64,000 bases of DNA from Salipaludibacillus neizhouensis (GTDB lineage Bacteria > Bacillota > Bacilli > Bacillales > Salisediminibacteriaceae): assembly GCF_002886185.1 (NCBI RefSeq), contig NZ_KZ614146.1, forward strand, positions 2,650,930 through 2,714,929, given 5' to 3'. Within the stretch, counting starts at the first letter, position 1. Every line of letters starts with the position of its first letter. Below the pieces are notes generated by a model. That model had not been told where the DNA came from. It saw only the letters and a list, made by a program, of their open reading frames with translations, and searched no databases. Made by a program: the position numbers and the translations under genes. Below are positions 1-64,000 of this stretch, piece by piece.

Positions 1-33
1 TTTTGCTGATTAGAAAAGCTTAAGTGCTAATTA

Positions 34-150
34 CTAAGAAAAACGCATAGCGTCTATTATTAAATGTAACGATGTCTTCTGCCACCACCTTTTATAAGTG
101 GCAAGGTGATCTCCTTGCTACTTGTGGCTGAAGTCGTTGTCCGCCTAGAG
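34..150 (+). repeat. AACGC repeat family, copy 1 (subfamily II)
   Basis: The copy begins CTAAGAAAAACGCATAGCG and contains the subfamily II arms CTTCTGCCAC (76-86 region) and GTGGCTGAAG (124-133), which pair except for one mismatch. Between them lies a small hairpin with AGTGGCAAGG and CCTTGCTACTT. It sits downstream of yajC. At its 3' side is the motif CCGCCTAGAG...ATTCGAG, also found near 39338, 46799 and 50020. It is noncoding, and similar copies recur through the window. Confidence 0.75.
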
Positions 151-203
151 GGGATTCGAGCTCTTCTGTTCGAAGGATAGAACAGGCTCTTAAAATACGT
201 ATT

Positions 204-241
204 AAAAAATCGTCTCCCTTTTTTAGGAAGACGATTTTTTT
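204..241 (-). terminator. Intrinsic terminator after yajC
   Basis: The arms AAAAAATCGTCT (204-215) and AGACGATTTTTTT (229-241) form a stem with A/T tracts on both sides, directly after the yajC stop codon. The symmetry would allow it to work in both directions. Confidence 0.85.
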
Positions 242-244
242 GTA

Positions 245-508
245 TTAATCTTGATTAATAACTTCTCTGATAGACTGACGATCAAAAGTTAATTTATGCG
301 TTCCATCAACATTAAGGACGATTCTAGCATCATCAATTGCATCAATTGTTCCATGTAAGCCGCCAATTGTAATGATTTTATCCCCTTTTTGAAGAGAACT
401 GTGCATCTCTTTTACTTTCTTTTGTCGCTTTTGTTGCGGACGAATTAATAAGAAGTAAAAAATCGCAAACATTAGAATTAGTGGAATTAAAGCACCAAAC
501 ATATCCAT
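245..508 (-). CDS. yajC: Preprotein translocase accessory subunit YajC
   Basis: This 87-residue protein is a membrane accessory subunit of the Sec translocase (SecDF-YajC). It has a single hydrophobic segment at about residues 5-22, then the conserved basic stretch RPQQKRQKKVKEMHSSL and the family block GDKIITIGGLHGTI. The length is normal for the family. It is the last gene of the ruvA-ruvB-queA-tgt-yajC order known from Bacillus and is followed by a strong terminator. It starts after a GGGGTGA ribosome site. Function follows from the family; nothing unusual is seen. Confidence 0.95.
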   Translation of the reverse strand: MDMFGALIPLILMFAIFYFLLIRPQQKRQKKVKEMHSSLQKGDKIITIGGLHGTIDAIDDARIVLNVDGTHKLTFDRQSIREVINQD

Positions 509-729
509 TCATTTCACCCCTTTCGATAATTAACACGATTACTATTTTACCATTTCAAGAAAAAAGCATGTTATATATGTTCTTTTCATCAAATGTCCTA
601 AATATCGCTCCCGTACTATTGTAGACAAAGATACCACTGAAAATCAATTAAAAGAGTATAATTACCCTAATTTTTTTTATTTAACTATTTAATCTTCCTT
701 TTTAATGGTTTCTTTAAAACAACACTTTT

Positions 730-2941
<2,212 letters not shown>

Positions 2942-2965
2942 TTGTATAGTTCGTTCCTTTCTCTG

Positions 2966-3184
2966 TTAACGAAGCCTTCCAATAACATATAGAATCAAAG
3001 AGGCAACTATGCTGATAACAATAGATGTTACAATAGGAAAATAAAACGTGGAGTTTTTTCCTCGAATAATAATATCTCCAGGTAGTTTTCCCAGAGATAA
3101 ATATTTTCCTCCCAGCTGCCAAATGATTCCTACGATAATAAGAATGATCCCTAATGAAATAAGCATTTTTGGTAGTTGACTCAT
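2966..3184 (-). CDS. DUF2905 family small membrane protein
   Basis: A 72-residue protein with two hydrophobic segments (about residues 10-28 and 47-67) separated by the conserved loop [14 protein letters not shown], which is the hallmark of the DUF2905 family. Its function is unknown. Its start codon overlaps the ruvB stop codon by four bases (ATGA type), so translation is likely coupled to ruvB. Membership of the ruvAB-queA-tgt operon says nothing specific about its role. Confidence 0.85.
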
Positions 3185-4182
3185 GTTTTCGGCACCTCTA
3201 TATTAAGATGTTCATAAACAAGCGGGGTAACCATTCTCCCCCTTGGAGTTCTTTGTAAAAAACCAATTTGCATTAAATAAGGTTCATAGACATCTTCAAT
3301 GGTATGAGACTCTTCCCCTATTGTAGCCGCAATCGTATCAATCCCAACCGGACCGCCTCGAAATTTTTCAATAATATTCAGCAATAATTTATGATCAATG
3401 TGATCCAATCCTAAATCGTCTACTTGAAGTAATTGTAAGGCAGTAGATGTAATTTCTTGATTTATTGTACCATCACCTCGTACTTGGGCAAAATCACGAA
3501 TTCTTCTTAATATTCTGTTTGCTATCCTTGGTGTACCTCTTGAACGTCTGGAAACTTCCTCAGCCGCAGATGTTTCCAACGTGACATCCATCACGACCGC
3601 TGTTCGCTCAACAATTTCTTGTAACTCATCATGCGTGTAATACTCTAGACGGCTTACTACTCCAAATCTATCTCTTAATGGGGCTGAAAGCATCCCGGCT
3701 CTAGTCGTAGCACCAACTAGTGTAAACGGCGGCAGATCAACTCTCACCGATCTTGCAGATGGTCCTTTCCCGATAACAATATCGAGAAAGTAGTCTTCCA
3801 TAGCTGGATAAAGCACTTCTTCCACGGAACGATTTAATCTGTGAATTTCATCTATAAATAATACATCCCCTGGCTCCAGTGACGTTAAGACCGCCGCGAG
3901 ATCCCCTGGCCTTTCAATTGCTGGTCCGGAAGTTGTTCGGAGATTCACGCCCATTTCATTCGCAATAATCATGGATAAAGTAGTTTTACCTAAGCCTGGA
4001 GGTCCATATAACAGTACGTGGTCCAGACATTCCTGTCTCATTTTAGCCGCTTCAATAAACACGGTCAAATTTTCTTTTACTGTCTTTTGACCAATATATT
4101 GAGAAAGAGTCTGAGGTCTTAAACTATGCTCTTCAGAATCCTCATGACCTTGTGACTCTCCACTGACAATACGTTCTTCCAT
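3181..4182 (-). CDS. ruvB: Holliday junction branch migration helicase RuvB
   Basis: RuvB is the hexameric AAA+ motor that drives branch migration of Holliday junctions together with RuvA. The 333-residue protein shows a Walker A motif GPPGLGKTT (residues 60-68), Walker B LFIDEIH, sensor region [18 protein letters not shown] with the arginine finger area, and the C-terminal winged-helix segment [16 protein letters not shown]. The gene follows ruvA by 39 bases and overlaps the DUF2905 gene by four bases. Nothing is missing or unusual. Confidence 0.98.
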
Positions 4183-4221
4183 TTTATCTTCCCCCGATAT
4201 ATTATCTTATTTAAAAGATTA

Positions 4222-4842
4222 TTATCGCTTCAACATTTCTTTTAAAGCTAACTTGATATACTGATCAGTGGACATCGTCTCACTGGCTAACTGTGGGTAA
4301 ACTTTTTTAATTTCCCGGTCTACATAACCAAGTGCTTTCAATGCTTCCATCGCTTCTTCCAGCTCTTGATTACCTGATCGCTGCTTCGGTACCGAATGCT
4401 CTGAATGCGGTTGTGTCAAATCAAGCGTCAAGGTTGGCATCAGTTCTTCTAGCTTCCCTTTTAAGTCCAAAATGATTTGACGCGCTGTTTTTTTACCTAC
4501 GCCGGGGAATTTAATCAGAAACGCTTCCTCTTCATTTTCAATCGCTTCCACAACTAATTGTGGCTGTTCCGCCGCAACTATTGCCAATGCCCCTTTTGGA
4601 CCTATCCCTGAAACCGAGAGAAGCTTTTCGAATAACCTTCTTTCTTCCCGGTGAAAAAAACCGTAAAGTCGAATCGCGTCTTCACGCACGTGTTGATATG
4701 TATACACCGTTACGGTTTCATTTATCGATTCTTCATAACGGTAAGGATTTCCACAATAAACTAAGTATCCAACATCTCTCACATCAATCACAATTGCTTC
4801 CCGTTCTATATTTATAATTTTCCCTTTTAAGCATTCTATCAA
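4222..4842 (-). CDS. ruvA: Holliday junction branch migration protein RuvA
   Basis: RuvA is the tetrameric DNA-binding partner of RuvB. The 206-residue protein has an N-terminal OB-fold domain (about 1-62), two helix-hairpin-helix motifs ([14 protein letters not shown] and [17 protein letters not shown]) and a C-terminal UBA-like domain (about 155-206) that contacts RuvB, joined by a variable linker rich in Thr, His and Gln. It is the first gene of the ruvA-ruvB-DUF2905-queA-tgt-yajC group, downstream of bofC but separated from it by a terminator. Confidence 0.97.
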
Positions 4843-4998
4843 AGTTCTTCCTCCACTCGCTTACTGTAATTAATCTATACGAACACATATTTCTATTTTA
4901 GCACAGAAAAACGATCTATACGTTGGTAAGATGATGGAGTTGAAAGAAAAACTAAACTGCATAACAGTCTCTTGAAAAAACTTAGAGATGAAACATAG

Positions 4999-5025
4999 AA
5001 AAGCCGCCACAATCGTGGCAGCTTT
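4999..5025 (-). terminator. Intrinsic terminator after bofC
   Basis: The arms AAAGCCGCCAC and GTGGCAGCTTT, with an AATC loop, lie just downstream of the bofC stop codon. They are followed on the minus strand by TTTTCTA. This separates bofC from ruvA. Confidence 0.8.
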
Positions 5026-5038
5026 CCATTTTACCGCA

Positions 5039-5563
5039 TTAAAGTTCCATAGAGTACTCTTCATATTTCTTAAGTACTTGAATATAGTCCTCTTTGGAGG
5101 ATACTGGAATACCTTCCAATAAAGACTCATAAAGCTGACTCTTTAATTTCTCTGTGTTTATTTGAAAGAATGATTGGATCACATCACTTCCATCTGGCTT
5201 TCCATGATAAATACTTAATGTTCCGTCTTCAGCAAGGCCAAAATAGCCATGCATCTTTAATAAAGGAGAAATATCATCTACATCTTGTCTGAAAATGATT
5301 TCTGACTGATTTTGATCTACAAGTTGCCATTCACTGTATCTGGACCAAAAATCCTCCATTGACCAAATGGTTTCCTCCAATTTTTCTTCGCTCATTTCCC
5401 CGTCTAAGTAAACTCTTTGTAACGTAACATCGACGTTATGAGGTTCCCCGGAAGTCAGAGATTCCTTTGCTATAACAGAGAGATTCGCTCCAAAACTAAA
5501 GAATAAAGGAAGACTTAACATAAGAAATACCATGATTATTCTTGAAACTTTTAAAGCTCGCAT
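5039..5563 (-). CDS. bofC: Intercompartmental signalling factor BofC
   Basis: BofC is a forespore-made protein that acts in the space between forespore and mother cell and restrains SpoIVB-dependent activation of pro-sigma-K. The 174-residue product has an N-terminal hydrophobic segment that looks like a signal peptide (about residues 10-30). It also has family blocks such as RVYLDGE, ETIWSMEDFW, DISPLLKMHGYFGLAEDG and SFFQI. Its position upstream of ruvA matches B. subtilis. It starts at ATG after a purine-rich GGGGGCGGC site. Identification rests on sequence pattern plus position. Confidence 0.92.
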   Translation of the reverse strand: MRALKVSRIIMVFLMLSLPLFFSFGANLSVIAKESLTSGEPHNVDVTLQRVYLDGEMSEEKLEETIWSMEDFWSRYSEWQLVDQNQSEIIFRQDVDDISPLLKMHGYFGLAEDGTLSIYHGKPDGSDVIQSFFQINTEKLKSQLYESLLEGIPVSSKEDYIQVLKKYEEYSMEL

Positions 5564-5661
5564 TTAGCCGCCCCCTACTTTAAATCATGTTTTAGAATTA
5601 CGACATATATGCATAGCATTAACTACTCATATTCAAATAATACATCTAAACTTATAATCAA

Positions 5662-5752
5662 CTAAGAAAAACGCGTAGCCTCTTTTGTTTAAAATGCTTT
5701 CTTAACCTTTGATTTTTTGAAAAGATCGAAGAAGCGAAGGACTACCTTTTAA
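5662..5752 (+). repeat. AACGC repeat family, degenerate copy 2
   Basis: The copy begins CTAAGAAAAACGCGTAGCC followed by TCTTTTGTTTAAAA, matching the conserved head of the family. The 3' half (GATCGAAGAAGCGAAGG) has diverged and lacks the usual GCCAC arms. It lies between bofC (upstream side) and the broken lactate permease gene. Confidence 0.6.
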
Positions 5753-5829
5753 ATTTCTTCCAGTACTTATATAAAAACGATCAAAAATACTAGAAAATTA
5801 GACAATTCACGACTAGAAAACACCATATA

Positions 5830-7478
5830 TTACCCAATTAAAAAAGCGTAAATTAGTCCTAAGGCTCCAGAGAAAAAGACATAATACAGCATTGGGTAGA
5901 AAGTGAGGCGAATAATTTCTCCTTCTTTGCCAAGAAGACCAACTACGGATGCTGCGGCTACTACATTTAAAACACAAATCATATTCCCTGCATTAGAACC
6001 TAATATTTGAAGAGCAATAATCAACGTAGGATCGATTGCTATTTGATCTGCGACACTGAATTGAAACAATGTAAACATCATATTGCTAAATGTAGCACTA
6101 CCAGAAATAAAACTGCCTAGCGAACCGATAAGTGGCGAAAAAAATGGCCAGCTATTTCCCAGTGTTGCTGATGCTGCGTTGGCAAGTTCCATTGGCATAC
6201 TCAGTAAACCTGCTCCATTCACTCCCGAATTTATGAAGATTCTAACCATAGGAACAGCTGTAAATAATGTTACTGCAGTTCCTACGATCGCTCGACTAGA
6301 GACACCCATTGCGTGTCCTAGTTGAGAAGCTTTCATTCCATGAACGAAGAAAGTTATCAATACAACAACAATAAAAACAGCTCCAGGTAAGTATAATGGC
6401 TCTAAAGATGCACTTATCTCTGTTCCTAGTATATTACTCCAGCCTAGCGTGAAACTCTGCAGCAAGCTTTTAAAAGGAAGAACCTCCAAACGAGTAAGTA
6501 CAAGTATTACACCTACAGTAATATACGGTACCCAAGCTAAAATAAGAGGTAACTTTTTTCGGGGGATTACATCTTCCTCCAATAAACTTCCAATCCAATT
6601 AGATTCCCAGTTCTTTTTAGCAGGAAAATCCCATTTCTTCTCTGGAAGAAGAGATCCCTTTTTTGCTGCTGGAACTACAATTAAAAGACCGAACAAACCA
6701 CCAAAAATGGCTGGAAATTCTGGACCTAAGAAAGCAGGAACGGTGAATGCAAGCCCTGAAAATATTGCGAATTTCCATATTTCCAGTCCTTCTTTGAACG
6801 AACGATTTTCTCCAAAGACTTTCGTTAAAATCATTACTAACAAAAGAGGCATAAAAGTACCCACAAAGATATCAATTTGCATCACCTGTAGTGATACGTC
6901 TTGAAGAAATTGATCCATACCAATTTCGTTAATATAAGGTGCTGTTACCGAAGTATTCCTGTCCCTTGTTGTAACCCTTGATCCACACCAACTATAATAG
7001 GTGTCCCTACTGCTCCAAAAGAAACTGGACTACTGTCTGCAATTAAAGCTAGAACTACTGCAGCAAGAGGAGGGAAACCTAGCGCTACCAGTAGCGGTGC
7101 TCCAATTGCTGCGGGTGTTCCAAACCCAGCCGCGCCTTCAATAAAAGCTCCAAAAAGCCAAGCAATGATAATTAATTGAACACGTCTGTCAGGACTAATT
7201 CTCATAAAACTGGTACGAATCGTATCAATTGCGCCACTCAGCTTTAAGGTATTCAGCAATAATATTGCCCCGAATACGATATATAAAATCGAAATACCAA
7301 TAATAACACCTTCAAATACCGAAGCTGTTAATTGAACAATTGGAACCTTCCAATAAATGTAGGCTACCAACGCCGTTGCGACAAGACTTATTGACATTGC
7401 TTTAACTGCCGGCAAACGCATGATAATCAAAAATACGATGACTGTTAATACAGGAGTAAGCGATATAAGTATATCCAT
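5830..7478 (-). pseudogene. lctP: L-lactate permease (LctP/LldP family), frameshifted
   Basis: Two consecutive frames encode the two parts of one LctP-type lactate/proton symporter. The part at 6945-7478 (177 residues) begins [20 protein letters not shown], carries the family block [22 protein letters not shown] and runs out at a TAA. The part at 5830-6918 supplies the remaining membrane segments. Reading the third frame upstream of 6918 gives [17 protein letters not shown], which continues directly from the end of the first part if one base is restored near 6957-6960 (AGGAATACT from a likely AGGAAATACT). The restored protein would be about 549 residues, the usual family size. As written, only truncated pieces can be made. 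A sequencing error in a short A run is the main alternative. Confidence 0.85.
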
Positions 7479-7610
7479 TAAGAAATCCCCTTCGGTAACA
7501 AGTTACAAAACATTCATACATTCTTTTCGTTTCGTACACTCTCAAATCAATGACATTATTGATCCCTTTTTTGAAACTCGTCGGAGCAACTTTTTGGTAT
7601 TACGCAGGCT

Positions 7611-7635
7611 AATTCCATTTCAAGATGGAATCAAA
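7611..7635. repeat. Inverted repeat between yebC and the lactate permease gene
   Basis: The arms ATTCCAT and ATGGAAT flank a six-base loop TTCAAG. There is no T tract, so it is not a convincing terminator. It lies upstream of the permease start at 7478 and downstream of yebC, and could be an operator or a weak yebC terminator. Confidence 0.4.
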
Positions 7636-7677
7636 ACTAATATCTATAATATCCATTATTAATGGTTAAAATATTTA

Positions 7678-8412
7678 TCACTGTGATATTATTTCAAGAT
7701 TATGGTATACCTCTTGAACGTCATCACTGTCTTCAAGTGCTTCTATCATATTTATAACTTCTTCACTATTCTCTTCCTCTAAAGGTATATAAGTATCTGG
7801 AAGCATGGTAATTTCCGCAACCTCAACTTTCAAAGAAAGGGCTTGTGTCAACTTGCTTTTTACTGCATCTAACAGCTCGGCGCTAGTAGTTATTTCGACT
7901 ATTTCATCTTTTACAACGACATCTTCCGCTCCCGCTTCTATAGCCTCAAGCATAATTGACTCCCCATCTATTCCTTCGATATTTTCAAGAATGAGTACGC
8001 CTTTTCGCTGAAACATAAATGCGACGCAACCTGTCTCTCCCAGGTTTCCATTATTTTTATTAAATGCCAGCCTGACTTCAGCTGCTGACCTGTTTTTGTT
8101 ATCAGTCAGTACCTTAACATAAACCGCTACACCATGCGGGGCATAACCTTCATAAATGATTTCCTCATAGGTCACTCCTTCAAGATTACCCGTAGCTTTT
8201 TTAATTGTTCTGTCTATATTTTCATTTGGCATATTTGCTTGTCTTGCTTTATCTAATGCCAAACTAAGATTTGCATTTGTTTGAACGTCCTCTCCACCGT
8301 CTCGTACAGCTTGAAAAATCTCCTTTGAAATTTTAGTGAAGATTTTCCCTTTTTTGGCGTCTTGACGTCCCTTACGATGCTTAATATTACTCCATTTAGA
8401 ATGTCCTGCCAC
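7678..8412 (-). CDS. yebC: YebC/PmpR-family protein
   Basis: A 244-residue YebC/TACO1-family protein. Members are described as transcriptional regulators and, in recent work, as factors helping ribosomes through difficult proline stretches. The N-terminus AGHSKWSNIKHRKG and the central blocks GGEDVQTNANLSLALDKARQ and NKNNGNLGETGCVAFMF are diagnostic. The start is placed at GTG 8412 because it follows GGAGGG with good spacing and gives the canonical N-terminus; a longer reading upstream is AT-rich and atypical. The neighbourhood (safA, coxA, bofC) matches the position of yrbC in B. subtilis. Confidence 0.93.
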   Translation of the reverse strand: MAGHSKWSNIKHRKGRQDAKKGKIFTKISKEIFQAVRDGGEDVQTNANLSLALDKARQANMPNENIDRTIKKATGNLEGVTYEEIIYEGYAPHGVAVYVKVLTDNKNRSAAEVRLAFNKNNGNLGETGCVAFMFQRKGVLILENIEGIDGESIMLEAIEAGAEDVVVKDEIVEITTSAELLDAVKSKLTQALSLKVEVAEITMLPDTYIPLEEENSEEVINMIEALEDSDDVQEVYHNLEIISQ

Positions 8413-8676
8413 ATTAATTCCCTCCATTAACTTGATGCTTTTACTATAGCATAATACAATTGCCTTTTTAAGAAAAATGGAATAAATTTGGTCTATGAAT
8501 CCGTTTAAAAATAACATCTTTTAAAAAAACTTCCTTCATAAGCTACGTTGCTATTTCAGAGCGTTCTGACAGAGGAAATGACACGTTCTGTTGCGGGAGA
8601 ATAAAGGCGTTACTGCGGCAAAGATTTGTACATAGTGATTTCAAGCCTAATGTTTCTATAAACCCTAATTTAAATC

Positions 8677-8715
8677 AAAAAGGGTACTGAAAATTAATCT
8701 TTTTCAGTACCCTTT
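8677..8715 (-). terminator. Intrinsic terminator after the YhcN/CoxA-like gene
   Basis: The arms AAAAGGGTACTGAAAA and TTTTTCAGTACCCTTT form a long stem with a short ATTAATC loop, just downstream of the stop codon at 8734. Confidence 0.9.
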
Positions 8716-8733
8716 ACATATATAATTTAACTT

Positions 8734-9840
8734 TTATCTAGTCTGTTCAAAGGGGCGTTGAATAGCATTGCCTAAATCATCCAACATTGCATTAAAAGTT
8801 TCTCCAACTTCTTCAAATGCTTCTCCACCTCTTAACCGACCCTCCATTTGATGAATTTCTTGTGCGCCCGCTTCGTCCGTTACTACGTGAATTTGTTTAT
8901 CTTCAACCATATCACTTACAGCCGAGCGAACCTGTGATTCCGTATTACCTTTGTTTCCTTTGTTTCCTTTGTTTCCTTTGTTTCCTTTGTTTCCTTTGTT
9001 TCCATTATTACCATTGGTATTTGTCCCTCTAATACCAACAACCACTTCGTCGTCACTGATAATAACGTCTGCATCTTGAACTCCATCTATTTGATCTACT
9101 CGTTCTTCAATCTGTCTAGCTGTTCTGCCTTCTTCGGTAGCATAATAATTCTGGTTATTAGGTGTACGGTTGGCAATGGCACCTCCGGCTCCAGTACCAT
9201 TTCGTCCAGCTCGACCAGCATCCATTCCATCTGCTCCAGCCCCGCCAGCTCCATCGACACCACCGGCTCCTACTCCGCCGGTTGATCCCCCAGCAGCTCC
9301 TCCGGTCATTCCTCCGGCTCCACCACTGGTTGCAGGTCCGTCCGCTCCATACGGGCTAGCCCCTCCAGCACCTGTTCTGCCAGTTACACCACCGGTTCCA
9401 CCATAGTTACGTCGGCCTATTCCTTGATTTAAACCACGATAATCATTTGATTGGTCATTTGCTCTCATACGCCCATTCAGTAAACCATTGTCATCTACCA
9501 TGCCTGGACGGTCATCTCCGACAATTCCTCTGGAAAATCCACCATTACGAGCTGTTTGACCTTCAGTTATATTGTACTGTTCCCCTTGCCTACCTTGACC
9601 TTGATGACCTCTTTCACCTAACTGACCTTGCTCCTGCTGACCAGCAGCACCATATCTTTCTCTAGTCCCAGCTAAACCTCTTTGGTCCTGTCCATGACCG
9701 GCACCCCCGGAACCTGTTCCAACTCTGTTTCCTTGCAGTCCATAGGCTTCACCACCTTGGGCTCCATCTTCGGTATCTCCACACCCTGTTCCTGCCATTA
9801 ATATTGAAGCAGCTGTAATACACGTTATTAACTTTTTCAT
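8734..9840 (-). CDS. YhcN/YlaJ-family lipoprotein, CoxA-like (spore cortex)
   Basis: The 368-residue protein has a lipoprotein signal peptide ending in MAGTGC (Cys 20), a long low-complexity middle rich in Gly, Ala, Arg and Gln (about 25-230), and a YhcN/YlaJ domain (about 235-365) with the block VDQIDGVQDADVIISDDEVVVGI. In B. subtilis the family member CoxA lies next to SafA and is found in the spore cortex; the same adjacency is seen here. The domain is interrupted by six to seven GNK tripeptides encoded by a 9-bp tandem repeat at about 8949-9003. The role in the cortex is inferred from family and position. The gene ends in a strong terminator. Confidence 0.85.
   Translation of the reverse strand: MKKLITCITAASILMAGTGCGDTEDGAQGGEAYGLQGNRVGTGSGGAGHGQDQRGLAGTRERYGAAGQQEQGQLGERGHQGQGRQGEQYNITEGQTARNGGFSRGIVGDDRPGMVDDNGLLNGRMRANDQSNDYRGLNQGIGRRNYGGTGGVTGRTGAGGASPYGADGPATSGGAGGMTGGAAGGSTGGVGAGGVDGAGGAGADGMDAGRAGRNGTGAGGAIANRTPNNQNYYATEEGRTARQIEERVDQIDGVQDADVIISDDEVVVGIRGTNTNGNNGNKGNKGNKGNKGNKGNKGNTESQVRSAVSDMVEDKQIHVVTDEAGAQEIHQMEGRLRGGEAFEEVGETFNAMLDDLGNAIQRPFEQTR
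8949..9003 (-). repeat. 9-bp tandem repeat encoding (GNK)n
   Basis: About six in-frame copies of the nine-base unit CCTTTGTTT (plus strand) lie inside the YhcN domain region and encode Gly-Asn-Lys. The copies are identical, which suggests recent slippage. Because the unit is a multiple of three, copy-number change would not shift the frame. Confidence 0.9.
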
Positions 9841-9959
9841 TCATCCTCCTCCTTTCACCAATTAGGGTGAGCCGATTTGGATAAGATCATCCTGTAAGTT
9901 CTAGGAAATTAAATTAATAAGTACGACAACTGCTTAGTATATAAAAATGGTACCTTCTG

Positions 9960-11378
9960 TTAATTACTTCCTTTTGCTAAAGAGGTCCCAGGTCCATAAA
10001 AGGGTCCCGGATTATTTAGTTTACGCTCATTATTTTTCCGTGGTGTTTTCCCCTCTTTAAAAGCCGAAAGGTCACCATAACTAATATCTTTAGCTTTATT
10101 CTCCGATTCTTTCGTGTCTTTTTCTCTGGTATAGTGTTGATTAGCAAGATCAGGCTCCACTCCATAATCATATGGATGCTGTGGTGCATTCTGCATACTC
10201 AATAACCCATTATTTACTTGATTATTCGTTGTTTGGCCACTTGCATGATTGTACTGCTCAGAAAGATTATGGTGTTGTTTCGATTGCTGCGGGAGATACT
10301 CCATCCCCATTATTTGATTATTTGACCGCTGGGGTGGCATTTGCTCCATTCCCATTAATTGATTATTCGGTTGCTCGGATGGCAGATGCTGCATCCCCAT
10401 CATCTGATTATTCTGCTGCTCGGGTGGCATTTGCTGCATCCCCATCATCTGATTATTCGGTTGCTGTGGAAGATGTTGCATCCCCATCACTTGATTATTC
10501 GGTTGCTGGGGCAAATATTGCATTCCCATTACTTGGTTATTTGCTTGTTGCGGTACATGCTGCATTCCCATTAATTGATTATTCGGCTGCTGATACATTG
10601 CTTCCATTTGATGAGGCGGATGTGCCATATAAGAATTATATTGTTGTTGTGGCATGCTGCTACCGCAATCTTGGCAAAGATATGCAGGTGGTATACATCC
10701 TTCCATCACTGGTCCCATTTGGTAACCTTTATGCATAGGTTGCTGCATCATTGGCTTTGCTTGCTTCTTCATTGTCGGTTGAAGTGTTGCCTTTACCGGT
10801 TTAACCTGAGGTATCTTTATTTTAGCCTCTAGTGGTTTTGTTTTAGTAATTTCATTAGACGGTACAAATTTATTTTCTTTGGCGATTGGTTTAGGTTTCA
10901 CCGGCATAGTAGGTGATACTTTAGCCTTTGCTTTTGCTTTTTCTTTTGGCTTCGGTGTTGGCGGAGGTGCAGAAATTGGTTTATAAGCGTGTTTATTATA
11001 AACGTTCACATTCATGTTCGTTTTGTTTATTTCATAAGATGGTTGCTTTTGTACTGGTGCTGGCTTCGGTTTTGCTGGTGCAGGTTTAGGTGGCATTGGT
11101 TTTTTAACTTCTTTTTTAACTTCTTTTTTAATTTCTTCTTTCTTCGGTTTTGGTTGTTCTTTCACAGGCGGCTTATTTGCAACTGGTGCCTCTTTAGCAA
11201 TTATTTTATTGTTTGCTGTCGGAGCTTTGTTATTCGGGATGTTTATTTTCATCCCTGGCATAATTAGATCAGGATTTGCTAATTGTTTATTTGCTGACTT
11301 AACACTCTCAAAGGGTACACCGTACTTTTTGGATATATTCCAAAGCGTATCCCCTTTTTGAGTAATATGAATTTTCAT
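9960..11378 (-). CDS. safA: SafA-like spore coat assembly protein (LysM)
   Basis: The 472-residue protein begins with a LysM domain (residues 1-48, KGDTLWNISKKYG...NPDLIMPGMKINIP) that binds peptidoglycan. Next comes a Lys/Pro-rich linker (about 55-210), then a Gln/Met/Pro-rich repeat region (about 255-375) with units of the type NNQxMGMQxxPxQ. SafA of B. subtilis directs inner coat assembly at the cortex-coat border, and the adjacent CoxA-like gene and upstream pheA match that locus. Only the LysM domain is conserved enough to compare. There are about 160 bases without features between its start and the pheA terminator. Confidence 0.9.
   Translation of the reverse strand: MKIHITQKGDTLWNISKKYGVPFESVKSANKQLANPDLIMPGMKINIPNNKAPTANNKIIAKEAPVANKPPVKEQPKPKKEEIKKEVKKEVKKPMPPKPAPAKPKPAPVQKQPSYEINKTNMNVNVYNKHAYKPISAPPPTPKPKEKAKAKAKVSPTMPVKPKPIAKENKFVPSNEITKTKPLEAKIKIPQVKPVKATLQPTMKKQAKPMMQQPMHKGYQMGPVMEGCIPPAYLCQDCGSSMPQQQYNSYMAHPPHQMEAMYQQPNNQLMGMQHVPQQANNQVMGMQYLPQQPNNQVMGMQHLPQQPNNQMMGMQQMPPEQQNNQMMGMQHLPSEQPNNQLMGMEQMPPQRSNNQIMGMEYLPQQSKQHHNLSEQYNHASGQTTNNQVNNGLLSMQNAPQHPYDYGVEPDLANQHYTREKDTKESENKAKDISYGDLSAFKEGKTPRKNNERKLNNPGPFYGPGTSLAKGSN
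10300..10600 (-). repeat. Tandem 42-45 bp repeats within safA
   Basis: Seven imperfect units, each with the plus-strand core TTGATTATT(C/T)GG about every 42-45 bases, encode the NNQ(L/V/M/I)MGM(Q/E) repeats. Units differ by a few bases and by insertion of one residue. Confidence 0.88.
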
Positions 11379-11541
11379 TTATTATCCCTCCAATACGATA
11401 TCACTCTATCCTATGCACAATTGGGCGATTGGTCACTGCTTAATCTAAAAAGACAAACTCACTTTCAATATATATGCACTACTTACTTAAAAATGCCACA
11501 GCCTACTTTAAAGGAAACCTAATATATATATAATATAAATA

Positions 11542-11585
11542 AAAAAACTGTGAGGAGGGCTTTAACCCTTCTCACAGTTTTTTTA
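11542..11585 (-). terminator. Intrinsic terminator after pheA
   Basis: The arms AAAAAACTGTGAGGAGGG and CCCTTCTCACAGTTTTTTT surround a CTTTAA loop, eight bases after the pheA stop codon. A/T tracts on both flanks make it potentially bidirectional. Confidence 0.9.
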
Positions 11586-11592
11586 GAATCTT

Positions 11593-12498
11593 TTACGTTG
11601 ATTTAGTTTCAACAACTTTTTCTCCAATATTTTGAAGCTCTTCCCAAGAAAAACAAGGATAACTACCTAACACTTGTACTCCACAGCCTAGTGCTTCTAA
11701 TTCTTCACAAACTGATGGTATTAGAACGTTATCTCTTTTCATAGCAACATCAATGATAAAAAAATAATTTCCCAATCCCGTTTTGGTAGGGCGGGATTCT
11801 ATTTTTGTCAAATTCATTTTCCTCCAAGAGAACGCAGAAAGAACTTGATGTAAAGCACCAGAAAAATCAGAAGGAAGTGAGATCATCATAGAGGTTTTAT
11901 ATGTTGTTTCTTCAGAAATCAACTTATTGCTAAATGGCTTATCTCCCTTTGTTAATAGCAAGAAACGTGTGCGATTATTTTCATAATCATTTATTTTTCG
12001 TTGGGCAATTTTCAGACCATAGGCATCTGCAGCTATGTTATTAGCAATTGCAGCTGCACTTTCATCTGGATTTTCTTGAATATATTTAGCTGCTGCTGCG
12101 GTTGAATTCACATAGGAAATTTCCGCCTCAGGTAAATATTTGCGCAAAAATTGGTGACACTGCGCAATTGCTTGGGGATGGGAATATACTTTTTTAACTT
12201 CATCCCAAGAAGTTAAATTTTGATTACTTACCAACAAATGTTGTTCTATTGGTGCAACAATTTCAGCAGCCATATTCATTCGTTGATGATGAATGAAGTA
12301 GTCTAGCGTAATATTAACTGATCCCTCAATAGCATTCTCCATTGGAACCATCGCGTGGTCTACTTTCCCCTCACTAACTGCATCCATCGTATCTGGAATA
12401 GAACGAAATGGCACTCGCTCGTTGCTAGGTACTAAAGCTTTGGCGGCTGCCTCTGTAAAAGAACCCTTAGGTCCTAAAAATCCGACTTTCTCCATCAT
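11593..12498 (-). CDS. pheA: Prephenate dehydratase
   Basis: PheA converts prephenate to phenylpyruvate, the committed step to phenylalanine. The 301-residue protein has the dehydratase domain (about 1-180: GFLGPKGSFTEAAA, VPMENAIEGSVN, and NRTRFLLL at the domain end with the catalytic TRF) followed by an ACT regulatory domain (about 205-280, with the ESRPTKTGLGNYFFIID block). It lies 12 bases after pheB in the conserved pheB-pheA order. The start follows a GGGAGTGAAAG site. It is followed by a strong terminator. Confidence 0.97.
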   Translation of the reverse strand: MMEKVGFLGPKGSFTEAAAKALVPSNERVPFRSIPDTMDAVSEGKVDHAMVPMENAIEGSVNITLDYFIHHQRMNMAAEIVAPIEQHLLVSNQNLTSWDEVKKVYSHPQAIAQCHQFLRKYLPEAEISYVNSTAAAAKYIQENPDESAAAIANNIAADAYGLKIAQRKINDYENNRTRFLLLTKGDKPFSNKLISEETTYKTSMMISLPSDFSGALHQVLSAFSWRKMNLTKIESRPTKTGLGNYFFIIDVAMKRDNVLIPSVCEELEALGCGVQVLGSYPCFSWEELQNIGEKVVETKST

Positions 12499-12510
12499 AC
12501 TTTCACTCCC

Positions 12511-12960
12511 TTATGCACCTGAACCTATGAGTTCTACCCTTACTACTGATTCAAGAGTTTCAATTTTTTTTAAAAGAACCGTGACATCTGCGTGCATTGC
12601 AGCAGTTTCAATTGTCATAGTAATCGTTGCTCTCCCTTGTAAAGGAATTGTTTGGTTAATTGTAAGTACGTTTGCACCTGTTGCAGCCACTAAAGACAGA
12701 AGCTTACTTAGTGCCCCGGATTGATCTTCTAAATGGATGGAGAGGGTAATAATTTTTTCCTTTATCATTGTATGGAAAGGGAAAATACCATCCTTGTATT
12801 TATAAAAGGCACTTCTGCTCAAATCCACTTGTTGTACGACTTCATTAATTTTATATGATTTACCACTTTCTAGCAGCTTTTTAGCTTCTACTGTTTTCAG
12901 CATTGCTTCTGGCAGCATGTCTTCCCTCACCAAGTAAAATTGGTCTGTACGCTTGCGCAA
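12511..12960 (-). CDS. pheB: ACT domain protein PheB
   Basis: A 149-residue protein of the PheB family: an N-terminal region with a DNA-binding-like helix pair (VQQVDLSRSAFYKYKDGIFPF) and a C-terminal ACT domain (about 75-149). It is found next to pheA in Bacillus, and its biochemical role is not settled. The start is assigned to TTG 12960 because AGGTGG (12974-12969) sits eight bases upstream; GTG codons at 12972 and 12969 overlap that ribosome site and are unlikely. A good sigma-A promoter lies 37 bases upstream. Confidence 0.9.
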   Translation of the reverse strand: MRKRTDQFYLVREDMLPEAMLKTVEAKKLLESGKSYKINEVVQQVDLSRSAFYKYKDGIFPFHTMIKEKIITLSIHLEDQSGALSKLLSLVAATGANVLTINQTIPLQGRATITMTIETAAMHADVTVLLKKIETLESVVRVELIGSGA

Positions 12961-12996
12961 ATCCCTCACCACCTAAAATATGAAACCTATTTCATC

Positions 12997-13025
12997 ATTA
13001 TAATGGTCGTCTCCGTAGTTGACAA
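12997..13025 (-). promoter_or_regulatory. Sigma-A promoter of pheB-pheA
   Basis: TTGTCA (13025-13020) and a perfect TATAAT (13002-12997) are separated by 17 bases, upstream of the pheB ribosome site. Confidence 0.8.
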
Positions 13026-13101
13026 TACTATTTCTATTGATGAAATTAATTAAACGTAATTAATAATTATATGTATAAATACCATTCACTTAAATTTCAT
13101 C

Positions 13102-13205
13102 ATAAGAAAAACGCGTAGCAATTTTAATTAACGACAGCTTGATCTCTAGACAACATCCATTAAGGGGTTCCCTTGATACTGGCGTTAAGAGAACTGTCAA
13201 CATAC
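13102..13205 (+). repeat. AACGC repeat family, copy 3
   Basis: ATAAGAAAAACGCGTAGCA starts the copy. The tail GGCGTTAAGAGAACTGTCAAC matches the subfamily I tail with substitutions. The internal hairpin is replaced by TTAAGGGGTTCCCTTGATA. It lies between the pheB promoter and the obg terminator. Confidence 0.7.
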
Positions 13206-13219
13206 CCTTTCCTATCTAT

Positions 13220-13278
13220 TAAAAAAAGTCGAAGGAGAAAAAGCAAACTCACGCTTGCTTCATAAATCTCTTCGACTC
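13220..13278 (-). terminator. Intrinsic terminator after obg
   Basis: The arms AGTCGAAG (13227-13234) and CTTCGACT (13270-13277) enclose a second small hairpin GCAAACTCACGCTTGC. On the minus strand the stem is followed by seven T residues. Confidence 0.85.
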
Positions 13279-13294
13279 CTCATCGTACATTTAT

Positions 13295-14578
13295 TTACTC
13301 AATAAACTCGAATTCATGATCCAAGATTCGAACGATATCTCCGTCCTTGGCTCCTAAATCACGTAATCCTTGGTCAATACCCATATGGCGCATTTTTCTA
13401 GCAAATCTCTGGACAGAATCATGACGATTAAAATCAGTCATTTTAAATATGACTTCGATTTCGTGCCCTTCGATCGTAAATCCGCCATCATGATCTTTTG
13501 TAAGATTAAATGGAGCATCTTGTTGGGTATATTTATAAACAACACGTTGTTCCAATTCTTCTTCTTCATAAAGAGGAAATTCTGGTGTTGATTCCACTTT
13601 GTCTACAATACTCATTAGCAAACCGGACAGCCCTTGTTTGGTAGCTGCAGAAATCGAATGAATCTCAACGTCCTCACCAACCTGCTCTCTAAACAACTCC
13701 AAATTGTCCTCAGCACCAGGTAAATCCATCTTATTTGCCACGACAATTTGGGGTCTTTCTGTAAGCCTTAGATTGTACTCACTAAGTTCTAAATTTATCG
13801 TTTTATAGTCTTCAAAAGGATCTCGTCCTTCTATTCCACTCATATCAATAACGTGAACAATTACTCTTGTTCTTTCTATATGCCGTAAAAATTGGTGACC
13901 AAGACCTACTCCAGAATGAGCACCTTCAATTAGGCCAGGCAAATCCGCCATAACAAAACTACGGTGGTCTTCTGTCTCTACTACGCCTAGATTAGGAACT
14001 AAAGTAGTAAAATGGTAATCCCCGATTTTAGGTCGGGCTGCTGAAACGATAGAAAGAAGCGTTGATTTCCCTACACTTGGAAAACCCACTAAACCAGCAT
14101 CCGCTAATACTTTTAATTCCAGCACCAAATCCTTCTCTTGCCCAGGTGCACCATTTTCAGCAATCTCTGGTGCAGGGTTAGATGGTGTTGCGAACCGAGA
14201 ATTACCTCTGCCTCCGCGTCCAGCCCGTACAATAATTGCTCGTTGCTCATGTTCCGTTAAATCTGCCACTATCTTACCTGTTTTTTCATCTGTGACTGTT
14301 GTACCAGGTGGAACTCGAACTACCATAGGATCCATACTTTTCCCATGCTGGTTTTTAGGTCTGCCGTTTTCTCCACGATTAGCCTTGAAATGACGCTGAT
14401 AGCGAAAGTCCATTAATGTACGTAATCCCTCATCCACTTCAAAAACAACATCAGCACCTTTACCACCGTCGCCACCGGCTGGACCACCATCAGGTATAAA
14501 TTTTTCTCGACGATATGCAACTGTACCGTTACCACCGTCACCCGCTTTTACAAATATCTTTACTTTATCTACAAACAT
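13295..14578 (-). CDS. obg: Spo0B-associated GTPase Obg (CgtA)
   Basis: Obg is an essential GTPase tied to 50S ribosome assembly and, in B. subtilis, to stress and sporulation signalling. The 427-residue protein has the Gly-rich Obg fold ([10 protein letters not shown]...[11 protein letters not shown]), a GTPase domain with P-loop GFPSVGKST, switch DLPGLIEG, specificity loop NKMD and SAATKQG, and the C-terminal OCT domain of Gram-positive members. The start is placed at ATG 14578, after GAGGTGAAGG, giving MFVDKV as in B. subtilis. It follows the spo0B 3' fragment by 12 bases, so with spo0B broken by an insertion its transcription may depend on a promoter in or beyond the element. Confidence 0.97.
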
Positions 14579-14590
14579 ATCCTTCACCTC

Positions 14591-14879
14591 TTATCTGATA
14601 CTAGAACCATTCTCACTCGTATGGTGAGACCGTTTCCTTACTATGCCTTCTGGAAAAAAATTAACATAGCACTCAGATTCATTCCATTCTATTTGTTCAA
14701 TATTGTGTTCAAATTCCTTCTCAATCCGTCTAACTCTTTTTTCCATATCCTTAGTAAATGTTAAAGTCCCTTGAAAGTCAACTTCAATTGTTTTAGATTC
14801 AATATCACTGATCATAATCATCGCATGATGATCTTCACCATATACTCCCTCAGTTAGATTCTATTTACTCACAAATGCT
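14591..14879 (-). pseudogene. spo0B: spo0B, 3' fragment (C-terminal domain)
   Basis: Translation in the frame of 14821-14591, extended upstream, gives AFVSK, a TAG codon (14863-14861), then NLTEGVYGEDHHAM and a C-terminal piece with IEVDFQGTLTF and WNESECYVNFFPEG. This corresponds to the degenerate ATPase-like C-terminal domain of Spo0B (B. subtilis has LYLDFHGAF and ITSHECLIEIGLD at the same places). The fragment directly precedes obg, where spo0B belongs. It has no good start of its own. Together with the piece at 16642-16979 it makes one gene interrupted by an IS110-family element, and the in-frame TAG would stop translation even after precise excision. Confidence 0.85.
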
Positions 14880-14880
14880 C

Positions 14881-15200
14881 GCTTATTCGCAGGATTTCAG
14901 ACCACTTCTAAGAACAATGACGGATGAATGGAATGAGTTTTGATAATAAAGGCTACATGAAGGCATGCGGGAATAGAGGAGTCAATAGTAGCTCCATTTA
15001 TTTCCATAATATACTGCACGCATCTCCACGCCGCCCCTGGAGGCTATCCCTCCCATGTCTCAACGGGTCATTTGCCCTTTCATTCCTTCGTCATGCCTAT
15101 CCAAGGGGTGGAGGCCGGTTTTGCTGCGCAAACGGGTCAGTGCCCTTAGGTACAACGGTATCCAGTACTCCGCGCTTTCTCTGTAATCCTACGAATAAGC
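14881..15200 (-). ncRNA. Candidate bridge/seek RNA region of the IS110 element
   Basis: Bases 14881-14900 and 15181-15200 are inverted repeats matching at 18 of 20 positions (GCTTATTCG-AGGATT-CAG). They enclose about 280 bases that are richer in G+C than their surroundings. Inside, the unit AACGGGTCA...TGCCCTT occurs twice (15062 and 15131), and both can fold as small GGG/CCC hairpins. GCCTCCA-containing segments near 15030 and 15110 can also pair. IS110-type elements are known to express a guide RNA from a non-coding end; this is the only long non-coding end here. No RNA boundaries can be set from the sequence alone. An independent inserted element is the alternative. Confidence 0.4.
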
Positions 15201-15265
15201 CAACATTCAAGAATTATTAAACTACTTTTAATTACTTTAAAGCCTTACTTAGTTTACGATTAGAA

Positions 15266-16540
15266 TTAAGCTGCTATAGGTGCTAATGGTTGTACTTTCT
15301 GAGAACAATATGATTCATGATTTTTAGATATTGCCACCAATATTCTTGCTAATTTCCCCACGAGTTTCATGATAGATTTCATTTTTTTCATCTTTTTGAC
15401 TTTAACATTATTAAAATGAATCTGCTTGAAATCAGAGTTATTGCTCACAAGGCTTAATGTCGTTAAAAATAAAAATCGCCTTAGTCGAGATCTCCCACGT
15501 TTTGAAACGACAATTTGTCCTTTCCATTTACCCGAGCTTGCTTCTGCCAGATGTAGTCCCGCATGTCGTAATAGAGAATTACCATGCGCGAAGCCACTTA
15601 AATCACCAGCTTCTCCTAAAATACCCGCCAATGAAATTTCACTAATTCCTTCAATGGCAATTATTTTTTTAGCGAAAGTAATTTGATCAAGTACGGAAGT
15701 GACTTCTTTTTCTACTCTTTCGAGTTGGACTTTTGCTAAATCGAATTCTTCAAGTAAATGTTCTAAATGAAGCTTATAGGCTTCGTGTGCTTGTTTACTG
15801 CCTACAGAATTTTTTGCTAAGTCAATTAACGATTGTGCTTTTTTAAGTCCTGCGTGACGTTTCATCACTGTTTTCCAACCTTTCACTATATCCTGTGCTT
15901 TCATGGAACATAGTTCTGAAGGTGTAGGAAATAACCGAAGTGTTGCGATTGCCCCTTTTCCTTTTACATCTTTAAATACTTCTCGAAGTTCAGGGAAGAC
16001 AATATCTACCCAACGATTTATTTGGTTAATAGAACTGGTGAGGCGTTTAACGATTACATCTCGGTTAGCCATTAGCACTCGAAGCTTTTCAAAAGCTTCA
16101 GAAGTGGGCCGGATAAAGGAGTAATACCCATTCTTGATCATATCTGCAATCACAAGGGCATCTTTTTTATCGCTTTTAGATTGGGTATTATCACGATTTT
16201 CTTTATTTCTTTTCACATGGTGAGGATTAACGGTTACTACATCAATATCTTGATCATATAACCATTTAGATAGGTTCAACCAGTAATGTCCGGTAGGTTC
16301 CATCCCAACTATTTCAGTATTTAATCCTTTTGAAAGTTTTAAATGACAAATCCATTCCATTAATCTAGCGAAACCTTTCTCGTTATTTTCAAAAGTGAGA
16401 GGATCACCGACGACAATACCACGGAAATTTACAGCTCGTGCAACATGTACATGCTGTGCTATATCCACACCAACAACAAGATGTTTATCAGAAATTCTTT
16501 CAATTAGTTGATTTTGTTTGTCTTGCATTTTAAACTTCAT
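15266..16540 (-). CDS. IS110-family transposase
   Basis: The 424-residue protein has an N-terminal DEDD (RuvC-like) domain: VVGVDIAQHVH with the first Asp, VGMEPTGHYW with the Glu, and KSDKKDALVIADMI with the two C-terminal Asp residues. A coiled-coil-like middle (about 180-290) follows, and a C-terminal Transposase_20 domain with AGLHLAEASSGKWKG and VSKRGRSRLRRFLF, where the family's catalytic Ser lies. It looks intact. The start follows GGAGGAGCTC. It is a recombinase guided by a structured RNA in studied relatives. It has no relation to the surrounding sporulation genes other than having split one. Confidence 0.95.
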   Translation of the reverse strand: MKFKMQDKQNQLIERISDKHLVVGVDIAQHVHVARAVNFRGIVVGDPLTFENNEKGFARLMEWICHLKLSKGLNTEIVGMEPTGHYWLNLSKWLYDQDIDVVTVNPHHVKRNKENRDNTQSKSDKKDALVIADMIKNGYYSFIRPTSEAFEKLRVLMANRDVIVKRLTSSINQINRWVDIVFPELREVFKDVKGKGAIATLRLFPTPSELCSMKAQDIVKGWKTVMKRHAGLKKAQSLIDLAKNSVGSKQAHEAYKLHLEHLLEEFDLAKVQLERVEKEVTSVLDQITFAKKIIAIEGISEISLAGILGEAGDLSGFAHGNSLLRHAGLHLAEASSGKWKGQIVVSKRGRSRLRRFLFLTTLSLVSNNSDFKQIHFNNVKVKKMKKMKSIMKLVGKLARILVAISKNHESYCSQKVQPLAPIAA

Positions 16541-16641
16541 ATAAGAGCTCCTCCTTAGATTTGAGTTTTAGTTTGGTATCTATACTCTTATCTTACTGAG
16601 GGGCTCTATTTTTTTCAAAGTCGAAATTAACGCACTACAGG

Positions 16642-16979
16642 AATGCTGCATAGGTATCTAATAATTGAAATAACATCTCCAAAAAGGGATACACGGTATC
16701 TTCTACTTGAGACCAATCACTTTCATTGGTTATGACTTCAAAACTAATCCGGAACGAGTGATCTCCCCAATTAAATGTCAGTAGTTTTTCCGCAACTTTA
16801 TCCATCTTCAAGTGGGATATATGACTTTCATTCTTTGCTTTATTGACTATGTCTTCCACCAGTTTTTCTACTTTATCAACTCGTCCCATTGATAAATATC
16901 CATTTATTAGTTGCAGGTGATTTAACCAATCGTGACGTGAATGACGTAAAAGATTTAAGACATTCCATTCTGTCGCCAT
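16642..16979 (-). pseudogene. spo0B: spo0B, 5' fragment (phosphoacceptor helical hairpin)
   Basis: This piece encodes MATEWNVLNLLRHSRHDWLN and continues to ...MLFQLLDTYAAF before running seven bases into the insertion element, where a stop ends it after 114 residues. RHSRHDW holds the phosphorylated His of Spo0B (His 30 in B. subtilis, His 16 here), and the helical hairpin that forms the four-helix dimer is present. The C-terminal domain is separated by 1.76 kb. The ribosome site GAGGAGTG is intact, so the N-terminal half could still be made, but a functional phosphotransferase is doubtful. The gene is upstream of obg as in other Bacillaceae. Confidence 0.88.
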
Positions 16980-17069
16980 ATAAACACTCCTCAGAACATT
17001 TAACCATAACTTTTATCATATCACATTTGAGCCTATAAACGAACATAATTAACACTATTTATAAAATAG

Positions 17070-18194
17070 TTATTGCTTTGGGAATCTTAATTTAAATGCT
17101 GTCCATTTCCCTTCTGAATGGTATTCAATCGTTCCTTGATGCTTCTTCATAAGTTGCTTAGAAACAGTTAGCCCAAGTCCTTTTCCCATTTCCTTTGTCC
17201 CTACAAATGGCTCAAATATAGAATGTCTTATCACACTGGGGATCGGGGGACCATTGTTTGAAATCGTAATAATTAACGTATTAGATTTTTCCATAAGGCT
17301 TATGGCTAGTTTACGATCTTTTTCTTTTAATATTAGTGCATCATTAGCATTTTGTAATAACTTAAGTAATATCAGTTTTATTTGCTCTTCTATTCCTAAA
17401 ACCATTAGATTAGAAGTGAAATTAATTTCCATCTTAATTTTGTTTTGCATTAAAATTGGTCGAAAAGAATGAATTGCTTCGTTAAGTAAGTCACTTAATG
17501 AAATGTGAGTATTTATAACATCTTGATGATTTTTTTCATTTGACAATAATAATATTTGATTTACTTCCCGTTCTAATTCTTGCATCTCACGATAAATATA
17601 TTCGAAGTATCTCTTTTCCAGTTCCGGAGTATCCACTCGTTTCTCAAGAAGTTGAATAAACCCTTTAATAGACGTAAGCGGATTACGTATTTCATGAGCA
17701 AAACTAGTGGAAATTTGCGAAAGAATCTTCATTCTATCTTTCCTTAATTCCATTAATTCTATATTTTTAGAGTTTAATTCAATATTTTTTTCTTTAATTG
17801 TGTGTAAATATGTCTCCTTTTGTATTTCTAAAAAAAATTCATTTAATTTTGCTAATGCAAATGATTTCCCCTCAACATTACTTGGAGCATCTGAAATCCT
17901 ATGCTCCACGATTAACCGGCAGTCTTCAAAAACATCCAAAATATTCGCAACGCTTAAATTTATTTCGATTCGGAATTCCTCTACTTTTCTGCCGAATCCT
18001 GAGTAGTTCAGCATTTTATCTGTTGTAATCTTAAAGATGAATGTTTTTAATAAACTAGAAATTTCATTATGTAAATCTAACTCTTGGGTGCTCGTCATCG
18101 GGATGTTATGAAACAACAGCATCATTTCATTAACTATGTCATTTTTATTTTTTCGTAAATGATTCACAATTTCCAGTTCAACTATTGTATTCAT
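17070..18194 (-). CDS. Soluble histidine kinase, sporulation-kinase-like
   Basis: A 374-residue kinase without membrane segments. Residues 1-130 are a helical N-terminal sensor region of the type found in some Bacillus sporulation kinases (an RsbRD/HisK_N-like helical fold is possible but unproven). Residues 130-155 look like a coiled coil. The HisKA motif is FAHEIRNPLTSIKGFIQLLE with phosphoacceptor His 167, and the ATPase domain has an N box (LLQNANDAL) and GKGLGLTVSKQL. The His box resembles KinA-KinE. It lies 90 bases upstream of the broken spo0B, in the same direction. No response regulator is next to it, as expected for an orphan kinase feeding Spo0F. The ligand is unknown. Confidence 0.82.
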   Translation of the reverse strand: MNTIVELEIVNHLRKNKNDIVNEMMLLFHNIPMTSTQELDLHNEISSLLKTFIFKITTDKMLNYSGFGRKVEEFRIEINLSVANILDVFEDCRLIVEHRISDAPSNVEGKSFALAKLNEFFLEIQKETYLHTIKEKNIELNSKNIELMELRKDRMKILSQISTSFAHEIRNPLTSIKGFIQLLEKRVDTPELEKRYFEYIYREMQELEREVNQILLLSNEKNHQDVINTHISLSDLLNEAIHSFRPILMQNKIKMEINFTSNLMVLGIEEQIKLILLKLLQNANDALILKEKDRKLAISLMEKSNTLIITISNNGPPIPSVIRHSIFEPFVGTKEMGKGLGLTVSKQLMKKHQGTIEYHSEGKWTAFKLRFPKQ

Positions 18195-18466
18195 TTAATT
18201 TGCTCCTTTTTATTTCTGCCCCCATTAATTAGTATAAATCAGTATACTTAGAAAAGTTAAATAACTTTTTGACAAAGTTTTTAAAAATATGTTCATTATC
18301 GACGTTTATTATCAAATTTATCTTTTTTCCGCTATATAATTCATACCTGAGGAAGGTTTCGACAAATCAAACTAAATATAATTTTTGAATTTTTTGTCTA
18401 GTTCGTTTATCATTTGGGGATTAAGGGAACTTATAAATAGATATTTTACAAAAGGAGGAATTTTTC

Positions 18467-19414
18467 ATGTCTTCATTCATTTATGGAAATACACCTTGTT
18501 TTTTAGGAGGGGAGAACTTAGTAGCCTTTCCGGAAAAAGAAAGTGAAGTAGATGTAACTGTATATGGTGTGCCTTGGGAAGGTGCTGTAACTTGGGGGGA
18601 TTATACTGGCTGTGAACTGGGACCTAAAGTAATTCGGTTATGCTCAGGAAGATACAGTGGTTATTTACCTGAATTGAATCATCTTGATGTATTTGAACAT
18701 CTCTCTATCGGCGACAAAGGAGACGTCCCTGTTACACCTGCTGAACCAGAGGATACGATGAAAAAAATTCAAGCTTTCTCTAAGGATATTTGGAGTACTG
18801 GAAAATTTCCCATTGCATTTGGGGGTGATCACGGAATTACATATCCAATTGTTAAAGGCCTTATAGAAGAATCCAATAAAAAAGTCGGGATTATTCATCT
18901 GGATGCACATTATGATAATAATGAACATTCGAATGGAGATCCATATGGCCGCGGTGCCCCTTTTGCAAGATTGTACGAGACAGAAGGTGTTGTGAATGAA
19001 TCACTCGTACACTTAGGTATTCACGGTCCACGAAATAAGCCTGAAAATGGAAGGCTTGCTCAAAAAATGGGGGCTACTACTCTTACGATCGAAGATATTA
19101 GACAATCAGATCATATTAGAGATATCGCTAGAAAAGCCTATGACATAGCATCTAATAATACGGATGTCGTTTACTTGAGTATTTGTAGTGATGTATTGGA
19201 TCATGCTTTTAATCCAGGCGGCCCAGTCGACGGTAATGGTCTAAATTCTCATGAGTTGTTAAGTATTGTCCACGAAGTTTGCAAATTAGGTGTTGTTGGC
19301 ATGGATTTTGTAGAAGTATATCCTCAACAAGATGGAAACGACTTTAGTTCTCATTTCGCTTCCTTCATCGCCCTTTATGCATTAGCTGGAGAAATCGAAC
19401 GTAAAAAAGCATAG
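18467..19414 (+). CDS. Arginase/agmatinase-family ureohydrolase
   Basis: The 315-residue protein has the binuclear manganese fold of ureohydrolases, which release urea or formamide from guanidino or formimino compounds. Metal motifs: GGDH (His 122), DAHYD (Asp 146, His 148, Asp 150) and SICSD (Asp 242). In the usual SxDxD signature the first Asp is replaced by Cys 240 here, so one metal ligand differs. The variable loops that would tell agmatinase from formiminoglutamase or guanidinase are not conclusive, so the substrate is left open. A good AAAGGAGGAATTTTTC ribosome site precedes ATG. It stands alone, divergent from the kinase, and ends in a bidirectional terminator shared with hemY. Confidence 0.8.
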   Translation: MSSFIYGNTPCFLGGENLVAFPEKESEVDVTVYGVPWEGAVTWGDYTGCELGPKVIRLCSGRYSGYLPELNHLDVFEHLSIGDKGDVPVTPAEPEDTMKKIQAFSKDIWSTGKFPIAFGGDHGITYPIVKGLIEESNKKVGIIHLDAHYDNNEHSNGDPYGRGAPFARLYETEGVVNESLVHLGIHGPRNKPENGRLAQKMGATTLTIEDIRQSDHIRDIARKAYDIASNNTDVVYLSICSDVLDHAFNPGGPVDGNGLNSHELLSIVHEVCKLGVVGMDFVEVYPQQDGNDFSSHFASFIALYALAGEIERKKA

Positions 19415-19433
19415 CTAAACTAAGAATAATAGT

Positions 19434-19476
19434 AGAAAGCAGTCTCTTCAAGTATATTTGAAGAGACTGCTTTCTT
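19434..19476. terminator. Bidirectional terminator between the ureohydrolase gene and hemY
   Basis: The arms AGAAAGCAGTCTCTTCAA and TTTGAAGAGACTGCTTTCTT form an 18-bp stem between convergent stop codons. Confidence 0.92.
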
Positions 19477-19481
19477 ATGTC

Positions 19482-20897
19482 TTATGAAGTTACAAGACGT
19501 TTAACAGCGGCTTTACCCTGATCCACACAATCAGGCAGGCCAATACCGTTATAACTGGCACCCACCAGGTCAATGCCTGGATAGGCTTCACTTAAACCTT
19601 GTCTGACTTTTTGAAGTTGTTCTAAATGACCTACCTCATACTGCGGCATTGCCTCTTTCCATCGTTTAATACGATAGAATAAGGGATCTCCTTCAATTTT
19701 CATAATATGGTCTAAGTCCTCTTTGACTTTTCCTAAAATTTCCTCATCTGTCATATTAACAATACTGTCATCTCCAGCCCTACCAACATACGCTCTTAAC
19801 AATGCGTAACCTTCAGGTGCAGAATGTACCCACTTCTTGTGAGTCCAAGTGCAGGCAGTAATCGTATAACCTGACTTTTTTGAAACTACAAAACCAGTTC
19901 CATCAATATCTTTTTTTATTGCTTCTTTAGGGTAGGCCAAAGCTACGGTTGCCACGGAAGTTGAAGGGATGTCTCCAAGGTACTTCATGAACTTTTCCTG
20001 CTCAAAAAGCTTAAAAGCTTGTTGATGAGGAGTAGTGAGGATAATTCGATCTACTGTATCCTTCGTACCATCTTGAAACAGCAGTTCGTATTTATCTTCT
20101 AATTTATTCACTTCAAGTAATGCTTTATTTTTATGAACACTGCCACTGTCCAATCTTTCCTCAATCCGATCTACAAACGATTGCAAACCTCCTAGAAAGG
20201 TTAAAAACATTCCTTTTGGTTTACTACCTTTTTCATTTTTAGGGCGAGCTGTTTTAGTTTGATTTTGCGCTCGCTGTGTTTTCATTCCAATAATTAAACT
20301 ACGATACTTGTTTTCCATTTGCTGAAATTGAGGAAAAGTTGCTTGCAAACTTAATTGATCAATATTGCCTGCATAGATTCCGGATAATAGAGGTTCAATT
20401 AAATGATCCACTACTTCATTACCTAATCTTTTACGAAAAAAATGCCCTAGTGACTCATCACCTTGGCCATTATTTGTTTTAGGCAATACCAAATCACATG
20501 CTGCCCTAGCCTTTCCCATAGGAGAAAATAATTTCGTTTTAGCAAATGGCATGATTTTTGTTGGAATTCCCATCACTGCACCTTCTGGCATAGGGTGTAA
20601 TGTATGATGATGTAAAATAAATGAACCAGAATGGTTATCCACTAAATCCTCATTCATGTTTACATCTTTTGCAAATTCGGACATACTTGTTTTTCTAGCC
20701 AAAAAGGAATCCGGACCTTTCTCGATAACAAAACCATCTTGATAATCAGTCTGAATTCTGCCTCCTAGCCTCCCGCTTCCTTCGTAGAGAGCATATTCAG
20801 CATCAATGTTACCTTGCTTGATTTCTTTTTCTAAGTAAAATGCAGCGGCAAGACCTGTTATCCCACCGCCAATAATTGCAATTCGTTGCTTAGACAT
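19482..20897 (-). CDS. hemY: Protoporphyrinogen/coproporphyrinogen III oxidase HemY (CgoX)
   Basis: An FAD enzyme that, in Gram-positive bacteria, oxidises coproporphyrinogen III to coproporphyrin III on the way to heme. The 471-residue protein starts with the dinucleotide fold [15 protein letters not shown], followed by [10 protein letters not shown] and [12 protein letters not shown], and ends with the C-terminal FAD block [15 protein letters not shown]. Length is normal. It overlaps the end of hemH by eight bases, so the two are translationally coupled in a hemE-hemH-hemY operon. Confidence 0.97.
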
Positions 20898-21831
20898 TAT
20901 TCTTAACCTTGAACGTTTTCTGGATAACGGAAGCTAAAGCATCGATAAATTCAGGTTTTGAATTTGGCATTTCCGGCCGGTAGTATCCTGCACCAACCTC
21001 GTCAGTAACAACCTTACATTCATAATCGTTATCAAATAATACTTCCAGGTGGTCAGCAACAAATCCAACAGGGCAATACATATACGCCTCATAATTATGT
21101 TTTTCGTGTAATTCTCTCGTTAAGTCCTGCACATCTGGTCCAATCCAAGGATCAGGAGTGTTCCCTTCACTTTGCCAGCCAATTTCATATTCCTTCACTC
21201 CTGCTTTTTCAGCAATCAAAGCAGCTGTTTCTTTCAGTTGGTCTGGGTACGGATCTCCGTTCTGCAGTATTTTTTCAGGTAAACTATGCGCTGAAAAGAT
21301 AACTACATGATTGCTGCGCTCTTTTTCCGTCATTGTTTCTCTTGTCTGTAGAATTTGATCCGCCCAATAATTAATAAAAGCCGACTCATCATACCAGCTT
21401 TCAACACTAGTAATAGAAGGACCTCCGATTAATTCAGATTCTTCCTTTGCACGACCGTTATAAGACTTCACACTAAACGTTGAATAGTGAGGTGCCAGCA
21501 CAATACTAACCGCTTCCTCAATCCCATCTTTCTTCATTTGGTGAACCGCATCTTCAATAAAGGGATCGATGTGCTTTAAACCTTGATAAGCCTTGAATTC
21601 AAGGTCATCGTATCTTTTATTGAGCTCTGCTTCCAACTTGTTCATTTGTTCGTCTGTAATTCTAGCTAACGGTGAAATTCCCCCAATTGCTTCATATCTT
21701 TCTGTCAAATCATCTAATTGTTCTTGTGATGGTTTTCTCCCTCTGCGAATATGGGTGTAATACGATTCAATTTCGCCCATATTTCTTGGTGTACCATAAG
21801 CCATTACTAATAAACCAATTGTTTTTTTCAA
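20890..21831 (-). CDS. hemH: Ferrochelatase (coproporphyrin ferrochelatase, CpfC)
   Basis: This enzyme inserts ferrous iron into the porphyrin (coproporphyrin III in Firmicutes). The 313-residue soluble protein begins [12 protein letters not shown], has [14 protein letters not shown] with the metal-binding His of the active site, the block [21 protein letters not shown], and [19 protein letters not shown] with the conserved His and Glu. It lacks the C-terminal extension and iron-sulphur cysteines of some actinobacterial forms. It sits 12 bases after hemE and overlaps hemY. Confidence 0.97.
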
Positions 21832-21843
21832 TTTTTATCATCC

Positions 21844-22890
21844 TCAACGATTAATTTGTAGTAACTTTTCTGTTGAATATTCGTGAACAAAAGCAGTCAG
21901 CCTTTTCAAAGTTGCAGGGTCTACTTCAGGGAATACACCGTGTCCAAGATTAAAAATATACCCTGGCTGCTTCATGCCTTGGTCCAAAATTTCTTTTGTT
22001 TTCTCTTCAATAACATTCCAGGGAGCCAATAACACAGAAGGATCCAAATTACCTTGCACTGTTTTTGTAATACCATCAGCTCTTGCTTCGTTAATTGGAT
22101 ATCGCCAGTCAAGGCCCACAACATCTAACGGAAGATCGTGCCAATCTAGAGAAAGATGTCTGGCACCTACACCAAACATAATTAGGGGAACACCTTCTCC
22201 TCTTAATTCAGTAAATATTTTCGTCATTATCGGCTTCACATAAGTTCGATAATCTTGCTGGTTTAAGGCTCCAACCCATGAATCAAATATTTGAATCGCT
22301 TGTGCACCAGCATTAATTTGCGCTTTTACATACCTAATTACCGCATCTCCAAGTTTGTCCATTAATAGATTCCATGTTTCAGACTGTGAGTACATCATTG
22401 CTTTCGTTTTATTGTAATTTTTAGATGGTCCGCCTTCAATCATGTAGCTCGCCAATGTAAAAGGAGCGCCACTAAAGCTAATTAGGGGTACATTCAATTG
22501 TGTTCTAAGCAATTTAATTGTTTCAAGTACAAAATCAACATCTTTTTCCGGTTCAAGCTGTCCTAATCTTTGTACATCTTTCAGCGAACTGAAAGGGTTT
22601 GAAATGACTGGACCAATGCCTTTTTCTATTTTTACATCTACGCCAATAGCCGGTAAAGGAGTCATAATATCCTTATATAAAATCGCAGCATCGTTATTAT
22701 ATTGGTCAACTGGTAATTTCGTTACGTACGCGCACGTTTCAGGACGATGAGTAATCTCTTCTAAACTATACTTTTTCTTTATTTCTCTATATTCCGGCTG
22801 GGATCTTCCCGCCTGTCTCATATACCATACTGGCACATGGCTCGTTTGCTCTTGCCTGCATGCTTTTAAAAACTGATCATTAAATTCCAT
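21844..22890 (-). CDS. hemE: Uroporphyrinogen decarboxylase
   Basis: HemE decarboxylates the four acetate side chains of uroporphyrinogen III. The 348-residue protein has [17 protein letters not shown] with the conserved active-site Arg residues, [15 protein letters not shown] with the catalytic-site Asp region, and the C-terminal [13 protein letters not shown] 22890 is preferred because AAAGG lies seven bases upstream and the N-terminus then matches the family; a TTG six bases further upstream is less likely. It is the first gene of hemEHY. The upstream space is filled by three fused AACGC repeats and then the PBP gene, as pbpF neighbours hemEHY in B. subtilis. Confidence 0.97.
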
Positions 22891-23052
22891 CGTCAACCTT
22901 TACACCCCATGTCTAAAATTATGTTTGATTTTCTATCTTGCCATTACTTTCTCACTATGTAACATTATACTTAAATTATAATGGACAATACAATAATTGA
23001 GGATCCATGTCACTATTTTGAAAAAATTACGTTCACAATCTGATCACATTTT

Positions 23053-23165
23053 ATAAGAAAAACGCGTAGCGTTTTTTATTAAAAGCAACGTTAGCTTCTG
23101 CCGCCATCTTTTAAGTAGCAAGGTGATCTTCCTTGTTACGTGCGGCTGAAGGTAGTTGCCTTCTG
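23053..23165 (+). repeat. AACGC repeat family, copy 4 (subfamily II)
   Basis: ATAAGAAAAACGCGTAGCG starts the copy, and the head can fold as AAAAACGC-GTA-GCGTTTTTT. The arms are AACGTTAGCTTCTGCCGCC and GCGGCTGAAGGTAGTTGCC, with an inner hairpin built on AGTAGCAAGG and CCTTGTTAC. It is the first of three directly joined copies between hemE and the PBP gene. Confidence 0.85.
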
Positions 23166-23173
23166 TCTACAAA

Positions 23174-23322
23174 TCGAGTAGCCGTCTTTTATTAAATACA
23201 GCGTGATCTTTAAAGCCACCCCGAGTAGCACCTATGTAGTGCGTGTAGGTGCTACTCGAAAGGAGGGCGAACTTCCCTTGATGCGTGTGGCGTAAAGATA
23301 GCTGTCAACTTATACTTTTTGG
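23174..23322 (+). repeat. AACGC repeat family, copy 5 (subfamily I, head truncated)
   Basis: It lacks ATAAGAAAAACGC but has GTCTTTTATTAAATACAGCG, a GATCTTTAAAGCCACC arm, the internal hairpin GAGTAGCACCTA/TAGGTGCTACTC (23223-23257) and the full tail GTGGCGTAAAGATAGCTGTC followed by AACTTATAC. It is joined to copies 4 and 6. Confidence 0.85.
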
Positions 23323-23464
23323 CAAGAAAAACGCGTAGCGTTTTTTATTAAAAGCAACGTTAGCTTCTGCCGCCCCCAATAGCACCTATCAAATTCCTTC
23401 CTAGGTGCTATTCGAATTATCTAGTGATAAATGGCTTTCCGCGGGCAACGCTATACGCCCTTTT
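23323..23464 (+). repeat. AACGC repeat family, copy 6 (chimeric)
   Basis: The head and subfamily II 5' arm are identical to copy 4 over about 50 bases (CAAGAAAAACGCGTAGCG through GCTTCTGCCGCC). The middle is an AATAGCACCTA...TAGGTGCTATT hairpin. The 3' part differs and ends GCTATACGCCCTTTTATTAA, which looks like an inverted head piece touching the stop codon of the PBP gene. Confidence 0.75.
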
Positions 23465-23465
23465 A

Positions 23466-25622
23466 TTAAGAAGCGCTGTCTCGTGAAAATAATTGGAATT
23501 CTGCGTCTGCTTGATTAGATGCTTCACCTTCTCTGTCGATCTGTGGATTAAAAGGTACCACTACATAGGAGGAAGAAGAAAAAACGCCTGCTCCTTTTAC
23601 GGTATAATCACTTTCTCCAACAACTTCATCTATAAGTTTACGATCATTCCCAACTACTTCATAAATCCGGTAATGCAAGCGATCATCCTGACTGGAAGAC
23701 CACGACAGCTCTACCCGGCCACCCGTAAATCCAATTTTTAAATTTGCAGATAAATCATCAATATCAACAAATTGGATCGGACCTTCTAAATCCTCTACCC
23801 CATCCGGTACCTCAAAAGCTAGATTTGTTTCAGAGGAATCAGGGTACATTTCCTGCAGTACAGTTTTAAATGCGATTGTAGTAACATCGCTGGATGCGGT
23901 CATATAGTTTTCTTCATCATCAGTATCGAGCCCCATCCAAATAGCACCTGAGACGTCTGGTGTATACCCTGCAAACCATATATCTCGTGATGCACCTTCT
24001 ACAGATTCAAGAGAAGTCGTTCCAGTCTTCCCCGCTAGAGCCCCATTAAATTGACCCGAAGTTCCTGTGCCTTCTTGGATTACTGCTTCCAACATACGTG
24101 TCATATCCCAGGCTGTTTTAGGAGAGTAAACTTCTGCTTCTTCGATAACCACTTCGGCCACCATTTCATCATTTCTATCATAAATTTTATCAATTAAATA
24201 AGGTTCAGAGTATACGCCATTATTTGCTAAAGTCCTATACAAGGAGGCTATTGTCAATGGTGAAACTCCTTGGTCCAAACCTCCCAATGCCATTCCTAAT
24301 CCATCGTCATCCAACAAAAGATGTTGTTTTTCTAAATATGATTTTGAGATACCAATCCCCAATTGGTCCAACGCCCAAACAGCGGGTAGATTAACTGAAT
24401 CTTTTATAGCATCGTACAATGTTATTTCTCCTGTGTATTGTCCACTAATATTTTGAGGCTCATACCCATCAAAATTTATTTGCTCATCCTTTAGAAGTGA
24501 GTACGGATTAAAAAGTCCTTCTTCCATTGCTGGTGCATAAACCGCTATTGGTTTGAAAACCGATCCAGGAGCACGAAGAGCTTGATCGGCCCGATTAAAC
24601 CCTTTTCGAACATAATCCCGACCCCCTTGCACAGCAATAACTGCTCCTGTGTCATTATCTAGTAAAACCATACTTCCCTGGACATTCGAACCAGGAAACG
24701 TTTCATCCTTTTGGAATTGTTCGTAAAGCACTTCTTGCGCCACTTTATCCATTTCAACGACTATTGTGTACCCACCTTTCAGTATTTCTGCTTCACTAAT
24801 TTGGTGGTCTTCCTCAGCTTCCTGCAAAACCATATCTATATAAGATAAATAAGCCTGATTTTCCGTGATCTTCGTTTGATCTGTAGGAATCGTTTTTCCT
24901 TGCAACCTAACAGTTTCTTCCGCTGATAACTTCCCTCTCAGTTCCATCGTTCGCAACACTAAATCCCTACGCTCCTTGCTTCTTTCAGGATCCAAAAAAG
25001 GAGAATAGTGACTTGGTGCTTTGATTAACGATGCTAAAAGGGCACCTTCTTCAATAGAAATGTCTTTTACATCCTTATCAAAATATAGCTTGGAAGCCGC
25101 TTGAACTCCATGGGCTCCATGACCAAAATATATTCGGTTTAAATACATTTCCAAAATGTCGTCCTTTGAATATCTTTGTTCCAAATTAACCGCAATCAGA
25201 ACTTCCTTTGTTTTTCTTAACCAGGATTTCTCATTTGTTAAAAACGCATTTTTTGCCAATTGTTGAGTAATTGTGCTCGCGCCCTCTGCTTTTGATTGCG
25301 TAATAACGTCCCGGTATAATGCGCGGGCAATCGCACGAATATCTATACCAGTATGCTCATAAAAGCGGTGATCTTCAATCGAAATAAAAGCATCTTTTAC
25401 ATGATTCGGGATGTCCTCAAGATCTACAATTTCACGGTTCTCAACAAACAGTCTAGTAATCTCATTTCCATCTCGATCAACTATTTTTGTTGACTCATTT
25501 AACACTAAATCTTTTTCATCTATGGCATAATTACCGAATAGTATTATTACAAAATATACAGCTAATCCTACTGTGAATAACGAAACTATAAAGAATAAAA
25601 TAGACATGATTTTCTTTTTCAA
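23466..25622 (-). CDS. pbpF: Class A penicillin-binding protein (PBP1A family, PbpF-like)
   Basis: A bifunctional peptidoglycan synthase of 718 residues. One membrane anchor (about 8-30) is followed by a GT51 glycosyltransferase domain with catalytic Glu 83 in EDHRFYEHTG, then a transpeptidase domain with SVFK (active Ser 354), SVN and KTGT motifs. A C-terminal region (about 640-705) resembles a fibronectin type III-like beta domain. The TTG start at 25622 follows GGAGGTGAAAG. PbpF of B. subtilis lies beside hemEHY, as here, and is expressed in the forespore; the symbol rests on that synteny. An AACGC repeat flanks each side of the gene. Confidence 0.92.
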   Translation of the reverse strand: MKKKIMSILFFIVSLFTVGLAVYFVIILFGNYAIDEKDLVLNESTKIVDRDGNEITRLFVENREIVDLEDIPNHVKDAFISIEDHRFYEHTGIDIRAIARALYRDVITQSKAEGASTITQQLAKNAFLTNEKSWLRKTKEVLIAVNLEQRYSKDDILEMYLNRIYFGHGAHGVQAASKLYFDKDVKDISIEEGALLASLIKAPSHYSPFLDPERSKERRDLVLRTMELRGKLSAEETVRLQGKTIPTDQTKITENQAYLSYIDMVLQEAEEDHQISEAEILKGGYTIVVEMDKVAQEVLYEQFQKDETFPGSNVQGSMVLLDNDTGAVIAVQGGRDYVRKGFNRADQALRAPGSVFKPIAVYAPAMEEGLFNPYSLLKDEQINFDGYEPQNISGQYTGEITLYDAIKDSVNLPAVWALDQLGIGISKSYLEKQHLLLDDDGLGMALGGLDQGVSPLTIASLYRTLANNGVYSEPYLIDKIYDRNDEMVAEVVIEEAEVYSPKTAWDMTRMLEAVIQEGTGTSGQFNGALAGKTGTTSLESVEGASRDIWFAGYTPDVSGAIWMGLDTDDEENYMTASSDVTTIAFKTVLQEMYPDSSETNLAFEVPDGVEDLEGPIQFVDIDDLSANLKIGFTGGRVELSWSSSQDDRLHYRIYEVVGNDRKLIDEVVGESDYTVKGAGVFSSSSYVVVPFNPQIDREGEASNQADAEFQLFSRDSAS

Positions 25623-25662
25623 CGATCTTTCACCTCCACTTCAAAGTATTATACTCCACGAA

Positions 25663-25817
25663 ATAAGAAAAACGCAAAGCGACTTTTGTTAAATACATCG
25701 TTATCTTTCGCCACCCCCGAGTAGCACCTACGTAGTGCGTGTAGGTGCTACTCGATAGGAAGATGGGTTTCCTTGACACGCGTGGCGTAAAGATAGTTGT
25801 CTACTTATACATTCTTT
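25663..25817 (+). repeat. AACGC repeat family, copy 7 (subfamily I)
   Basis: Nearly full-length. Head ATAAGAAAAACGCAAAGCG; arm ATCTTTCGCCACCC; internal hairpin GAGTAGCACCTAC/GTAGGTGCTACTC with a GTAGTGCGT loop; then CCTTGACACGCGTGGCG and TAAAGATAGTTGTC. It lies between divergent pbpF and ccdA, so it cannot be a simple terminator of either. Confidence 0.88.
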
Positions 25818-26027
25818 TTAAACATGACGAATCTTCTTAGTTAAAAAAGATAAGTGTCAAAAAAGGTTTCAAACAGAAAAAAATGACATTTAAGTGAAAA
25901 AGATTCTAATCTCGTCCCATTTCATGTATATTGTAATGGGTATTTTTTTTCTTGACACTGTTATCATTCAGTGTTGATTATTCTATATAATTCATAAATA
26001 GTGCCTTTTTCTAAAGGAGGTTAAGGT
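25818..26027 (+). other. ccdA upstream region with a short palindrome
   Basis: This gene-free, AT-rich stretch holds TTGACACTGTTATCATTCAG (from 25952), in which ACACTG and CAGTGT form an inverted repeat, followed by TATATAAT about 30 bases downstream. The TTGACA to TATAAT spacing is too long for a normal sigma-A promoter. An AAGGAGG ribosome site precedes ccdA. Nothing else is recognised. Confidence 0.4.
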
Positions 26028-26771
26028 ATGGTATTTTCAAGTATTTTCATTATAAACGAAGTGTCATTTTTATCGCTTGTGATTTCTCTTTTTGCTGGCG
26101 TCGTGTCATTTCTATCGCCTTGTGTATTTCCACTCGTCCCGGCGTATATTGCTCAGTTAACTGGAAGTGGCATTTCAGAAAACCAAATAGCCGCCGATAA
26201 GCGTCTTATTTTCACGAGAAGCATTGGATTTATCGCAGGTTTCACTTCTATATTTTTAGTTTTAGGCGCTTCTTCCTCTTTTATTGGATCATTTTTCCTT
26301 AAAAATTCTGCATTATTAGAACAATTAGGTGGAATTATTATTGTTCTATTTGGTCTTCAATTGAACGGAATTTTTAGTTTGAATTTCTTAATGCGTGAAA
26401 AAAGATTCAGAGGACCGGCCAAATCGGCCAGCTTTGGAAGATCTGTTCTATTCGGTCTTGTTTTTGCTGCTGGATGGTCGCCTTGCATTGGCCTTGTGCT
26501 CGGTTCTATTTTAACACTCGCTGCCGATACTGGAACTTATGGAGCAATGTTGCTACTGTTTGCATATTCTATTGGTATAGGCATCCCGTTTTTACTTGTT
26601 GCCATGCTCTATTCAAAATCAATAAATAAAATTAAAAACCTTAATAAGTTCCTGCCTATTATTCAAAAATCGAGTGGAGTAATTATGATTGTGTTAGGAA
26701 TCATGCTATTTACGGGACTTTTCGCTAGAGTAGCTGCTTATCTCTCGCAATATATTCCGTTTAGTATTTAA
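26028..26771 (+). CDS. ccdA: Cytochrome c biogenesis protein CcdA (thiol-disulfide transporter)
   Basis: CcdA passes electrons from cytoplasmic thioredoxin across the membrane for cytochrome c maturation and, in Bacillus, for spore cortex thiol proteins. The 247-residue protein has six hydrophobic segments and the two family cysteines in FLSPCVFPLVPAY (segment 1) and GWSPCIGLVLGSI (segment 4). The start follows AAGGAGGTTAAGGT. Its partner resA/stoA or ccdC is not in the window. A strong terminator follows. Confidence 0.95.
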   Translation: MVFSSIFIINEVSFLSLVISLFAGVVSFLSPCVFPLVPAYIAQLTGSGISENQIAADKRLIFTRSIGFIAGFTSIFLVLGASSSFIGSFFLKNSALLEQLGGIIIVLFGLQLNGIFSLNFLMREKRFRGPAKSASFGRSVLFGLVFAAGWSPCIGLVLGSILTLAADTGTYGAMLLLFAYSIGIGIPFLLVAMLYSKSINKIKNLNKFLPIIQKSSGVIMIVLGIMLFTGLFARVAAYLSQYIPFSI

Positions 26772-26809
26772 CTCCTCAGGCAAAAAAATTAATACATGAA
26801 TTAAAGCGA

Positions 26810-26854
26810 AGGCATTGGAAAAGTACTCATCTACTTTTTTCAATGCCTTCCTTT
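26810..26854 (+). terminator. Intrinsic terminator after ccdA
   Basis: The arms AAGGCATTGGAAAAGTA and TACTTTTTTCAATGCCTT surround a CTCATC loop, followed by CCTTT. Confidence 0.85.
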
Positions 26855-26885
26855 GCCAATGGCTTTTCGAAAAACTCGTGAAACA

Positions 26886-26942
26886 TAGGGCGCGAAAGTT
26901 CACGCTGTATTTAATAAAAGACGGCTATGCCGTTTTTCTTAT
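26886..26942 (-). repeat. AACGC repeat family, copy 8 (minus strand, 5' part only)
   Basis: Read on the minus strand: ATAAGAAAAACGGCATAGCC, then GTCTTTTATTAAATACAGCG and TGAACTTTCGCGCCC. This matches the head and first arm of subfamily I, in the opposite orientation to the other copies. The 3' half is absent. It lies directly upstream of the M20 gene. Confidence 0.8.
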
Positions 26943-26992
26943 CGAAAAATGTTATGATTAACCTCTAGAGAGTTGAATAGGGAGTGAGTACA

Positions 26993-28171
26993 TTGAATAA
27001 TAAATTGCATGAAAAATTAGCAAGTTATTTTGATGAAATGGTCCAGATTAGACGCTATTTGCATCAGCACCCTGAATTATCATTTGAGGAAGTCGAGACA
27101 CCTAAATATATTGCAACATATCATAAAGAGCTGGGTCATGAAGTAAGAGAAAATGTAGGAGGTCGCGGAGTAGTTGCGAAGCTTCACGGAGCAAAACCTG
27201 GTCCAACTGTTGCATTACGGGCAGATTTTGATGCACTGCCAATTCAAGATGAAAAAGATGTTCCTTACAAATCTCTTGTTCCTGGCGTAATGCACGCATG
27301 TGGGCACGATGGTCACACATCATTACTGTTAGTTTTAGCGAAAGTTCTTAATGAAATAAAAGAGGAACTAAGTGGTACCGTGGTTTTTATTCATCAATTT
27401 GCGGAAGAACATGCTCCTGGTGGGGCAAAACCAATGATCGAAGACGGTTGCCTAGATGGAGTAGACGTTATCTATGGCACTCATTTATGGGCTACGATTC
27501 CTTTAGGACAAATTGAATACACAGAAGGCCCAATAATGGCTGCGGCAGATCATTTTACGGTAACTGTTCAAGGTAAAGGTGGTCACGGTGCACAGCCGCA
27601 TCACACGAAAGATTCCATTCTAATTGGCTCGCAAATTGTCCAGTCGTTGCAACATATTGTGAGTAGAAGAGTAGATCCAATGGATTCCGCGGTCATTAGC
27701 ATTGGTGCATTTGATGCAGTGAACGCCTATAATGTTATTGCCGATACTGCAAGGTTAGAGGGGACTGTAAGGACCTTCAGCCAAGACATTCAACAACAGA
27801 TCCAAAAAGATATGAACGAAGTAATTCAAGGTGTAGTTGCTAGCTATGGTGCCACTGTCAAATTTGATTATTCTTATGGTTATCCAGCCGTTATCAATCA
27901 TAAAGAACAAGCACAAATTGTTCAGCAAGTGGCGAGCCAAACACCGGAAATTACAGAAGTGGTGCATTCCAGACCTCAAATGGGAGGAGAAGATTTTAGT
28001 TATTACCTCCAAAATGTAAAAGGTGCTTTCTTTTTTACCGGAGCTGAAAATCCAAGTTGGGAAACCACGTATCCTCATCACCATCCGCACTTCGATATTG
28101 ATGAACGTTCAATGCTTCATGGGGCTAACTTATTGGGAAACCTAGTATTAAAAACTTTTGAAAATGCATAG
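26993..28171 (+). CDS. M20-family amidohydrolase (N-acyl amino acid hydrolase type)
   Basis: A zinc-dependent amidohydrolase of about 392 residues, in the AmhX/IlvE-hydrolase-like M20D group. Features: HQHPELSFEE, HACGHDGHTSLL with metal His residues, QFAEEHAPGGAKPMIEDG with the catalytic Glu pair, and a dimerisation domain (about 180-290) with GKGGHGAQPHHTKD. The TTG at 26993 is chosen as start because GGGAGTGAG lies at the right distance; a GTG nine bases earlier overlaps that site. The substrate (N-acyl amino acid, or possibly an acylated peptide) cannot be told. It ends in a bidirectional terminator shared with ecsC. Confidence 0.88.
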   Translation: MNNKLHEKLASYFDEMVQIRRYLHQHPELSFEEVETPKYIATYHKELGHEVRENVGGRGVVAKLHGAKPGPTVALRADFDALPIQDEKDVPYKSLVPGVMHACGHDGHTSLLLVLAKVLNEIKEELSGTVVFIHQFAEEHAPGGAKPMIEDGCLDGVDVIYGTHLWATIPLGQIEYTEGPIMAAADHFTVTVQGKGGHGAQPHHTKDSILIGSQIVQSLQHIVSRRVDPMDSAVISIGAFDAVNAYNVIADTARLEGTVRTFSQDIQQQIQKDMNEVIQGVVASYGATVKFDYSYGYPAVINHKEQAQIVQQVASQTPEITEVVHSRPQMGGEDFSYYLQNVKGAFFFTGAENPSWETTYPHHHPHFDIDERSMLHGANLLGNLVLKTFENA

Positions 28172-28187
28172 AACATTCGTTAAGGCG

Positions 28188-28226
28188 AAAGATCCCTCTT
28201 GAAAGTTATTCAAGAGGGATCTTTTC
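28188..28226. terminator. Bidirectional terminator between the M20 gene and ecsC
   Basis: The arms AAAGATCCCTCTTGAA and TTCAAGAGGGATCTTTT form a 16-bp stem between convergent genes. Confidence 0.92.
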
Positions 28227-28240
28227 TGTTTTGCTTATAC

Positions 28241-28987
28241 TTACTGTAAGACTTTTGTTTGATAAATTTCTCGATGCCTGTAGCTGTTTTTAGCGTGGTA
28301 AGCCAGCATGTCTAAATAATGATAGTTAGCTGTCGCCCCAACGATCGCCCCAAATCCCGGAATAAGCTGCAACGTTTTCGGCAAATCAATAAAGTCTCTG
28401 TATTCTAATTGAAAGGATTTCCAGTCAATTTCTTCAAGGCTCGGATTTGGATTCACCCATGACTCTTTCGTCTCTTGCCAATGGGTTACTTTCTCGAAAG
28501 CCTCGACTCTTCGTTGTTCTTTCGAGAAAGCTAACTGGAATACATGAAGTAAAAATAAACGCTCACTTATATTTTCTACATCATGTCCATAAATCTTTGC
28601 CGTATCGAAAAGGAATTTCATTTTTATATTTAAAAGTAACGGAAAGTCGGCTATTCCCAGAAAAATCCCACCAAAACCAGTACCCGCACCTTCTAATGCT
28701 GCCGTTCTTTTGTACGTTTTAATTTTTTCATCAAGTACTTTCTCGCGTTCTGTTAAAGATATGTCGGTTAATATAGGCTGACCAGATAAATAATCACTGC
28801 TTGCTATCGTCGCTCTAATCATTTGTTTGACACCTTCTGTAACAACACGATGCAGTTTATCCGGCAGTTTGTTATTGATTTTATTTTGCCATCGCTTGCT
28901 TACTTTTTCGGGCATCGATAACGTGCGTAAACTCCTGTATTCCCACCGTTCCAGTTCCCGTTCGAGTTTTTTTAACTCTTCCGTCAT
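28241..28987 (-). CDS. ecsC: EcsC family protein
   Basis: A 248-residue EcsC-family protein of unknown biochemical function, encoded with the Ecs ABC transporter in Bacillus. Family segments visible: GAGTGFGGIFLGIADFPLLLNIKMKFL, and near the C-terminus LIPGFGAIVGATANYHYLDML. It has two moderately hydrophobic Gly-rich stretches that may associate with the membrane. It follows ecsB by 36 bases on the same strand, as in B. subtilis ecsABC. Confidence 0.92.
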   Translation of the reverse strand: MTEELKKLERELERWEYRSLRTLSMPEKVSKRWQNKINNKLPDKLHRVVTEGVKQMIRATIASSDYLSGQPILTDISLTEREKVLDEKIKTYKRTAALEGAGTGFGGIFLGIADFPLLLNIKMKFLFDTAKIYGHDVENISERLFLLHVFQLAFSKEQRRVEAFEKVTHWQETKESWVNPNPSLEEIDWKSFQLEYRDFIDLPKTLQLIPGFGAIVGATANYHYLDMLAYHAKNSYRHREIYQTKVLQ

Positions 28988-29023
28988 TAGTACAGCTCCT
29001 TCCTCTTACTTATACTTACGATA

Positions 29024-30247
29024 TTACATAGAAGAAGTTTCATACTTTTTAGGAAGTCTTACATGAATATGATATTGATAAGCAACTAATGCAAGTACTA
29101 GAACGATCACTGCATCAAGAAATCCATAAGGGAAGAAAACGATCACAGCAAAGACGATTACCTGAAAAACTCCTAATGCGTTCATCCAGTATGAATGAGC
29201 TTTAATTTTCATGGATGGGTCAATAGGATAAAGCTCAACCATTTGGCTAGTATCATAATGATTTTTCAGTGTTTCCAGCTGCAAGGTGGTCATATAAGCG
29301 AATAGAATCGCTATCAGCCACCTCCCCCAGTCTAACTCAACGATGGAGAGAAATAACGCTCCGAGAAGTGTAAGGCGGATGTAAATCCCAAAGTAATCAT
29401 TTGACCGGAAAAATGACCGAGCAAAAAGATAATGATACACATGCTTCTTATCGAATGAAATAAGCGAATAGACCGCATTTAACCAGGTTCTGAATCTCAC
29501 TTTAGATTTTAAACTCGGAACATCCGTAAAGCTATTCGCTATACGATAGAATGTCATCACTGTTTGATTTTCAATCTCTACAAGTCTTTCCCATTTCAAG
29601 CTAAACTGTTGAGCTAATCTTCGGTAATAGCCTAAGTAGAATAGAAGGAGTGCTCCTGTAACAACAGCGATGACCCACAAAGGTTGGACAGAAAAAATAG
29701 CGTATACTGCCACTAGGTTCAGGCCTGCCCGTAGGAGTGTGTGTATCAAATAATGATACTTATCTAATACGCGTTGCTCTTCAAATCCCGTAAGAAGGTT
29801 ATATGCTTTCAATGCACTTAGCAGAAATAAACTAAACCAGAGTACACTGCCTGTCCCCTGAATTCGGTCGAAAAAGAGAGGTGCTAATACTAAAAATGAC
29901 AGTGCGAGCCAGAATGTTTCCATGATCCAGCTGTAGAAAATAGAAGAACGAATATAAGGTGCTAATCTTCCTTCCACCGGGGTAAGAAAAAACAAGTCGC
30001 CTTGCTTCATGAACGTTCGAACTCTTCCCCTTGTCTCTAACCAAGTAAAAACAACTGTGAAAAATAATACCGCTGGAAATGCTTCTGGAAGCCATTGCAA
30101 AAACTGGCCGTAATAATAACTTCCGAACACAAAAAGTAAGTAAATCGTAAATAAAAAGCCACTATTAGCAATAAGACGGAGGTAGCGTATTGCCATTGTC
30201 CAATAGTCACTGCGACGTTTGCCCCAAAGGTCCTGTACATTAATCAT
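29024..30247 (-). CDS. ecsB: Ecs ABC transporter permease EcsB
   Basis: This 407-residue integral membrane protein has about six to eight hydrophobic segments (strong ones near residues 27-50, 55-75, 120-145, 180-210, 285-310 and 355-395). It forms the channel half of the Ecs transporter, which in B. subtilis affects secretion, competence and RasP-dependent regulated proteolysis. The N-terminus VQDLWGKRRSDYW is typical. It overlaps the end of ecsA by eight bases. The cargo is not established. Confidence 0.93.
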   Translation of the reverse strand: MINVQDLWGKRRSDYWTMAIRYLRLIANSGFLFTIYLLFVFGSYYYGQFLQWLPEAFPAVLFFTVVFTWLETRGRVRTFMKQGDLFFLTPVEGRLAPYIRSSIFYSWIMETFWLALSFLVLAPLFFDRIQGTGSVLWFSLFLLSALKAYNLLTGFEEQRVLDKYHYLIHTLLRAGLNLVAVYAIFSVQPLWVIAVVTGALLLFYLGYYRRLAQQFSLKWERLVEIENQTVMTFYRIANSFTDVPSLKSKVRFRTWLNAVYSLISFDKKHVYHYLFARSFFRSNDYFGIYIRLTLLGALFLSIVELDWGRWLIAILFAYMTTLQLETLKNHYDTSQMVELYPIDPSMKIKAHSYWMNALGVFQVIVFAVIVFFPYGFLDAVIVLVLALVAYQYHIHVRLPKKYETSSM

Positions 30248-30986
30248 ATAAATCTTCCTTCGTTACTTCTACATAAATGTCATCCAGATCAGCTCCTGGC
30301 ATGTTTGCCTGCTCCTGAAGTTGAGTAAGTGTACCCTCTAGAATAATTTTTCCTTGATGAAGCAAAATAAAACGGTCACAGTATTTTTCCGCTGTTGCTA
30401 ATATATGAGTGGACATGAGAATACCACAACCTTCTTCTCGAAGTTCCACCATACGATCAAGAAAAGACTTTATTCCAATAGGGTCTAGACCAACAAACGG
30501 TTCATCCGCAATATAAACGGAAGGCCGTATCAAAAAAGCACTCATGATCATTACTTTTTGGCGCATCCCCTTTGAGAAATGACTTGGAAACCACTTAGCC
30601 ATTTTCACCATTCTAAATTCTTTTAATAACTTATGGGATCTGGATTCAAATTGGTCCTTTGTTAGTCCATACGCCATCGCGGTCAGTTCTAAATGCTCCC
30701 ACAGTGTCATTTCTTCATATAATAGAGGGGTCTCCGGGATATAAGCAAAATTTTGACGGTAGTTCAGTTTATCTTCCGCCATTGTTTTTCCTAATAAACG
30801 GACTTCTCCTTTATGAGGCTCCATCAATCCTAATATATGTTTGATTGTTGTACTTTTCCCAGCTCCATTTAAACCAATTAGACCTACCATTTCATGAGGT
30901 TTAACAGTAAAAGAAACATCGTGGAGAACCGGCTTACTGTTTTGATAACCACCGGTGATATGACTTACTTTCAAAAGATCATTCAC
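30240..30986 (-). CDS. ecsA: Ecs ABC transporter ATP-binding protein EcsA
   Basis: The 248-residue ATPase of the Ecs exporter. Walker A GLNGAGKST (about residues 37-45), signature FSKGMRQKV, Walker B SVYIADEPFVGLDP and the switch His in STHILATAEKY are all present. It is the first gene of ecsA-ecsB-ecsC and is divergent from hit, the arrangement of B. subtilis. A CCTCCTT complement upstream marks its ribosome site. Confidence 0.95.
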   Translation of the reverse strand: MNDLLKVSHITGGYQNSKPVLHDVSFTVKPHEMVGLIGLNGAGKSTTIKHILGLMEPHKGEVRLLGKTMAEDKLNYRQNFAYIPETPLLYEEMTLWEHLELTAMAYGLTKDQFESRSHKLLKEFRMVKMAKWFPSHFSKGMRQKVMIMSAFLIRPSVYIADEPFVGLDPIGIKSFLDRMVELREEGCGILMSTHILATAEKYCDRFILLHQGKIILEGTLTQLQEQANMPGADLDDIYVEVTKEDLYD

Positions 30987-31207
30987 ATTTCATACCTCCT
31001 TGATTAACATCCATAGTATCCAATCTTTACTATATCTAAAAAGGGTAATAAAGTCCAAGTTACTAACGATTGACAAAATATTAAATTAAATGACTCATTT
31101 ATGGTAAGATATGAAAAAGGAAATTTTCACAATAGTCCAGAAGCAAGATCGGAACGGAATTACTTTTAATAATTACATTCTAAAAAATGTTAAAGAGGTG
31201 ACATGTC

Positions 31208-31639
31208 ATGCACAAAAGTGACGATTGTATTTTTTGTAAAATTGTTGCTGGAGAAATTCCTTCAGCTAAAGTGTACGAAGACGACGAAGTATATGCCTTT
31301 TTAGATTTAAGTCAAGTAACAAAAGGACATACTCTTGTGATTCCAAAGAGCCATGAAAAAAACGTCTACGAATTGAAGGAAGAAACTGCCTCAAATTTAT
31401 TTAGGGCTGTACCTAAAGTTGCCAATGCCATAAAAGCATCTTTTGATCCAATCGGATTAAACATGCTAAACAATAATGGTGAAGCAGCAGGTCAATCCGT
31501 TTTTCATTTCCACATTCACCTTCTTCCCCGCTACGGTAAAGGTGATGGTTTTGGAGCAGTTTGGCATGATCACAGCAGTGAATATTCAGAGCAAGCACTA
31601 AAGGACATCTCTCAAGAAATCCAATCCAATTTAATGTAA
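31208..31639 (+). CDS. hit: HIT family nucleotide-binding protein
   Basis: A 143-residue histidine triad protein, a nucleotide hydrolase/transferase of the Hint branch. CIFCKIVAGEIPSAKVYED holds the zinc-type Cys pair (Cys 8, Cys 11), and HFHIHLLPR is the catalytic triad motif. ATG 31208 is preceded by AGAGGTGACATGTC. An upstream in-register alternative is absent. The gene lies between divergent ecsA and serC as in B. subtilis. The physiological substrate is unknown. Confidence 0.95.
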   Translation: MHKSDDCIFCKIVAGEIPSAKVYEDDEVYAFLDLSQVTKGHTLVIPKSHEKNVYELKEETASNLFRAVPKVANAIKASFDPIGLNMLNNNGEAAGQSVFHFHIHLLPRYGKGDGFGAVWHDHSSEYSEQALKDISQEIQSNLM

Positions 31640-31687
31640 CTCAGACCTCGTGTCAAAGTATTGGCATGTCGTTTTTTGTTAATATAT

Positions 31688-31710
31688 AAAACATATCCAA
31701 GCTATGTTTT
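31688..31710 (+). terminator. Hairpin between hit and serC
   Basis: AAAACATA and TATGTTTT flank a TCCAAGC loop. It is AT-rich with T residues only at the stem end, so it is a weak terminator of hit or a leader hairpin of serC. Confidence 0.4.
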
Positions 31711-31746
31711 AACAATGTGATATTTATTACTCTAGGAGGTTTTACA

Positions 31747-32832
31747 ATGACAGAAGTTTATAATTTTAATCCTGGTCCAAGCCCTATTCCAGCACCTGTT
31801 CTAAAGAAAGCTAAGGAAGAAATGTTCAACTATGAAAACTCTGGAATGGCAGTCATGGAAATGAGTCACAGAAGCCCTCTTTACGAAAAAATTCATTATC
31901 AAGCAATCAATCAATTAAAAGAGCTGCTCTCTGTACCTGATGACTACGAAGTTTTATTTCTACAAGGGGGAGCAAGTCTTCAGTTTGCTATGGTTGCTCT
32001 TAATTTCTTGCCTGAAAACAAAGAAGCGGCGTATGTCTTAACCGGCTCTTGGTCTGAAAAAGCTGCCAAAGAGGCGCAAACCTTGGGAAATGTTACAACG
32101 CTCGCGACTTCTGAAAGTAATCAATTTAAACATATTCCAGAAGTGGATTTATCCAAAGTAACTGAAAAAACAGCGTATATTCACCTTACTTCTAACAACA
32201 CAATTTACGGAACGCAATGGTCTTCTTTCCCTAAAGAACCAGCCGTGCCAGTTATTATTGACATGTCAAGTGATATTTTAAGCCGGTCTATTCCCTGGAA
32301 TGATGTCGATATGATTTACGCTGGTGCCCAAAAAAATGCGGGAATGTCTGGAGTTACGATTGTAATAATGAAAAAGAGTTTATTAGAATCAGCAAATGAT
32401 AAACTTCCACCATCACTGTCTTATAAGCAACACGCTAGTAAAGATTCGTTATATAATACGCCTCCAACTGCTGCTATCTACATAACCAGCCTTGTGACAG
32501 ACTGGATCAAAGGTCTTGGTGGAGTTGAGGAAATGCAACGATTGGCGAAACAAAAAGCAGATCTTATTTATAGTGTCATTGATGGGTCCAGTGGGTTCTA
32601 CACAGGACATGCAGAACCTGAAGCGAGATCCAAGATGAATATTACCTTTAAGTTAACCAATGAGAATTTAGAGAAAGAATTCCTTACACAAGCAAAGAAT
32701 ACTGGATTCATAGGTTTAAATGGCCACCGCTCTGTTGGAGGTTGCCGAGTATCAACTTATAACGCTGTACCGTTAAATCATGTCGAAAAACTAAAATCTT
32801 TTATGGAAACTTTCATGAAGAAAAACGCATAG
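31747..32832 (+). CDS. serC: Phosphoserine aminotransferase
   Basis: SerC makes 3-phosphoserine from 3-phosphohydroxypyruvate with pyridoxal phosphate. The 361-residue protein starts TEVYNFNPGPSPIP, has the phosphate-binding QGGASLQF, the PLP lysine in YAGAQKNAG, and the C-terminal NGHRSVGGCRVSTYN. ATG 31747 follows AGGAGGTTTTACA; the frame opens ten codons earlier but without a ribosome site. The last residues MKKNA and the TAG stop are encoded by the head of an AACGC repeat (GAAGAAAAACGCATAG), so the natural end of the gene was overwritten or trimmed by the repeat. Confidence 0.96.
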   Translation: MTEVYNFNPGPSPIPAPVLKKAKEEMFNYENSGMAVMEMSHRSPLYEKIHYQAINQLKELLSVPDDYEVLFLQGGASLQFAMVALNFLPENKEAAYVLTGSWSEKAAKEAQTLGNVTTLATSESNQFKHIPEVDLSKVTEKTAYIHLTSNNTIYGTQWSSFPKEPAVPVIIDMSSDILSRSIPWNDVDMIYAGAQKNAGMSGVTIVIMKKSLLESANDKLPPSLSYKQHASKDSLYNTPPTAAIYITSLVTDWIKGLGGVEEMQRLAKQKADLIYSVIDGSSGFYTGHAEPEARSKMNITFKLTNENLEKEFLTQAKNTGFIGLNGHRSVGGCRVSTYNAVPLNHVEKLKSFMETFMKKNA

Positions 32833-32943
32833 CGTCTTTTATTCAATACAGCGTGATCTTTCGCCACCATAATTTAAGTATCAAGGGTGTTTTTCCCTTG
32901 ATACGTGTGGCGTAAAGATAGCTGTCAACTTATTCTTTCTAAT
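32816..32943 (+). repeat. AACGC repeat family, copy 9 (overlaps the serC stop)
   Basis: GAAGAAAAACGCATAGCG starts inside serC. The arm is ACAGCGTGATCTTTCGCCAC and the tail GTGGCGTAAAGATAGCTGTC, which are nearly complementary. The inner hairpin is AGTATCAAGGG/CCCTTGATAC instead of the AGCACCT type. It ends AACTTATTCTTTCTAAT. Confidence 0.88.
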
Positions 32944-33107
32944 CTGCTAAAGAAAATAAGTGAATTTCTGCTTTTTACTTTATCAAATTTCTAGTTTTCT
33001 ATAATATTGATATTCTAAATTAATTGTAATAAATGGAAATTTTATTTTACATTATTGCCATTAATGGTCATTTTCATTTTTCCTCGTGAGATGGTCTTCC
33101 ATTCAAG

Positions 33108-33148
33108 CACCCCATTATTCCAGTCATTATAATTTTATGACTGGGGTG
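33108..33148. repeat. Inverted repeat upstream of hpr
   Basis: CCAGTCAT (33120-33127) and ATGACTGG (33137-33144) are perfect arms, with outer CACCCC and GGGGTG. The short TCTTTT after it could make it a terminator for a serC transcript. No gene is seen between serC and hpr. Confidence 0.5.
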
Positions 33149-33200
33149 TGGCGTGTCTTTTCTATCATAAATGCATTTTTCTGAAAATACAGAAATGATA

Positions 33201-33230
33201 TTGAGAAAGAATCAAATATTATGTTATGAT
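33201..33230 (+). promoter_or_regulatory. Probable sigma-A promoter of hpr
   Basis: TTGAGA (33201-33206) and TATGAT (33225-33230) are separated by 18 bases, about 80 bases before the hpr start. Confidence 0.55.
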
Positions 33231-33310
33231 GATAATATCATTTTCCTAAAAAAATAATGAATCTTTTGAAAATAACAAAAATAAAGTATTTATTTGAATG
33301 GAGGGAGAAC

Positions 33311-33883
33311 ATGGACGAAGAACAATTGTCTATGAAGCAATCAATCATGTTTAGCCATAAGATTGCTCAACTAAGCAAAGCTTTATGGAAATCTATTGAA
33401 AAAGATTGGCAAACATGGATTAAACCTTTTGATTTAAATATCAACGAACACCACATTTTATGGCTCGTATTTAATCTAGAGGGCGCCTCTATATCGGATA
33501 TTGCCAAATTTGGTGTCATGCATGTATCTACGGCCTTTAACTTCTCAAAAAAACTGGAAGAACGAGGATTACTATCTTTTTCCAAGCGCCAAACTGACAA
33601 ACGAAATACTTATGTTTATTTAACTCCTAAAGGTGAAGAGTTACTACTGGAAACTTTTGAATCATATAACCCGCATACTTACGGTGTATATAGTGGCTCA
33701 TTGCCTATAAAAGATTTATATGGCAAGTTCCCGGAATTTTCTGAGTTAATGAGTATCGTTAAACATATTTACGGACCTGAATTTATTACTATATTTGAAA
33801 AGTCTCTTACTAAATTTGACGAGGATTTCAACGAAGAAAATGGTAAGTTAACGCCCAATTCAAAAAAGGCTACATCACAGTAA
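33311..33883 (+). CDS. hpr: MarR-family transition-state regulator Hpr (ScoC)
   Basis: Hpr/ScoC represses extracellular protease and sporulation-related genes in B. subtilis. The 190-residue protein contains the family core [17 protein letters not shown]-like start (here [16 protein letters not shown]), [11 protein letters not shown], the winged-helix motif [29 protein letters not shown], and [20 protein letters not shown] 33311 follows GGAGGGAGAAC; the frame is open 18 codons further up without a ribosome site. The locus near ecs-hit-serC matches B. subtilis. With prsA and a CssRS pair nearby, it belongs to a secretion-related neighbourhood. Confidence 0.95.
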
Positions 33884-33948
33884 TTGAATTGACTAGATGA
33901 TTTTTCTAACTGTTTGGTCCGTCCTTTTATTTACTTTTATAGTTATGT

Positions 33949-33990
33949 AAAAGAGTGCTCCATCATCGAATGGACGTACTCTTTTTTTGT
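33949..33990 (+). terminator. Intrinsic terminator after hpr
   Basis: AAAAGAGT and ACTCTTTTTTT form the outer stem, with CTCCAT and ATGGAC pairing inside. Confidence 0.85.
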
Positions 33991-34179
33991 TTTTTTCAAA
34001 TTGTTTGGGTATTTAAATCGCTTCTCTCAATTTATGTCGAAAGTAATTTTGAATTTATTTTATAAAAACCCTTGATTTATTTAGCAATTCATCGTAAGTT
34101 ACTATAGTGCTTGATTGCAAATAGTAATCTAAATTTTTAAGTGAAGATAGTTTTGTTGAATGTTGCAGGAGGTGGACAA

Positions 34180-34728
34180 ATGAACTGCTTAAAAACAGTC
34201 TCAGTAGAAAGTGAATTTGGAATAGCACGATTATGGTTCTTGTCTTCCATTGTTATGCTCGGTTATTTTTTAATTTTCTTTATGATTTTTAGAACATTTA
34301 TAACGACAGCACCCCTAGTAGATCTTGGTGCTATTTCCTTTATTGTTTTATTAATAATTGTACTTCCCATACATTTATTCTTGCATTGTCTGCCTATTTG
34401 GTTGATTGGTAGAAAGGCAACATTCGGATTCAGAAAAAATCAATGGCCTTATTTTTTTTATTCAGCGAAAGCACCATTATCTAAGCAGATGAGTCTTCTT
34501 TCGATAGGATCTCCAGCTTTTATTCTGACTTTGCTATCAACAGTAAGTGCCATTCTTTTTCCTCAATTCGTGCATTACATTGCAATGATGTCTGCATTAA
34601 ATATTGGTATTTGTGTATATGACTTCTTAAACTTTAAACATATCAGTACTGCACCAAAACAATCATTAATAGAAGAGCATCGCGATGGTTTCTATATACT
34701 CTGTCCTCCTTTAAAGGATAAGGCCTAA
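34180..34728 (+). CDS. DUF3267-like membrane protein, degenerate zinc motif
   Basis: A 182-residue protein with about four hydrophobic segments (residues 13-38, 43-68, 105-135 and beyond). The layout fits the DUF3267 family of putative membrane zincins, which carry HExxH in the second segment. Here the equivalent is HLFLH in IHLFLHCLPIWL, so the catalytic Glu is missing. It is therefore either an inactive member or a misassigned family. ATG 34180 follows AGGAGGTGGACAA. Function is unknown. Confidence 0.65.
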   Translation: MNCLKTVSVESEFGIARLWFLSSIVMLGYFLIFFMIFRTFITTAPLVDLGAISFIVLLIIVLPIHLFLHCLPIWLIGRKATFGFRKNQWPYFFYSAKAPLSKQMSLLSIGSPAFILTLLSTVSAILFPQFVHYIAMMSALNIGICVYDFLNFKHISTAPKQSLIEEHRDGFYILCPPLKDKA

Positions 34729-34737
34729 CTTTAAAGG

Positions 34738-34762
34738 GATGGCTTACAAAGCCATCTCCTTT
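34738..34762 (+). terminator. Terminator after the DUF3267-like gene
   Basis: GATGGCTT and AAGCCATC are followed by TCCTTTTC, a short stem with a weak T run. Confidence 0.65.
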
Positions 34763-34819
34763 TCAAAAATAGTATACTTGCTCTTTTGCTCTAGATGTCA
34801 ATGGATTGCAATACTTGTG

Positions 34820-35413
34820 TTATCCCTCTTCTTCTAGAAGTGTTATTTCCAGCTTGATATCATCGCTATCCAAATCAAAAGAGATTACTTTGATATCTAC
34901 TTCTTCTGATACTCCATTTCGAAGATTTACGTGAAACCTCTGCTCCCCAGGAACCACCTGAATCCAAGAAGGAAGATCAACGTTAGAATCAATTAATTGA
35001 AAAACTTGTTCAGACGGTAAATGAAATCCTCCTACTTGGAACGAATCCTCTATAAGCTCTAGATTCCCTTCTTCTGTAACTCTAGGTGCAAGTTCCATCT
35101 GAATCGGAACGTACACGCCAAAGGCTTTGAAATTCGTCTCCATCCGAATTTTGTCTTCAATGACTATTTCGTAATCTCCTTCTTCTTCCATCAATTCTTG
35201 TTGCAACCAATAATTCGCATCCTCTTTCGTTGTAGAAATGGTAAATTGAGGACCTGAAGAGCTTTTAACCACTGGGGGAATAAATGATTCATTTGTTGCC
35301 GAATTAAAAGTTTGATTTATCCAAATAATACCTAGTGTTAAAGCTGAAACTAATATTATTATCAGGCTAATAAATGCTATTTTCCAAGGGTTTGATCTTT
35401 GATTCGTTGTCAT
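34820..35413 (-). CDS. YpmS-like (DUF2140) membrane-anchored protein
   Basis: A 197-residue protein with one N-terminal membrane anchor (about 12-34) and an extracytoplasmic beta-rich domain. The pattern PWKIAFISLIIILV, a central GPQFTISTTKEDANYWLQQEL and ...VYVPIQMELAPRVTEEGNL, resembles YpmS of B. subtilis, a DUF2140 protein of unknown function. ATG 35413 follows AAAGGAGGAACTA. It stands alone on the minus strand. Moderately sure of the family. Confidence 0.75.
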   Translation of the reverse strand: MTTNQRSNPWKIAFISLIIILVSALTLGIIWINQTFNSATNESFIPPVVKSSSGPQFTISTTKEDANYWLQQELMEEEGDYEIVIEDKIRMETNFKAFGVYVPIQMELAPRVTEEGNLELIEDSFQVGGFHLPSEQVFQLIDSNVDLPSWIQVVPGEQRFHVNLRNGVSEEVDIKVISFDLDSDDIKLEITLLEEEG

Positions 35414-35628
35414 TAGTTCCTCCTTTATTTTTATTTTGTACACTTATTATTCCAAGCTTTCTACCTGTTCATTTCCCGTCTACCGAAAAGTTTGATACAA
35501 TATAGACATGAATTCAGGATGAGTTCTTATCTACATTATGTTCCCCTTTTCATCAGACAAATAACTAGGATTTTAGGGAACGGTTTGATAAAGTAGAATA
35601 GGAGTCTATCTTTACTGGGGGTTACTAG

Positions 35629-35811
35629 ATGATGTATTTACCTTTCTTTCTTTTTGCAACGCTTTATTTGTTTATGATTAATTCAATGACAAACTCGTTA
35701 TGTATACAAAAAGAAATACCCGAGGAAAAACAAGGAAAAGTATTTCGAACGATTAATGTACTCATTACCATATTAATTACTTCTTCTTTCTTTAGGATCT
35801 TTTTAACTTAA
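35629..35811 (+). CDS. Small two-helix membrane protein, unknown
   Basis: A 60-residue protein with two hydrophobic segments (about 3-22 and 42-59) joined by a charged loop CIQKEIPEEKQGKVFR. Not recognised. A TGGGGGTTACTAG site precedes ATG, and a perfect terminator follows, which supports a real short transcription unit. Confidence 0.65.
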   Translation: MMYLPFFLFATLYLFMINSMTNSLCIQKEIPEEKQGKVFRTINVLITILITSSFFRIFLT

Positions 35812-35822
35812 CTTTACCAGAG

Positions 35823-35858
35823 AAAAACCAAGCAAAGCATCTTTGCTTGGTTTTTTTT
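35823..35858 (+). terminator. Intrinsic terminator
   Basis: AAAAACCAAGCAAAG, CAT loop, CTTTGCTTGGTTTTTTTT: a 15-bp stem with an eight-T tail after the small membrane protein gene. Confidence 0.93.
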
Positions 35859-36023
35859 CGGTTATCTTAAGTGTTAATTCTACAATCGCATCCAGTAGTA
35901 AGGAAATAGTTATTTTATACGAACTGTTCCTGTAGAATAAATAGCATAAATAGAGAAGCGTAATCACTATGATTATACAGGTGCATCATACCTTCACCAA
36001 ATTAATTATACTCTTACGATATC

Positions 36024-36110
36024 TTAATACGCCCACGATGCTCCAATAATCACTAATAAGATAAACAATACAACTAACAGAGCAAATCCAGATTGATATG
36101 AATGTGACAT
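36024..36110 (-). CDS. YjcZ/YhzE-family sporulation mini-protein
   Basis: A 28-residue peptide MSHSYQSGFALLVVLFILLV followed by IIGASWAY. The SGFALxVVLFILLxIxGASx core is the signature of YjcZ-type sporulation proteins, which are tiny spore-coat or coat-associated peptides. ATG 36110 is chosen because AGGAGG lies seven bases upstream; the ATG six bases earlier touches the ribosome site. A sister gene lies at 37546. Confidence 0.82.
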   Translation of the reverse strand: MSHSYQSGFALLVVLFILLVIIGASWAY

Positions 36111-36323
36111 GTTCATTCCTCCTTGTTTTAACTTTCCATACATCTTATTAAAGCGAATCATTTGTGTATGGACGTTTGTCACGGTTTTTCGAAAAATCTT
36201 AATTAGTAAATATTTATCCGAGGGAAAATGAGATACCATATCAATACTCGATATGCTATATTTATACTTGATATAACTCAGAATTTTTACATTTTAAATT
36301 AGAAATATTCAGGAGTTGAAAAA

Positions 36324-37208
36324 GTGAAAAAATATATCCTTACATCAATAATTTCTAGCATAACTATGCTCTCTGCTTGTTCCAATGAGTCTAATTCCTT
36401 GGAATCTGAAGAAAATACTGAAGAATTAATCGTCGCAACTTCATCTGGTGATATATCGGAAAAAGAATTTAATCGTGCTTTAAGAGATCAACACGGTGAA
36501 AATGTCCTTCAATCCATGGTTTTAGATAAAATTATAGAATCTGAAGCAAAACGTCTGGAAATTGGAGACACTGAAATAGAGGAAGAAATTAACTTCTTAA
36601 AAGATAACATAGGTGCAACAAACGATGAACAATTTTTCGAGATGATGAAAATGCAAGGAATTTCTGGTGAAGATGATTTAAACAAACGGGTTATTAACCA
36701 TCTAGTCATGCAACATCACATTGGAGATATCGGTGAGGTAAATGATGTTGAACTTCTGAAGGAGTATGAGCGGGGCGAAGAAGTAGAGGCACGTCATATT
36801 TTAGTCGAAGACCTTGAGAAAGCTGAGGAGGTACACCTCAAATTGGCTGATGGGGTGGATTTTGGTGAACTTGCTCAAGAATATTCTATAGACCCTGCAT
36901 CCCGTGAAGATGGTGGACATATAGGTAGTTTCAGAAGAGGTACAATGTCACCTCCTTTTGAGGGTACAGCTTTTTATTTAGATGTCAACGAAGTTAGTGA
37001 ACCTGTGCAAAGTCAGTTCGGCTTTCATATAATTGAAGTACTTAACAGGACACCATTTGAGGATGACTTTGAAGAAGTCAAAGAACAACTGCGTTCCGCT
37101 TATAATGATCGCAAGCTTCACAGAATGAATGAGAAGCAACAAGAGTTGTTAGAGACTGTGGACATAGAAGTATTTGATGAGCAATTTGAAGATCTTTTTG
37201 AGCAATAA
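36324..37208 (+). CDS. prsA: Foldase PrsA (parvulin-type lipoprotein)
   Basis: PrsA is an extracytoplasmic lipoprotein that folds secreted proteins and penicillin-binding proteins. The 294-residue product has a signal peptide with lipobox MLSAC (Cys 19), an N-terminal chaperone region (about 30-140) and a PpiC/parvulin domain (about 148-240: ARHILVED, FGELAQEYSIDPASREDGGHIGSF, FGFHIIEV). The C-terminal helix returns to the chaperone lobe. The start follows AGGAGTTGAAAA. In B. subtilis prsA lies in the same yha neighbourhood. Confidence 0.93.
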   Translation: MKKYILTSIISSITMLSACSNESNSLESEENTEELIVATSSGDISEKEFNRALRDQHGENVLQSMVLDKIIESEAKRLEIGDTEIEEEINFLKDNIGATNDEQFFEMMKMQGISGEDDLNKRVINHLVMQHHIGDIGEVNDVELLKEYERGEEVEARHILVEDLEKAEEVHLKLADGVDFGELAQEYSIDPASREDGGHIGSFRRGTMSPPFEGTAFYLDVNEVSEPVQSQFGFHIIEVLNRTPFEDDFEEVKEQLRSAYNDRKLHRMNEKQQELLETVDIEVFDEQFEDLFEQ

Positions 37209-37545
37209 TTTTATCGTAGCTGTGATCTCATAAAAATTAGGTGTATGTCTTATTTTTTCAGATATACATCTTTTTATATTCACGCTTGTTTTAATGTGAA
37301 CAAGACTGTACTTGAATTTGCTCTTGGGGAATGCTTTTCGCAGTTAACGCGCTTAAAAGCCTCATAGCTACAGACATATCTTTTAAGTCCTTACAAGAGC
37401 ACGTAACTAGCTTGATAACGGTCATATACATTTCTTACACCCAAAAAATTCAGATCCGCCTAGAGCATTTTTAGGTTACTGTACATATAGAGTAAGTAAG
37501 GGACTCACTCCTTCCCAATTAATAATGAGAAAGGATGAAGTAATC
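37209..37545. other. Gene-free interval between prsA and the mini-gene
   Basis: No open frame with a ribosome site is seen. A partial CCGCCTAGAG motif lies at 37456. CATATACAT near 37425, with an AC about 15 bases before it, loosely resembles a late-sporulation promoter for the YjcZ-like gene, but the distance to the gene (about 115 bases) is long. Confidence 0.3.
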
Positions 37546-37644
37546 ATGAGTAGCGTTGCACCTGTTCCTTCCACAAGCGGGTTTACATTAATTGTTGTAT
37601 TATTTATTTTATTGATCATCGTAGGTTCTGCTTACGTATGCTAA
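37546..37644 (+). CDS. YjcZ/YhzE-family sporulation mini-protein
   Basis: A 32-residue peptide beginning MSSVAPVPSTSGFTLIVVLF and ending ILLIIVGSAYVC, with the same SGFxLIVVLFILLIIVGSAY core as the gene at 36024-36110. GAGAAAGGATG precedes ATG by about ten bases. A 13-bp terminator follows at 37721. The pair is a small paralogous set around prsA. Function follows only from the family (sporulation, coat-associated). Confidence 0.82.
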   Translation: MSSVAPVPSTSGFTLIVVLFILLIIVGSAYVC

Positions 37645-37720
37645 ATTAGTAAGCGCTAGGCTATGTATTCAAAAAGAGAATAATAACTGCTGGCCATTCA
37701 AGGAGTAATAACTTTGATAA

Positions 37721-37765
37721 GGGCACTGGAAAAAGGTCACTTTTTACTTTTCCAGTGCCCTTTTT
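37721..37765 (+). terminator. Intrinsic terminator after the mini-gene
   Basis: GGGCACTGGAAAA and TTTTCCAGTGCCC, followed by TTTTTC. Confidence 0.88.
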
Positions 37766-37879
37766 CAATATTTTCCAGATGGCTCCTAGTTTTCTTCATA
37801 CATATTATCTAAATGTTTGGGAGTTATCTAGGATGGGAATATGTTAGTTAAATATTAAACACGTAATGGGGGATTTAGC

Positions 37880-38191
37880 ATGCACCAGAAAAAACTTTCT
37901 AATATGGAATAGGGTGAATTTCAAGAATATCTTGTTCGAACAGTAATGAATAAAATCGAAGAAATAGAGACAAAATCATCTCTTGTATATTTTCCTATTG
38001 TCCATGATCGTGTAGAATCTTTTTTATTAGCTCATTGGGAACAAGTTTGGCAGGATTGCCGTACATTGACGTGGAAAGAATGGTTACACTCAAGCTGTTA
38101 TGACCTTTTTAGATCAGAAGTGATAGATGATATTCTTGCCAGTAATCACGTACTTGAGTTAAGTCCTGTTAAAGAGATAACTAAGTCATAA
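37880..38191 (+). pseudogene. Unknown small gene with an in-frame amber codon
   Basis: ATG 37880 follows GGGGGATTTAG and opens a frame MHQKKLSNME, then TAG (37910-37912), then GEFQEYLVRTVMNKIEEIET and on to residue 103. The sequence after TAG reads as protein well before the next ATG at 37946, and that ATG has no ribosome site. The simplest reading is a nonsense mutation in a 103-codon gene. The protein (FPIVHDRVESFLLAHWEQVW, then DCRTLTWKEWLH) is acidic, soluble and not recognised. It ends in a terminator shared with yhaM. Translation from 37946 cannot be excluded. Confidence 0.6.
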
Positions 38192-38198
38192 TTATTAA

Positions 38199-38233
38199 AA
38201 GGTGTCCAATAAATAATTGGACACCTTACTTTT
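38199..38233. terminator. Bidirectional terminator before yhaM
   Basis: AAGGTGTCCAAT and ATTGGACACCTT with an AAATA loop between convergent genes, followed by CTTTTTT on the plus strand. Confidence 0.9.
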
Positions 38234-39193
38234 TTATAAATCTATAGGAGGTTCATGAAAGGTTGGTTTGTAGAAGGAGCGGTTTTCCAAGGCAAAAGCA
38301 CGTTCTGAGAATTCCCCAGGGATGACACGGTCCAATACGCGATCCATCATGTTCATCTTTGCATCTATATTATCAATCATATGCAACATCTCCGCCTCAC
38401 GGATAAGTGGCGGCTTAGGACTTCCCCATTCCCCTTTAGAGTGATGAGATAAAACCATATGTTGTAAAACTAATACTTCTTCCCCTTCAATCGCTAGTTC
38501 CTTTGCGGCTTCATCAATTTCAGTGACCATCATAGAAATATGACCAATAAGTTTTCCCGGAGTCGTATACTGGGTTCCCATAGGACCAGATAGCTCTCTC
38601 ACCTTCGCCATATCATGAAGGATCACGCCTGCATAAAGTAAATCTGTATCTAAGGTTGGGTAAAGCGATGCAATGTTTTTCGATAGCTGCAACATCGATA
38701 CTACGTGATACAAGAGACCAGAAACAAATTCATGATGGTTTTTCGTAGCCGCTGGGGACACAGCAAATTCTTTCTGATGTTTTTTAAATAAATGTCTTGT
38801 TAAGCGTTGTATTTTTGCATTTTTCATATCAAATATATACTGTGTGACTTCTTCTAGCATTTCGTCTTTGTTTCGTGGTGCCGATGGAAGGAAATCATCA
38901 GGTTTTACTTGATCCATGCCCGTTGTTGGTCGGATTGTTTTTATTTTAAGTTGTCTCATTCCTCGAAAATCCTGAACTTCTCCTTGTATATGTACGATTG
39001 AACCACTTACAAAAGTAGCTTCATCTTCACTGGAGATTCCCCATAATTTTGCTTCTAACTCGCCTGTTTTATCTGTCAACTGAAGATTTAAAAAAGGTTT
39101 TCCGTTACTGGCTATTCCTTTCTTTCCAGTCTTTATTAACAAGTAAGCATCTACCGATTCTCCGACTTTATGGTGGTGTATTCCTTTTCTCAT
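38234..39193 (-). CDS. yhaM: 3'-5' exoribonuclease YhaM
   Basis: YhaM trims the 3' ends of RNA and single-stranded DNA in Gram-positive bacteria. The 319-residue protein has an N-terminal OB-fold (about 12-90, [16 protein letters not shown]) and a C-terminal HD domain (about 160-290) with [19 protein letters not shown] (His-Asp pair), GHISMM and [11 protein letters not shown]. Length fits. ATG follows GGCGAGGAGCAGAA. It is near yhaN-yhaO as in B. subtilis, although a two-component pair and gbsR intervene. Confidence 0.96.
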
Positions 39194-39337
39194 TTCTGCT
39201 CCTCGCCTCCAAATAATCTTTATTTCTTCAATTATATCACATCAAAAGGTACTGACATACGTTCGATATTCAGGTATTGTGTCATTGTATATCCAAGGGT
39301 AAATTCTAGCCACTGTTAGTGCTATTACGAAAGCATC

Positions 39338-39370
39338 CGCCTAGAGCGGATTCGAGCCTCTTTGTTCGAC
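39338..39370 (+). repeat. CCGCCTAGAG motif, isolated copy
   Basis: CCGCCTAGAGCGG can fold as CCGC-CTAGA-GCGG and is followed by ATTCGAGCCTCTTTGTTCGA. Close matches lie at 141-173 (attached to an AACGC repeat), 46799-46827 and 50020-50038. Confidence 0.6.
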
Positions 39371-39375
39371 GAAAA

Positions 39376-39411
39376 CTAAAAAACCTATCCCTTCAGTCAC
39401 GAAGGAATAGA
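39376..39411 (-). terminator. Intrinsic terminator after the sensor kinase gene
   Basis: On the minus strand CTATTCCTTC, loop GTGACT, GAAGGGATAG is followed by GTTTTTTAG. Confidence 0.85.
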
Positions 39412-39412
39412 T

Positions 39413-40780
39413 TTATGTGGGTTTAGAAGATTGTTCGTGTCGAGGAAACACCGTTGTAAATAATACGCCATCTTCCTTATTTTCAACCTTCGGATATCCA
39501 TTATGCAGTTCGCATATTCTTTTAACAATTGCTAAACCAAGACCAAATTGACCTTTGTTTCCTTTCCGAAATGGAGTGAAAATATGTTCAAGTTCAGTAA
39601 CGGGTATATTTTCACCATTATTCCATACTTGAATATGAATGTCCCCGTTTTTCACTTCCTTCGCGGAAATCTTAATAGCATCAACCGCATAGCGAAGAGC
39701 ATTTTCAACTAAGTTTTCCAATAGTACAGTTAAAAGCTCTTTATCACCTTTTAGCTTTACAGCCCCACCTTCTACGGAAATAGCTACTTCCTCTCTTGCT
39801 AAACGAAATCTTTCTTCTACCAGATAAGCGATAGAACCAAATGGAAAGTAATCATTTTCCACTGGAGCTCCATTTAATGAATCTAACTTAGTATAATAGA
39901 GCATATCTTTAACCCTTTTTTCCATGCGATTCGACTCTTCGATGATCACATCCATCGTATGTTCAATATCGTCGCGTGGAAGAATTCCATCTTTGACAGA
40001 CTTTGCATAGCTTTTAATTACCATAATAGGTGTTTTTAGTTCATGAGATGCATGCTGAATAAATGTTTTTTGAACAGCATCATATTTGATAAGATTTTGT
40101 CTCATTTTTTCAAATTGATTAGATAATTTTTCGAAATCTTCATCACCTTCCCAATGAAAAGGCTCCTTCCAATTCCGTTCAGCAATTTGTTCGAAATGAG
40201 CACCTAAACTTGTTAGCGGTTGTTTCAAATAGTATTTAAGCCAAAATGCAGGTACGAGGCTCATTAAACTAGCAAAAAGCATAATGTAACTTAATCTTCC
40301 CCATAGTCGGCTAACCATCTGGTCACGGTATGTATCCCACATGTGAGAAATATAATATGCTTCCCCCTCAGTTGTGTAAACTTTAAATACTACATAGAAA
40401 AGAGTTGCGCCATTATAAGTAAGTTCATACCGTCCCCGACGAGTCATTTGATTTTGAGCCCGTTCTCCCATTTCTCTTAAAACTTCACTAGGAACTGGGT
40501 CTCCCACATACGTTCCAAATTCATTCATCAGAGACAAATGCCCTACAGACCTTTCCGCATCTCTTCTTTCAATAAAATCAATCTCTGATTGCGGAGGAAC
40601 TAAATGCTCACCCTGTGGGTTCGCAGAACGAGTTTGTTCTTGCTCAATAATTCTATATGTCTCTTCTGTCAGTGCGCTCTTCAAAGAGATTGGATATATG
40701 ATTCCTATTAACAGAGCTACTAACAAAAGAATAGAAATGAACGAGAACCAAATTCGTTGAGTTAAATTTAACCGAATCAT
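39413..40780 (-). CDS. cssS: Sensor histidine kinase, CssS-like
   Basis: A 455-residue membrane kinase. Two membrane segments (about 10-32 and 160-182) flank an extracytoplasmic domain of about 130 residues. HAMP follows, then HisKA (QHASHELKTPIMVIKSYAKS), N box (LLENLVENALRYA) and GLGLAIVKRI. The sequence around the His box and the kinase-to-membrane linker resembles CssS of B. subtilis, which senses misfolded exported proteins at the wall-membrane interface. It overlaps the response regulator gene by four bases. The htrA-type targets are not in the window; prsA is nearby. The orthology is likely but not proven. Confidence 0.8.
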   Translation of the reverse strand: MIRLNLTQRIWFSFISILLLVALLIGIIYPISLKSALTEETYRIIEQEQTRSANPQGEHLVPPQSEIDFIERRDAERSVGHLSLMNEFGTYVGDPVPSEVLREMGERAQNQMTRRGRYELTYNGATLFYVVFKVYTTEGEAYYISHMWDTYRDQMVSRLWGRLSYIMLFASLMSLVPAFWLKYYLKQPLTSLGAHFEQIAERNWKEPFHWEGDEDFEKLSNQFEKMRQNLIKYDAVQKTFIQHASHELKTPIMVIKSYAKSVKDGILPRDDIEHTMDVIIEESNRMEKRVKDMLYYTKLDSLNGAPVENDYFPFGSIAYLVEERFRLAREEVAISVEGGAVKLKGDKELLTVLLENLVENALRYAVDAIKISAKEVKNGDIHIQVWNNGENIPVTELEHIFTPFRKGNKGQFGLGLAIVKRICELHNGYPKVENKEDGVLFTTVFPRHEQSSKPT

Positions 40781-41463
40781 GAGGATAGAACCCTATACCC
40801 ATAGCCATATAAAGTTTCTACATGAATTCTTGAAAGTTTTTTTCGTACTCTTCTAACTACATCATCTACTGCACGTTCAGAACCGAAGTAATCTGATCCC
40901 CATACGTACTCGATGATAGATTCACGGGACAATGCATTCCCTAAATTGGACGTTAGGAGTATTACAAGGTCCATTTCCTTTGTAGTAAGTTCTATCGGAT
41001 CTTGTCCATCATGAACTGTTCGAGATTTAGGATCAATCGTATATCCGTTTATTTCAAGAGCATCCTCTTCCCTAACTTCAGGTGGATACACGCGATGAAG
41101 TAATTTTTTGGCACGGATAATTAGTTCCTCCGGTAAAAATGGTTTTGCCAAATAGTCATCACTTCCCAATTCTAACCCTAGAACTCTATCTAAATCTTTA
41201 TCTCGGGCGGATATAAAGATAACCGGAGTATCTGCCTCGCTTTTTATAGCTTTCAATAATTGATAACCATCCATACCAGGCAACATAATATCTAAAACCC
41301 ATATATGTGGCGGCTCATGTTCTTGTACATAAGTGTGAGCTTCCTTACCATCGGTGAAGTGCTTTACAGACCAACCTTCTTTTTCCATATATGCTTTGAT
41401 GACTTCCCCTAAATTTTGCTCATCCTCTACTAAATAAACTGAAAACTCATTCATAGCCATCAT
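40777..41463 (-). CDS. cssR: Response regulator, CssR-like (OmpR family)
   Basis: A 228-residue OmpR/PhoB regulator. Receiver domain (about 6-117) with the acidic pair VEDE, phosphoacceptor Asp in VLDIMLPGMDGYQLL, Thr/Ser-Ala ISARDKD and Lys in YLAKPFLPEEL. A winged-helix domain (about 130-226) has LTTKEMDLVILLTSN and RAVDDVVRRVRKKL. It is the first gene of a two-gene operon with the CssS-like kinase. A palindrome ACATTTTT...AAAAATGT lies 70-100 bases upstream and may be an autoregulatory site. Confidence 0.82.
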   Translation of the reverse strand: MMAMNEFSVYLVEDEQNLGEVIKAYMEKEGWSVKHFTDGKEAHTYVQEHEPPHIWVLDIMLPGMDGYQLLKAIKSEADTPVIFISARDKDLDRVLGLELGSDDYLAKPFLPEELIIRAKKLLHRVYPPEVREEDALEINGYTIDPKSRTVHDGQDPIELTTKEMDLVILLTSNLGNALSRESIIEYVWGSDYFGSERAVDDVVRRVRKKLSRIHVETLYGYGYRVLSS

Positions 41464-41531
41464 CCTTCATTTTTTACGTTAGTCTTTCTTCTTATTTTAA
41501 TACAAAATAGACTAAAAATGAAATACTTCGA

Positions 41532-41562
41532 CATTTTTACATAGAATTAAGAGAAAAATGTA
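41532..41562. promoter_or_regulatory. Palindrome upstream of cssR
   Basis: The perfect eight-base arms ACATTTTT (41532-41539) and AAAAATGT (41555-41562) are separated by 15 bases, upstream of the regulator gene. A candidate operator; no T tract for a terminator. Confidence 0.4.
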
Positions 41563-41681
41563 AATGAAAGTTCTTTGTAAGGAGCTATGTGCACATAGGT
41601 CTGCATGCAGGAGCATCAATAGTTCCTAGTAAAAAAAGAATGTCTTGTAAGAATGATCCAAACCTTTGGGTCACCCTATTT

Positions 41682-42227
41682 CTACTTCTTTTTTTTCGGT
41701 ACTAAATTATAAATTTCACCTGATTCCATGACATCCACAAATCGAAGTAACCAATCGTAATATTCTTCCGCAGCTTCTATTTTAAAAACCGCTTGTTGAA
41801 TTTCAGTCCTAAGATCATGATTTGTCGTATTGGATAATAATTGTTGTAGTTTTTCGATCGTATCCTCGGCTTCTTCAACATTTGTTTCCGTCGCCTTTTT
41901 CCACTTTTGTGTAAAAAGTGTCATAAATGATTTATGCCAATCAGGCTCCGTACTGTATAAATCTTTCCTTACGCCTCTTCTGAAAACAGGTTGTACCATT
42001 TGCATATCAGCTAGGGAGCGAACTCCAGTACTCATACTTGTTTTACTCATGCCTACAGCTTCCCTTAAATCGTCCAGCGTCATCGGTTCTTCAGCGAAAT
42101 ATAAACTGCCGTAAACTCTGCCTACTGACGGTGTAATTCCATACAGTGACATGTTTTTTGCAATACTTTGAACAAATTCATCTTTAATATTCTCAAATAA
42201 TTTGCATTGTTCCGTTTTATCCTTCAA
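41682..42227 (-). CDS. GbsR/OpuAR-type MarR-like repressor
   Basis: A 181-residue regulator of the GbsR family, which represses glycine betaine synthesis or uptake genes and responds to choline in B. subtilis. Visible features: SIAKNMSLYGITPSVGRVYGSLYF, the winged-helix EAVGMSKTSMSTGVRSLADM, and FRRGVRKDLYSTEPDWHKSF. TTG 42227 is chosen because GGAGG lies eight bases upstream; an earlier TTG overlaps that site. No betaine or choline genes adjoin it, so the target is unknown. A poly-Lys C-terminus is present. Confidence 0.82.
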   Translation of the reverse strand: MKDKTEQCKLFENIKDEFVQSIAKNMSLYGITPSVGRVYGSLYFAEEPMTLDDLREAVGMSKTSMSTGVRSLADMQMVQPVFRRGVRKDLYSTEPDWHKSFMTLFTQKWKKATETNVEEAEDTIEKLQQLLSNTTNHDLRTEIQQAVFKIEAAEEYYDWLLRFVDVMESGEIYNLVPKKKK

Positions 42228-42348
42228 TAGGATAACCTCCAACTTCGTCCTATCCGCTTTATAGGGTATTCAGCTAACTTTACCAAAAGATTCCTTTTAT
42301 TAAAAGGGCTTACATTCAAGTACTGCGCAAACAAGACTCAATATAAAC

Positions 42349-45336
42349 TTAATTGAATGCCTGTAAAAAACCAGGAGCTTTATAATCATTTATTTCGTTT
42401 AATATATGTTCATGACAAGAAAAATAAAAAATTTGACGTTCTATTGAAATTTCTTCTAATAAACTCCAGACGTTTATCCTTCGTTGTTTATCCATATTAA
42501 CAAATGTTTCATCTAAAAACAGCGGGAATTGCTCTCTTGAACTATCTTCAAGAGCAAGTCCTAATCGAATAGATAAATAAAGCATTTCACAGGTCCCTCT
42601 GCTAAGTTGTGTCGGTTCAAATCGCTGACCGTCATTTCTTTCAACTACAAATCGTTTTTCACCTATAGGAGCAAATAAATAAGTATATTCTTCTGACGTT
42701 AGTCTGCTAAAAAAGTCTTGTGCCTTTTTTAACACTTTAGGTTGTCGCTCTTTTTCATAAATATCTTTTACTTTTTCAATCATCATTGCGCCGGTCTCTA
42801 ATACGACCCATTCCTTCGCATAGTCATTTAACTTTTGTTTGATCATCGTGTATTTTTGTTTTTGTTCCTCATATGTTCCATCTTCTTCAAGATATTTTAA
42901 CTCGTTTATCTGGTAAGACAAATCAGCATGCAATTGATTCGTTTCCTGATCAATACGTGTTACGTCTTCACTCAAAACTTTTTGTTCTTCATTATCATCT
43001 CTGTCACGGTGAATAATATCCTCTATTAAAAGTACTCTTTTAGACTCATCAGGTACTATGGTAACTATTTGAACCCAGAGTTCTTTCTCTTTTGATTTGT
43101 TTATATTGTATAGCTCAGCTTTCATACCTTTTTCCCGAAAAGCTTCTTCAGTATCAACATGAGCTTGATATAGTAAGCTATCTACTTTTGCAACATATAG
43201 ATGTTTTTCTTTTTCTAATTCACTTATTACATCGTTTAGTGACACTAGTTTTTCTTCTTCACGTAAACTAGTTTCTTTCCATTGTTGTTGATTCTCAAGT
43301 ATCACTAAAATCTCTCTGTACAAGGACGGCATCGAAGCTTTTTCCGACAAGGAAAATGTCTTTGCTATTTCCATTACTCTCTCTTCGAACTTGCTAATCT
43401 GATTTAAAATTCCCTGTTCTTTTTTCCTTATATCTGCAATCTCTCTCGCTTTTTGATTCCATATCTTCAGTGAATTGAGAAACTTACCGTAAAATAAAAT
43501 GTCATTTCCTTCCGGGAGTTTTGCCGCCTCACTCCATTCCTTTATATCTCTTTCAAGATTCCTCCACTCGTCTTGCAAATCCATCCAATTTTGTGTCCAA
43601 TCTTCTAATTGCTTCTTAATAAATAACATTTTTGTACCCAAATCATTAACTTTACGAAGATTTTCATGATGTTCATTTAATTGTCGTGAAACATCTATGG
43701 TTAAACTATTATTTATTGAGGTCGTTCTTTCTTGCTCTTGTATTATTTCGATCTCATTTTCAAGATGTGCAACTTGTTCCAATAAAGAACGATCTATCAG
43801 GGGCTTTCGTAACCCAAAAACAAGCGGTATTGTTGCAACAAAAAAGAAAACAGACAATATGTACTCCCCATTTATGGTTGTAGCTATCGCTGCTAACATT
43901 GTTAAAATAGCGCCGGTTGTAAACAGTTTTTTATTTCTTTTCCCTATGGCTTCCTTTCTTTTACATTCTTCCTTTATCCATTTTAATTGTTCACTTTTAA
44001 GTTCCTTCTCTTTTTCCTGAAAATTTTGATCTTCGTTATTTTCGAGCTTCTTATATCTTTCAAGCATTTCATCTGATAAAAGACTATCACTTTCCATTTG
44101 CCATTGTTGTTCGGTAATATTTAATTCTTGTTTTTTCTTTTTCTCTTCATCAATCAGTCTATCTTCTGTTGTCCTTAAGCGACTCCATTTTTCTTTCATG
44201 TCATCGTATTGTTCTAACATATATGGATCGTATTGAGCCTTTTCAAAAGTCTGTTTATCTATGGTCGGCCATTCTTCTTCAATTGCTCTCTGATAACAAT
44301 ACAGCTCCTCTTTTAGCACTGAAAGTGATTTTGCATCCTCAAGCAAATTGGAATAAAACATATGATGTTTTTCCAGGTCTTTCATTTCACGAATACTCTT
44401 ATCGTTACATAATTCCTTCGATGAGATTTCCTTTTTATCTGTTAATTCAGCTAATCGGTCTTTCTCTACTGACAGCCTCACGTCAGCTTCTTGTATTTTC
44501 TCATTTAGTCCTTCAAGACGCCTTACCCCATCTACAGGGAAACCTAGATTTTCCTCGTCTTTCCCTTCCTGTCTGTATGCATGCCATTCACTTATAATCG
44601 GGTTTAGTGTTATACGTTTGTCCAACCAACGTAACTGCTCCTGAATTCTCTTTTTTTCTTCTTTTTGTTCAAGTAATGCTGCTTCTTTTACTTGAATGGA
44701 TTGTTGTAAACATTCATATTGATCCAATCGTTCTTCCCATTTGATTATTTTCTTTTCTAATTCGCTTAACTCTTGTGTGAGAGCATTAATTTCAGGTTTA
44801 ACCCCTCTTTTTTTAAATAAACGATTTTTTTCAAGCTCAAGTTGTTTTTCCAATTTAGCTAATTCTGAAGCCCCCGTCATACTAGCATCATATAAGTATT
44901 GATTTAAATGCTGCGGGTCTAGTTCATTTATCCCTTGAAGACCATCTAACCCAAAATGAAAAATTCCTTTAAATGTATTGGAGTCCAAACCTTTTAACAG
45001 TTGATTCAGTTCATGTTCACTTCCCGTGCTGCCATCTGGAAACTGTATATGAACGATTCCTTTTTGATACTTTCCTGAAGTTCTTTCGATGAATATTTCC
45101 CTTTGGTCGAGATCTCTTATAAGAATAGATCCCCCATAATTATTTGAATTTCTGGGGATATACTGATTCTCCTTTTTAGAAGGAAACCCAAAGAAAACAG
45201 CAAATAGTAAGGCCATCAGTGTTGATTTTCCTGATTCATTTTCACCATAAAACAACGAAAACATTTCATCTTCCAAGTTCCACTCTTGGTCTACCAATTT
45301 CCCGTATCCATAAATATATATCTTTAATATTTTCAC
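42349..45336 (-). CDS. yhaN: SbcC/Rad50-like ATPase YhaN
   Basis: A 995-residue coiled-coil ATPase. N-terminal Walker A is YGENESGKSTLMALLF (about 30-45). Long heptad-rich coiled coils occupy about 175-460 and 515-830. At the C-terminus are the signature QLSRGTCEMLYLSIRLGLAL and Walker B FPLFLDETFVNMD. Between the coils, about 468-508, lie two hydrophobic segments that look like membrane helices, unlike ordinary SbcC. It overlaps yhaO by four bases. The YhaN/YhaO pair resembles the Rad50/Mre11 arrangement and is thought to act in DNA repair; the membrane segments suggest a different location. Confidence 0.9.
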   Translation of the reverse strand: MKILKIYIYGYGKLVDQEWNLEDEMFSLFYGENESGKSTLMALLFAVFFGFPSKKENQYIPRNSNNYGGSILIRDLDQREIFIERTSGKYQKGIVHIQFPDGSTGSEHELNQLLKGLDSNTFKGIFHFGLDGLQGINELDPQHLNQYLYDASMTGASELAKLEKQLELEKNRLFKKRGVKPEINALTQELSELEKKIIKWEERLDQYECLQQSIQVKEAALLEQKEEKKRIQEQLRWLDKRITLNPIISEWHAYRQEGKDEENLGFPVDGVRRLEGLNEKIQEADVRLSVEKDRLAELTDKKEISSKELCNDKSIREMKDLEKHHMFYSNLLEDAKSLSVLKEELYCYQRAIEEEWPTIDKQTFEKAQYDPYMLEQYDDMKEKWSRLRTTEDRLIDEEKKKKQELNITEQQWQMESDSLLSDEMLERYKKLENNEDQNFQEKEKELKSEQLKWIKEECKRKEAIGKRNKKLFTTGAILTMLAAIATTINGEYILSVFFFVATIPLVFGLRKPLIDRSLLEQVAHLENEIEIIQEQERTTSINNSLTIDVSRQLNEHHENLRKVNDLGTKMLFIKKQLEDWTQNWMDLQDEWRNLERDIKEWSEAAKLPEGNDILFYGKFLNSLKIWNQKAREIADIRKKEQGILNQISKFEERVMEIAKTFSLSEKASMPSLYREILVILENQQQWKETSLREEEKLVSLNDVISELEKEKHLYVAKVDSLLYQAHVDTEEAFREKGMKAELYNINKSKEKELWVQIVTIVPDESKRVLLIEDIIHRDRDDNEEQKVLSEDVTRIDQETNQLHADLSYQINELKYLEEDGTYEEQKQKYTMIKQKLNDYAKEWVVLETGAMMIEKVKDIYEKERQPKVLKKAQDFFSRLTSEEYTYLFAPIGEKRFVVERNDGQRFEPTQLSRGTCEMLYLSIRLGLALEDSSREQFPLFLDETFVNMDKQRRINVWSLLEEISIERQIFYFSCHEHILNEINDYKAPGFLQAFN

Positions 45337-46568
45337 AGAGCTTCTTCCTCCCCTATTAATGTCGTTAACAGGATATTCTCTGCTTCCTCTGCTAATTTCT
45401 GCTGCTCTTTATCGGATAGATGTTCTAAATAATTGCGTATATGCCGATGATCATAAAGAGTTGCTAACCGCTCCTTGACTTCGCTGTTATCTGCTGTTAA
45501 AGCCTCATTCGTTCGAATAATATCTCCAATAAGATGTTCCTGATTGCGCCATCTTTCTTTGTCGATAATTGATTTTGTTTGAATGAGTAACTTTTCAATT
45601 GACATATCATTAGTAGAATACTCTTCTATCAAAAGCTCGAATAACTCTTTCCTTTTTTCTGAGTTCCCTAATAGCTTATGGAGTTTTCCTTTTCCATCAA
45701 TTACGAGAGAAAGTATATACGCTCTAGTATCCTCAAGAGCCTGAATTCTCTCACCAACCTCATCAATCAGTTCATCAACCGTAAGCAGTCCATTAATAGA
45801 CACACGGATTTCCATCCAGGCAATTGGGGCAGTTTCAATAAATGAAAGAGAAGTCTCTTTTTTAGTTATTTCTACGAGATAGGCACCCTTTGGACCTGAT
45901 TCCTTTCGATGGCAACCTTGGACATTCCCAGGATAAACGACAGGTGGATTATCAGTCAGTACCTCTCGTTTGTGAACATGGCCTAATGCCCAATAATCAA
46001 ATTCTTTCTCCAGTAAACTACTGACGGTAAATGGGGCATATGGATCGTGTCCAAGCTGTCCACTTTCCTGACCATGAAGCATACCGATGTGATACGCCTC
46101 GTTATTACGTTCTTTTTGATATAGGGGAACAGGGTTTTCCATGTAAGCGACCTGAGGATAACTGAAGCCATAAATATACACTTCTTCCTTTGCTTCCGTT
46201 TTCAAAAACATACTTGATACCTTTGATGAAAAAATATGAACATTCTCCGGCATGCTTATAAGGTTATCCTTATATACTAGTGGATCATGATTACCATGAA
46301 TTATATACAATGGAATACTTTCTTTTTGAAGTCGAAGTGCTTGTTTTCGGAAAAACCACTGACCTTTTATTGATCGCTGTTCCTCATCGTAAATATCTCC
46401 GCTTACTAGAAAAAAATCCACCTTTTTACTGATAGCAACTGTTACAAGCTTCTCAAATGAATGGTATGTGGCTTGTGAAGCCATATATATAAATGGATCC
46501 GTCATATTAGATGAAGCTTTCAACGACCGTCCTAAATGCAAATCCGCACTATGTATAAATCGAACCAT
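45333..46568 (-). CDS. yhaO: SbcD/Mre11-like metallophosphoesterase YhaO
   Basis: A 411-residue calcineurin-type phosphoesterase. Metal motifs are HSADLHLG (Asp, His), SGDIYDE (Asp), HGNHDP (Asn, His), GMLHGQ and LGHVHKRE. The C-terminal half (about 255-411) is a helical cap region. It is expected to be the nuclease partner of YhaN, as Mre11 is for Rad50. First gene of the yhaO-yhaN operon; ATG follows GGAGGAATATAC. Confidence 0.92.
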   Translation of the reverse strand: MVRFIHSADLHLGRSLKASSNMTDPFIYMASQATYHSFEKLVTVAISKKVDFFLVSGDIYDEEQRSIKGQWFFRKQALRLQKESIPLYIIHGNHDPLVYKDNLISMPENVHIFSSKVSSMFLKTEAKEEVYIYGFSYPQVAYMENPVPLYQKERNNEAYHIGMLHGQESGQLGHDPYAPFTVSSLLEKEFDYWALGHVHKREVLTDNPPVVYPGNVQGCHRKESGPKGAYLVEITKKETSLSFIETAPIAWMEIRVSINGLLTVDELIDEVGERIQALEDTRAYILSLVIDGKGKLHKLLGNSEKRKELFELLIEEYSTNDMSIEKLLIQTKSIIDKERWRNQEHLIGDIIRTNEALTADNSEVKERLATLYDHRHIRNYLEHLSDKEQQKLAEEAENILLTTLIGEEEAL

Positions 46569-46634
46569 GTATATTCCTCCTTTCTATCTAAAATTATATC
46601 ATAATAAGAATAAATGTTCGTATTAAAATCATTA

Positions 46635-46675
46635 AGAGGGATCAAAAAAGTAATATACACTTTCTTGATCCCTCT
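46635..46675. repeat. Inverted repeat between yhaO and the Sm-like gene
   Basis: AGAGGGATCAA (46635-46645) and TTGATCCCTCT (46665-46675) are perfect 11-base arms. On the minus strand it follows the gene at 46865 and may terminate it, though only TTAATGATTTT follows. Confidence 0.6.
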
Positions 46676-46722
46676 AAAAGGGGTGGTATATAAGCGAAAG
46701 AAACTTCGTCCCATACACAGTG

Positions 46723-46828
46723 TAGAAAAACGCCATCTGAAAAAGCCCCATATAAAGCCTCTGTCCGGGGTGGCTGAAGTGTTGCCTGTGGAAAGCAGCC
46801 ACCTAGATCAGATTCGAGGCCCTTGTTA
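46723..46828 (+). repeat. AACGC repeat family, degenerate copy 10 (subfamily II)
   Basis: TAGAAAAACGCCA head, then GGGGTGGCTGAAGTGTTGCC, matching the subfamily II 3' arm, and CCACCTAGATCAGATTCGAG, a variant of the CCGCCTAGAG tail seen in copy 1. The inner part is eroded. The region between yhaO and the next gene holds only this and the adjacent inverted repeat. Confidence 0.6.
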
Positions 46829-46864
46829 ATAAAAGCAAAATCTCTAGAAAAAACATTCTAACGA

Positions 46865-47242
46865 TTACCAGTAGTACGGTAATACAGAAAGTGCTGTTAA
46901 AGCAGCTAAAGGCAGTATTAGTCGTTGAAACCTTCGTGGTCTGTAGTAAGGATAATATGGTTGTGGATACGGTGTATAATATGGATATCCATAACCTCCA
47001 TACCCAGGGAAATACTGTCTCTCATCTCCCTGGCCAAAATAACCATAACCGAAGCCTTGACCAGCTGAATCATGAGGTCCTCCCGCTATTTCTCCTCCAC
47101 CATTTGGAACTGCCAAATATAAATTTTCTTCATCTACGGATTCAACGATACCATCAAATGATCGGTTGTCATTCGTCGTTACCTGCACATAACGATGCAT
47201 ATGTTCTTCACAATGCTGTCTCATATCTTTATGGGTACTCAT
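46865..47242 (-). CDS. Sm-like domain protein with Gly/Tyr/Pro-rich tail
   Basis: A 125-residue protein in three parts. Residues 8-50 (HCEEHMHRYVQVTTNDNRSF, then DGIVESVDEENLYLAVPNGG) look like an Sm/LSm-type small beta barrel. Residues 62-103 are rich in Gly, Tyr, Pro and Phe (GFGYGYFGQ, YPYYTPYPQPYYPYYRPRR). Residues 106-124 are hydrophobic. Tyr/Gly-rich tails of this kind are common in spore coat proteins of Bacillaceae, but no named family is recognised. ATG follows GGAGGAGATTGA. A role in the spore surface is only a guess. Confidence 0.7.
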   Translation of the reverse strand: MSTHKDMRQHCEEHMHRYVQVTTNDNRSFDGIVESVDEENLYLAVPNGGGEIAGGPHDSAGQGFGYGYFGQGDERQYFPGYGGYGYPYYTPYPQPYYPYYRPRRFQRLILPLAALTALSVLPYYW

Positions 47243-47293
47243 TCAATCTCCTCCTTCTTTGCCCAGTTTATTCACCCGGAGCCCAAATTGTGA

Positions 47294-47448
47294 CTAAGAA
47301 AAACGCGTAGCGTATTTTATTAAATACAACGTGTTCTTTCGCTCCCCCCCGAGTAGCACCTACGTACTGCGTGTAGGTGCTACTCGAAAGGAGGTGGGTC
47401 CCTTGACACGCGTGGCGTAAAGATAACTGTCAACTTATACTTTCTTAT
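47294..47448 (+). repeat. AACGC repeat family, copy 11 (subfamily I, full length)
   Basis: 155 bases: CTAAGAAAAACGCGTAGCG head, ACAACGTGTTCTTTCGC arm, hairpin GAGTAGCACCTAC/GTAGGTGCTACTC, AAAGGAGGTGGG, CCCTTGACACGCGTGGCG, tail TAAAGATAACTGTCAAC and an end TTTCTTAT that inverts the ATAAGAAA head. It lies between two divergent genes. Confidence 0.9.
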
Positions 47449-47500
47449 CTGTTAAAAAAGGGATAAGTATTATATGATTTTATTGAAGGGTGGGAGTTTG

Positions 47501-47686
47501 ATGTCTAAATACTATTTAACTGCATTTGGTAAGGCTGGAGAACACCTAGTAAACGAAACTTTAGAGGCAACAAGCGATAATGAAGCAAAAGAAATAGGAA
47601 TGAAAAAACTTGAAGAAAAAGAACTTCTGAATCATTCTAGTAGAATCGTAAAATCATCAGGAGGACTAGTTCATTTTCATCCATAA
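47501..47686 (+). CDS. YhzD-like small protein
   Basis: A 61-residue soluble protein, SKYYLTAFGKAGEHLVNETL followed by EATSDNEAKEIGMKKLEEKE. It resembles YhzD-type proteins of Bacillus (an N-terminal two-strand motif and DNEAKxxG helix). Function unknown. ATG 47501 follows GGGTGGGAG; an upstream in-frame start has no ribosome site. The stop codon TAA is the start of an AACGC repeat (ATAAGAAAAACGC), and another copy of that repeat lies just upstream of the gene, so the gene is bracketed by direct repeats about 390 bases apart. Confidence 0.75.
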   Translation: MSKYYLTAFGKAGEHLVNETLEATSDNEAKEIGMKKLEEKELLNHSSRIVKSSGGLVHFHP

Positions 47687-47834
47687 GAAAAACGCGCAGC
47701 GTCTTTTATTGAATACAGTTTGAGCTTTCGCCACCCCGAGTAGTTCCTCTGTAATGCGTGTATTTGCTGCTCGGGCTGGGTTTCCCTTGATACGTGTGGC
47801 ATAAAGAGAGTTGTCAATTTATATATTTTCTTAT
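47683..47834 (+). repeat. AACGC repeat family, copy 12 (subfamily I, full length)
   Basis: 152 bases with perfect nine-base terminal inverted repeats ATAAGAAAA (47683-47691) and TTTTCTTAT (47826-47834). The hairpin is altered to GAGTAGTTCCTCTG...TATTTGCTGCTC. Arms CTTTCGCCACC and GTGTGGCATAAAG remain pairable. Confidence 0.88.
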
Positions 47835-47865
47835 CTCTCAAGAAAAAAAGACCACCTTGGTGGTT

Positions 47866-48097
47866 CCCCCCCCCCCAAAAGTTAGAGTTTTTTTATGCAG
47901 CTAATTGGCTGGATTGAGTTCGGTATTCGACTGGACTCAATCCGGCCAATTTTATTTTTGCTCGTTCATTGTTATACCAGTCGATATATTCTTCTATCCA
48001 TCTTTTTAATTCTTCATAGCTTACTAATTCTTCACTATATTTGGCCATAAAAAACACCCCCGAAAGTTAGAGTTTCTACTCTAACTTTCGGGGGTCG
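47866..48097 (-). mobile_element. IS3-family remnant (internally deleted)
   Basis: About 230 bases bounded by inverted ends: CCCCCAAAAGTTAGAGTTT on the left, and on the right the complement of ACCCCCGAAAGTTAGAGTAG. Inside, on the minus strand (48048-47893), is a 51-codon piece MAKYSEELVSYEELKRWIEE then YIDWYNNERAKIKLAGLSPV, the C-terminus of an IS3-family (IS150-type) integrase. The catalytic domain is gone. A run of 11 C residues marks the left edge. Confidence 0.85.
48056..48095 (-). terminator. Perfect 18-bp palindrome, likely terminator of the thioesterase gene
   Basis: ACCCCCGAAAGTTAGAGT, loop TTCT, then its exact complement. On the minus strand it is followed by GTTTTTT and lies 15 bases after the thioesterase stop codon. 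It consists of an IS3 end plus an inverted copy of it. Confidence 0.8.
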
Positions 48098-48109
48098 GTA
48101 CTTTTTTGC

Positions 48110-48541
48110 TTATACTTCTATTGAGTAAAACGTACCAGTTACTTTGCTTAATAGGCGATCTTTATCATCATGAATCGTACATTCTACAAATTGGACATTA
48201 CTCCCTTTTTTTAGGAAATAGGCTAATGCTGTCAATGAGCCAGATGTTGCAGTTCGAAAAAACTGTGTTTTCAACTCCAAAGAAACACTTGGTCTATCAG
48301 TAAACGCAGCACATAGATGTCCCATTGCCGTATCAGCTATATAACTAATGATACCTCCGTGAATAAACTTAACCGGATTATACATCAATTCAGAAATAGG
48401 AGTGTGAAGACTAAGCTGTTCTTTTTTTTCATCGTAATCAAACGAGAAATCGAATAAAGAATAGAGAAAAAGATTGCCACTTGCATCATTGTGGTCTTTA
48501 ATTGCCTGATTAGCTTTTTCCTGTGTTTTCAGTTCATCCAT
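48110..48541 (-). CDS. PaaI-type hotdog thioesterase
   Basis: A 143-residue hotdog-fold protein of the PaaI group, which hydrolyses acyl-CoA or phenylacetyl-CoA-type thioesters. The core FIHGGIISYIADTAMGHLCA has the conserved HGG and the acidic residue (Asp) on the central helix, followed by VSLELKTQFFRTATSGSLTA. Length is normal. The start follows GGAGAGCTTCTTAC. The substrate is unknown. Its likely terminator comes from an IS3 remnant. Confidence 0.85.
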   Translation of the reverse strand: MDELKTQEKANQAIKDHNDASGNLFLYSLFDFSFDYDEKKEQLSLHTPISELMYNPVKFIHGGIISYIADTAMGHLCAAFTDRPSVSLELKTQFFRTATSGSLTALAYFLKKGSNVQFVECTIHDDKDRLLSKVTGTFYSIEV

Positions 48542-48664
48542 TGTAAGAAGCTCTCCTCCATAAATATGCTTCTATAAGTTTAGCGATCCTCGTTACAATG
48601 GTCAACCATTTGGGGCTTTTTATTTTGATCTTGCTAACTATCTCCAACTCCTTGAGTTAGTAAG

Positions 48665-49513
48665 TTAGTTATATTCCAATTTATGTTGTTTTCGAAATAC
48701 TTCTTTTACCATGTAAGAAACACCATCTTGATCGTTGGAACGCGTGACCCATTCCGCTGTTTCTTTCAAGTTACTATCAGCATGACCCATCGCTACTCCT
48801 AAACCGGCTTGAGATATCATCCCAATATCTCGATGATCTGAGCTCACTGCAACCATTTCATTCGGTCTAATTCCAAGTCGTTTCCCTAAATTCAACAAAG
48901 CATTCTCTTTTGATGCTAATTCATTTGTAATGTTAAGTTCACCATCTCCGGTATAAGTAATCTTTACTCCTGTAACCGTATCCTGTAACTCTTCAAATGC
49001 GTCAAATTGCTCTTTTTCATTCCAAAATCTCGCCTGAATATTAAGTGCACTAATAGGGTGGTCGATAAGTCTGTTACTCGGAGACTCCATATAATGAATC
49101 GGGTAGAATAGAGAGTCTGTCATTTGCATTCCTACTTTAGCCATGAGTGGTTGCTTTACTCTTGTTTTATTCGAGATCGCATACTTTTCATGAAATACCT
49201 TTAATTGACAATGATAATTCTCTAAGATGTCCACCATCTGATACACTTGTTCTGCTGAAATTCTTCGTTCAAAAATTGGTTCTGTAACATCGTTAGCCAT
49301 AAAAGCCCCATGGTGAGTAATTAAAAATGGGTCTTCTAACTTTAATGATTTTGCTACTTTTTTTGCCGAGAAAAAAGACCTACCTGTTGCTAGTGTAATG
49401 TAAACACCTTTACTTTTTACATAATCCATCGCTTCTTTTGTATCCTTCGTTAATCGATGATTCGATTTTAAAAGGGTTCCATCGATGTCTAACGCTAATA
49501 AGCGAAATGCCAT
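48665..49513 (-). CDS. Cof-type HAD-superfamily phosphatase
   Basis: A 282-residue HAD hydrolase of the Cof (IIB cap) subfamily, typically a sugar-phosphate or flavin/PLP phosphatase. Motif I is ALDIDGTLL (nucleophile Asp 9), motif II ITLATGRS, motif III Lys near ASKENALLNLG, and motif IV SSDHRDIGMISQAGLGVAMGHA (note SSDHRDI where GDxxND is usual, so the last metal ligand is shifted to Asp-His-Arg-Asp). A Cof-type cap lies at about 85-190. ATG follows GGGGAGGAACAACT. Confidence 0.88.
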   Translation of the reverse strand: MAFRLLALDIDGTLLKSNHRLTKDTKEAMDYVKSKGVYITLATGRSFFSAKKVAKSLKLEDPFLITHHGAFMANDVTEPIFERRISAEQVYQMVDILENYHCQLKVFHEKYAISNKTRVKQPLMAKVGMQMTDSLFYPIHYMESPSNRLIDHPISALNIQARFWNEKEQFDAFEELQDTVTGVKITYTGDGELNITNELASKENALLNLGKRLGIRPNEMVAVSSDHRDIGMISQAGLGVAMGHADSNLKETAEWVTRSNDQDGVSYMVKEVFRKQHKLEYN

Positions 49514-50119
49514 AGTTGTTCCTCCCCTTTGTACCCGTGATTGATACTATATATGAGCGAGGACAAGGATATAGAACAAAAGGATCTTCTATATAATAGT
49601 GTCTGTCTAATTTTTTCAAATAACACAAATTAGGTAAACTGCATTGCAATCTTTAAAAAACTTGGTGTCTTTTTCTCTTTTGTTGCTTTTGTTATCATTG
49701 AAGGTTGTTTGGAGGAATAATCCGCGAGCCTCCTTGAGCAAGGGAACCAATATCAAATAAGATTTTTCCCTGGAAATCGGATTCCTTGAATTCAATGATC
49801 TTAGAGAAAGTATTTGTGAACTGGGCATAGTAGACCGACCTCGAATGTCACTAAAAATCGAGAAAGCTCCACTTGCCGGGTCTATGCGGGTTTGAGTGTA
49901 ACTAAAGACATTACATAATTACACTCATAGGAGAGGTGGGCTCCTAGTGTCATTAAATCAACCTGACACTAAAAGTACCTGAGTGTCATCATGAACGAAC
50001 CAAGCCTTGAAGCGTCCCCCCACCTAAAGCGGATTCGGACACACCTATCCGAAACCATACAACAAAGAAATAAGAATTTAAAAAACACCTGTTAAAATAG
50101 GACAAAATATTCTAACACT
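49514..50119. other. Gene-free interval with short dispersed repeats
   Basis: No convincing gene. Between 49840 and 50000 a motif of the type GAGTGT(A/C)A(C/T)TAAA recurs in both directions, for example AGTGTCATTAAATCAACCTG followed by ACACT, and GTGTAACTAAAGACATTACA followed by TAATTACAC, giving several small palindromes. A copy of the CCGCCTAGAG-type motif (CCACCTAAAGCGGATTCGG) is at 50020-50038. An open frame at 49616-49828 (minus) has no family likeness and no good ribosome site. Confidence 0.45.
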
Positions 50120-50157
50120 AAAAAAAAGACCTAAAGCATCACCTGCTTTAGGTCTTC
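50120..50157 (-). terminator. Intrinsic terminator after yheA
   Basis: AAGACCTAAAGC and GCTTTAGGTCTT surround ATCACCT; on the minus strand eight T residues follow. Confidence 0.93.
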
Positions 50158-50167
50158 CTCATGACTA

Positions 50168-50530
50168 TTACTGTTGTCCTTCTTGCGGATCAACACCATA
50201 CAGTTCCTCTAAAGGTTCTGTAATAATTTTGTTTAATTCACTGACGAGCTGGCTCATTTTTTGCTCTTCTTGCATCAACTTCGAGATAATCTCATGTTGT
50301 TGCACTACCTCAAATTGTTTCTGAGCATTTTGAATTTCATCTTCCGTAATTTGCTCACCTTGCATTTGTTTTTGTTGAAGTTCCATTTGAACTTGACGGA
50401 AGTTATCCAACATACGCTTAGCCACTTCGTCTTTGTTAACTTCGTTATGAAGCTCTCGTAGTTGCGTAAACTCACTGCTTTCTTTTAATTCTTTCGCTAG
50501 TTCGTTTGCTTTGTCATATGGATTTGCCAT
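50168..50530 (-). CDS. yheA: YlbF/YmcA-family protein YheA
   Basis: A 120-residue all-helical protein of the YheA/YlbF/YmcA family (UPF0342). YlbF and YmcA form an RNA-decay complex with YaaT in B. subtilis; YheA is a less studied paralogue. Family pattern: ANELAKELKESSEFTQLREL, VAKRMLDNFRQVQMELQQKQMQG, and a C-terminal amphipathic helix. ATG follows AGGAGGAAATACAC. It lies beside yheB as in B. subtilis. Confidence 0.9.
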   Translation of the reverse strand: MANPYDKANELAKELKESSEFTQLRELHNEVNKDEVAKRMLDNFRQVQMELQQKQMQGEQITEDEIQNAQKQFEVVQQHEIISKLMQEEQKMSQLVSELNKIITEPLEELYGVDPQEGQQ

Positions 50531-50656
50531 GTGTATTTCCTCCTTAGGTTTTTATATGCACGAGCTAATCAAAATCTCATTTTCCTAAGCGCACATATGT
50601 AGAATCATATTAGACTATAACATGAATAAATAACGAATTCATCCGTTGGCATCAAA

Positions 50657-51799
50657 TTAAACGAAAAAAACGATAACTATTCCTTGAACCAACCCAACTA
50701 AAGCTCCAATTAATGCACCTAAAACTGCAATTAATTTCAATTCCCTCTTTGCTATATCGAGAAGCATTTCCTCTAACTTTTGTAATGGGAAGCCATTTAC
50801 TTCCGTCGTTACAATTTCCCTGATTCCAATTCTTTTTATAATGGATTTGATATATCTTGATAGTATAGTGGCAGCAGAAGTCATCATATAAGGAACTACC
50901 GTCTTTTGAAGTATTTTTTCATATTGATGGCTCCAAACTTCCAATGGCTTATCCCACTCACCAACTAAAGGCAACTGATCAACTACAGCTTTCGAGAGAG
51001 ACTGCACTCTAGTAGATACATTCTCATCACTTATATAGTTGGAAGGAGAATTAGAAATAACTTGCTCCCACTCCTTTTGCAGCAAGTTGGTAAGAAGCTG
51101 TTCCGTATGCTTTTCGTTTAAGAAACGAACCAATTCATTAGTTAAGGCACTCGATAGCGAAAATCGATTTGCCATTTTTCCAAGCATATTTGAAATGCCA
51201 CCTCGGGAATTAAAAAAACGGGAAACCATTTCTTCCATTTGAACTCTTCCTTCATCGGTGTGTAAATATTCTTCTGTCTTCTTAAGAATACTGGCTGAGA
51301 TTGAGGGAATCGTTGCATTAATTTTTTCATGCCATAGTTTAGGAACTGATTCTTTTAGTGGGATATTTTTATATTCCTCTATCCATCCCAGTAGCTTAGT
51401 TTCAAGTCCTAATTCAATCGATTGACGAATGTTTTTCAGTTGATCCTTTTTATCTAAATGCAACTCCAACCATTCATCAAGAGTTAATTCTTCTTTTAGT
51501 AATTCTTTTACAGCCAAAGAGAGTCGGTCCTCTGCTTCCTTTAATAAAAGACCGTCCTTTAATTTTTCCTGGATGCCTTCAGGGGTAACTAAATGGTCCT
51601 CGACTGTTTTCCCAAGGCTAATTGCTATTTCTGATCTTCTTTTGGGTATTAACCCAGGTGTGAATGGAAGTTTAAATGATCCAATGTATTTGGCCTCATA
51701 AGGACGAAATAACATACGAATCGCAATAATGTTCGTTCCACCACCAATGATTGCTCCTATGATAATAAGAACCCCAATAAGTAATAAATCATTAGTCAT
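50657..51799 (-). CDS. yheB: DUF445 membrane protein YheB
   Basis: A 380-residue DUF445 protein with a membrane segment at each end (about 4-24 and 355-378), the N-terminal GGGTNIIAIRMLFRPYEAKYIG and FTPGLIPKRRSEIAISLGKTVE, and a long helical middle. The C-terminal segment VLGALIGALVGLVQGIVIVFFV is Gly-rich. Function unknown. It is upstream of yheA, with 126 bases between. Confidence 0.9.
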   Translation of the reverse strand: MTNDLLLIGVLIIIGAIIGGGTNIIAIRMLFRPYEAKYIGSFKLPFTPGLIPKRRSEIAISLGKTVEDHLVTPEGIQEKLKDGLLLKEAEDRLSLAVKELLKEELTLDEWLELHLDKKDQLKNIRQSIELGLETKLLGWIEEYKNIPLKESVPKLWHEKINATIPSISASILKKTEEYLHTDEGRVQMEEMVSRFFNSRGGISNMLGKMANRFSLSSALTNELVRFLNEKHTEQLLTNLLQKEWEQVISNSPSNYISDENVSTRVQSLSKAVVDQLPLVGEWDKPLEVWSHQYEKILQKTVVPYMMTSAATILSRYIKSIIKRIGIREIVTTEVNGFPLQKLEEMLLDIAKRELKLIAVLGALIGALVGLVQGIVIVFFV

Positions 51800-51958
51800 G
51801 TCTATCCCTCTCTTTACCTATCCTTATATTTCCCATTCCCTAACTCAGTAATTCAAAACTCCACGTTCCATTCATCTTCCAACGAGCCATTCTTCATGGT
51901 ACTATTATTATCATGATGCAACTCCCTAAGCTTACATAATTAATTGGAGGAATGTCGA

Positions 51959-52180
51959 GTGATCACCCATTTCCAACTAAAAGAAATTAAAAATAACATG
52001 ATTAATCAAGAATGGGAATTTACATTCTTCTATAAAAAAAATAAATATAAGGGCAAATACTTTAAAAATGGTGAGATAACATGGATACACCCTTCCAGTA
52101 TCACTACAGAAGATAAGACATTTTTAGAATCGTGTGTTCATGACTTAATGTTGTATCATGTTTACGAAGATCATTCATAG
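51959..52180 (+). CDS. yheE: YheE-like protein (DUF5342)
   Basis: A 73-residue protein, MITHFQLKEIKNNMINQEWE then FTFFYKKNKYKGKYFKNGEI, ending HDLMLYHVYEDHS. This matches the YheE pattern (ISHFQ..., FxFxYKxxxYxGxYxxxGxIxW, HxLMLxHxY). GTG 51959 is chosen because GGAGG lies eight bases upstream. Function unknown. The position next to yheA-yheB supports the symbol. Confidence 0.85.
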   Translation: MITHFQLKEIKNNMINQEWEFTFFYKKNKYKGKYFKNGEITWIHPSSITTEDKTFLESCVHDLMLYHVYEDHS

Positions 52181-52196
52181 AAAGGAACATACTATC

Positions 52197-53099
52197 ATGT
52201 TTGACCAACTTAAACACCATTATTCCCATGCAATCTCTTCTTTTAACCTTCCTGTCGAAAGGCAATTCATTGTCAGTTTTCCTGAGAAGGAAAATGGCCA
52301 GCTTATTTTAGACAAGTCATTATTAAGCGATCAAGAAATATCTTTATTAAGAGCATTGTTCCAGGTTATCGAAGGACATATTCCTTTACATAACTCGCAA
52401 GATCAAAAATTTTATGAACTCTTAATTGAAAAAAAAGAAATGAATACAGAAGGTTATCTTTATTTTCCGATTCGATGCATTCATTTTTCTGTACTAGGTG
52501 ATGTTGGCGATAGAAGTGATTTCTCAGAGGCGATGAAGGGCTTGTTCCCTGCCAGCCTTTCACTAGTTTGGAAAACGGCGACAGATGGTTTCCTGCTTCA
52601 ACAAGTGGACTCTGAAATGGATGAGTCCATCGCCTTAGAATCAATTGTCGACACAATAGCAAGTGACTTCTATGTCAAAGTATCATTGTATGTTGGTTCT
52701 TCTGTGCCAGATACCTCCAGTTTAATCCAGCAATATGATTGGGAAAATAAAGCATATTCTCTTGTAAAAAGAACACACCCCTCAAGATCCTATTTTATCG
52801 AGCAGGATGTAACCACTTACCTCTTGTTAGATGATGCGTCTCCTGACACCATTCAATTTATCTTGTCTATGCTAGATCCTGTTAGAGATGACCGCAGTCT
52901 ATTACAATCCGTAAAAACCTATTTGGAATGTAATATGAATACCAGTCTTGCAGCCAAGAAAATGTTCATGCACCGTAATACTTTGCAATATCGAGTAGAT
53001 AAATTTATTGAAAAAACATCCATTGACATTAAACAATTCCCAAATGCGGTAGCTGTTTATTTTATGCTTTTGTCTTTTAATTCTCTCAAAAACGAATAG
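52197..53099 (+). CDS. PucR/CdaR-type regulator with C-terminal HTH
   Basis: A 300-residue protein. The C-terminal 60 residues form the PucR-type helix-turn-helix: TYLECNMNTSLAAKKMFMHRNTLQYRVDKFIEKT. The first 230 residues are not recognised with confidence and lack a clear ligand domain. ATG 52197 follows AGAAAGGAACATACTATC and leaves 16 bases after the yheE stop, so it may share a transcript. It lies upstream of msmX and could regulate it; the msmX promoter region has a strong palindrome. That link is inferred from position only. Confidence 0.8.
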   Translation: MFDQLKHHYSHAISSFNLPVERQFIVSFPEKENGQLILDKSLLSDQEISLLRALFQVIEGHIPLHNSQDQKFYELLIEKKEMNTEGYLYFPIRCIHFSVLGDVGDRSDFSEAMKGLFPASLSLVWKTATDGFLLQQVDSEMDESIALESIVDTIASDFYVKVSLYVGSSVPDTSSLIQQYDWENKAYSLVKRTHPSRSYFIEQDVTTYLLLDDASPDTIQFILSMLDPVRDDRSLLQSVKTYLECNMNTSLAAKKMFMHRNTLQYRVDKFIEKTSIDIKQFPNAVAVYFMLLSFNSLKNE

Positions 53100-53228
53100 A
53101 TTTAATTAGCTGAATAACTCTTTGGAAAAAGTTTGCTGCTTTTTTATGAGATCAGGATGCCTCTCCCACGACATAGCTTGAGCGGAGATGCATTCCTTAA
53201 TTAGTACTAATTTGAAATCGCTTGCAAT

Positions 53229-53269
53229 GTGCACAAAAACTTTGTCCAATTTTTGTGCACGGTTACAAT
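53229..53269 (+). promoter_or_regulatory. msmX promoter overlapped by a palindrome (candidate operator)
   Basis: GTGCACAAAAA (53229-53239) and TTTTTGTGCAC (53250-53260) are perfect 11-base arms separated by ten bases. A possible sigma-A promoter TTGTCC (53242-53247) and TACAAT (53264-53269), 16 bases apart, lies inside and just after it. A bound regulator would cover the -35 region. Confidence 0.55.
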
Positions 53270-53343
53270 AGCCTTGAAAACCTTTTCACGGTAAACTAAA
53301 AACAGTTATAAAGGTGATATTAAATTTTTTGGAGGGTTTTTTC

Positions 53344-54438
53344 ATGGCAGATATTAAATTTGACAGTATTTATAAAATTTATGATGGTGATGTACAGGCG
53401 GTTACAGATTTTAAACTTGATGTAGAAGACAAGGAATTTATCGTTTTCGTAGGTCCATCTGGTTGCGGTAAATCAACTACACTCAGAATGGTAGCTGGAT
53501 TGGAAGATATTTCACGTGGTTCTCTTTACATCGGGGAAGACAAAGTAAACGATGTAGCTCCTAAAGACAGAAATATTGCGATGGTTTTCCAAAACTATGC
53601 ACTTTATCCTCATATGAACGTTTATGAGAACATGGCTTTCGGCCTTAAACTTCGTAAGTTCAAAAAAGAAGACATTGATAAGCGTGTTCGTGACGCGGCT
53701 CAAATTCTTGGATTAACAGAAATGCTTGATCGTAAACCAAAAGCAATGTCTGGTGGTCAACGTCAACGTGTTGCTCTTGGACGTGCAATCGTTCGAAATC
53801 CAAAAGTATTCTTGATGGATGAGCCTTTATCCAACTTGGATGCAAAACTTCGAGTGCAAATGCGTGCGGAAATTACCAAGTTGCACAAACGTCTTCAAAC
53901 AACAACAATCTATGTAACACACGACCAAACAGAAGCCATGACAATGGCAACGAGAATGGTTGTTATGAAAGACGGTTTTATTCAACAAGTTGGTGTGCCT
54001 AAACAAATTTATGATTATCCGGACAATGTTTTCGTAGGTGGATTTATTGGTTCTCCTTCCATGAACTTCTTAACTGGTAAATTAAAAGATGGAAATTTCT
54101 ATCTAGGAGAATTCCCAGTAAAAGTACCAGTTGGAAAGCTGAAATCTCTTGAGAAATATAATAATAAAGAACTAATCCTTGGAATCCGTCCTGAAGATAT
54201 CCATGATGAGCCGGTATTCCTAGATGCAACTGAGAATTCTCAATTTACGGCTACGATTGATGTTGCCGAATTAATGGGGGCAGAATCATTCCTATACTCT
54301 AAAGTAGAGGATCAAGATTTTATTGCTCGAGTTGATTCTCGTACCGATGTTACAAGTGGTAACGAAATGAAGCTTGCTTTTGATATGAATAAGTGTCATT
54401 TCTTTGACCCTGAAACAGAACAACGTATTAAACCATAA
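53344..54438 (+). CDS. msmX: Multi-sugar ABC transporter ATPase (MsmX/UgpC type)
   Basis: A 364-residue ATPase of the CUT1 sugar importer group. MsmX of B. subtilis energises several oligosaccharide importers and is encoded apart from them, as here. Walker A GPSGCGKST, Q-loop FQNYALYPHM, signature MSGGQRQRVALGRA, Walker B VFLMDEPLSNLDA and switch VTHDQTEAM are followed by a TOBE-type C-terminal domain (about 235-364) with LGIRPEDIHDEP. ATG follows TTGGAGGGTTTTTTC. The gene has its own promoter/palindrome and terminator. Confidence 0.92.
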   Translation: MADIKFDSIYKIYDGDVQAVTDFKLDVEDKEFIVFVGPSGCGKSTTLRMVAGLEDISRGSLYIGEDKVNDVAPKDRNIAMVFQNYALYPHMNVYENMAFGLKLRKFKKEDIDKRVRDAAQILGLTEMLDRKPKAMSGGQRQRVALGRAIVRNPKVFLMDEPLSNLDAKLRVQMRAEITKLHKRLQTTTIYVTHDQTEAMTMATRMVVMKDGFIQQVGVPKQIYDYPDNVFVGGFIGSPSMNFLTGKLKDGNFYLGEFPVKVPVGKLKSLEKYNNKELILGIRPEDIHDEPVFLDATENSQFTATIDVAELMGAESFLYSKVEDQDFIARVDSRTDVTSGNEMKLAFDMNKCHFFDPETEQRIKP

Positions 54439-54445
54439 TAATTAT

Positions 54446-54492
54446 AGAGGGTGCCTCAAAAGATAAATAGATCTTTTGAGGCACCCTCTTTG
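54446..54492 (+). terminator. Intrinsic terminator after msmX
   Basis: AGAGGGTGCCTCAAAAGAT and ATCTTTTGAGGCACCCTCTTT form a 19-bp stem. Confidence 0.94.
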
Positions 54493-54501
54493 TATGTAAA
54501 A

Positions 54502-54530
54502 GTCGGGGAATAGACGCATCTATTCCCCGT
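54502..54530 (-). terminator. Intrinsic terminator after the SASP gene
   Basis: CGGGGAATAGA, loop, TCTATTCCCCG; followed by ACTTTTAC on the minus strand. Confidence 0.88.
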
Positions 54531-54550
54531 TAGTCATTTTATTAAGTTAA

Positions 54551-54766
54551 TTACTGTTGTTGACCTCCGAATTGCTGTTCAGCCATTTGCACTAAACGTT
54601 TCGTGATCTCTCCACCAACTGAACCATTTGATCTAGAAGTTGCATCTGCACCTAAGTTAACCCCAAACTCCTGTGCAATTTCATACTTCATTTGATCCAA
54701 TGCTTGTTGTACGCCTGGTACTACAAGTTGATTTGAGCTGTTATTGTTACTTGCCATGTTTCTCAC
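54551..54766 (-). CDS. Alpha/beta-type small acid-soluble spore protein
   Basis: A 71-residue SASP that coats and protects spore [23 protein letters not shown] contains the GPR protease site (Glu before FGV-like residues) and [20 protein letters not shown] is the second signature. N-terminal [17 protein letters not shown] is typical. The ribosome site AGGAGGTGAG is strong. Expression in the forespore by sigma-G is expected from the family; a promoter was not identified with confidence. Confidence 0.96.
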
Positions 54767-54903
54767 CTCCTATCGTAAACATAGTGTGTTTCAATACGAG
54801 GATGCTATGTATAAAAAAACCTAACAATATTTAGAAAAAAATTATTGCATAAAAGAAAACCACACTCCTTGTCAGAGCATGGCCAACATAAATTGCATCC
54901 TGC

Positions 54904-55557
54904 TCACTTAGTTTGATTCAATAAAACTGGTTCCGTCACAGATTGAATATCCTCAAATGAGCTTTTATCAAGTATTTCAATTAATTTAAGTCCATTTGCC
55001 GTTATATCTATTACTGCTCGTTCAGTGATAATACGGTTAACAACAGCTTTTCCTGTTAAAGGAAGTTTACACGATTTTAAAATTTTAAATCCTCCATCAC
55101 GATTAACGTGCTCCATAATAATAACAACTCTTTGTGCCCCATGTACTAAATCCATCGCGCCACCCATACCTTTAATCATTTTTCCGGGAATCATCCAATT
55201 AGCTAGATCTCCGTTTTCGGCTACTTCCATTGCTCCGAGTATCGCAATATCGATATTACCGCCACGAATCATCGCAAACGATTCTGCGCTGTTAAAATAC
55301 GCTGATCCATTTATTGCAGTCACCGTTTCTTTTCCTGCATTAATTAAGTCAGCATCTAATTCTTCCTCTGTAGGGTACGGTCCAATACCTAACAGACCAT
55401 TCTCAGATTGTAACATCACTTGTTTATTTTCTGAGATATAATTAGCCACCATTGTGGGCATGCCAATGCCAAGGTTTACATAATTCCCGTCCTGAATTTC
55501 TTTTTCTGCCCGCCTCGCAATCATCTCTCTCATTGCTTTTCGGTCTTTACTCATCAA
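54904..55557 (-). CDS. scoB: 3-oxoacid CoA-transferase subunit B
   Basis: The 217-residue beta subunit of a succinyl-CoA/acetoacetate CoA-transferase. NLGIGMPTMVANYI and QSENGLLGIGPYP, the latter holding the catalytic Glu in the ENG motif, and GGAMDLVHGAQRVV are visible. It is the last gene of the leucine operon. It would convert the acetoacetate released by HMG-CoA lyase to acetoacetyl-CoA. It follows the A subunit by 13 bases. Confidence 0.93.
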   Translation of the reverse strand: MMSKDRKAMREMIARRAEKEIQDGNYVNLGIGMPTMVANYISENKQVMLQSENGLLGIGPYPTEEELDADLINAGKETVTAINGSAYFNSAESFAMIRGGNIDIAILGAMEVAENGDLANWMIPGKMIKGMGGAMDLVHGAQRVVIIMEHVNRDGGFKILKSCKLPLTGKAVVNRIITERAVIDITANGLKLIEILDKSSFEDIQSVTEPVLLNQTK

Positions 55558-55570
55558 ACGACCTCCATTC

Positions 55571-56263
55571 TTATACTTCCTTCAAGGTTTTTCTTTCAAT
55601 TCTTTTTTCTTGTGTGCCTTGAATAATTTTATTTACATAAATACTAGGAGTATGAATGAATGCGGGATTTAGTTGTCCAGGATTTACTAAATGTTCTACC
55701 TCGGCAATTGTTACCCTGCCAGCAGCAGCAATAATTGGATTAAAGTTTTGCGCGGTTTTACGGTAAACTAAATTACCGAATGAATCTCCTTGATAAGCTC
55801 GAACCAAGCTAAAATCACCATTTATTGCTTTTTCTAATAAATATTCCTTTCCTTCGAAGATTCGAGTCTCTTTACCTTCTGCAATTTTTGTTCCAACTCC
55901 AGCTGGTGTATAAAAAGCCGGAATACCTGCTCCTCCAGCACGAAGCCTTTCAGCCAACGTTCCTTGTGGAACTAGTTCAACTTCTAACTCTCCGGCAATC
56001 ACTTGTCTTTCAAATTCTTTATTTTCGCCAACATATGAAGCTAATATTTTATCAATTTGCTTGTTTTCTAATAAAAGTCCCAGACCCCAATCATCTATTC
56101 CACAGTTATTTGACACAACTGTGAGATTTTTAACTCCTTTTTCTCTCAAAGCTTTAATCAAGTTTTCCGGAATTCCACACAAACCGAATCCTCCAACCAA
56201 AAGAGTTGCACCATTGTTTATACTTTCTACAGCGTCTGAAAAAGAATGATAAATTTCTTTCAT
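55571..56263 (-). CDS. scoA: 3-oxoacid CoA-transferase subunit A
   Basis: The 230-residue alpha subunit. LLVGGFGLCGIPENLIKAL is the CoA-transferase signature near the N-terminus, followed by VSNNCGIDDWGLGLLL and GGAGIPAFYTPAGVGT. Length is normal. It lies 22 bases after the carboxylase beta gene. In many bacteria scoAB stands apart; its inclusion here links acetoacetate use to leucine breakdown. Confidence 0.93.
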   Translation of the reverse strand: MKEIYHSFSDAVESINNGATLLVGGFGLCGIPENLIKALREKGVKNLTVVSNNCGIDDWGLGLLLENKQIDKILASYVGENKEFERQVIAGELEVELVPQGTLAERLRAGGAGIPAFYTPAGVGTKIAEGKETRIFEGKEYLLEKAINGDFSLVRAYQGDSFGNLVYRKTAQNFNPIIAAAGRVTIAEVEHLVNPGQLNPAFIHTPSIYVNKIIQGTQEKRIERKTLKEV

Positions 56264-56285
56264 TATTCAATTCCTCCTCTTTCTA

Positions 56286-57815
56286 TTACACCGGGTACAC
56301 AGGATGTTTTCTCACAGAAAATGAGCTTTCTTTTGATTGGTATAACTCAAAACGGGAAATTAAATTAGTCCTCAATTCATTTGCTAAAACCACATCATCA
56401 ACAATCAATTCAGATGCTAGCCTATAAATATCAATGTCTTCTTCGTATTCTTTTCTTTTCTTTTGAATAAAAGAGGACCTATCCGCTTCCGGCAAAGATT
56501 GAATTGTATTTGCATAGACAGCATTAACAGCTGCTTCAGGACCCATCACCGCTATTTGTGCTGACGGAAGAGCTATGCAACAATCGGGTTCAAATGCCGC
56601 TCCTGCCATGGCATATAAACCTGCGCCATAAGCTTTCCGTACAATGACAGAAATTTTCGGAACAGATGCTTCCGCCATTGCTGCAATCATTTTCGCTCCA
56701 TGCCGAATAATCCCAGCTTTCTCTACCTTCGTCCCTATCATAAAACCAGGTACATCTGCTAAGAATAATAATGGGATTTGAAAAGCATCACACAACTGAA
56801 TAAAACGAGCGGCTTTATCAGCAGAGTCTTGAAATAATACACCACCTTTTTGTTTTGGCTGATTGGCAATGATTCCTAAAGCTTTACCATCCATTCTTGC
56901 AAATCCAGTAATTATTTCCTTTGCAAACAGTTCCTTCATTTCAAAGAAACTTTCTTCGTCAATCAAGCCACTTATAAATTCCTTCATGTCGAATGGAGCA
57001 TTTTGATTGATTGGTATTAGCTTCTCTAAACTTTTATCCATCTTTCGCGCTGCATGCGAAAGAATCGCTTCTGGAAATTGTCTGAAATTCTGTGGAAAAT
57101 AAGAAATATACGTTTTAGCTCTCTGGATTGCCTCTTCTTCTGTTTTAACTAAAACATCCCCACAGCCTGAAATGGAACAATGCATCTTTGCTCCACCCAT
57201 TTCTTCCAGAGAAACCTTTTCTCCAATAACCATTTCTGCCATCCGTGGAGAACCTAAATACATAGAGGCATTGCCTTCTACCATCATGACAACATCACAA
57301 AATGCAGGGATATAAGCTCCACCCGCTGCTGAAGGACCAAACAATAAACAAACCTGGGGAATCACTCCAGAGAGTTTTACTTGATTATAAAAAATCCGCC
57401 CTGCCCCTCTTCTATTCGGAAACATCTCGATTTGGTCAGTAATTCTCGCTCCTGCCGAATCTACAAGGTAAAAAAGTGGTACCATTAATTTTTCAGCTGT
57501 CTCTTGGATACGAATGATTTTTTCTACTGTTTTCTCTCCCCATGAACCAGCTTTCACTGTGGAATCGTTTGCCATCACGCAAACAGTTCTTCCTAGTACC
57601 TTTCCGGTCGCTGTTACTACCCCATCCGCCGGTAATGTACCGACAACTTCATTCGCAAATTTTCCGTCTTCTATCCAGTCGCCGTTATCAAATAAAAGGG
57701 CTAATCTTTTCCTGACGAATAACTTCCCTTTCGCTTCATTAGCTTCATGATATTTATCCGCTCCACCCGCTTCAATTCTTTTTACTCGTTTAAACCAGTC
57801 ATGATTGAGTTCCAT
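56286..57815 (-). CDS. yngE: Acyl-CoA carboxylase beta subunit (methylcrotonyl-CoA type, YngE)
   Basis: The carboxyltransferase subunit (509 residues) of a biotin-dependent acyl-CoA carboxylase, here most likely 3-methylcrotonyl-CoA carboxylase. Features: GKLFVRKRLALLFD, PLFYLVDSAGARI, FGPSAAGGAYIPAFCD, and in the second half FLADVPGFMIGT and YGAGLYAMAG. ATG 57815 is preferred because AGGAG lies seven bases upstream; ten further codons are open upstream. The substrate is set by context (isovaleryl dehydrogenase, hydratase and HMG-CoA lyase genes). Confidence 0.9.
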   Translation of the reverse strand: MELNHDWFKRVKRIEAGGADKYHEANEAKGKLFVRKRLALLFDNGDWIEDGKFANEVVGTLPADGVVTATGKVLGRTVCVMANDSTVKAGSWGEKTVEKIIRIQETAEKLMVPLFYLVDSAGARITDQIEMFPNRRGAGRIFYNQVKLSGVIPQVCLLFGPSAAGGAYIPAFCDVVMMVEGNASMYLGSPRMAEMVIGEKVSLEEMGGAKMHCSISGCGDVLVKTEEEAIQRAKTYISYFPQNFRQFPEAILSHAARKMDKSLEKLIPINQNAPFDMKEFISGLIDEESFFEMKELFAKEIITGFARMDGKALGIIANQPKQKGGVLFQDSADKAARFIQLCDAFQIPLLFLADVPGFMIGTKVEKAGIIRHGAKMIAAMAEASVPKISVIVRKAYGAGLYAMAGAAFEPDCCIALPSAQIAVMGPEAAVNAVYANTIQSLPEADRSSFIQKKRKEYEEDIDIYRLASELIVDDVVLANELRTNLISRFELYQSKESSFSVRKHPVYPV

Positions 57816-57845
57816 ACAGTCACTCCTATCATTCATTCCCTTCAT

Positions 57846-58622
57846 TTATTCACCGGTAAATTTCGCAGGACGTTTTTCTTGAAATGCTGCTAGCCCTTCT
57901 AACCGGTCTTTTGTAGAAATAATTTCTTCATATGCTTCCCTTTCTAAATCCATACCTCTCTCTAAAGATGTCTCTAAAGCTTTACTCATTGCTATTTTTG
58001 CTTGGTAGTTTGCTAACGGTGCCCTCTGAGCAATGTCATAGGCTAAATCCATCGCTGCATCGACTAATTCTTTACGGTACGTTACCTTTAGCACTAAACC
58101 TTCTTGCAAAGCTTCTTGAGCAGACAAGCGTTTCCCCGTAAATACCATTTCCTTTGCCTTATGAATACCGATAATTTTAGGCAGAAGCTGCGTTCCACCT
58201 GCCCCAGGAATGATGCCTAAACTTGTTTCAGTGAGAGCAAAGCTTGCATTTTCCGAGGCAACTCTTAAATCACATGCCAGAGCTAGTTCAAATCCTCCTC
58301 CGATTGCGATCCCATTAATTGCGCCTATTACTGGTTTAGGGAATTCGTGAAGGATAAACATCGTATTGCTAATCATTGATACAGCGTCGCGCACTTGTTC
58401 CTCATTCATTACTACCCTTTCTTTTAAATCTGCCCCTGCAGAGAAGACCTTTTCTCCAGACCCAGTAATAATTAAAACACGTATTTTCGTTTCTTCACTC
58501 CAAATGTTTAGTTGCTGCCTTAATTCAAGTAGTAACTGGTGGGACAAAGCATTGGCCGCCTCTTGCCGATTCAATGTAATTATTCCAATATGGTCCACTA
58601 CTTCTGTGCGAATAAGTTCCAT
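57846..58622 (-). CDS. yngF: Enoyl-CoA hydratase family (methylglutaconyl-CoA hydratase, YngF)
   Basis: A 258-residue crotonase-fold protein. The oxyanion-hole segments are FSAGADLKERV and INGIAIGGGFELALACDLRVAS, and the catalytic Glu region is ETSLGIIPGAGGTQLL. Between the carboxylase and HMG-CoA lyase genes it should hydrate 3-methylglutaconyl-CoA to HMG-CoA. Its start overlaps the end of the lyase gene by 25 bases. AAGGGGGTGGATTC precedes ATG. Confidence 0.9.
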   Translation of the reverse strand: MELIRTEVVDHIGIITLNRQEAANALSHQLLLELRQQLNIWSEETKIRVLIITGSGEKVFSAGADLKERVVMNEEQVRDAVSMISNTMFILHEFPKPVIGAINGIAIGGGFELALACDLRVASENASFALTETSLGIIPGAGGTQLLPKIIGIHKAKEMVFTGKRLSAQEALQEGLVLKVTYRKELVDAAMDLAYDIAQRAPLANYQAKIAMSKALETSLERGMDLEREAYEEIISTKDRLEGLAAFQEKRPAKFTGE

Positions 58623-59530
58623 GAATCCACCCCCTTCTTATATAAATTTAACTGATGACTTGGGAGATTGTGATTTAAAACTTTTTCTATAAAGATTGCA
58701 GCATTCATTAATGCTTCCGGTTGAATAAATGTAGCGATACCCATTTGTTCTAACATGAAAGCTAAATCTTCTGTAGCGATATTACCACTTGCCCCCTTGG
58801 CATAAGGACACCCACCTAAACCTCCTAATGAACCGTCAAAGGTTTGTATGCCAGCTTGAAGACCAACAAGTGAGTTTGCTATCCCAAGACCTCTCGTGTC
58901 ATGAAAATGTAATGCAAAGTTGTCAAGGCTGCCAAAATAATTCTTTAATTCCGTTAATAATCTCTCTACTTGTTTTGGATGAGCAATCCCGATCGTATCT
59001 CCTAATGATATTTCGTACACTCCCAAATGAAAAAGTTTCTCACAAATTTTTTTCACTTCATCAATCGCAATTTCCCCTTCATATGGGCAGCCAAATACCA
59101 TTGATATATATCCTCGAACTCGTTTCTTTTCAGCCAATGACCCTTTAATTACTTTATCCAATACAGGATACGTTTCCTGTTTTGATTTATTTATATTTTT
59201 TCGATTATGAGTGCCACTTGCAGATATAAATACAGAGAGTTCGTCAACATTGCTGGCTAAAGCACGTTCCATGCCCTTAACATTTGGTACGAGGGCACAA
59301 TAGATGGCATCAGGGTGTCGCTTAATTTGTTTGAAAACTTCTTCTGCATCGGACAGTGCCGGTATCCAGGATGACGAGACAAAAGAGCTACACTCAATGT
59401 AACGTAAACCACTATCGCTCAACATGTTGATCCACGTCACTTTATTAGCAATTGATACACTTCTCTTTTCATGTTGCAAACCATCTCGTGGACCTACTTC
59501 TTTAAGAATCACTCTCGATGGAAGATTCAT
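58598..59530 (-). CDS. yngG: Hydroxymethylglutaryl-CoA lyase
   Basis: A 310-residue TIM-barrel lyase splitting HMG-CoA into acetoacetate and acetyl-CoA. KEVGPRDGLQHEKRS holds the metal-binding Asp and catalytic Arg, GDTIGIAHP and LHFHDTRGLGIAN the metal His residues, and GGLGGCPYAKGASGN the catalytic Cys loop. The length and all these residues are intact. It follows the biotin carrier gene by nine bases. Confidence 0.95.
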   Translation of the reverse strand: MNLPSRVILKEVGPRDGLQHEKRSVSIANKVTWINMLSDSGLRYIECSSFVSSSWIPALSDAEEVFKQIKRHPDAIYCALVPNVKGMERALASNVDELSVFISASGTHNRKNINKSKQETYPVLDKVIKGSLAEKKRVRGYISMVFGCPYEGEIAIDEVKKICEKLFHLGVYEISLGDTIGIAHPKQVERLLTELKNYFGSLDNFALHFHDTRGLGIANSLVGLQAGIQTFDGSLGGLGGCPYAKGASGNIATEDLAFMLEQMGIATFIQPEALMNAAIFIEKVLNHNLPSHQLNLYKKGVDSWNLFAQK

Positions 59531-59539
59531 CCCCCCCTC

Positions 59540-59755
59540 CTAACCTTTCAACCTTACTAGAACGACATCCTCATCTACGAAAGCGCCTTCATTTACAACG
59601 ATGTCATCTACAACTCCTTTTTCTTCCGAAACAATCGGAATCTCCATTTTCATGGACTCTAATATAATCACTTCTTGTCCTATATTCACTTCATCACCAA
59701 CCGATACTAAGATTTTCCAAACACTCCCTGCCATATTTGATTTAATTGCTTTCAT
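59540..59755 (-). CDS. yngHB: Biotin/lipoyl carrier protein (BCCP-type, YngHB)
   Basis: A 71-residue stand-alone biotinyl domain with ESMKMEIP, where the Lys of MKM carries biotin. It is the mobile carrier between the biotin carboxylase and carboxyltransferase of the operon. ATG 59755 follows GAAGGGGTACTA; a longer frame upstream exists without a site. It lies 24 bases after the biotin carboxylase gene. Confidence 0.92.
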   Translation of the reverse strand: MKAIKSNMAGSVWKILVSVGDEVNIGQEVIILESMKMEIPIVSEEKGVVDDIVVNEGAFVDEDVVLVRLKG

Positions 59756-59779
59756 TAGTACCCCTTCTTCCATGTATAA

Positions 59780-61108
59780 CTATTCGTTCACAAAATGTGT
59801 TGTTACTTCGCCAAGCTTGAATCGTTGATCCTCCAGTACGTCTAAAATCATTGGTACATTCGTTTTAATCCCTGAAACAGCAGATTCCTTTAAGCATCTA
59901 GTCAGTAATTCTATACACTTATTTCTTGAAGCAGCATAAGCGATTACTTTGCCGATCATAGGATCGTAATAAGGAGTAACGCTCGTACCAGCCTCTACAC
60001 CAAAGTCATAGCGTATGCCCTCCATTTCTGGAAACGACCACGTTTTAATCGTTCCAGGCGACGGAAAAAACGTTTTAGGGTCTTCCGCACATATTCGAAC
60101 TTCCATTGCGTGAGTTGCTTTCTTTTTATTATATTTCAAATTCTCTATTCGATTACTTTCTGCTAATCGAATTTGCCATTCAACAAGATCTATTCCTAAT
60201 GTTTCTTCCGTAACTGGGTGCTCTACTTGTAATCGTGTATTCATTTCTAAGAAATAACTATTTTCATGCTCGTCAACTAAAAATTCAATTGTTCCCACAT
60301 TTGAGTAGTTTAATGTTGATCCTACTTTGGTTGCTTCCGCTAAGAGTCGTCTATTAGCTTGTTCTGAAAAATTTGGAGGCGGTGCTTCTTCCATGATTTT
60401 TTGGTGCCGTCGTTGAATCGAGCAATCACGACTTCCTACCGCAACTATTTCCCCAAATATGTCCCCGGCAATTTGTGCCTCGATATGGCGGGGATTTTCA
60501 ATATATTTTTCGATATAAATGGTAGAATCTGCAAAGAATCTCTCCGCTCGTTTCACAACCGAAGAAACTGCTTTCATGATGTCATCCTCACGCTCCACTT
60601 TTTGCATCCCGATTCCGCCGCCACCTGCTGCTGCTTTTACCATCAAGGGATAGCCGACTTTGTCTGCTGCTACTTTGATTGTTTTTTCTTCTAGATTAAT
60701 CAAATTCATTCCCGGGATAACAGGTAATCCCGCATTTCCCATCATTTCCCTCGCTTGAATTTTATCACCCATTTTTTCAATTACTTCTTCCGAAGGTCCA
60801 ATAAAAATGATCCCTGTATCTCGAACCAATTTTGCAAAAGTGGCATTTTCCGCTAGAAGTCCATACCCGGGATGGATCGCGCCAGCTTTGCATTGTTTCG
60901 CAATCTCAATAATTTTCAATTGATTTAAATAACTTTCACTTACTCGGGATCCTCCGACTAAAAAGCTTTCATCTGCTTGTGACGCATGAAGACTAGTTCG
61001 ATCTGCTTCTGAAAATAAAGCTACTGTTTGGATATCCAGCCTCTTACACGTTTTAATAATCCTACATGCAATTTCGCCTCGATTAGCAATCAATATTTTT
61101 GTGATCAT
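59780..61108 (-). CDS. yngH: Biotin carboxylase subunit (YngH)
   Basis: The 442-residue ATP-grasp biotin carboxylase of the acyl-CoA carboxylase. Visible: ILIANRGEIACRI, the Gly-rich ATP loop KAAAGGGGIGMQ, RDCSIQRRHQKIMEEAPPP, EFLVDEHENSYFLEMNTRLQVEHPVTE, and AHAMEVRICAEDP-like HAMEVRICAEDP. It resembles AccC, but operon context points to the leucine pathway. ATG follows AGGGAGGTTAGAA. It lies 12 bases after the dehydrogenase gene. Confidence 0.93.
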   Translation of the reverse strand: MITKILIANRGEIACRIIKTCKRLDIQTVALFSEADRTSLHASQADESFLVGGSRVSESYLNQLKIIEIAKQCKAGAIHPGYGLLAENATFAKLVRDTGIIFIGPSEEVIEKMGDKIQAREMMGNAGLPVIPGMNLINLEEKTIKVAADKVGYPLMVKAAAGGGGIGMQKVEREDDIMKAVSSVVKRAERFFADSTIYIEKYIENPRHIEAQIAGDIFGEIVAVGSRDCSIQRRHQKIMEEAPPPNFSEQANRRLLAEATKVGSTLNYSNVGTIEFLVDEHENSYFLEMNTRLQVEHPVTEETLGIDLVEWQIRLAESNRIENLKYNKKKATHAMEVRICAEDPKTFFPSPGTIKTWSFPEMEGIRYDFGVEAGTSVTPYYDPMIGKVIAYAASRNKCIELLTRCLKESAVSGIKTNVPMILDVLEDQRFKLGEVTTHFVNE

Positions 61109-61120
61109 TTCTAACCTCCC

Positions 61121-62272
61121 TTATGACCTTGGACATCCTATTTCCCGGGCAATGACTAACCGTTGGATTTCAGAAGTTCCCTCCCCTATTTCCATTAACT
61201 TTGCATCTCGTAAATACCGCTCAATCCGATATTCTCTCATGTAGCCATAGCCTCCGTGAATTTGCAAAGATTGGTTGCATGTTCTGGTAGCGGCTTCCGA
61301 CGCGAAAAGTTTTGCCATCGCTGCTTCTTTTTTAAATGGTTTATTGTTGTCTTTTAACCACGCTGCTTTATAAATTATATTGCTCGCAACTTCTAGTTCC
61401 ATCGCCATATCCGCTAATTTAAATTGAATCGCTTGAAAGCTGCCTATTGGTTTATTAAACTGTTTTCGTTCCTGACTGTATTTCAAAGCTGCTTCATATG
61501 CTGCTCTTCCTATTCCTAATGCCAATGCTGCAATCGAAATTCTGCCACCATCTAATGTAGACAAAAATTGGTGAAACCCTTTTTCGGGGTCACCGAGAAT
61601 ATTTTCTGTCGGAACCTCGACATCCTTAAGCACCAACTCAGTCGTATTTGATCCCTTAACGCCCATTTTTTGATAATTACTTTTTATTGTTAAACCTTTC
61701 GTTTCGGTAGGTACAATAAAGGCAGATATTTTCTTTTTACCTTGTTCATCGATCCCATTCACTGCTGTAACAATGACAGTCCTTGCAAAACTCGCATTAG
61801 TAATCCAACATTTTTCGCCATTTAATACATACCTATCTCTCATAAATACAGCTTTTGTTTTCGTTCCTCCCGCGTCTGACCCTGCATTTGGTTCCGTTAA
61901 TCCAAATGCACCCAAACTTTCCCCCTTAGCCAAGGGAATTAAATGCTGTTGTTTCTGTTCCTCTGTACCAAAAGCATAAATAGGCGAAGCACCCAGTGAT
62001 ACCGCAGCTGCAAAACTTAGTCCGGTAGAACCGCAAATTTTCCCTATTTCTTCAACAGCTAAAATATAGGAAGTTGTATCGCCTCCCGCTCCTCCATATT
62101 TTTCAGGAAAAGGAATTCCTAAAAGGCCTAGCTTACCGATTTTCTCGAAAACCTCAATTGGAAACCTTCCCGTCCGATCAATTTCATCTGCAATCGGAGC
62201 TATTTCCTTTTGCGCAAAATCACGCACCATTTCTCGAACCATTTCCTGCTCTTTAGTAAATGAAAAATCCAA
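61121..62272 (-). CDS. yngJ: Acyl-CoA dehydrogenase (YngJ; isovaleryl/short branched-chain)
   Basis: A 383-residue FAD acyl-CoA dehydrogenase, first gene of the operon. Features: FGLTEPNAGSDAGGT, CWITNASFA, RKQFNKPIGSFQAIQFKLADM, and GGYGYMREYRIERYLRDAK. The catalytic base appears to be Glu 364 in GEGTSE, the short-chain-type position; the isovaleryl-type position in the LDGGR helix is Gly. The dedicated isovaleryl role is therefore from context, not residues. TTG 62272 starts after AAAGGAGTGATGG. A hairpin with a T run lies about 45 bases upstream. Confidence 0.88.
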   Translation of the reverse strand: MDFSFTKEQEMVREMVRDFAQKEIAPIADEIDRTGRFPIEVFEKIGKLGLLGIPFPEKYGGAGGDTTSYILAVEEIGKICGSTGLSFAAAVSLGASPIYAFGTEEQKQQHLIPLAKGESLGAFGLTEPNAGSDAGGTKTKAVFMRDRYVLNGEKCWITNASFARTVIVTAVNGIDEQGKKKISAFIVPTETKGLTIKSNYQKMGVKGSNTTELVLKDVEVPTENILGDPEKGFHQFLSTLDGGRISIAALALGIGRAAYEAALKYSQERKQFNKPIGSFQAIQFKLADMAMELEVASNIIYKAAWLKDNNKPFKKEAAMAKLFASEAATRTCNQSLQIHGGYGYMREYRIERYLRDAKLMEIGEGTSEIQRLVIAREIGCPRS

Positions 62273-62314
62273 TCCATCACTCCTTTAATAAATATAAGGG
62301 CTTTCATTACTATA

Positions 62315-62355
62315 CAGAAAAAACCTAATCTGACTTTGTAATCGTTCAGATTAGA
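62315..62355 (-). terminator. Terminator-like hairpin ahead of yngJ
   Basis: On the minus strand CTAATCTGA (62333-62325 complement) and TCAGATTAG pair across 12 bases and are followed by GTTTTTTCTG. It could end nadA transcripts. TATAAT (62376-62371) with a weak TTTTAC 18 bases up lies just before it, so it could also be a leader attenuator or operator of yngJ. Confidence 0.6.
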
Positions 62356-62407
62356 TCTATACCTACTATAATTATAATCATTAAATTCAGAATTGTAAAA
62401 CTAATTT

Positions 62408-62440
62408 AGTAGCACCTATGACTGATAGTCAGGTGCTACC
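62408..62440. repeat. AGCACCT hairpin after nadA
   Basis: GTAGCACCT (62409-62417) and AGGTGCTAC (62431-62439) pair across 13 bases, with no T tail. The same arms are the core of the inner hairpin in several AACGC repeats. Confidence 0.65.
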
Positions 62441-62450
62441 TAAATATTCT

Positions 62451-63551
62451 TTAATCATTAACTAGCATTCGATCTATCGCCAGTTTAGCCTCTTGTGCGA
62501 CTTGATGGTCAACACGTATTTGATTTGGTATTCTTCCCTCATATAACTCATCAAGGGCCCACACTAAATGCGGTAAATCAATTCGATTCATCGTTAAACA
62601 AGGACACATTTCTGGATTTAAAGAGACAATTGACTGGTCTGGAAATTGTTTTATTAACCGTTTTACAAGGTTCATTTCTGTTCCGATAGCCCATTTTGCC
62701 CCTTTAGGTGCTTGCCTTACTTGTTCGATAATGAAACGGGTAGATCCAGCTAGATCAGCCGCTTGCGTGACTTCCCATGAACACTCTGGATGCACAAGAA
62801 TTTTTCTCTCAGGGTCTTTTTCCCGTAAGGACCACACATGATCGATTCTAAAATTTTCATGAACGGAACAATGGCCTTTCCAAAGAATCATTTTAGGATC
62901 TAATACATCTTCTTCCATCTCTTCCTTGTGCGGATTCCATACGACCATTTCATTCAATGAAATACCCATATCATAAGCGGTATTTCTGCCTAAATGTTGA
63001 TCAGGTAAAAATAAAATTCTTTTTTTCTGTGAAAAAGCCCAATGCAGCATTTTCTCCGCATTTGATGAAGTAACCGTAGCACCACCGTGTCGACCAACAA
63101 ATGCTTTTATTTCTGCAGAAGAGTTAACGTAGGTTATAGGTATGATAGTGTCCCCATAAATACTTGTCAGCTTTTCCCACGCTTTTTCAGTCTGTGCTCT
63201 ATTCGCCATATCTGCCATGGAACAGCCAGCACGTAAATCTGGTAATATCACACGTTGATTTTCATTTGCTAGTATATCTGCCGTTTCCGCCATGAAGTGA
63301 ACACCGCAAAAAATAATGTAAGATGCTTCCGTATTAGCCGCTGAAACTTGGGCTAATTGCAAGGAATCACCTGTGGCATCAGCAAATTGAATAACGTCAT
63401 CCCGCTGATAATGATGACCCGGTATGAACAAGTCTTTACCGAAGTATTTCTTTAGTTTCCAAACTTTTTCAATCAACTCTTTATCGGTCGCTTCCTTATA
63501 CTTAACAGGTAGTTGTGGCTGAACTTCTTGAAATATATCATTAAGAAGCAT
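62451..63551 (-). CDS. nadA: Quinolinate synthase A
   Basis: NadA condenses iminoaspartate and dihydroxyacetone phosphate to quinolinate with a [4Fe-4S] cluster. The 366-residue protein is of the long Bacillus type. Cluster Cys candidates are in [20 protein letters not shown] and CPCLTMN, and [12 protein letters not shown] is typical. It overlaps the end of nadC by 11 bases. No nadB is in the window, but it may lie upstream beyond the edge. Confidence 0.96.
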
Positions 63552-64000
63552 TTGTAACTCCCTCCTTTACGGATACATTAAAGCTAATATCTAATGCTGT
63601 TGCAGAATGAGTTAACGCACCCATAGAAATGTAATCTACCCCTGCTTTTGCATAAGCTTCTAATTGATCTTCCGTCATTCCCCCGGAAACTTCTGTTGTG
63701 ATGTAAGAAGGAATCATTTTGCACCAAGTCGTAGCTTCTTCAATAGAGCAATTATCCAACATAATCACATCAACGCCTGCTTTAATTGCTTCCTCTAGTT
63801 GAAGCAAATTTTCTATCTCAACTTCAATCTTTCTCATATGACCAATAGACTGCTTCACTTTTGTCACAGCTCTTGTAACCGATCCTGCTTGGGTAATATG
63901 ATTATCTTTAATCAAAATAGCATCATCCAGACCGAATCTGTGGTTCCAACCTCCTCCACACCTTACAGCATACTTTTCCAACATTCGCAGACCGGGGGTT
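63541..64000 (-). CDS. nadC: Nicotinate-nucleotide pyrophosphorylase (partial)
   Basis: The C-terminal part (about 152 residues visible) of quinolinate phosphoribosyltransferase, cut by the window edge. The reading starts [20 protein letters not shown] and continues [24 protein letters not shown] and [20 protein letters not shown]. These carry substrate Lys and Arg residues of the family. It overlaps nadA, so both are one operon. The N-terminal half is outside the window. Confidence 0.95.

What the first reader, a model, noticed from the sequence alone, without database searches (positions are those of the whole stretch)
14591..16979. spo0B is split by an IS110-family element and carries an extra stop codon
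The two ends of a Spo0B protein (phosphoacceptor RHSRHDW in one part, the C-terminal ATPase-like domain before obg in the other) are separated by 1.76 kb of IS110 DNA. The six bases AATGCT occur at both junctions and rejoining restores the frame, except for a TAG at 14863-14861. Spo0B is the phosphotransferase between Spo0F and Spo0A in the known phosphorelay. The strain would need a bypass, a second Spo0B or have lost sporulation, although bofC, safA and a SASP gene remain.
Basis: partly seen in the sequence, partly recalled or inferred. Interest (0 to 1): 0.8.

Follow-up and report, generated by a model that had tools for sequence, protein, structure and literature searches.

The report
Sporulation relay gene cut by transposon
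In a salt-lake bacterium the only spo0B gene, the middle step of the signal that starts spore formation, is cut in two by a recently inserted and probably RNA-guided jumping gene, while the same genome carries an extra, altered copy of the master switch Spo0A that might or might not make up for the loss.

Summary
Confirmed: in a Salipaludibacillus genome spo0B is split by a 1.8-kb IS110-family element; no other Spo0B was found, and seven of seven congeners have one intact copy. One detail is wrong: the element ends 16 bases beyond the 'extra stop codon', so the TAG belongs to the transposon; five other copies, identical to each other over the whole element, carry it too. The shared core is AG, not AATGCT, and the spo0B halves meet in frame without a stop. 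The element has a long structured 3' noncoding end (IS1111-like layout) with guide-like loops that match one of its insertion sites almost perfectly and spo0B partly, so I read the event as a recent, probably RNA-guided, off-target insertion. Spo0F, Spo0A and SpoIIE are intact; the relay is cut at Spo0B. The surprise lies outside the window: alone among 35 family genomes, this one has a second full-length Spo0A, old and under purifying selection, changed at otherwise invariant receiver positions and carrying Q90K and D92Y. I recall these as B. subtilis changes that bypass Spo0F/Spo0B, but no held paper let me verify it. Poor or no sporulation is likelier; bypass through Spo0A2 is the bold, testable alternative.

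The parts
16647..16979 (-). spo0B, 5' part (111 codons; the truncated frame runs on into the element to a stop at 16635)
   Evidence: SPOB_a and first half of SPOB_ab; alignment to congeners; coordinates checked
14591..14844 (-). spo0B, 3' part, up to its stop codon
   Evidence: second half of SPOB_ab; alignment
14845..16647 (-). IS110-family element with AG core at both ends (1,803 bases; core shared with spo0B)
   Evidence: ends set by aligning copies of the same genome
15266..16540 (-). IS110-family DEDD recombinase, 424 aa
   Evidence: PF01548, PF02371, NF033542
14873..15208 (-). predicted bridge-type RNA in the element's 3' end, closed by an imperfect 28-base inverted repeat (15181-15208 with 14873-14900)
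   Evidence: fold of 14847-15265: -128.3 kcal/mol, z -3.27; three-type alignment; no Rfam family
15151..15157 (-). predicted target guide, right side (CGUUGUA)
   Evidence: pairs with the right flank of insertion L005 at 7 of 7
15124..15131 (-). predicted target guide, left side plus AG core (UUGCGCAG)
   Evidence: matches the left flank and core of insertion L005 at 7 of 8
15081..15087 (-). possible donor guide (AGGAAUG, complementary to the element's left end CATTCCT)
   Evidence: present in the 3' end of three element types; pairing noted by eye
14861..14863 (-).
   Evidence: also in five other copies
17070..18194 (-). orphan histidine kinase gene directly upstream of spo0B
   Evidence: HisKA and HATPase_c; upstream of spo0B also in congeners
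13295..14587 (-). obg, intact, downstream
   Evidence: open frame, aligned with Obg of related loci

Best explanation
The only Spo0B gene found in this Salipaludibacillus strain was recently knocked out by an IS110-family element. Its recombinase, probably guided by the RNA in the element's 3' end, recombined at an AG dinucleotide in spo0B whose flanks match the target guides only partly, that is, off target. The product of the 5' part keeps the histidine hairpin but lacks half of the C-terminal domain, so Spo0F~P can no longer feed Spo0A through a normal Spo0B. Shown: split gene, exact ends, identical sister copies, no other Spo0B match, intact Spo0F, Spo0A and SpoIIE. Inferred: RNA guidance of this insertion and loss of Spo0B activity. 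For the outcome I put little or no sporulation at about 0.6, bypass through the second Spo0A at about 0.2, reversal by precise excision at about 0.1.
For: Pfam matches and order of the halves; no other SPOB_ab match; element ends from sister copies; five other copies identical over 1,804 bases, hence recent movement; target guides that fit L005 at 12 of 13 bases exactly, 0 of 400 resampled RNAs doing as well, and the spo0B site at 7 of 13 exactly (1.7% of 12,381 background AG sites reach this) or 10 of 13 with wobble (0.47%); Spo0F, Spo0A and SpoIIE intact.
Against: With guides left free, the spo0B site is no better than chance (399 of 400 resampled RNAs do as well), so guidance at this very site is weakly supported. 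The guides were picked by eye from other sites. Three of six copies with a readable left flank (L003, L004, L009) sit at sites that fit the sister element's guides rather than their own. RNA structure support is thin. No reads, no expression, no phenotype. The truncated Spo0B keeps its phosphoacceptor hairpin and could retain some activity.
Confidence: 0.85

Rival explanations
1. Natural bypass: the second Spo0A (Spo0A2, G000:C3:21083-21859) is a Sof-like response regulator that can take phosphate directly from a kinase, so spo0B could be lost without losing sporulation.
For: Two full-length Spo0A here, one in each of seven congeners. Spo0A2 departs from columns invariant in 51 other Spo0A only at 90, 93 and 97 (Q90K, V93T, A97T) and also has Y92 and V22; phosphorylation-site residues D10, D11, D56, T86, K108 are kept. 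dN/dS 0.05. From memory, not verified: Q90K and D92Y are B. subtilis changes that bypass Spo0F and Spo0B. A spo0B deletion in Parageobacillus thermoglucosidasius still lets a few cells sporulate (PMC12692396, passages).
Against: Spo0B was not evolving faster than its neighbours before the insertion (tip length relative to S. daqingensis: spo0B 1.48, obg 1.49, kinase 1.36), so it had not long been dispensable. No kinase gene is recognisable among the ORFs listed around spo0A2. The two other genomes with two full-length Spo0A, and the rest of the 32 with two Spo0A_C matches, keep a Spo0B match. The papers on the suppressor alleles are not held.
Confidence: 0.2
2. Reversible switch: IS110-family elements can excise precisely, so a fraction of cells may restore spo0B and sporulate.
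For: The halves join in frame at the AG core. [quoted passage not shown] IS621 can be made to excise DNA (PMC11208160, passages).
Against: No empty spo0B site in the assembly with up to two mismatches. Whether the bridge-RNA complex itself carries out natural excision is called unclear in PMC11208158 (passage).
Confidence: 0.1
3. Assembly artefact at a repeated element.
For: Runs of N adjoin three of seven copies (L004, L007, L008).
Against: No N within the 4.3-kb locus of the spo0B copy; both halves lie on either side of one copy in order, orientation and frame with the AG core exactly shared, which a misjoin would not give.
Confidence: 0.02
4. Split Spo0B still works: the 5' piece with its histidine hairpin, alone or with the 3' piece, keeps enough phosphotransfer.
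For: The hairpin with RHSRHDW is intact; the 3' piece has its own ATG frame.
Against: The break falls inside the SPOB_ab domain; nothing indicates that the 3' piece is translated.
Confidence: 0.06

Closest known systems
Spo0B of Bacillus (PDB 1IXM, 1F51, 2FTK, 9PHZ, 9PI0)
   Same: Same domains, and same gene order before obg; congener Spo0B profile matches these chains at E about 5e-30
   Different: Interrupted in the second domain; a histidine kinase gene upstream instead of rpmA
IS110-family elements of the IS1111 group with bridge RNA (PMC11208160, PMC11208158; passages seen)
   Same: DEDD and Transposase_20 domains, dinucleotide core, long right end, guide-like loops matching target sites
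   Different: Core AG, which is CT on the other strand; no convincing subterminal inverted repeat (8 bases, also reached by 132 of 500 shuffles); RNA unproven
Spo0A suppressor (sof-type) alleles of B. subtilis (recalled, no paper seen)
   Same: Q90K and D92Y in the receiver
   Different: Natural duplicate rather than a laboratory mutant, with further changes (V22, T93, T97, A98); N12 and E14 unchanged; function untested
spo0B deletion of Parageobacillus thermoglucosidasius (PMC12692396; passages seen)
   Same: Loss of Spo0B; the authors infer some bypass
   Different: Engineered deletion there, natural insertion here
Direct kinase-to-Spo0A control in Clostridia (PMC12826061; introduction read)
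   Same: What a bypass would look like
   Different: Here Spo0F is kept and the bypass is only a hypothesis

Membership tests
Spo0B | SPOB_a hairpin with phosphoacceptor histidine | tested here: met
   E 2.4e-21, RHSRHDW present
Spo0B | continuous C-terminal SPOB_ab domain | tested here: not met
   positions 2-50 and 71-111 on either side of the element
Spo0B | gene next to obg | tested here: met
IS110 family | DEDD domain plus Transposase_20 domain | tested here: met
   NF033542 above cut-off
IS1111 group with bridge RNA | right noncoding end much longer than left | tested here: met
   107 bases left, about 420 right
IS1111 group with bridge RNA | subterminal inverted repeats of 7-17 bases | tested here: inconclusive
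   8-base repeat, but 132 of 500 shuffles also have one
IS1111 group with bridge RNA | RNA loops complementary to target and donor | tested here: inconclusive
   L005, L011 and L013 sites 0 of 400 resampled RNAs, L012 13 of 400, L010 121 of 400, spo0B 399 of 400; donor match by eye
Spo0A (second copy) | full-length Spo0A above the TIGR02875 cut-off | tested here: met
   407.9 bits against a cut-off of 200
Sof-type Spo0A | changes at the known suppressor positions (list recalled) | tested here: inconclusive
   K90 and Y92 present; N12, E14, P60, F88 unchanged; the list itself is from memory
Sof-type Spo0A | phosphorylation and sporulation without Spo0F/Spo0B | not testable with these tools
   needs biochemistry or genetics

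The most novel reading that the evidence does not exclude
A natural rewiring of the sporulation phosphorelay: after an old duplication, Spo0A2 changed the part of its receiver that probably meets its phosphodonor (residue 22 and residues 90-98, with K90 and Y92), so that a kinase, perhaps the orphan kinase encoded just upstream of spo0B, can phosphorylate it directly; Spo0B then became dispensable and an RNA-guided transposon could remove it. It would be a spontaneous return from phosphorelay to two-component control in Bacilli.
Probability: 0.18. Interest if true: 0.85.

Novelty: new variant of a known kind. Interest (0 to 1): 0.58.

Why it matters
Why Bacilli start sporulation with a four-step relay rather than a two-component switch is an old question. 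Here the relay is cut at Spo0B in a natural strain while Spo0F, Spo0A and SpoIIE are intact, and the same genome, alone among the 35 family genomes examined, has a second full-length Spo0A altered in the receiver around helix alpha-4. Looking for spores and removing one gene would separate ordinary loss from natural bypass. The genome also offers several insertions by related, probably RNA-guided elements with readable guide candidates.

Tried and rejected
AATGCT as junction or target duplication: rejected, it is element sequence at both places. Extra nonsense mutation in spo0B: rejected. Second Spo0B: no match. N12 or E14 changes in either Spo0A: absent. Long relaxation of Spo0B before the insertion: not seen in tip lengths; departures at columns invariant in the seven congeners are 13 of 71 in Spo0B, 19 of 331 in Obg and 15 of 123 in the kinase, against 4 of 62, 10 of 322 and 14 of 122 for S. 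daqingensis, which leaves a weak hint of faster change in Spo0B. Spo0F: the first candidate (regions fetched) turned out to be CheY-like (by eye); the intact Spo0F came. Rfam: one chance match (mir-511, E 0.7, below its gathering score). Papers on spo0A suppressor alleles: text searches and look-ups gave none of them. A second spo0A in print: search 81, listing only, five keyword hits, none opened. First genome-contig scan with the 5' piece alone found nothing. Scripts printed window positions that were not usable (20) or one base low (23); one search gives the checked ones.

Full report
WHERE. The window is C1:2650930-2714929 of a 5.51-Mb genome in 11 contigs. Its genus holds eight genomes here. 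The Spo0B of one of them (G003, locus L038) is 100% identical to that of Salipaludibacillus daqingensis, so the genus is Salipaludibacillus; CUR1 and S. keqinensis of this genus come from a soda lake and a salt lake (abstracts in the listing).

THE BROKEN GENE. The frame at 16635-16979(-) carries SPOB_a and the first half of SPOB_ab, the frame at 14591-14821(-) the second half. Aligned with intact congeners, both fall in the right order. The genome holds no other SPOB_ab match. Seven of seven congeners have one uninterrupted Spo0B match, with a histidine kinase gene upstream and obg downstream in the loci read. In the family, 33 of 35 genomes have a match, two (G011, G015) have none, and the window's genome is the only one with two half matches.

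THE ELEMENT AND THE FALSE STOP. The recombinase occurs in seven copies with 100% identical protein and in four at 73%. Aligned copies put the ends at AGCATTCC... and ...CTGAGGGAG. Five (L003, L004, L005, L008, L009) are identical over the 1,804 bases compared; the spo0B copy differs at one base, synonymous, at 16448; L007 was not measured. The TAG read as a spo0B mutation lies inside the element, 16 bases from its right end. Joined at the AG core, spo0B reads 195 codons without a stop. No empty site is in the assembly with up to two mismatches.

HOW IT PROBABLY GOT THERE. The element has 107 noncoding bases before and about 420 after the recombinase frame. This is the layout of IS1111-group elements, which carry the bridge RNA in the right end (PMC11208160, passages). 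The 3' region folds at -128.3 kcal/mol, z -3.27. Three element types of this genome align there; on either side of a GGGC...GACCC motif lie bases that differ between types. In the type found in spo0B they include CGUUGUA and UUGCGCAG. Insertion L005 has TTGCAC|AG|TACAACG, 12 of 13 flank bases matching exactly and 13 of 13 with wobble; 0 of 400 resampled RNAs did as well. In the 73% type they include ACUUAAA and ACCUAUAG, and its four sites match 10 to 12 of 13; against resampled RNAs these four give 0, 0, 13 and 121 of 400. I picked the guide segments by eye from these sites, so these numbers describe more than they test. For the guides of the spo0B copy's own type I took L005, not spo0B: the spo0B site CTATGC|AG|TATATGG matches 7 of 13 exactly (1.7% of 12,381 background AG sites reach this) or 10 of 13 with wobble (0.47%). 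With guides left free it is unremarkable (399 of 400). L008, readable on the left only, matches 4 of 6 exactly and 6 of 6 with wobble; L003 and L009, and L004 on its readable left side, fit the sister element's guides instead, perhaps by mobilisation in trans. RNA structure is thinly supported: three sequences, 10 of 66 pairs with a change on both sides but a covariation term of +2.45; one of three target loops folds locally as drawn, and none folds better than its shuffles. The subterminal inverted repeat expected of the IS1111 group is not convincing.

WHAT IS LEFT OF THE RELAY. Spo0F is intact (C2:700602-700955, 65% identical to B. subtilis), SpoIIE is intact, and Spo0A1 is intact. The open frame before it looks like spoIVB by eye. 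Among the parts examined only the Spo0B step is broken; kinases other than the one in the window and later sporulation genes were not surveyed.

THE SECOND SPO0A. The Spo0A model finds two full-length genes here and one in each of seven congeners. The 12 further family genomes have one Spo0A_C match each; the 15 have one Spo0A each, G022's being interrupted by a stop and G031's short. Together that is 35 family genomes. Of 397 genomes of the order, 32 by my hand count have two Spo0A_C matches; searched with Spo0A2, three of these 32 have two full-length genes: this one (89% identical), G038 (52%) and G338 (51%). All 32 have a SPOB_ab match at E 1e-3, 28 of them over the cut-off, this genome's being the halves. 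Spo0A2 lies on contig C3 near what looks by eye like ilvD, so I take C3 as chromosomal; no kinase is recognisable by eye among the ORFs of at least 100-120 aa listed over the first 40 kb of C3. The two copies are sisters (SH-aLRT 93); Spo0A2 has the longer branch, 0.19 against 0.04. Synonymous divergence is about 1.26 and dN/dS 0.05, 0.027 in the DNA-binding part, so the duplication is old and both copies are constrained. Of 113 columns invariant in 51 other Spo0A, Spo0A2 departs at three, all between 90 and 97 (Q90K, V93T, A97T); 11 of the 113 lie in 87-107, P 7e-4, for a region chosen after looking. Y92 stands where 41 have D and 10 have E; V22 where 49 have Y and 2 have F. The 51 are full-length frames from loci in hand, best-scoring ones among them, not a random sample. 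D10, D11, N12, E14, D56, P60, T86, F88 and K108 are kept. The TTCGACAA box about 200 bases before Spo0A1, and before one congener's spo0A (L075), is missing before Spo0A2 (two other congeners were not matched by the script).

WHAT THAT MEANS. I recall from the B. subtilis literature that changes at Spo0A 12, 14, 60, 88, 90 and 92, Q90K and D92Y among them, let Spo0A work without Spo0F and Spo0B. No paper saying so is held or was found. If it is right, the coincidence with a broken spo0B is striking. Against it, spo0B was evolving in step with its neighbours before the insertion, so it had not long been useless, and Spo0A2 may serve something else. A spo0B deletion in Parageobacillus thermoglucosidasius leaves a few sporulating cells and its authors suggest a bypass (PMC12692396, passages); many Clostridia phosphorylate Spo0A directly (PMC12826061, introduction). 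So bypass is possible in principle; plain loss, in nature or in culture, remains likelier.

NOVELTY. IS insertions, bridge-RNA elements and Spo0B are known kinds. I found no account of a natural Sof-like Spo0A paralogue with a broken spo0B, but the only search aimed at a second spo0A was (listing only, in an open-access library), so this says little about the literature as a whole.

Noticed in passing
G000:C3:21083-21859 (-), locus L083: Second full-length Spo0A with K90, Y92, T93, T97, A98 and V22; not in the seven congeners.
   Followed up: yes
window 17070-18194; named loci L039-L046 and L048: A histidine kinase gene sits directly upstream of spo0B in 9 of 36 named loci (Salipaludibacillus, Evansella and one Litchfieldia record), where 20 of the 36 show an rpmA motif.
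   Followed up: partly
L003, L004, L009 (copies of the same element): These copies sit at sites that fit the guides of the 73%-identical sister element rather than their own, as if mobilised in trans or exchanged in place.
   Followed up: partly
flanks of L010-L013 and L015-L018: Several insertion sites look like the arms or loop of one AT-rich palindrome (around ACTAAACTCCCCTTTAGTTTAAG), perhaps a repeated intergenic hairpin that these elements target; seen by eye.
   Followed up: no
G069:C1:2915943-2916245; G022:C28:293469-294244; G031:C1:1422896-1423378: Other possibly broken early sporulation genes: a stop inside a weak Spo0B match of G069, an interrupted Spo0A in G022 and a short Spo0A match in G031.
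   Followed up: no
   Followed up: no
window 16933-16938 region of the 5' piece: The genus and the Evansella sequences aligned have RHYRHD around the phosphoacceptor; this genome has RHSRHD, as B. subtilis does.
   Followed up: no
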